A stretch of 20,691 nt of DNA, from the IMG/VR virus record IMGVR_UViG_3300032285_000834, positions 1 through 20,691 of that record; one strand, given 5' to 3'. The notes beneath the pieces are model-generated. The model saw only the letters and a program-made list of their open reading frames with translations. It did not search any database and was not told where the DNA came from. Origin of the DNA: a virus. This document shows positions 1-20,691 of the stretch, piece after piece. The first letter of the stretch is position 1, and every line of letters starts with the position of its first letter. A program made the position numbers and the translations under genes.

Positions 1-32
1 CTACTGCGTTTAATTCTTAAAACAAAAGCCAT
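1..32 (-). CDS. Start of another fibre-type gene, cut by the window edge
   Basis: An ATG at 30-32 with AGGA seven bases upstream opens a frame reading MAFVLRIKRS up to the window edge. Many phage fibre-type proteins begin with a very similar 'RIKRSS..GK.P' stretch. The stop of the upstream gene lies within the ribosome binding site, so the two are tightly coupled. Only ten codons are visible, so the product is inferred from this start and from its neighbours. Confidence 0.5.
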   Translation of the reverse strand, partial: MAFVLRIKRS

Positions 33-43
33 ATTATATTCCT

Positions 44-262
44 TTAATATTGGCCGGGCTCAATACTCTGTCCTTGATCTAAAGTATTAACCGCGACCCA
101 TTTATTTGTATTGGCATTATAGGCTAATAAGCTTCCTGCCGCTAGATTGGTAATGTCAAGATCAGATAAACCTGATAGTGTACTAATAGGAGCAGGACCA
201 ATCATTCCGCTAACTACTACACGACTTTTAGTATTATCTACTACTACTGTAGGTGTTGTCAT
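44..262 (-). CDS. Short fibre-stalk-like protein
   Basis: A 72-residue protein. The second half (LSGLSDLDITNLAAGSLLAY, then NANTNKWVAVNTL) is the recurring phage fibre pattern 'L.Dv...l..G..L.Yn..t.kWv', usually found as one unit within long fibres. Here it is a separate tiny gene, which could be a fibre-binding adaptor or the remnant of a longer fibre. The ATG overlaps the stop of the upstream gene by four bases. A further gene starts 12 bases past its stop. Confidence 0.65.
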   Translation of the reverse strand: MTTPTVVVDNTKSRVVVSGMIGPAPISTLSGLSDLDITNLAAGSLLAYNANTNKWVAVNTLDQGQSIEPGQY

Positions 263-855
263 CTTGTTACCTCCTTAATTAGCGTCACATTACCCCTTAG
301 AAAAGGAATAACACGACTACTTGAATCCGTTAATTCGCATGAATAAACTGCGGTATCGAATGTAAAATTTGTTGTTATAGCTGAAGTAATATTTATTGAT
401 ACTGTGTGATTAACAACATCAATAAGAACACCGCCATTACTAGAGGTTAGTTCAGCTATAACTGTATCAGATTCTAGGGTTTCCCTAATCTGCATTTGAG
501 CAGTATATCCTGCTAGTGGTATAGGGGTATTATACTCTATAATACCTCCAGCTGTATAGGCTGCATAGCCTGTTGAATTTACTTGGTTTAGGGTTAGCGT
601 ATCGGCGGTTTTAGAAGTTACCATATAATAGTTATCATCATCGGTACTATTAATGTCTTTCATCCCACCTGCACCTTTAACCCAAATTCTCCAATTTAAT
701 GGTACTCCATGTGCAGTTGAAGTAGTAATCACACAAGGCGCTGCTTTTGTGATTGCTGAAATTGGTGCATACTTTTTTAGTTCTGATTCCCAGCGCAGGG
801 TTTCTGTAAAAGTACTGCCCTGATAAATTTTAAAATTAATCTTTGCTGGTTCCAT
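259..855 (-). CDS. Tail-associated protein with FCCH-like domain
   Basis: A 198-residue beta-rich protein. Residues 33-104 match the repeat found in phage proteins annotated with a ubiquitin-activating-enzyme FCCH domain: ISAITKAAPCVITT, STAHG, WIWV-like strand, GAGGMKDINS, YYMVTS, TLTLNQVNSTGYAAYTAGG. In phages this is a small beta-barrel of virion proteins and has nothing to do with ubiquitin activation. The N-terminus (KINFKIYQGSTFTETLRWE) and C-terminal strands (GYTAQMQIRETLESDTVIAEL, then YSCELTDSSSRVIPFLRGNVTLI) form a second beta domain, typical of proteins encoded beside fibres. Likely a tail tip or baseplate-type decoration or a fibre connector. It overlaps the next gene by four bases (ATGA). 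Confidence 0.75.
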   Translation of the reverse strand: MEPAKINFKIYQGSTFTETLRWESELKKYAPISAITKAAPCVITTSTAHGVPLNWRIWVKGAGGMKDINSTDDDNYYMVTSKTADTLTLNQVNSTGYAAYTAGGIIEYNTPIPLAGYTAQMQIRETLESDTVIAELTSSNGGVLIDVVNHTVSINITSAITTNFTFDTAVYSCELTDSSSRVIPFLRGNVTLIKEVTR

Positions 856-1208
856 TATGCTGCCCTAACCCTTTGTGCTAACATAGTATCTGAGGTTCTT
901 AACTTACTGACTTCGGTGGTAAGCGCTATAACTTCAGTTTGTAGTTGTTGGTTCTCAACGCGAAGTTGAGCTAGTTGATTATTAAGCACAATCATTTCTT
1001 GTTGTAACCTATTGAGTTCGTTACTAAGCGTACCATTTTGTACACTCATACGTTCTAGTTCTGTGTGCATTAAAGTAATAACGCTAGTTTCCGCACTAGT
1101 ACTTTTCCAGTCTTTTAGCAATTTCTGAATTCCAACTGAGAAAGCAACAACTGCTAACGCAACTAGTGAAATTGTCTGAATGAGGCTGTGATTTTCAATC
1201 TCCACCAT
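855..1208 (-). CDS. Membrane-anchored coiled-coil protein (holin- or spanin-like, or tail accessory)
   Basis: A 117-residue protein with one transmembrane helix at residues 9-27 (LIQTISLVALAVVAFSVGI), then a basic stretch (QKLLKDWK) and a long coiled coil at about 44-104 with regular Leu/Val spacing (LNRLQQEMIVLNNQLAQL and so on). It ends RVRAA. There is no cleavable signal peptide or lipobox. One membrane helix plus a coiled coil fits an inner-membrane spanin (Rz type) or an unusual holin. Its place next to fibre genes leaves a tail-related role possible. It is first behind a perfect promoter and has the best ribosome binding site in the window (AAGGAGAT), so high expression is likely. Stop and next start share one base (TAATG). 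Confidence 0.7.
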   Translation of the reverse strand: MVEIENHSLIQTISLVALAVVAFSVGIQKLLKDWKSTSAETSVITLMHTELERMSVQNGTLSNELNRLQQEMIVLNNQLAQLRVENQQLQTEVIALTTEVSKLRTSDTMLAQRVRAA

Positions 1209-1309
1209 AATCAGATCTCCTTATTAGCAGTGGTTATATATTTGATTATAATCTAAACAGGAAGCTTGCCTTTTGGATCTAGGTAAAAGCTTGTCAAGAA
1301 AAAATATTG
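1209..1309 (-). promoter_or_regulatory. Structured leader of the distal fibre cassette
   Basis: About 100 bases of untranslated leader. It holds an interrupted inverted repeat with AAGCTT at both ends (1262-1267 and 1287-1292), partly pairing inside (TTTT/AAAA), and a strong ribosome binding site (AAGGAGAT) just before the ATG at 1208. An isolated TTGACA (1292-1297) has no matching -10 box. No ORF was found here. Confidence 0.35.
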
Positions 1310-1325
1310 AAATGTTCTGACATTT
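1310..1325. repeat. Inverted repeat at the predicted transcription start
   Basis: AAATGT, four bases, ACATTT: 6-bp perfect arms directly next to the -10 palindrome and starting at the predicted start site. It could be an operator half, or a short hairpin at the 5' end of the mRNA. Confidence 0.45.
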
Positions 1326-1340
1326 TGGTATATTATACCA
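1326..1340. repeat. 15-bp perfect palindrome over the -10 box
   Basis: TGGTATATTATACCA reads the same on both strands apart from the central base. It covers the whole -10 box of the promoter at 1332-1360. A dimeric regulator could bind here and block open-complex formation. The A/T-rich consensus makes part of the symmetry expected, since TATAAT itself gives most of the core. Confidence 0.5.
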
Positions 1341-1360
1341 CAAGGGCGGGAGGTTGTCAA
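1332..1360 (-). promoter_or_regulatory. Perfect sigma70 promoter for the distal fibre cassette
   Basis: TTGACA (1355-1360) and TATAAT (1332-1337) are exactly 17 bases apart, with TG placed for an extended -10 (TGGTATAAT). This is the same nine bases as in the promoter at 17396-17424. The -10 box lies in a 15-bp perfect palindrome (1326-1340). The start site would be near 1325, leaving a leader of about 117 bases before the ATG at 1208. Confidence 0.88.
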
Positions 1361-1363
1361 TGC

Positions 1364-1398
1364 AAAAAAATACCCTGCCCAAAGATTGGACAGGGTAT
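1364..1398 (-). terminator. Intrinsic terminator after the 93-residue gene
   Basis: An 11-bp stem on the minus strand (ATACCCTGTCC at 1388-1398 with GGGCAGGGTAT at 1370-1380, one G-T pair) closes a 7-base loop and runs into T7. It ends 16 bases after the stop of the 93-residue gene and three bases before the next -35 box. On the plus strand the stem is followed by AG then five T, so it may also work weakly in that direction. Confidence 0.9.
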
Positions 1399-1413
1399 AG
1401 TTTTTGCTAAAAT

Positions 1414-1695
1414 TTAAGCTTGATTATCTGTTCGAATCAAATCAATAAAATGCCATAAATCATCATTAGCATAAGTACCGCCAGGTTTATTAGGAGACCA
1501 GGATGGGTTTGGGGCTAATAATTCCGTTAAGTAATCATCTTTGATAATAAATAGAGTTTGAGCACTTGTAGGAATTTCGTTAGAATCAGAGTCTACAACT
1601 CTGATTCTAACTCGTACTTCTTTGTTAGGATATTCTTCAAGACAAGCAATTTCTTCTTGTGCTGTCTTTGCTGGAATACTAATTTGTCTTGCCAT
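1414..1695 (-). CDS. Small tail-associated protein of unknown function
   Basis: A 93-residue protein, cytosolic by sequence, encoded two bases after the fibre gene. It begins with ISIPAKTAQEEIACLEEYP, has a basic-then-acidic beta pair (EVRVRIRVVDSDSNEIP), a proline-rich SPNKPGGTY, and ends with DLWHFIDLIR. I do not recognise a named family. Its place right after the receptor-binding gene, as the last gene before a terminator, suggests a fibre assembly or fibre-binding role. The ribosome binding site (AAAGGA) lies in the last fibre codons, spaced about 11 bases from the ATG, longer than usual. Confidence 0.7.
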   Translation of the reverse strand: MARQISIPAKTAQEEIACLEEYPNKEVRVRIRVVDSDSNEIPTSAQTLFIIKDDYLTELLAPNPSWSPNKPGGTYANDDLWHFIDLIRTDNQA

Positions 1696-1697
1696 GA

Positions 1698-4600
1698 TTA
1701 ATTTAATCCTTTAAGTTTATTTTCTAAAGCCGCTAATCTTGCGGATATGTCTTGCTGTTGTGCAAGCTTGGTTTCTAAAGCTTCTACTTTATCAGACAGT
1801 TGTTGTACTGCTTTTGTTAAAACAGCAATATACGATGGATAATGAATAGTCTTAATACCCTTTATGTCACCAACTGCGTAGTCAGCATCATAAAATACCA
1901 AACTTGAACCTGTGGGTATAATACATTCAACTTCATCAGCAATAAAGCCGTAGCCTTTTTGCTGTTTAGGGTCTGCTTTTAGTTTATAAGATACTGGACG
2001 TAATTTATTAATAAAATCTAAGCCTAAATCCGTATCTGTTATTTCGTGTTTTACACGAATATCAGAAGGACTTGTTGTACGTACATCTAAAGTTATAGTA
2101 CTTCCTGACCCTGTAGTACCTACATAGGTTCCTGTAATACTAGTAGTTGTGCTACCCAATATACTACCAATATTATTAGTAGTAAGTGCAGAACCTGAAT
2201 TGCAATTAAATAGTGCAAAAGCACCAAATAAGTTACCACCAAATACCCATGTCGTTCCGTTCCAATACATTACTTGACCAGTAGCAGTAGCACCAGTTGG
2301 TAATTGTGCTAGAGTAATCGCGCTTTGCGCAGCCAAAGTACCAAGCGTTGGTTTACCGGTTAGGTCTGTGTAAGCTCCACTGGTTGCTACTGTTGCTAGT
2401 GTTGGCCTACCAGTTAAGTCTGCGTAAGCTCCACTGGTTGCTACTGTTGCTAGTGTTGGCCTACCAGTTAAGTCTGCGTAAGCTCCACTGGTTGCTACTG
2501 TTGTTAGGGTTGTCCAGGTTCCGTCATTACGCAAGAAACTGGTTGTTGAACCACTAGGTGGTGCAATTCCTGCAGTAACACTTCCCCAGTAAAACCTACC
2601 CCATTGTGCACTACTAGTACCCAAGTTCATTTTAACAGCGCCAGTATTGGTTGCATTACCACTAAAACTAGGAGCAGTATCAAATGAATTGGTAATATAT
2701 ACTCCTGCTGTATATGTTGTACCCGTAAATCCAGTAGCTATAGCTAGCCCAACCCCGTTAGTACTTATACCTGGAACAGCTAGTGAAGTTCCTAGCGTAT
2801 ATCCAAGTCTTAGGTGTGTTGCACCAGCTTTATTGATATAAATACTATCATTAGCACTATCTGTAGTAAACATATTACTACCAACTATAGTAGTACCGGT
2901 AGCTGCAAAGTATCCTAATTGATATTGAGTGCTACTAGTTACATTTCCTGTATTAACAGTAGCTCCAGCAGCTATGCCATCTAACTTAGAAGCATATGTA
3001 CTAGTCATATATCCATTAATACTAGCAGTAGCAGCTGCTATACTAATAACTGGAGCGGCTCCACCACTAGAAACTACAGGTGCAGTAGCTGTTACTGAAC
3101 TTACTAATGCTGTACCACTAGAAGCTGCTGTTAGTCTACCTGTTGCATCTACTGTGAAACTACCATACGTATATGAGCCAGCTGTTACAGTTGTAGTAGC
3201 TAAAGATATAGTACCTGTTGTAGTAATTGTACCACCACTTAAACCTGTACCTGCAGTTATACTAGTTACAGCTGGTGGTGTAGCCCATGTTCCATCATTA
3301 CGTAAGTATGTATTTGTTGCACCAGCTGGTGCTAAAATACCGGTGGTTGCAGTTCCCCAATAGAATTTACCCCACTGAGCAGTGCTAGTACCCAAATTCA
3401 TTTTAGTAGTAGTACTAGTTGCATTACCGCTAAAACTAGGGGCTCCGTCAAGTACATTAGTAACTAATACTCCTGCAGTATATGTTGTACCTGTATAACC
3501 TGTAGCTATAGCTACTGATACTGCGTTAGAGCTTATACCAGGAGCTCCAATAGTTGGTAAATTGTAAGAACTACGAAAATGTGTTGCACCAGTTTTATTA
3601 ATATAAATACTGTCATTAGCACTGTCTGTAGTAAACATACTACTACCAGCTATAGTAGTACCAGTAGCTGCAAAGTATCCTAATTGATATTGCGTACTAC
3701 TAGTTACGTTACCTGTATTAACAGTAGCATTAGCTGCTATATTATCCAATTTACCTGCATATGCAAGTGTCATGTAACCATTATTAGCAGCTGTAGCTGC
3801 TGCCATACTAATAGCTGGTGTAGTACCACCACTAGATACTATAGGTGCAGTACCGGTTACAGAAGTTACAGGTGCAGTACCACTAGAAGCTGCGGTTAAT
3901 CTACCTTGTGCATCTACTGTGAAATTACCATAAGTATATGAACCTGCTGTTACTGTAGTATTACTTAAACTAAGGGTAGGGGCAACCCACGTACCGTCGT
4001 TGCGTAAAAAGGTAGTTGTACTACCAGCAGGAGCAGCAATACCTGCACTATTAGTACCCCAATAGAAGGTTTTCCATGGAGCATTACTAGTACCTAAATT
4101 CATTGAAGCTGTACCTGCAGCTATACCACTGGCTGCTCCACTAAAACTAGGTGCACCATTAAACTGATTACTTATTAATACACCAGCAGTATAACTACCA
4201 GTAGTATTATTAAAACCACTTGCTATAGCAACTGAAACACCTGTTGAACTAACTCCAGGTGCAACTATTCCTGGTAAATTATGGGTTAGTCGTATATCTG
4301 TTACGCCTGCTTTATTGACAAATAAACTAGTACTTTCAAAAGTCAATAAACTACTAGAGCTTAATGCATTACCTGTTGCAGCATAGTACGCTAATTGATT
4401 TACTGTACCTGCATTGACAACACCACTAGCACCGGTACCAATACCATCAAGTTTTGTTTTGTCAGCAGCGCTCATTGAACCGGCTGCAGAAGTAGTAGCT
4501 GCATTAATGCTAATAACTGGTGTTGTAGTTCCAGTTGCTACACTAATAGGCAAAGTACCCGATACACTTGTAACGGTACCAGTTCCTCCGCTAGGTACTG

Positions 4601-7600
4601 CCCATGTCCCATCATTGCGTAAAAAAGTAGTTGTACTACCAGCAGGAGCAGCAATACCTGTACTATTAGTACCCCAATAGAAGGTTTTCCACGGAGCATT
4701 ACTAGTGCCTAAGTTCATTGAGGCATTGCCATTAGTATTACCGCTGGCTGCTCCACTAAAACTAGGAGAGCTGTTGAATTGATTGCTTATTAGTACACCA
4801 GCAGTATAACTACCAGTAGTATTATTAAAACCACTTGCTATAGCAATATTACCGCCAGTAGAGCTGACACCTGGTGCAATTATTCCTGGTAAATTGTGTG
4901 TTAGTCGTATATCTGTTACACCTGCTTTATTACCATATAAACTACTATCTTCAAAAGTTAATAGATTAGTTGGACTTAAAGTAGTACCTGTACGTGAATA
5001 GTACGGTATTTGGTATTGAGTACCGCTATTTAATAGTGGATTATTATTAAGATCGGTAACTCCTGCTAGTCGTACTACATTTTCAAAAACATTAGCATCA
5101 TTAGTAACATAAGCATCCACTGAACTATCAAAACTACAACCAACTAAATTAATTTTATTATTAATATTAGAAATTGTAGGTCTAGCAGCATCAGGAATAT
5201 ATGTACCTATTGCTTTAAATCCACAACCATTAATAAAATTATTAAATGTATTAGCTGCAACAAGCGACTCTAAGTATATGTTAGCAGTTACATAGTTTGT
5301 ACTACTAACACGTACAAATGAACATCCTGAAATATTATTGGTAACTCCTGGTTTAACGCTAGAGCTACTAATCCATAGATCAGTTCCACCTATATTTGCC
5401 TCAAAATAAACTCCATCAAGTGAAACACCAACAGCACTTTCTATAGCAGTTGAGCCACTGGGTTCACTGATTCGCAATCCCCAGTTAGAAGTACTACCAG
5501 TAGTTGTGCCATTAGCTTCAAAAGATCCACCCTGCATAGTAAATACGCCAGGACCAAGAACCCATCCACCGTATATAGAGTTTGCTCCAAACTCACAATT
5601 AAGCATTGTAATAGCGTTTGGACTACTAGTGTAGTTTCCTCCAGTAATACGTTCAACTAAAAATCCGCGTTGATTAAAACGGAATTCACAAGCTGAAAAA
5701 GTAGAGCTTAAGAAGTTAGCTCCATAAAAACCATAATCCCAGTTTCCAAACCAACAAGCCTCAACATATACGTAAGCACCATTGCTGATACTTAATCCTT
5801 TTCCACTTCCAGACCCTACAAAGCCTAAGTCTGTTATATGAGTATATAAGTTTGGATTTATTGGTAGTCCAGAGTAACCAGCAATTGTTAAACCATTACC
5901 TGCCCCAACCTGTTTAATAATACTAGCCCCTACACCTTCTCCAATAAAATGAACTCGATAATTGGGGTCTGATCCAGCAGGTGCACTATAAGTTAAACTA
6001 GAAGTTAAGTTATATACTCCGCGTGGAAAATATACAACTCCGCCGGTAGTTGCGGCAGTATTTATTGCAGTTTGAATTGCTGTAGTATCATCGGTACTTC
6101 CATTACCCAAAGCACCGTAGTCTCGAACATTATAGCGACGATCTGAGTATCCTCCAGACGCGCTTACAGATCCCCACGTACCATCTCCACGTAATACATC
6201 AGTAGCTACATTAGTAAAAGGCTTTAATCTAACAATTGTTGGAGTACTAGTATAGGTAGTATTAGTACCATTAGTAAGTACGCCTGTCCATGTACCTGTA
6301 TTGTAATATACAGATATTGAATTAGTTCCAGATAATACACCGATTGTTGGTTTAGTAAGTACAAATGTTCCGCTAGCTAGTGTTCCTGTTGTAGATACTT
6401 GCCACGCATTATTTATTCCTGCGCTAATAGCACTTGCAAACTGTGCCATTGTATTAAGGAACTCACTATCATATCCTACTATAAAAGAATATGTAACACC
6501 TTCTAATATAATAGTAAATGTAAGATCACCTACAGTAGTTAAATTACTTACACTAACTACCAACTTTCCTTGTGTTCCAGGTACATTAATTACGCCTGCT
6601 GTAGTTGGGAAGTCAATTCCTCGAAAATAACCAATACCAGACTTACTACCAGCTGCACCGCTTGTTCCAGTAACAGCATCAAAAGCATATCCATCACCAG
6701 TACCACCAGCAGTAAAAGCAGATCCAGTAGCATTACCCATATTTATAGTAACACCACTAGTAGTCCTTGGACTAATGCTATTATCTACGTCAATTCTAAT
6801 TGCTGCATCAGGATTACTGGTATTGTTAATATTACCATAAAATAATCTTCCGCCTCCGCTAGATACTGCAGAAACAGCGTTTGCTTTATCTAAGGTATTA
6901 CTTAGAATATTGCTTCCTGAGGGTGCACTACTTTCAATCCATACAGGATTAATAATATTAGCATTAGCACTAATACCAATTACAGCAGTATCTGCACTAG
7001 TACCACCACTTCCACCAATAGTTAAAAACCTAATATTGTCGCTTCTAAAGGCTTCTATCCTATTAGTACCTATTGGCGGGGTACTTACAGTTCCAGGAGT
7101 AACAGTTTTATTAATCTCAATACGTTGGGCTGAAACATTACCAGTAACTAAACTACCGCGTGCTGTAATATTGTTGAAATAGGCATTGCCGGTATCACGT
7201 TGAATTTGCCAACCTAATGTAGTTGCATTATAATTATCACTTTGGATTGTAAGTGGAAATCCTTGTGTTAAATAAGGCGTACCCCAAGTAACTGTATTAG
7301 CTGGAGTATTATAAATACCATCAATTGCCCATAAACTTTCTCCTGCTGCAGGTAACGTAACAGTAGCTGACCAACCTGTAGGAAGCGAACTTGATCCAGT
7401 AGTAGGATTTGGGGTAACTGTTGCAGCTGTTGTAGCTGCACTTATTGCTTGGCTTTGCGTTTTATATGCAATTCTAGCACTATCTCCCGGAATACCACCT
7501 ACACCTTCCATTCTAATAGGTAAATCCCAAGTAAAATTAGTAGCACCAGAAGCTTTAGTTCCGGTGCTACCCCATACAGGATCAGTACCTACCGGTATAC

Positions 7601-8021
7601 TACTAATATTAGCATACCAAGTGCTTGGAGTAGTAGCACTTGCTGCAGGTGTAACAGGAATATTTAAGCTTCGTTTATAAATTATAGTTACACTGCTGCC
7701 TCCTGCTGTAGTAGGAGTTGCCGAAGCCAAACTTTGAACTGTATAAACATTAGGATCAATTTCACTAATAAAAGCAAATTTGACATAATAAGGAGTGCCT
7801 GCTACTAATTCAGTACCATCCGCTAATTTTGGTATAGTAATAGACAAACTTAAACCATCAAATACTAAATTAGAATTTGATGGAGTAAATTCTGCTGATG
7901 TGTCGCACCATACTTTTATTTTAATTAAATCATCCCTAATGTCGTTATCTCTAAGAATATCAACTGGGGTGTCTAATTTTAATATTAATGATTTTACGCC
8001 TGCGGATAAGGTTGCTGACAT
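1698..8021 (-). CDS. Giant tail fibre / receptor-binding protein with beta-helix and S74 chaperone
   Basis: A 2107-residue fibre. Residues 1-110 look like a fibronectin III-like or beta domain. Residues 180-330 resemble the distal part of gpJ proteins (GDSARIAYKTQSQA, LWAIDGIYN, GWQIQRDTGNAYFNNITARG). A pectate-lyase-3-type beta-helix starts at residue 631 (NVRDYGALGNGSTDDTTAIQ, then GGVVYFPRGVYNL) and runs to about 985. It may bind or cut surface polysaccharide. Residues 997-1836 hold four related modules each ending LRNDGTW, and 1837-1890 three 18-residue repeats (ATSGAYADLTGRP). The C-terminus is a peptidase S74 intramolecular chaperone. Ser1986 and Lys1991 in SDIRVKHEI form the self-cleavage dyad, so the last 122 residues should be released after trimer folding. 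AAGGA precedes the ATG. Whether the beta-helix is enzymatic cannot be told from sequence alone. Confidence 0.92.
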   Translation of the reverse strand: MSATLSAGVKSLILKLDTPVDILRDNDIRDDLIKIKVWCDTSAEFTPSNSNLVFDGLSLSITIPKLADGTELVAGTPYYVKFAFISEIDPNVYTVQSLASATPTTAGGSSVTIIYKRSLNIPVTPAASATTPSTWYANISSIPVGTDPVWGSTGTKASGATNFTWDLPIRMEGVGGIPGDSARIAYKTQSQAISAATTAATVTPNPTTGSSSLPTGWSATVTLPAAGESLWAIDGIYNTPANTVTWGTPYLTQGFPLTIQSDNYNATTLGWQIQRDTGNAYFNNITARGSLVTGNVSAQRIEINKTVTPGTVSTPPIGTNRIEAFRSDNIRFLTIGGSGGTSADTAVIGISANANIINPVWIESSAPSGSNILSNTLDKANAVSAVSSGGGRLFYGNINNTSNPDAAIRIDVDNSISPRTTSGVTINMGNATGSAFTAGGTGDGYAFDAVTGTSGAAGSKSGIGYFRGIDFPTTAGVINVPGTQGKLVVSVSNLTTVGDLTFTIILEGVTYSFIVGYDSEFLNTMAQFASAISAGINNAWQVSTTGTLASGTFVLTKPTIGVLSGTNSISVYYNTGTWTGVLTNGTNTTYTSTPTIVRLKPFTNVATDVLRGDGTWGSVSASGGYSDRRYNVRDYGALGNGSTDDTTAIQTAINTAATTGGVVYFPRGVYNLTSSLTYSAPAGSDPNYRVHFIGEGVGASIIKQVGAGNGLTIAGYSGLPINPNLYTHITDLGFVGSGSGKGLSISNGAYVYVEACWFGNWDYGFYGANFLSSTFSACEFRFNQRGFLVERITGGNYTSSPNAITMLNCEFGANSIYGGWVLGPGVFTMQGGSFEANGTTTGSTSNWGLRISEPSGSTAIESAVGVSLDGVYFEANIGGTDLWISSSSVKPGVTNNISGCSFVRVSSTNYVTANIYLESLVAANTFNNFINGCGFKAIGTYIPDAARPTISNINNKINLVGCSFDSSVDAYVTNDANVFENVVRLAGVTDLNNNPLLNSGTQYQIPYYSRTGTTLSPTNLLTFEDSSLYGNKAGVTDIRLTHNLPGIIAPGVSSTGGNIAIASGFNNTTGSYTAGVLISNQFNSSPSFSGAASGNTNGNASMNLGTSNAPWKTFYWGTNSTGIAAPAGSTTTFLRNDGTWAVPSGGTGTVTSVSGTLPISVATGTTTPVISINAATTSAAGSMSAADKTKLDGIGTGASGVVNAGTVNQLAYYAATGNALSSSSLLTFESTSLFVNKAGVTDIRLTHNLPGIVAPGVSSTGVSVAIASGFNNTTGSYTAGVLISNQFNGAPSFSGAASGIAAGTASMNLGTSNAPWKTFYWGTNSAGIAAPAGSTTTFLRNDGTWVAPTLSLSNTTVTAGSYTYGNFTVDAQGRLTAASSGTAPVTSVTGTAPIVSSGGTTPAISMAAATAANNGYMTLAYAGKLDNIAANATVNTGNVTSSTQYQLGYFAATGTTIAGSSMFTTDSANDSIYINKTGATHFRSSYNLPTIGAPGISSNAVSVAIATGYTGTTYTAGVLVTNVLDGAPSFSGNATSTTTKMNLGTSTAQWGKFYWGTATTGILAPAGATNTYLRNDGTWATPPAVTSITAGTGLSGGTITTTGTISLATTTVTAGSYTYGSFTVDATGRLTAASSGTALVSSVTATAPVVSSGGAAPVISIAAATASINGYMTSTYASKLDGIAAGATVNTGNVTSSTQYQLGYFAATGTTIVGSNMFTTDSANDSIYINKAGATHLRLGYTLGTSLAVPGISTNGVGLAIATGFTGTTYTAGVYITNSFDTAPSFSGNATNTGAVKMNLGTSSAQWGRFYWGSVTAGIAPPSGSTTSFLRNDGTWTTLTTVATSGAYADLTGRPTLATVATSGAYADLTGRPTLATVATSGAYTDLTGKPTLGTLAAQSAITLAQLPTGATATGQVMYWNGTTWVFGGNLFGAFALFNCNSGSALTTNNIGSILGSTTTSITGTYVGTTGSGSTITLDVRTTSPSDIRVKHEITDTDLGLDFINKLRPVSYKLKADPKQQKGYGFIADEVECIIPTGSSLVFYDADYAVGDIKGIKTIHYPSYIAVLTKAVQQLSDKVEALETKLAQQQDISARLAALENKLKGLN
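2350..2511 (-). repeat. Three tandem 54-bp repeats in the fibre gene
   Basis: Three head-to-tail 54-bp units (2350-2403, 2404-2457, 2458-2511). The middle unit is almost identical to each neighbour. Each encodes 18 residues containing VATSGAY(A/T)DLTG(R/K)PTL. This is a common phage fibre stalk repeat. Frame-preserving length allows copy-number change without breaking the gene. Confidence 0.9.
2510..5035 (-). repeat. Four diverged long modules inside the fibre gene
   Basis: Four related segments lie roughly at 4570-5035, 3965-4420, 3260-3720 and 2510-2945. Each encodes, in order, a Q(Y/L)..(Y/F)(A/S)..G start, a T/F-(D/E)-S core, a (K)(A/T)G.T..R segment, an 'AGV.I(T/S)N' strand, 'PSFSG', 'MNLGTS', 'W..FYWG' and '(F/Y)LRNDGTW'. 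The first two are close to each other (stretches of over 100 bases with few differences, about 620 bases apart). The last two pair likewise (about 765 bases apart). This suggests duplication in two steps. Confidence 0.85.
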
Positions 8022-8030
8022 ATTTATCCT

Positions 8031-11000
8031 TTAAACAATGGTTTTAATAAGTATGGACGTTAAAGCACTTGTATCGCTATAGTTATCGTGTATATCTACA
8101 GTTCTACAAGCTATCCTATACTTTACTCCACTTTCAGATATACGGCTTCCCGTAAATTCTAGTAAACTTAATTGTCCTACACTATTTGCTTTTACAACTT
8201 TAATTTGATTGGTATCATCTGGAACTATATTCCAAAAATCACCTGTACCGCTATCTTTGTAAATTCTATATTCATAAAATTTAAACAATGCTGGGTTAAT
8301 AGCTGTATTAGATACGGGCGTCATAATTAAAAAATGTGTATTTAAATCTACACTAACACTATCAACGGTTAAGTAATTTTTAAATTGACCAACAGTATGT
8401 GTTACTTCGTCTGACCATAGGCCTGTTCTGCCATCACTTGAGACATAGCGAAGCTTTATCTTATAAACTTGACCTTTTACAACATTAGATATGTAGATGG
8501 AACCAACATTATAGTCTTCTGTAAATGTAGTAGCGTTTATTAAACTACTTGAAGTTGTAATACCACTACTTGTACTAGATGAAGTTTCTAAGTAGTAGCT
8601 ACACTCTATTTTATCTGTTATCTTTGGAAGTTCTTGTGGATTAGTATAACTTATTTTTATTCTTTGCTCGTAACTACCAATAGCAAGTACTTTTGCAGCC
8701 GATTCATCACTAACAATTTGAGTAATATTTGGTATATCAGTATCGATATAACTATCACGTAGTTTTGAACCAGGTAAAGTTATTTTAGAATCAAATATTG
8801 TGCTAGCTGTTAAAGTGGCGTAATCCGTAAATATATTATAAGTACTAGTTACACCATAGTCCATTAAAGTTAGTGATGCAGATTTATTTGAAGAAGGTTC
8901 AATGCTCAATACAAGTAAATCTTGCGACTCTTGTTGATATTCGCCAAACATATATAAATCTCCACTATTTATTTCAGTGGAAGTTGCTCCAGCTGTAATT
9001 TTAATAGTGGTTTTATATCCAGAAGTAAGCCCTGTTTTATCTATTTCTTTTTCAATACTAGCACCAGAAGAAGATCTAACTCGAATAGTATACCGTTTAG
9101 ATACGTCTATATAAACATCTTCATCTAAGCTAAACTCTGTGGAACTAATTCGATTTTTAATTCTTCCGCTTCCTAATCCCCACATTGGTACATCATGCAT
9201 TACTTTTACACGATCACCTCTATTACAAACCAAATATTCAATATCTGAATTTAATCTATAAATTTCTGGGCGCAGTTTAGCTTGTGCAAAATGCCAACGA
9301 GCATGGTCAATTACTAAAGATTTTTTAGTAACTCCTGGTAATTGCATACTCTCAAATAACTCTGCATTACTTTCTGATTTTCCAGAGTTATAAACAATTA
9401 TTTCTGCTTGTTGATAGTCTTGATCTTCATCAATATAATTAACTCTTAATCCATCAGGCATTTTTGCCAATGCTTTTGTAGATTCAAATCCCCAGCTATT
9501 GTGTGGAGTAAAATGTTGTATAATATTTGGTTTTGGCTCATCAATAATAACAGACCATTTTCCATCTACCATAGCAGGACTAGCTCTGCCTGCAGCACAA
9601 ATATCTCGCAATACTTCTAGTATACTACGCTGTGAAGCTAATATGCTGTTGTATGCGAAACCTTTTGTAACACAATAATCATGCCAATATTGAATTTGAG
9701 TTAAATTTATTTTAGTACTAACGTCTTCTTCTTTTACTCGCTGAGGGTTAGCTGGGTGTTTTAAAACATATAAAAATAAGTCGGCAGGATTATTAGTTGT
9801 AGTAGTTACCCAACTAGTACCATTCCATGAAGGTGCCCATGTTTGCACAATAGCATTAATACCTTCAATTTGACCATTTAACTGATCGTTTGCTTTAATC
9901 TTTAATGCGGTGCCTGCAAGTGTACAATTAACTGGCTCTTTAATAGGCATCGTATTACGCAAAAATACTGTTTGCAGTAATACTACTTGTGCGTAAATTT
10001 GCGATTTAACATTGCCTGCACCATTAGCATTTTTAGTCCATTCAGGATTAGCACCTGTTTTTCTTCTAACACGTACTTGTACTTCGTTATTGGAATTTAA
10101 GTTATAGTAAGTTTTGTTAACTGTAAAGGCATCTTTTTTAATTGTGCCATCACCTAAACCAAAATCCATCCAAGTTGTCCACGGACCGCTGCCATCTTTA
10201 ACTTGTATCTCAATTCTTACCCAGGCTGCTTCTTCTTTTCCAGAATCTTTACCTTCACTTTGAATTCTACGTAATCCTTGAGGTAAGTGCAGTGAAACTG
10301 TAAATTGATTAACTGGAACTATTGTTCCTGCACTGTCGTAAACTGGTACTCCGCTGGATGCTGGTATCCATGGACCAAAGGTACTTTCATTTAATACTGC
10401 ATCATACTCACCTGAACAAGCTAGTGTAATATTGCTTGCAACTACTTTTACATCTTTGCCATATATAGCATTAAAATCTGTTAACTGCTGTAAAGTAGGT
10501 GTAGTTTTTCTATCTAATGTTACTGGTGGTATTGGTAGTGTATATTCTGATATAGATATATTGCCTATTTTTAAAGTTGCTGCATCTATATTAAGAGGAC
10601 CGTACCCCCATAATAGCAGCATTGAAAGATAACTTTCAATATCATTTTCATATGTTAAATAGTTAACAGCTCCTAGTGGGGGCGTTAATCTTACTTTACC
10701 TAATACAACTGGTATTGCTTCATACGGATGTATTTGATTTGCACCACCAGTAACCATGTACTGCTGTATAGTTGATCCAGGATTATTAATATCTGGTGGA
10801 CGAATTGGTGCAATTGCATTAATAAGTGCACCACCAACCAACATAACACCAGCTTGTGTTCCTGCATAAAGCCAAGGACTAGCAGCTTGAAAAGCCGCCG
10901 CTCCTTCAGCAGCTCCTGCAGCACCAAAATACTCTCCGATACTAGCGGTAATACCGCCGGACGAGGCAACTAACGCTAATGTAAGAATTAGTCGAAACGT

Positions 11001-11636
11001 ATTGCCTTTTCCAGGAACGGCTCGATACTCTACACGATCAGTATCTTTTAATCTAGTTGTAGACCATTTTGAGCTACCTACAACAATGCCATTAACAAGA
11101 ATAGTTATCTTGCTAGCTAATTCTTCAGCAATTTTATATTCGTGCTTAATCCATACAGCCAACTGGTCTAAAGTTGTACCAGGTAGAATAGGTATTGTAA
11201 AACGTTCTGTACGTAGTGGGTGTGGTACTACATTTAAAATTGCACTTTTATTTTCACTGTATTTATAAAATCCTGTAATGCGGTTTTTCCACCCTACAGA
11301 ATCAAAAGATTCGATTGCGCTATCATAACGATCACGCGCATGCAAAAAATGAGTACTGCTAACAGCAATACCCATATGCGATTCAATACCAAGAATACTA
11401 AATAATACAATGCAGCCTTCTTGAGGAGTATCAATTTTTTCCCAGCCTTCTTTGTACTGAGCAAGCAAATCTTTCATTCGCTCAGTATCATCAGCTTCAT
11501 AATCAGTACTAAAATTAGGTAGATCTATATTATATTCTTGTTTATAAACAAGACGAACTAATCCCCAGCAATCAATGCCGTTTATATCTCTACCTTTATC
11601 TAAGAAAGGTATGCCTATGTATTTATTGTGCCACAT
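8031..11636 (-). CDS. Tail tip hub: NlpC/P60 peptidase + ubiquitin-like + gpJ-like fusion
   Basis: A 1201-residue chain that joins functions split among lambda K, I and J. Residues 1-125 are an NlpC/P60 (C40) cysteine peptidase: Cys23 in DCWGLVRLVY, His87 in SHMGIAV and His99 in FLHARD are the likely catalytic residues. It would cut peptidoglycan peptides during entry. Residues 140-210 look like a beta-grasp, ubiquitin-like domain (ILVNGIVVG, then W, then DRVEYRAVPGKG), the gpI-type partner known beside phage NlpC domains. A small, hydrophobic Gly/Ala-rich segment spans 213-278. From 288 on it is a gpJ-type hub, with GANQIHPYEAIPVVLGKVR, LLLWGYGPL, and LRDICAAGRASP near 680. Two fibronectin III-like domains end it (about 960-1080 and 1085-1201). 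It has no separate C-terminal fibre domain; the next gene seems to supply it. Confidence 0.9.
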   Translation of the reverse strand: MWHNKYIGIPFLDKGRDINGIDCWGLVRLVYKQEYNIDLPNFSTDYEADDTERMKDLLAQYKEGWEKIDTPQEGCIVLFSILGIESHMGIAVSSTHFLHARDRYDSAIESFDSVGWKNRITGFYKYSENKSAILNVVPHPLRTERFTIPILPGTTLDQLAVWIKHEYKIAEELASKITILVNGIVVGSSKWSTTRLKDTDRVEYRAVPGKGNTFRLILTLALVASSGGITASIGEYFGAAGAAEGAAAFQAASPWLYAGTQAGVMLVGGALINAIAPIRPPDINNPGSTIQQYMVTGGANQIHPYEAIPVVLGKVRLTPPLGAVNYLTYENDIESYLSMLLLWGYGPLNIDAATLKIGNISISEYTLPIPPVTLDRKTTPTLQQLTDFNAIYGKDVKVVASNITLACSGEYDAVLNESTFGPWIPASSGVPVYDSAGTIVPVNQFTVSLHLPQGLRRIQSEGKDSGKEEAAWVRIEIQVKDGSGPWTTWMDFGLGDGTIKKDAFTVNKTYYNLNSNNEVQVRVRRKTGANPEWTKNANGAGNVKSQIYAQVVLLQTVFLRNTMPIKEPVNCTLAGTALKIKANDQLNGQIEGINAIVQTWAPSWNGTSWVTTTTNNPADLFLYVLKHPANPQRVKEEDVSTKINLTQIQYWHDYCVTKGFAYNSILASQRSILEVLRDICAAGRASPAMVDGKWSVIIDEPKPNIIQHFTPHNSWGFESTKALAKMPDGLRVNYIDEDQDYQQAEIIVYNSGKSESNAELFESMQLPGVTKKSLVIDHARWHFAQAKLRPEIYRLNSDIEYLVCNRGDRVKVMHDVPMWGLGSGRIKNRISSTEFSLDEDVYIDVSKRYTIRVRSSSGASIEKEIDKTGLTSGYKTTIKITAGATSTEINSGDLYMFGEYQQESQDLLVLSIEPSSNKSASLTLMDYGVTSTYNIFTDYATLTASTIFDSKITLPGSKLRDSYIDTDIPNITQIVSDESAAKVLAIGSYEQRIKISYTNPQELPKITDKIECSYYLETSSSTSSGITTSSSLINATTFTEDYNVGSIYISNVVKGQVYKIKLRYVSSDGRTGLWSDEVTHTVGQFKNYLTVDSVSVDLNTHFLIMTPVSNTAINPALFKFYEYRIYKDSGTGDFWNIVPDDTNQIKVVKANSVGQLSLLEFTGSRISESGVKYRIACRTVDIHDNYSDTSALTSILIKTIV

Positions 11637-12157
11637 TAGAACATTCCTGGAAAATATGCTGGTGTAAATGCGTGCATTGGAAACGGTTCACGCTCATAAT
11701 CTATCATAGATAGATCCGCTGTTACAGAGTCAGCATTGTATGAAAAGTTACTTATATAAAAACCAGTAAAACTAGCTTCTACTATATCTGGTGTTTTAGA
11801 TAGTACTAATTCCATCTTTACTTTGGGAGGGCCTACAATAGTTCTTACTAGTGGAATTACATATTTAGTAACATCTCGCATAACTATTGAGCACCTTGGT
11901 GCTTGAGCTTCTTCTTCAGTGGGTAACGAGATTTCCATTGGTAAAAACACAAAATCGTCACTGCGACTAGTTACTCCATAGACTACTTCGTCTGCTGTTT
12001 CACTAATACGCTTTGTGAACCCATCACAAACTCGGCCTACTACAGTGGTGGGAGTTACTGGATCATAGACTGTTAATAAGAATATTAAGTCACTGTCTGC
12101 TTCAGGCGAAAAAATAGCCTTAATTGCATCTGGTGACATTGAAGTTAATCGACTCAT
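11636..12157 (-). CDS. Minor tail protein, DUF1833 / gpL-like
   Basis: A 173-residue protein that resembles the DUF1833 family of tail proteins. It has LIFLLTVYDPV near the start, then VYGVTSRSDDFVFLPMEISLPTE, APRCSIVMRDVTKYVIPLVR, KVKMELVL and a C-terminal part ending YEREPFPMHAFTPAYFPGMF. The last motif ('..EPFP...FTP..FPG.F') is characteristic. The family occupies the lambda gpL position, between the gpM-like protein and the hub, and probably belongs to the tail tip. Unlike lambda gpL there is no obvious cysteine cluster for an iron-sulphur site (only two cysteines, about residues 44 and 89). Stop and start of the next gene share one base (TAATG). Confidence 0.75.
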   Translation of the reverse strand: MSRLTSMSPDAIKAIFSPEADSDLIFLLTVYDPVTPTTVVGRVCDGFTKRISETADEVVYGVTSRSDDFVFLPMEISLPTEEEAQAPRCSIVMRDVTKYVIPLVRTIVGPPKVKMELVLSKTPDIVEASFTGFYISNFSYNADSVTADLSMIDYEREPFPMHAFTPAYFPGMF

Positions 12158-12519
12158 GGTAATATCTCAAAAGTTAATGCTATGTTCCAATATCCTGGTG
12201 CTAAATATGTTGATTTAAACAGTTCTCCGTCTCCTTGTGGCACGATACGGGATTCTACCACAGTGGCTTTTCTAGGATGAGGAAATCCAAATCTAGCAGT
12301 ACCTCTTATCGTGTCAACAATCCAAGTTTCTAAAGTTGTTACCTGTGCAGTTGTCATAACAAAAGATAATTGCATAGTATTGGAACGTTTTCCACGATAG
12401 CGTTCTTTTGCAGGCCCTGCGTCCATAGGAGTTCTTAAAATAAGAGCTCCTACGGATTCAGTAAAACTTTTTTGTGGAGTTTGCGGCAGTGTTGATGGCC
12501 AAGTATATGTATATGCCAT
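12154..12519 (-). CDS. Minor tail protein (gpM / distal-tail type)
   Basis: A 121-residue protein that begins YTWPSTLPQTPQKSF and has LRTPMDAGPAKERYRGKRS, LETWIVDTIRGTARFGFPHP and a final NIALTFEILP. The pattern 'RT..DaGPaK.R.R' plus 'F.FPHP' and a closing '.ILP' is that of small minor tail proteins encoded right after the tape measure protein. By position these match lambda gpM or a short distal tail protein joining tube to tip. Its ribosome binding site (TAGGAGA) lies in the last codons of the tape measure gene, with only two bases between the genes. It overlaps the next gene by four bases (ATGA). The exact structural role is inferred from order. Confidence 0.65.
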   Translation of the reverse strand: MAYTYTWPSTLPQTPQKSFTESVGALILRTPMDAGPAKERYRGKRSNTMQLSFVMTTAQVTTLETWIVDTIRGTARFGFPHPRKATVVESRIVPQGDGELFKSTYLAPGYWNIALTFEILP

Positions 12520-12521
12520 AA

Positions 12522-15500
12522 TTATCTCCTAATTAACTGAGGCTGGAGGCCAAATGTTCCTCGGATAGCTTTTTGTGAAGCGCTGCCATTTCGGGCAAGT
12601 TCACTTGCAGCCATATCTCCAATAACAACCTCAATCTTACGATTACCACGGCTATCAACAGTTTCATTAGTTGTGGCTTTTTCGCTTCCGTAGTTGTTAA
12701 CAACTACATCTACACTTCCGTGTTGTCCTGCACGAACTCCAAGATTACCATTGCTATCACGTTTTAGGGGCATGATGGCTTCAGGTCCTGCTTCGCCCAT
12801 TAATCCTGTGCCTTTTGCAAATTTAAATAGTGTGGGCTCACTTACAATTGAATTTGTAAACATTCCGCCTTGGGCAAAAGTTTTAAGTCCAGTATCGTAA
12901 ACACCACCTTTGGCATTTATATTGAATGCATTTGCCGAATTAGCCATTGTTTGAGGAGATACGTTAGTATTAAATCCAAAAACACTACCTACAAAGTCCA
13001 TTAAACCAGGTCTAGCTGCACTATATAACGCTTTAGATTGTAGTTGCATTTCATAACGGATAAGCCCTTCAATCATATTATCTATTAAACTAGTAAAATT
13101 CAATTTACCTGTTTTAGTAAATTCAACAACGGCATCTGCCATACCATTAAAAGCGTCTTCAACTACTTTTCCATAGGCTTTTTGACGTTCAGTATACTGG
13201 GCATCTTGATCAGCTGCACGCTGTTTAGCATCAGACAAAACTTTTATACTATTTAATTCAGCATCTCTTCTACCAATAATAGCATTAATTTCTTCTTGAA
13301 CTTTTGATTTAGCTTCATCACCTACTGCATTAGCTAAACGTTCATCAAGTTTAATTCTATCTTGTCTATATTTTAAATCTACACTGGCTAATTTTTGAGT
13401 TGTTTCAAGTTGGATAGAAGTAGATTCTATTAGATATTTTGCATTAGCTATTTCTTGATCTGTTAGTTCAAAATTTTTAATTTTATAGTCTAAATTTGCT
13501 TTTGACAACTCTAAGGTAGTATTAGCATTAATATTATTTGTTTCTTGTAAAATAGCTAAAATATTTAAACGTCTGGACTCTTCATCTGCTAATAGTTTAT
13601 TTTCATCCATTTTGGTTTTTACTGCTGTTTGAGCTAGTTTACCCAAATAGGCTTGTTCTGCTATTCTTTCTTTTCCATTAAGCAAAAGCTTACTAGAAGC
13701 CTCTAATTCTGTAGTATCTAACCCTGTTTTTTTAGCTGCAGCTATGTTTAACTCATATTTATTTCGCTCATTAGCAATTTCTGCTTGTGCTGTTTCTAAG
13801 TCTACTAAAGCGGATGCGTCTTGCAAAGACTTTTGCTTGCTCAACTGTTCTTTGTCTAAATAACCATTTTGAGCTTGTATTAGGCTTAGGCTTTGTAATT
13901 CAAAGTCATAAGCGGCTTTTTTCTGCGCAACTATTGATTGGTTAATTTTTAATTGCTCGTCTTCTAATTTTCTTTGGTACTCTAAGTTTATTAACTTATC
14001 TTTAGTATCCAATTTACTTAATTGAACTTGTGTTTCTAAGAAGCTTCTTGCTCCTTCAACCATTTGTTTAATTTGTGCAACATATTGTGGGCCTTTAGCT
14101 TGAAAAGCTTCAACTAATTTAGAGCTATCTGCTATAAATGATTGAGCACCTTTTCCGCGACTAGATACTATGTCACTAAATCTTTCGCTAATTTTTTGAA
14201 AATCAGTTGCCGCTTGATTAGCCGCTAAGTCTGCCCCAGATCTAGTATCAGCCATTCCTAGGCGTATATCTCTTGGGTCTCTATTATCGCGAGTTTTTTG
14301 TAGTTCAAGTGCAGTAGTATTTGCAATAGTGGCTGCTATTTGCAAATATTGTGCTTTAATCATGTCTTGCTGAACTTTGATTAGTGCAGCTTGCAAACTA
14401 TTTTCTTGTAATCCTACTTGTCGCTCCAAGGCGGCTGATCCGGGTAATCCCGTCAATCCACTTAATATACCTTTTTGTAATTCTACCTGTGCTTGCGCAA
14501 ATCCATTATTAATACTTTGTAAGGTAAGTTTTGCACCCTGTTCAAAAGCATTAACTACTAATTTTGCAAATACTGGGTCTTGCATTAGTTTTTGAATCTT
14601 ATCTCTATTCTCGGCTTCTTTGGCAGTAAGTTTATCTAGCTGAGATAATTTAGAAGAAAGTTTGGCTTCAAGTACTGTTGCTTCACGAGATAAAATATCT
14701 GCCGAAGCTTGGGCTATATCACGAGTTCTTCCAGATACGGCTGTATTTGCACTAGCTTGATATGCGTCACGTTTTTGTATGAGTTTGTCATACTCTAACT
14801 GCATAGTATCGACTTCTTGTCTACTAGCAATAAGTTCTTGCGTAACTCTTCCTTGCGAGTAAGCTAAACTATTAATTTCTGAAGTCAGTGTTTTTAATTG
14901 ACCGGCTGTTCCAGGATCAAATATACCTAAAGTAGTGCTTTCAGCTAATAGTGCCTTCATACTTGTTAGTCCAGCAATAGGATCTTGTAAAGCACCAACC
15001 ATTTTACTAGATAAATTTAACATATCATCTGCTAATTTACCTAATGGCGATTGATCTCGATTTGCAAATGCAAATGCTTTGTAAGAGTCCTGAACTTTCT
15101 TTAAAGCATCATTAAACTCAGTGCTTCGACTAGCAGTATTAGCTGCTTCTGTACCTAATTTCTTAAAATCACTTTGTAAAGTTTTAAGTATTGAAGCAGC
15201 TTTAGGCCCTTGTTTTTCAAGTGCATCTTGCCATGCTAACTGGCCCCCGCCAGGAGTTCCTAAAGCTGCATTAACTTTGTCCGTCATAGCAGATCTGTCT
15301 GAAGCATTGGTTATTGCAGATATTTGTTTAGCAATATTTGCTGCAGAAGTTTCTGCAAACTTGCTTTCTTTATCTCCGCCCCATAACTTAGAAACCCAGT
15401 TAGTAAACTGATCCCACTTGCTATCTTTCATTACGCCACTTAATTTTTCGTAACTATCAACTAAAGTACCGAGTGAATCATTAAGAGCTAACATTGCATT

Positions 15501-17342
15501 AGATTGTGCAAGTAAAGAATCTGCCGCAAACATTTTAGAAGGATCTTTTTTTACAAGCGCTTCCATTGTGTTATTATATGACTTTACTGCCTCATCACTA
15601 GCTTCTAAAGCAGTGTTAAATTTTTCTGAAGTTTCTTTAGTTTTAGTTAACCATGCATCTAATAGTTTAAATCCTGTTGCTACTGCGGCTGCAATAAATA
15701 CAAATGTTTGAATTGCACTAATAAATCCCACCATAGCGGTAGTTGCAATAGATATACTTCCTGCTAAGGTTGTCCACATTTTACGGAATGGGCTTAAATC
15801 AGATTCTTTTACAGATGTGCGTAACTGTTCAAAAGCAGATCTAGCACCTAATACTTGTGTATCTTCTGCTGCTTGGCTAACAAGCATTTTTCCTTTTGCA
15901 GCATCTGCGGCACGTTTAGCTCTATCACGAGCCATACCCAATGGATCAAACATTCCAGCTCGGCCCGATAATGCATCATTGGTTTCTTTAACTCTTTTTG
16001 CAAAAGCAAGTTCAGCATCAGCACTCTTTTTAATTAAATCAATAGCTTTTTCATATCTGCTAGAGATTTCTATTTTACCCATATTTTTATATTGGTCTTG
16101 CAATTTTTTAAGATGATCAAGCTCTGATTGAGTAACTTTATCAGCATCTTTCATCATTATTTTATATGCTTGCGAAGACTTAGTAAACCCACTATCGCGA
16201 ATAGCAGCAAGATCTCCTGCTGCTTCTCTTTTTGCCCTTAAAAGCTGTTCTGCTTTTTGGTCATACTTATTTTCAACTTCTGCTCGCTTAGCTTCAAAAG
16301 CTTTTGCAGCATCTTCTGCGCGTCTTGCAGAAACTGCAGCGGCAGCATTAGCACTGCTTGATAATGCATCTCTATATTGACCAATAGCTGGTAATGCTTG
16401 TTTAACAATTGTTGCACCCAAATATGCAACAGCGGCTGTAAGGGCTGTTGGACTAGTAGCAAGTGCCGATATAAATGGCACTAAAAGTTTATTTACTTTT
16501 TCTAAGCCATTTTGGGCTAGATCTTTTAATCCTGCTGTTAATTTGTCATACGGATTTGCTTGTAATTGAATAGCTCCAAACTTGTCTAAACCTTCTTTTA
16601 GCACAGCATTGGCAAAGGCTTGACGTTTCTCAAAGTCTGTTAATTGAGCTTCTGTTTTACCTACACTACGAGCATAGTCTTCGGTAGCTTTACTAACTTT
16701 AGTAAAAATTCCCAATTCATCCAATAATTCAGGTTCTAACTTTGTAATACCGCGAGTAAGACGACTAACGGCATCAGACATGTTTACACCAAGGGCTTTT
16801 GAGGCATTATTTGCAACTGTACCTAATTGCGTTAATTGTTTAGCACTTAAACCAGCTGAAGTAGCTTTAACCGTAGCTTCCATGGCTTCGCGCATACTGA
16901 TTGCGCCATCGGTTGTTGCAGCAAAATTCTTAGCTATGGTTCCAAGTGCTAAGCCGCTTTGTGCACCTAATTGATTCATACCTTGAATCATATTAGTAGT
17001 ATCCATTGCATCACTTAATGCACGGAAAGCTGCGCTTACTGCAAATAAATTAGCAGCATATGTAGCGTATAAGCGTACCAATCCATCAAGCCCACGAGCT
17101 TGATTTGCAAAGTCTCGACCTGAAGCACCAGTTTGGCCTGTTATACCTCTGGCTACATCATATCCTGTATTACCCATTGTTCCGCCAAATGCGGCAGCTT
17201 TAGCTTTACTACCAGGATTATCGGACATCTTTTGAATAGATTCCAGCGTACTCTTAAGCGCTTTTGCATTCTTATTACTACTATTAATAGAGTCGCCTAC
17301 GTCATTTAGACTAAACTCTAAAACAATTCTATCATTGGCCAT
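12522..17342 (-). CDS. Tail tape measure protein
   Basis: This 1606-residue protein sets tail length and is ejected ahead of the DNA. The sequence is mostly helical, rich in Ala, Lys, Gln and Leu, with long coiled-coil stretches (about residues 320-480 and 1040-1420). A hydrophobic helical segment at about residues 523-561 (around MVGFISAIQ and FIAAAVATGF) could insert into the host membrane. The C-terminus carries the lambda gpH-type signature with GGVYDTG, FAQGGMF, then FAKGTGLMGEAGPEAIMPL near residue 1510, followed by LGVRAGQHG. At about 0.15 nm per residue the tail would be near 240 nm, somewhat less if the C-terminus is processed. ATG with CAGGAG upstream. The gene stands alone behind its own promoter and sits directly before the minor tail genes. 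Confidence 0.95.
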   Translation of the reverse strand: MANDRIVLEFSLNDVGDSINSSNKNAKALKSTLESIQKMSDNPGSKAKAAAFGGTMGNTGYDVARGITGQTGASGRDFANQARGLDGLVRLYATYAANLFAVSAAFRALSDAMDTTNMIQGMNQLGAQSGLALGTIAKNFAATTDGAISMREAMEATVKATSAGLSAKQLTQLGTVANNASKALGVNMSDAVSRLTRGITKLEPELLDELGIFTKVSKATEDYARSVGKTEAQLTDFEKRQAFANAVLKEGLDKFGAIQLQANPYDKLTAGLKDLAQNGLEKVNKLLVPFISALATSPTALTAAVAYLGATIVKQALPAIGQYRDALSSSANAAAAVSARRAEDAAKAFEAKRAEVENKYDQKAEQLLRAKREAAGDLAAIRDSGFTKSSQAYKIMMKDADKVTQSELDHLKKLQDQYKNMGKIEISSRYEKAIDLIKKSADAELAFAKRVKETNDALSGRAGMFDPLGMARDRAKRAADAAKGKMLVSQAAEDTQVLGARSAFEQLRTSVKESDLSPFRKMWTTLAGSISIATTAMVGFISAIQTFVFIAAAVATGFKLLDAWLTKTKETSEKFNTALEASDEAVKSYNNTMEALVKKDPSKMFAADSLLAQSNAMLALNDSLGTLVDSYEKLSGVMKDSKWDQFTNWVSKLWGGDKESKFAETSAANIAKQISAITNASDRSAMTDKVNAALGTPGGGQLAWQDALEKQGPKAASILKTLQSDFKKLGTEAANTASRSTEFNDALKKVQDSYKAFAFANRDQSPLGKLADDMLNLSSKMVGALQDPIAGLTSMKALLAESTTLGIFDPGTAGQLKTLTSEINSLAYSQGRVTQELIASRQEVDTMQLEYDKLIQKRDAYQASANTAVSGRTRDIAQASADILSREATVLEAKLSSKLSQLDKLTAKEAENRDKIQKLMQDPVFAKLVVNAFEQGAKLTLQSINNGFAQAQVELQKGILSGLTGLPGSAALERQVGLQENSLQAALIKVQQDMIKAQYLQIAATIANTTALELQKTRDNRDPRDIRLGMADTRSGADLAANQAATDFQKISERFSDIVSSRGKGAQSFIADSSKLVEAFQAKGPQYVAQIKQMVEGARSFLETQVQLSKLDTKDKLINLEYQRKLEDEQLKINQSIVAQKKAAYDFELQSLSLIQAQNGYLDKEQLSKQKSLQDASALVDLETAQAEIANERNKYELNIAAAKKTGLDTTELEASSKLLLNGKERIAEQAYLGKLAQTAVKTKMDENKLLADEESRRLNILAILQETNNINANTTLELSKANLDYKIKNFELTDQEIANAKYLIESTSIQLETTQKLASVDLKYRQDRIKLDERLANAVGDEAKSKVQEEINAIIGRRDAELNSIKVLSDAKQRAADQDAQYTERQKAYGKVVEDAFNGMADAVVEFTKTGKLNFTSLIDNMIEGLIRYEMQLQSKALYSAARPGLMDFVGSVFGFNTNVSPQTMANSANAFNINAKGGVYDTGLKTFAQGGMFTNSIVSEPTLFKFAKGTGLMGEAGPEAIMPLKRDSNGNLGVRAGQHGSVDVVVNNYGSEKATTNETVDSRGNRKIEVVIGDMAASELARNGSASQKAIRGTFGLQPQLIRR

Positions 17343-17360
17343 GCATACTCCTGTTCGGAT

Positions 17361-17382
17361 ATTACCAAAATTTTTTGATAAT
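17361..17382 (-). repeat. Near-palindrome in the tape measure gene leader
   Basis: A 22-bp sequence whose two strands agree at 18 of 22 positions (arms ATTACCAAAA and TTTTGATAAT type). It lies a few bases downstream of the predicted start site of the 17396-17424 promoter. It could be an operator or a weak RNA hairpin. It is A/T-rich, so chance is a real alternative. Confidence 0.35.
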
Positions 17383-17395
17383 TTAACTAGAGACC

Positions 17396-17424
17396 ATTAT
17401 ACCATGTGACCACGCTCTTGTCAA
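17396..17424 (-). promoter_or_regulatory. Perfect sigma70 promoter for the tape measure / tail tip operon
   Basis: On the minus strand TTGACA (17419-17424) is followed after exactly 17 bases by TATAAT (17396-17401). A TG one base before the -10 box adds the extended -10 motif (TGGTATAAT). An A/T-rich stretch lies just upstream of the -35 box. The start site would be near 17389, giving a leader of about 47 bases with CAGGAG five bases before the ATG at 17342. The promoter follows a strong terminator, which makes it the likely driver of the genes from 17342 down to 1414. Confidence 0.88.
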
Positions 17425-17442
17425 ACCAAAAAATTTTTAACG

Positions 17443-17475
17443 CAAAAAAGCCCGCTAATTTTTAACTAGCGGGCT
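17443..17475 (-). terminator. Intrinsic terminator between chaperone and tape measure genes
   Basis: A 9-bp GC-rich stem on the minus strand (AGCCCGCTA at 17467-17475 with TAGCGGGCT at 17449-17457) has a 9-base A/T loop and is followed directly by T6. The 5' arm is the last codons of the chaperone extension and the stop codon lies in the loop. A strong promoter follows 19 bases downstream of the T-tract, so transcription of the tape measure gene restarts there. Confidence 0.9.
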
Positions 17476-17812
17476 CTTGCGTCTTTTTCTTATTATTGAT
17501 TTCCTCTGATCGTACGTTATCAATTAAGCGTATTAGCATAATTATAAACTTATGTTCAGAAGGTTCAACTTCTGTTGCTTCCAAAACATCTTTAATACCT
17601 ATTAAGGATTTACCTAAATAGCTACCACTCATGGTATCCCACTCGTCTCGTAACATTCTGTAAGCATTAAATGCTTGCTGCACTTCTAGTGGGAAATCAT
17701 CAAATTCAACTGGAATCTCAGATTCTTCTGGTTCGTTGCCTAATGCTTCACACATTTCAAAATACTGGTCTTTGGTCATTGCCACACCCATATTTTGAAT
17801 ATAATTAACCAA
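17462..17812 (-). CDS. Tail assembly chaperone, frameshift extension (gpT-like part of GT)
   Basis: This is the -1 frame continuation of the upstream chaperone gene, probably made only as part of the 261-residue fusion that slips at 17848-17854. As a stand-alone ORF it would start at a TTG (17810-17812) with no ribosome binding site, inside the stimulatory hairpin, so independent start is unlikely. Key stretches are MTKDQYFEMCEALG, an acidic linker (EPEESEIPVEFDDFP) and the helical LEVQQAFNAYRMLRDEWDTM followed by YLGKSLIGI. These resemble C-terminal chaperone parts seen in other phages. In the lambda model the extension contacts the major tail protein while the common part binds the tape measure protein. 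The last codons form the 5' arm of a terminator, so gene end and transcript end coincide. Confidence 0.75.
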   Translation of the reverse strand: MVNYIQNMGVAMTKDQYFEMCEALGNEPEESEIPVEFDDFPLEVQQAFNAYRMLRDEWDTMSGSYLGKSLIGIKDVLEATEVEPSEHKFIIMLIRLIDNVRSEEINNKKKTQEPAS

Positions 17813-17839
17813 CTGCAGATTTACTTGCTGGAGTTGGCT
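17807..17839 (-). promoter_or_regulatory. Frameshift-stimulating hairpin
   Basis: Eight bases after the slippery heptamer the mRNA can form AGCCAACT (17832-17839) paired with AGTTGGTT (17807-17814). This is 8 bp with one G-U. A C-C mismatch follows, then three more pairs (CAG/CTG) around a 9-base loop. The spacing is right for a -1 frameshift stimulator. The stem spans the stop codon of the upstream chaperone and covers the TTG at 17812. Confidence 0.65.
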
Positions 17840-18246
17840 GTCGAAAAGTTTCCCAAGTCTGTGACTTGTTCGCTGATAAATGCATCAAAATTGCTGGAAT
17901 TTTTCATCAAGTATAATGCATTTTCAGCAGTATAACCCAACTCAGAATCCATATCTTTACCAGACAAATCTACTGGTGCTAGTTGTTCTAAGTAGCTCAA
18001 CTTAAGGCCACTCCATCCTTTAACAGCATTTTCAACATAAAGCTGTAAGAATAAGTCTTCATTGAATTCTTCAGAAGCCTGTCGATTCTTAAAACTTGTT
18101 TTTGTAGATTTCTTACGAATCGACAAAAGCGTTTCACGAGACAAAAAAGCCAAGTCAACTACAAAACCAGGCATACCAGGATATTCTACCTGAACTGATT
18201 TTGAAGGAACTAGCAGCGTTTTTAAAGAGAGAGTTGTATTAGTCAT
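17821..18246 (-). CDS. Tail assembly chaperone (gpG-like)
   Basis: A 141-residue protein made before frameshifting. It has the usual features of the upstream chaperone of the G/GT pair: an N-terminal beta segment (LSLKTLLVPSKSVQVEYPG), then FVVDLAFLSRETLLSIRKKS, a helical centre with FNEDLFLQLYVENAVKGWSG, and an acidic C-terminal helix. It binds the tape measure protein and recruits tail tube subunits. It lies between the major tail protein and tape measure genes, the conserved place for this pair. A GGGAAAC slippery site lies nine codons before its stop. The ATG at 18246 has no recognisable Shine-Dalgarno sequence: the upstream stretch is A/T only. Translation may therefore be weak or use another mechanism. 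Confidence 0.82.
   Translation of the reverse strand: MTNTTLSLKTLLVPSKSVQVEYPGMPGFVVDLAFLSRETLLSIRKKSTKTSFKNRQASEEFNEDLFLQLYVENAVKGWSGLKLSYLEQLAPVDLSGKDMDSELGYTAENALYLMKNSSNFDAFISEQVTDLGNFSTANSSK
17848..17854 (-). other. -1 ribosomal frameshift slippery heptamer GGGAAAC
   Basis: In the frame of the upstream chaperone gene the codons read TTG GGA AAC, giving the X XXY YYZ heptamer G GGA AAC. The downstream frame is exactly -1 relative to it and is open from just after a stop at 17885-17887 down to 17462, so it spans the slip site. Slipping gives a 261-residue product: 133 residues of the first protein, then 128 in the -1 frame starting LFDSQLQQ. Lambda uses GGGAAAG at the same place between genes G and T. 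Confidence 0.85.
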
Positions 18247-18260
18247 TTTTATAATAAGTT

Positions 18261-18293
18261 TAAAAAGAGAGACTGGAGATCAACCCAGTCTCT
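18261..18293 (-). terminator. Intrinsic terminator after the major tail protein gene
   Basis: On the minus strand a 9-bp perfect stem (AGAGACTGG at 18285-18293 against CCAGTCTCT at 18268-18276) closes an 8-base loop and is followed by C and five T. It lies 19 bases after the stop codon of the major tail protein gene and 15 bases before the next start. No promoter fits between it and the chaperone gene. It most likely ends part of the transcripts, so the tube subunit would be made in excess over the downstream chaperones. Confidence 0.82.
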
Positions 18294-18312
18294 ATGAAAA
18301 TGCAGAAGTTAT

Positions 18313-19488
18313 TTAAACAACTGCGTAGTATTTAACTGTAAGCTCATTAGTAGCTGTTAAATCATATGTACCAGATGTATCTGCTTGTGGGTTAATAGTA
18401 ATAGCAGTAGAAATAACTTGCTCAGAAGTAATTGTTGGGATTGTCAACATAGCTGTTGGCATTGCCAAATCAACACGAGTTGTTGCAGACTGTCCGCCTA
18501 AACTTAATGTAACATTAAACTTATTGTCCACATTAGTTTGCGAAGCTGTTAAAAGGTTGGCCAACAATGTTGAAGACTCATTAGTACCTGTTTTCAAGTA
18601 TGCAGTTACATTACAGCTAATAGCACGTGTACCTGTAAAATAAGTAATTGGTTGATTAACCACACCTAAGTTAGCAGGAGTCAAATATGTTAAATTATTG
18701 TTGATGCTGATACTTCCGCCTGTGATTGGTACAGTATATGTAACAGCACTAAGACCACCATAAGCCAAAGAAGCTAAAGACATATATGACAACTTGTTAG
18801 CAATGTACTTAGCAGTAGTATCTTTTTGCTTAGCAGTAGTACCACTTAATCCACCACTAAAAGCACCAGTAGCAGAAGCTATGGTAGTTTTACTTAAAGA
18901 GCGCATTGTAGTGCCTTTACCAGCCCATTGGCAAGAAGCAATAGCATCTAAACCAAAGTCGATAGTAACAGAATCAACAGCACAATTATCGATAACATAA
19001 GTAACGTCATCAAAAATAATAATCAAACCAAAAGCAAACAGTTGGTGAACATTAGAGTTACCAAAAGCTACTGTAGAAACAGGGGTAGTACCAGGAGTAG
19101 CAACCCAACCAGGATTAGCTCCACCAATATCAGTTTTTCCAGCTAAAGCGTTCCACAGTACTGATTCTTCGGCTCCAATATAGTCATCAGAATCAGGAGT
19201 TGCAAGAACTGTAGTGCCTTCTTCAAATTTAGGACGAATATATGTAGAAAAACTCCAATCTACTGGATCTAAACTAGTATTAAAACTACGCTGACCACGA
19301 ACAGGTGCTGAACCTGCTTCATTTAAGGTAACTGTTTCAGTACCTGTGTTCTGTGAAAATGAGAACCCATCTTGAACTTGAAGTTCAAATGTGTTTGTAT
19401 TTGTAAATCCAGTTGCAGCAACTTTATTGCTACTATCTAGGTTAGTCGTGAAAAATACCCGACTATTACGGATTAAATTTAATGCCAT
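18313..19488 (-). CDS. Major tail protein (tail tube subunit)
   Basis: This 391-residue beta-rich protein is low in cysteine and high in Thr, Ser, Ala and Asn, as expected for the subunit that stacks into the tail tube. The N-terminus (MALNLIRNSRVFFTTN) and the segments VQDGFSFSQNTGTETVTLNEAG and SLDPVDWSFSTYIRP match the pattern of large phage major tail proteins: a short strand, then a long loop and beta-sandwich. The C-terminal half (from about residue 245) repeats beta-strand patterns and ends ELTVKYYAVV. It is longer than lambda gpV (about 246 residues), so it probably has an added surface domain. It follows a tail terminator-like gene and precedes the chaperone genes. The ATG has a good ribosome binding site, and a terminator directly downstream sets the transcript end. 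Confidence 0.82.
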   Translation of the reverse strand: MALNLIRNSRVFFTTNLDSSNKVAATGFTNTNTFELQVQDGFSFSQNTGTETVTLNEAGSAPVRGQRSFNTSLDPVDWSFSTYIRPKFEEGTTVLATPDSDDYIGAEESVLWNALAGKTDIGGANPGWVATPGTTPVSTVAFGNSNVHQLFAFGLIIIFDDVTYVIDNCAVDSVTIDFGLDAIASCQWAGKGTTMRSLSKTTIASATGAFSGGLSGTTAKQKDTTAKYIANKLSYMSLASLAYGGLSAVTYTVPITGGSISINNNLTYLTPANLGVVNQPITYFTGTRAISCNVTAYLKTGTNESSTLLANLLTASQTNVDNKFNVTLSLGGQSATTRVDLAMPTAMLTIPTITSEQVISTAITINPQADTSGTYDLTATNELTVKYYAVV

Positions 19489-19572
19489 ACTCTTTCCTTT
19501 ATGATTTTTGGAAATATTTTAAGCATCGTGACGAGATATTTATCTGTTGTTATGCTTGCGTAAATCCGAGAG
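19489..19572 (-). other. 84-base gap before the major tail protein gene
   Basis: This is the leader of the major tail protein gene. It ends with a purine-rich ribosome binding site (AAAGGAAAGAG) just before the ATG at 19488. It also holds an inverted repeat, AAGCAT at 19521-19526 against ATGCTT at 19552-19557, with AGATA/TATCT (19534-19538 and 19541-19545) nested inside. This could be a weak hairpin in the mRNA. There is no T-tract, so it is not a terminator, and no convincing promoter: the best pair is TTTACG and TAAATA 16 bases apart, which is poor. Confidence 0.35.
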
Positions 19573-20013
19573 TTATACCAATGCGTAGCGCACTTGTAAG
19601 TTGATTTCACCGACACCATAAGGAGCTAATAGACCTTCATCGGTGGTTATTGACTGAATTAATATTTCAGTGGTTGATAAATTATTAGTAGTATCGTATA
19701 CTAATACACGGTTATCATGAATTACTCTTTCTAGGTCGTCAAGTAAGTCTTCTAACTGTTGTTGCGCTTCGCTTTCACTGCGAACATATACCTTGACGCT
19801 GACATTTAAAAATCCCCAGGTAAAGTCAGTAGGCATATACTCTCGTACTTCTGTGCCTGCAGTAAGATATATGCATGGAAAATCTTGAACTTCATCCCAG
19901 AACTTTAGTTTAGGATAGCTATTGTCAAATAAATTAGTTTTATAACTACCTGTTCCATCAATTATTTTAAACTTTTCAGATAAAGCTTTTACAATACTTA
20001 TTCTTCTTGTCAT
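19573..20013 (-). CDS. Tail terminator-like protein
   Basis: A 146-residue soluble protein with no signal peptide or membrane segment. It has the build of phage tail terminators (lambda gpU class): a short alpha/beta domain with an N-terminal helix (ISIVKALSEKFKII), a strand carrying FPCIYLTAG, a central strand FLNVSVKVYVRSESEAQ, a helix (QLEDLLDDLERVI) and a closing strand EINLQVRYALV. Such proteins form a ring that stops tail tube polymerisation and joins the tail to the head. The position, directly before the major tail protein gene and after a joining-type gene, fits this role. The start codon overlaps the upstream stop (ATGA). The assignment comes from size, secondary-structure pattern and order, not from a catalytic motif. 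Confidence 0.62.
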   Translation of the reverse strand: MTRRISIVKALSEKFKIIDGTGSYKTNLFDNSYPKLKFWDEVQDFPCIYLTAGTEVREYMPTDFTWGFLNVSVKVYVRSESEAQQQLEDLLDDLERVIHDNRVLVYDTTNNLSTTEILIQSITTDEGLLAPYGVGEINLQVRYALV

Positions 20014-20691
20014 AGCGCTACCGCCCTTAATTTATTAGTTACTACTTGCTCTGCAATTTCTCGGATTGACTTAGAAATCAGTAGTTTAGGGTCTCTACTA
20101 GTAGGCTTTGATTGACGACCTCCAGCACTAAATGTTGCATAAGGATTTTTCATATACGAATAAAACGCAGTAATCATTCCTTCTCTGCTAGTACTTAATC
20201 GTTCAACTTTAACAGTACTGGCAAACCTACCTGTGCGATAATTTAAAACATTACGACTAAACCCATCTCCCATATTAGCACTAATTACATCTTGTAACTG
20301 ACTATTTATTAAATTAGTTAAACTTAACAAACTTAAAATAGGTGCGGCTTTAGTAGTTTCTCCAATAGTACCAGCATTTATCTTTATACCACCAGATTTA
20401 GCATTAACTTTGAGTTTTGAACTATTTTTAACTATTGCATGAGTTTTAATCTTGCTTTTATCACTAGCTGTTGACGATTTTACTACTGGAGCTACTTTTT
20501 TGCCTTTTATACTAGCTACTAATAAATCATTTATATATTCTTTTGTAGAAGGCGATGCACCTGTGTTAATAGTATCGTTTAGTAGTCCGCCTCTAAACTT
20601 ATTTTTAGCTTGATCAGCAATACTAGGTAAAATAGTATTGCCTATATATTCTTTGATTCTTGCTACCTCTTGAGTACGTAATGTACTAGTA
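20010..20691 (-). CDS. Head-tail joining / tail completion-type protein, 5' end outside window
   Basis: The reading frame stays open from the stop at 20010-20012 to the edge of the window (227 visible codons), so the N-terminus lies beyond base 20691. A TTG at 20328-20330 could be mistaken for a start, but it has about 120 open codons upstream and is internal. The visible N-terminal part is probably helical. A lysine- and serine-rich linker follows, then a conserved-looking C-terminal part with RTGRFASTVKV, FYSYMKNPYATFS and RDPKLLISKSIREIAE. That C-terminal pattern is familiar from small phage proteins encoded just before the tail terminator, which act in head-tail joining or tail completion. 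The family assignment rests on this motif and on position. The gene overlaps the next one by four bases (ATGA), which suggests translational coupling. Confidence 0.6.
   Translation of the reverse strand, partial: TSTLRTQEVARIKEYIGNTILPSIADQAKNKFRGGLLNDTINTGASPSTKEYINDLLVASIKGKKVAPVVKSSTASDKSKIKTHAIVKNSSKLKVNAKSGGIKINAGTIGETTKAAPILSLLSLTNLINSQLQDVISANMGDGFSRNVLNYRTGRFASTVKVERLSTSREGMITAFYSYMKNPYATFSAGGRQSKPTSRDPKLLISKSIREIAEQVVTNKLRAVAL

Follow-up and report, generated by a model that had tools for sequence, protein, structure and literature searches.

A conserved −1 ribosomal frameshift very probably joins two tail assembly chaperones in a virus genome, with a probable +1 counterpart in T5-type phages

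Two tail assembly chaperones are very probably joined by a −1 programmed ribosomal frameshift, in the manner of lambda G/GT, in the window, that is, in the whole stretch of 20,691 nucleotides analysed here (IMG/VR record IMGVR_UViG_3300032285_000834). In itself this feature is a convincing but ordinary case, and the more interesting result is the opposite direction of the shift in the T5-type phages. We consider it probable that this homologous pair is joined by opposite shifts in sister lineages, with a −1 site of the form XXXYYYZ in the freshwater clade of the window and a +1 site UUU_CGU or UUU_CGA at the same place of the protein in T5 and the other Demerecviridae. A one-base indel in a run of T would toggle between the two arrangements, and the +1 shift of T5 would be an overlooked case with a PA-X-type site.

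The features of the junction are collected in Table 1. Near its end the upstream ORF reads ..GAC TTG GGA AAC TTT TCG.. on the minus strand, placing the heptamer in phase, and the second ORF overlaps the first in the −1 frame. This frame is bounded upstream by a TGA (17887..17885) and at its end by a TAA (17464..17462), and is open across the heptamer, so that the joined product has 261 residues with the junction LGN|LFD. The phase of the heptamer, the extent of the open frame and the length of the fusion had all been described in the initial annotation and were recovered unchanged; the comparison with relatives set out below lends strong support to its central proposal, a programmed −1 frameshift between two tail assembly chaperones. 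That comparison is what the case rests on, since about 0.08 in-phase XXXYYYZ heptamers (Y = A or T) are expected in the overlap from the rate in the window's own genes (0.4% of positions), which makes a single site modest evidence when taken alone.

Table 1. Features of the chaperone junction and its downstream neighbourhood; positions are those of the window.
Feature	Position	Strand	Remarks
Upstream ORF, tail assembly chaperone, lambda gpG-like, 141 aa	18246..17821	minus	stop TAA 17823..17821
Open region of the −1 frame; after the shift, predicted C-terminal (gpT-like) domain of the 261-aa fusion	17884..17462	minus	PHROG 3914
Slippery heptamer G_GGA_AAC (putative −1 shift site)	17854..17848	minus	in phase; conserved in relatives
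Hairpin, candidate stimulator, 8 nt 3′ of the heptamer	17839..17807	minus	−11.1 kcal/mol; outer stem conserved in nearest clade
Possible starts of a separately translated downstream product	17812..17777	minus	TTG 17812 (in stem); ATG 17791, GTG 17785, ATG 17779 (outside)
Terminator-like hairpin GCCCGCTA/TAGCGGGC + T6, 9-nt loop	17474..17444	minus	overlaps downstream ORF stop; read from sequence
Sigma-70 consensus promoter TTGACA-N17-TATAAT	17424..17396	minus	12/12 match; between chaperones and tape measure (start 17342)

The identity of the two genes is given by profile matches and by their position. The upstream ORF matches PHROG 313 (E 1.2e-14, profile positions 28-140 of 258) and the downstream ORF matches PHROG 3914 (E 7e-13), both families being annotated as tail assembly chaperone in 24 of 24 members. 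The PHROG 313 profile spans both domains, as the downstream ORFs of T5-type phages match its positions from about 170 to 258. In addition, the pair lies between the genes of the major tail protein (PHROG 3575) and the tape measure protein (1606 aa). The upstream protein was modelled with AlphaFold at a pLDDT of 85; a Foldseek search with this model gave no significant match (E-values above 0.3), and the two best matches of a second look were YqbN (3klu, Z 5.9) and the HK97 tail assembly chaperone (2ob9, Z 5.0), with the next at 2.9 and all Z below 8. These matches are no more than suggestive of a gpG/HK97-gp13-like chaperone fold. For the downstream domain the fold search returned weak and unrelated matches only, and a profile search against solved structures gave no match. 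Among cultured phages, the nearest relatives are of the T5 type (Demerecviridae), at 27-38% identity, and a scan of bacterial genome contigs found no relatives and hence no host. Elsewhere in the window, positions 1698..8021 of the minus strand encode a tail fibre-like protein of 2107 aa, which contains a pectate-lyase-like domain and carries a Peptidase_S74 intramolecular chaperone at its C-terminus.

Relatives were gathered using peptides of the upstream protein and not the sequence of the junction. GGGAAAC is present in phase in all 80 nearest IMG/VR relatives and, more generally, each of the 93 distinct −1 junctions contains exactly one in-phase XXXYYYZ heptamer in the overlap. It is GGGAAAC in 85 of them, AAATTTT (A_AAT_TTT) in four (carried by L225-L230) and AAAAAAC (A_AAA_AAC) in another four (L267-L273), where it directly precedes the stop. 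The contig L059, which had appeared to be a +1 locus lacking TTTCG, was rejected as such: it is truncated and its junction reads GGGAAAC. The initial annotation had named, among the findings that would refute the frameshift, relatives in which both ORFs persist without the heptamer. Formally, such relatives exist, namely eight −1 relatives and the T5 group, yet the finding stands, since the eight use other canonical heptamers and the T5 group has a +1 frame with its own invariant site.

Further evidence comes from the pattern of substitutions. Counting differences between nearest neighbours, 206 of the 268 before the heptamer lie at codon position 3 of frame 0, none lies inside the heptamer, the overlap gives a mixed pattern, and after the upstream stop 164 of 306 and then 100 of 167 lie at position 3 of the −1 frame. 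Selection on these sequences thus switches frame at the position of the heptamer.

Several other explanations of the conserved heptamer have to be weighed against this pattern. It might be kept merely because the chaperone needs Leu-Gly-Asn, as the residues DLGNF are indeed conserved in the close clade. However, it is the codons that are fixed at the heptamer and not the residues alone: GGA and AAC show zero synonymous variation in 40 representatives, against a background use of 23% and 40%, respectively, and the preceding Leu is written only TTG or CTG, which together make up about 22% of background Leu codons. Moreover, the Gly-Asn of the T5-type relative L274 is written GGC AAC, and relatives whose residues changed have gained other canonical heptamers (AAATTTT, AAAAAAC), leaving this explanation a minute chance. 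Gene decay, or an error of sequencing or assembly, deserves mention in that frame breaks between neighbouring ORFs are a common artefact, but the same −1 overlap recurs in 93 distinct junctions from many samples; the relatives refute this reading, the likelihood of which is practically negligible. The same vanishing weight goes to slippage of the RNA polymerase in place of the ribosome. A run of four T does adjoin the slip site, but it is interrupted in the relatives L235 and L248 (AAC TTC), and the invariant element is GGGAAAC, in which there is no long homopolymer.

A small chance, though the largest among these alternatives, is left to a downstream ORF translated alone, by re-initiation or internal initiation at ATG 17791 or 17779, with no role for the heptamer. 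In its favour, 85 of 88 junctions retain ATG 17779, and T5-like records mostly give the downstream gene its own start. Against it, the roughly 20 codons between the slip site and ATG 17779 show protein conservation in the −1 frame; the part of the −1-frame selected stretch that precedes the first downstream ATG could be coded only by the fusion or from the TTG start. The absence of synonymous variation in the heptamer also counts against independent initiation. In addition, the Met column is not universal (Val in L077, L267 and KEY, Phe in phi 3 and L261), and few candidate downstream starts in the relatives have a Shine-Dalgarno-like match, in a scan that found none for most upstream genes. 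A separate product from ATG 17779 in addition to the fusion is possible. The initial annotation was wrong in taking TTG 17812 as the only downstream start, as ATG 17791, GTG 17785 and ATG 17779 share its frame and lie outside the stem; its suggestion that the hairpin blocks independent translation is likewise unsupported, given these other starts and the conservation of ATG 17779.

The hairpin that follows the heptamer is likely to be a clade-specific stimulator of frameshifting. In agreement with its earlier description, it consists of 8 bp (17839..17832 with 17814..17807) and 3 bp (17830..17828 with 17818..17816) around a 9-nt apical loop; this loop holds the upstream stop, and the 3′ arm contains TTG 17812. 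Compared with 200 dinucleotide shuffles, its folding energy has a z of −3.4 if the segment begins behind the heptamer, and of only −1.5 once the heptamer is included in the shuffled segment. RNAalifold returned no consensus structure for 62 gap-free junctions; the pairs of the window's own structure were then counted against slid and synonymous-codon controls. In the nearest clade (58 distinct junctions), the window's 11 pairs are 80% paired, as compared with 4-41% in the slid controls, and folding is stronger than that of synonymous recodings (mean −12.2 versus −5.6 kcal/mol, mean z −2.8). One pair clearly covaries, with both bases changed from A-U to G-C in 14 sequences. Of the two elements whose recurrence in related phages was at issue in the initial annotation, the heptamer or a canonical substitute is thus found in 93 of 93 junctions, and the hairpin holds in part: the outer 8 bp carry the signal of conservation in the nearest clade, whereas the pairing of the inner 3 bp is not kept among close relatives, and this part was discarded as a conserved element. 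A second group of relatives has a weaker stem at the same place, and some more distant relatives bearing the heptamer have no stem (e.g., L257 and L262).

In the proposed mechanism, most ribosomes would translate only the 141-aa chaperone, and a minority would slip back by one base on G_GGA_AAC, the P site changing from GGA to GGG and the A site from AAC to AAA. The hairpin would aid slipping in the window's clade, and the slipped ribosomes would continue in the −1 frame to produce the 261-aa fusion. In analogy with lambda, the tape measure protein would be coated by the short form, and recruitment of the major tail protein would fall to the long form, which is the rarer one. The slipping, its efficiency, the part of the hairpin and the roles of both products are what we infer; the anatomy of the junction, the conservation of its site and the change of selected frame come from sequence and comparison.

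The 12/12 promoter match in front of the tape measure gene is kept in 83 of 89 distinct −1 relatives, and none of the T5-type group has a perfect TTGACA-N17-TATAAT promoter there; transcription of the tape measure gene may be separate from that of the chaperones. Sets of about 20 or more tRNA genes are present in several relatives with near-complete genomes. They comprise tRNA-Asn(GTT) in −1 members and both tRNA-Phe(GAA) and tRNA-Arg(ACG) in the +1 member L224, and such phage-encoded tRNAs could be the slipping ones. As separate observations on these arrays, ARAGORN predicts tmRNA genes beside large tRNA arrays in three related phages, L319, L320 and L323 (tags ANDTQFALVA, ANDQVYALAA and ANDEVFALAA), and the array of a +1-group phage includes a tRNA gene with anticodon CTA, which would read the amber codon (L322:16717-16791).

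The downstream ORF stands in a +1 relation to the upstream one in T5 and in every other member of the Demerecviridae that was examined, as well as in a few IMG/VR contigs (loci L082-L087, L093, L218, L223, L224, L233, L234, L261 and L274-L287). All 42 distinct +1 junctions contain an in-frame TTT CGT (38) or TTT CGA (4), located from 0 to about 17 codons before the upstream stop and flanked by codons that vary; in the background, TTT accounts for only 58% of Phe codons and CGT or CGA for only 42% of Arg codons. In this group, too, differences before the site are biased to position 3 of frame 0, and beyond the site they peak at position 3 of the +1 frame. Neither a slippery heptamer nor a common structure was seen at the +1 junctions. 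In bacteria, UUU_Ynn is known to be prone to +1 shifts, and the cassette of influenza PA-X is UCC_UUU_CGU (PMC5009743); two Pectobacterium phages carry TCC TTT CGT exactly, and the junction of L218 is ACT TTT CGT. A −2 shift was discarded for this group, since tRNA re-pairing, as reasoned from the sequences, would be poor after −2 and good after +1 (UUU to UUC). Taken as a whole, the T5-type pair is probably an unrecognised +1 programmed frameshift. No paper naming the site was found in the part of the literature covered. The idea is not wholly new, however, since one T5-like record, that of Salmonella phage Sw2, already contains an annotated joined product of a frameshift, the length of which fits a +1 shift.

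The mixed alignment of the −1 and +1 groups was too diverged for scanning. In a tree of 69 representatives, the direction of the shift changes once, at a branch with support 97 (the tree is unrooted and has several long branches). The homologous junctions read ..TDLGN|LFDSQL in the window, ..TDIGNF|V.. in the +1 relative L274 and ..DLENF|VQSQL in L233. The window itself does not have the T5-type arrangement, as its frame is −1 and its TTT is followed by TCG. At the nucleotide level, AAC TTTT CGA of the −1 clade differs by one T from AAC TTT CGA of Vibrio phages, and an indel of this T would turn the −1 shift that is needed into a +1 shift.

Compared with known systems, the window resembles lambda G/GT in gene order, in overlapping ORFs, in a (here predicted) −1 shift shortly before the first ORF ends and in a short and an extended chaperone. 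The heptamers, G_GGA_AAG in lambda and G_GGA_AAC here, differ in the last base only, so that the A-site codon is AAC instead of AAG; the window further differs in the well-formed 3′ hairpin of its clade and in proteins that belong to the T5-type families PHROG 313 and 3914. The same G_GGA_AAC has been named as the −1 shift site for g-t expression in the haloarchaeal virus HCTV-1 (PMC5009743), which shares heptamer and use with the window but is unrelated and infects archaea. In the Acinetobacter phage Loki, gp12/gp13 have AAAAAAC adjoining the stop (PMC5313236), a heptamer and placement matching the relatives L267-L273 and not the window's own heptamer. The T5-type pair shares with the window homologous proteins (25-38% identity), the same pair of genes and the same place, but has a +1 relation, TTT_CGT/CGA and no heptamer.

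The window adds a well-supported case of the lambda type with AAC as second codon, which is useful since in E. coli A_AAC performs less well than A_AAG as the second codon of a shift site (PMC5009743). The +1 reading is a directly testable prediction for T5, a phage in standard laboratory use, in the group of which a genome paper on a T5-like phage describes the tape measure chaperone as being, as in T5, without a predicted frameshift signal (PMC6256483). More generally, these results suggest that the need for two forms of the chaperone is conserved, while the shift site, and even the direction of the shift, is exchangeable.
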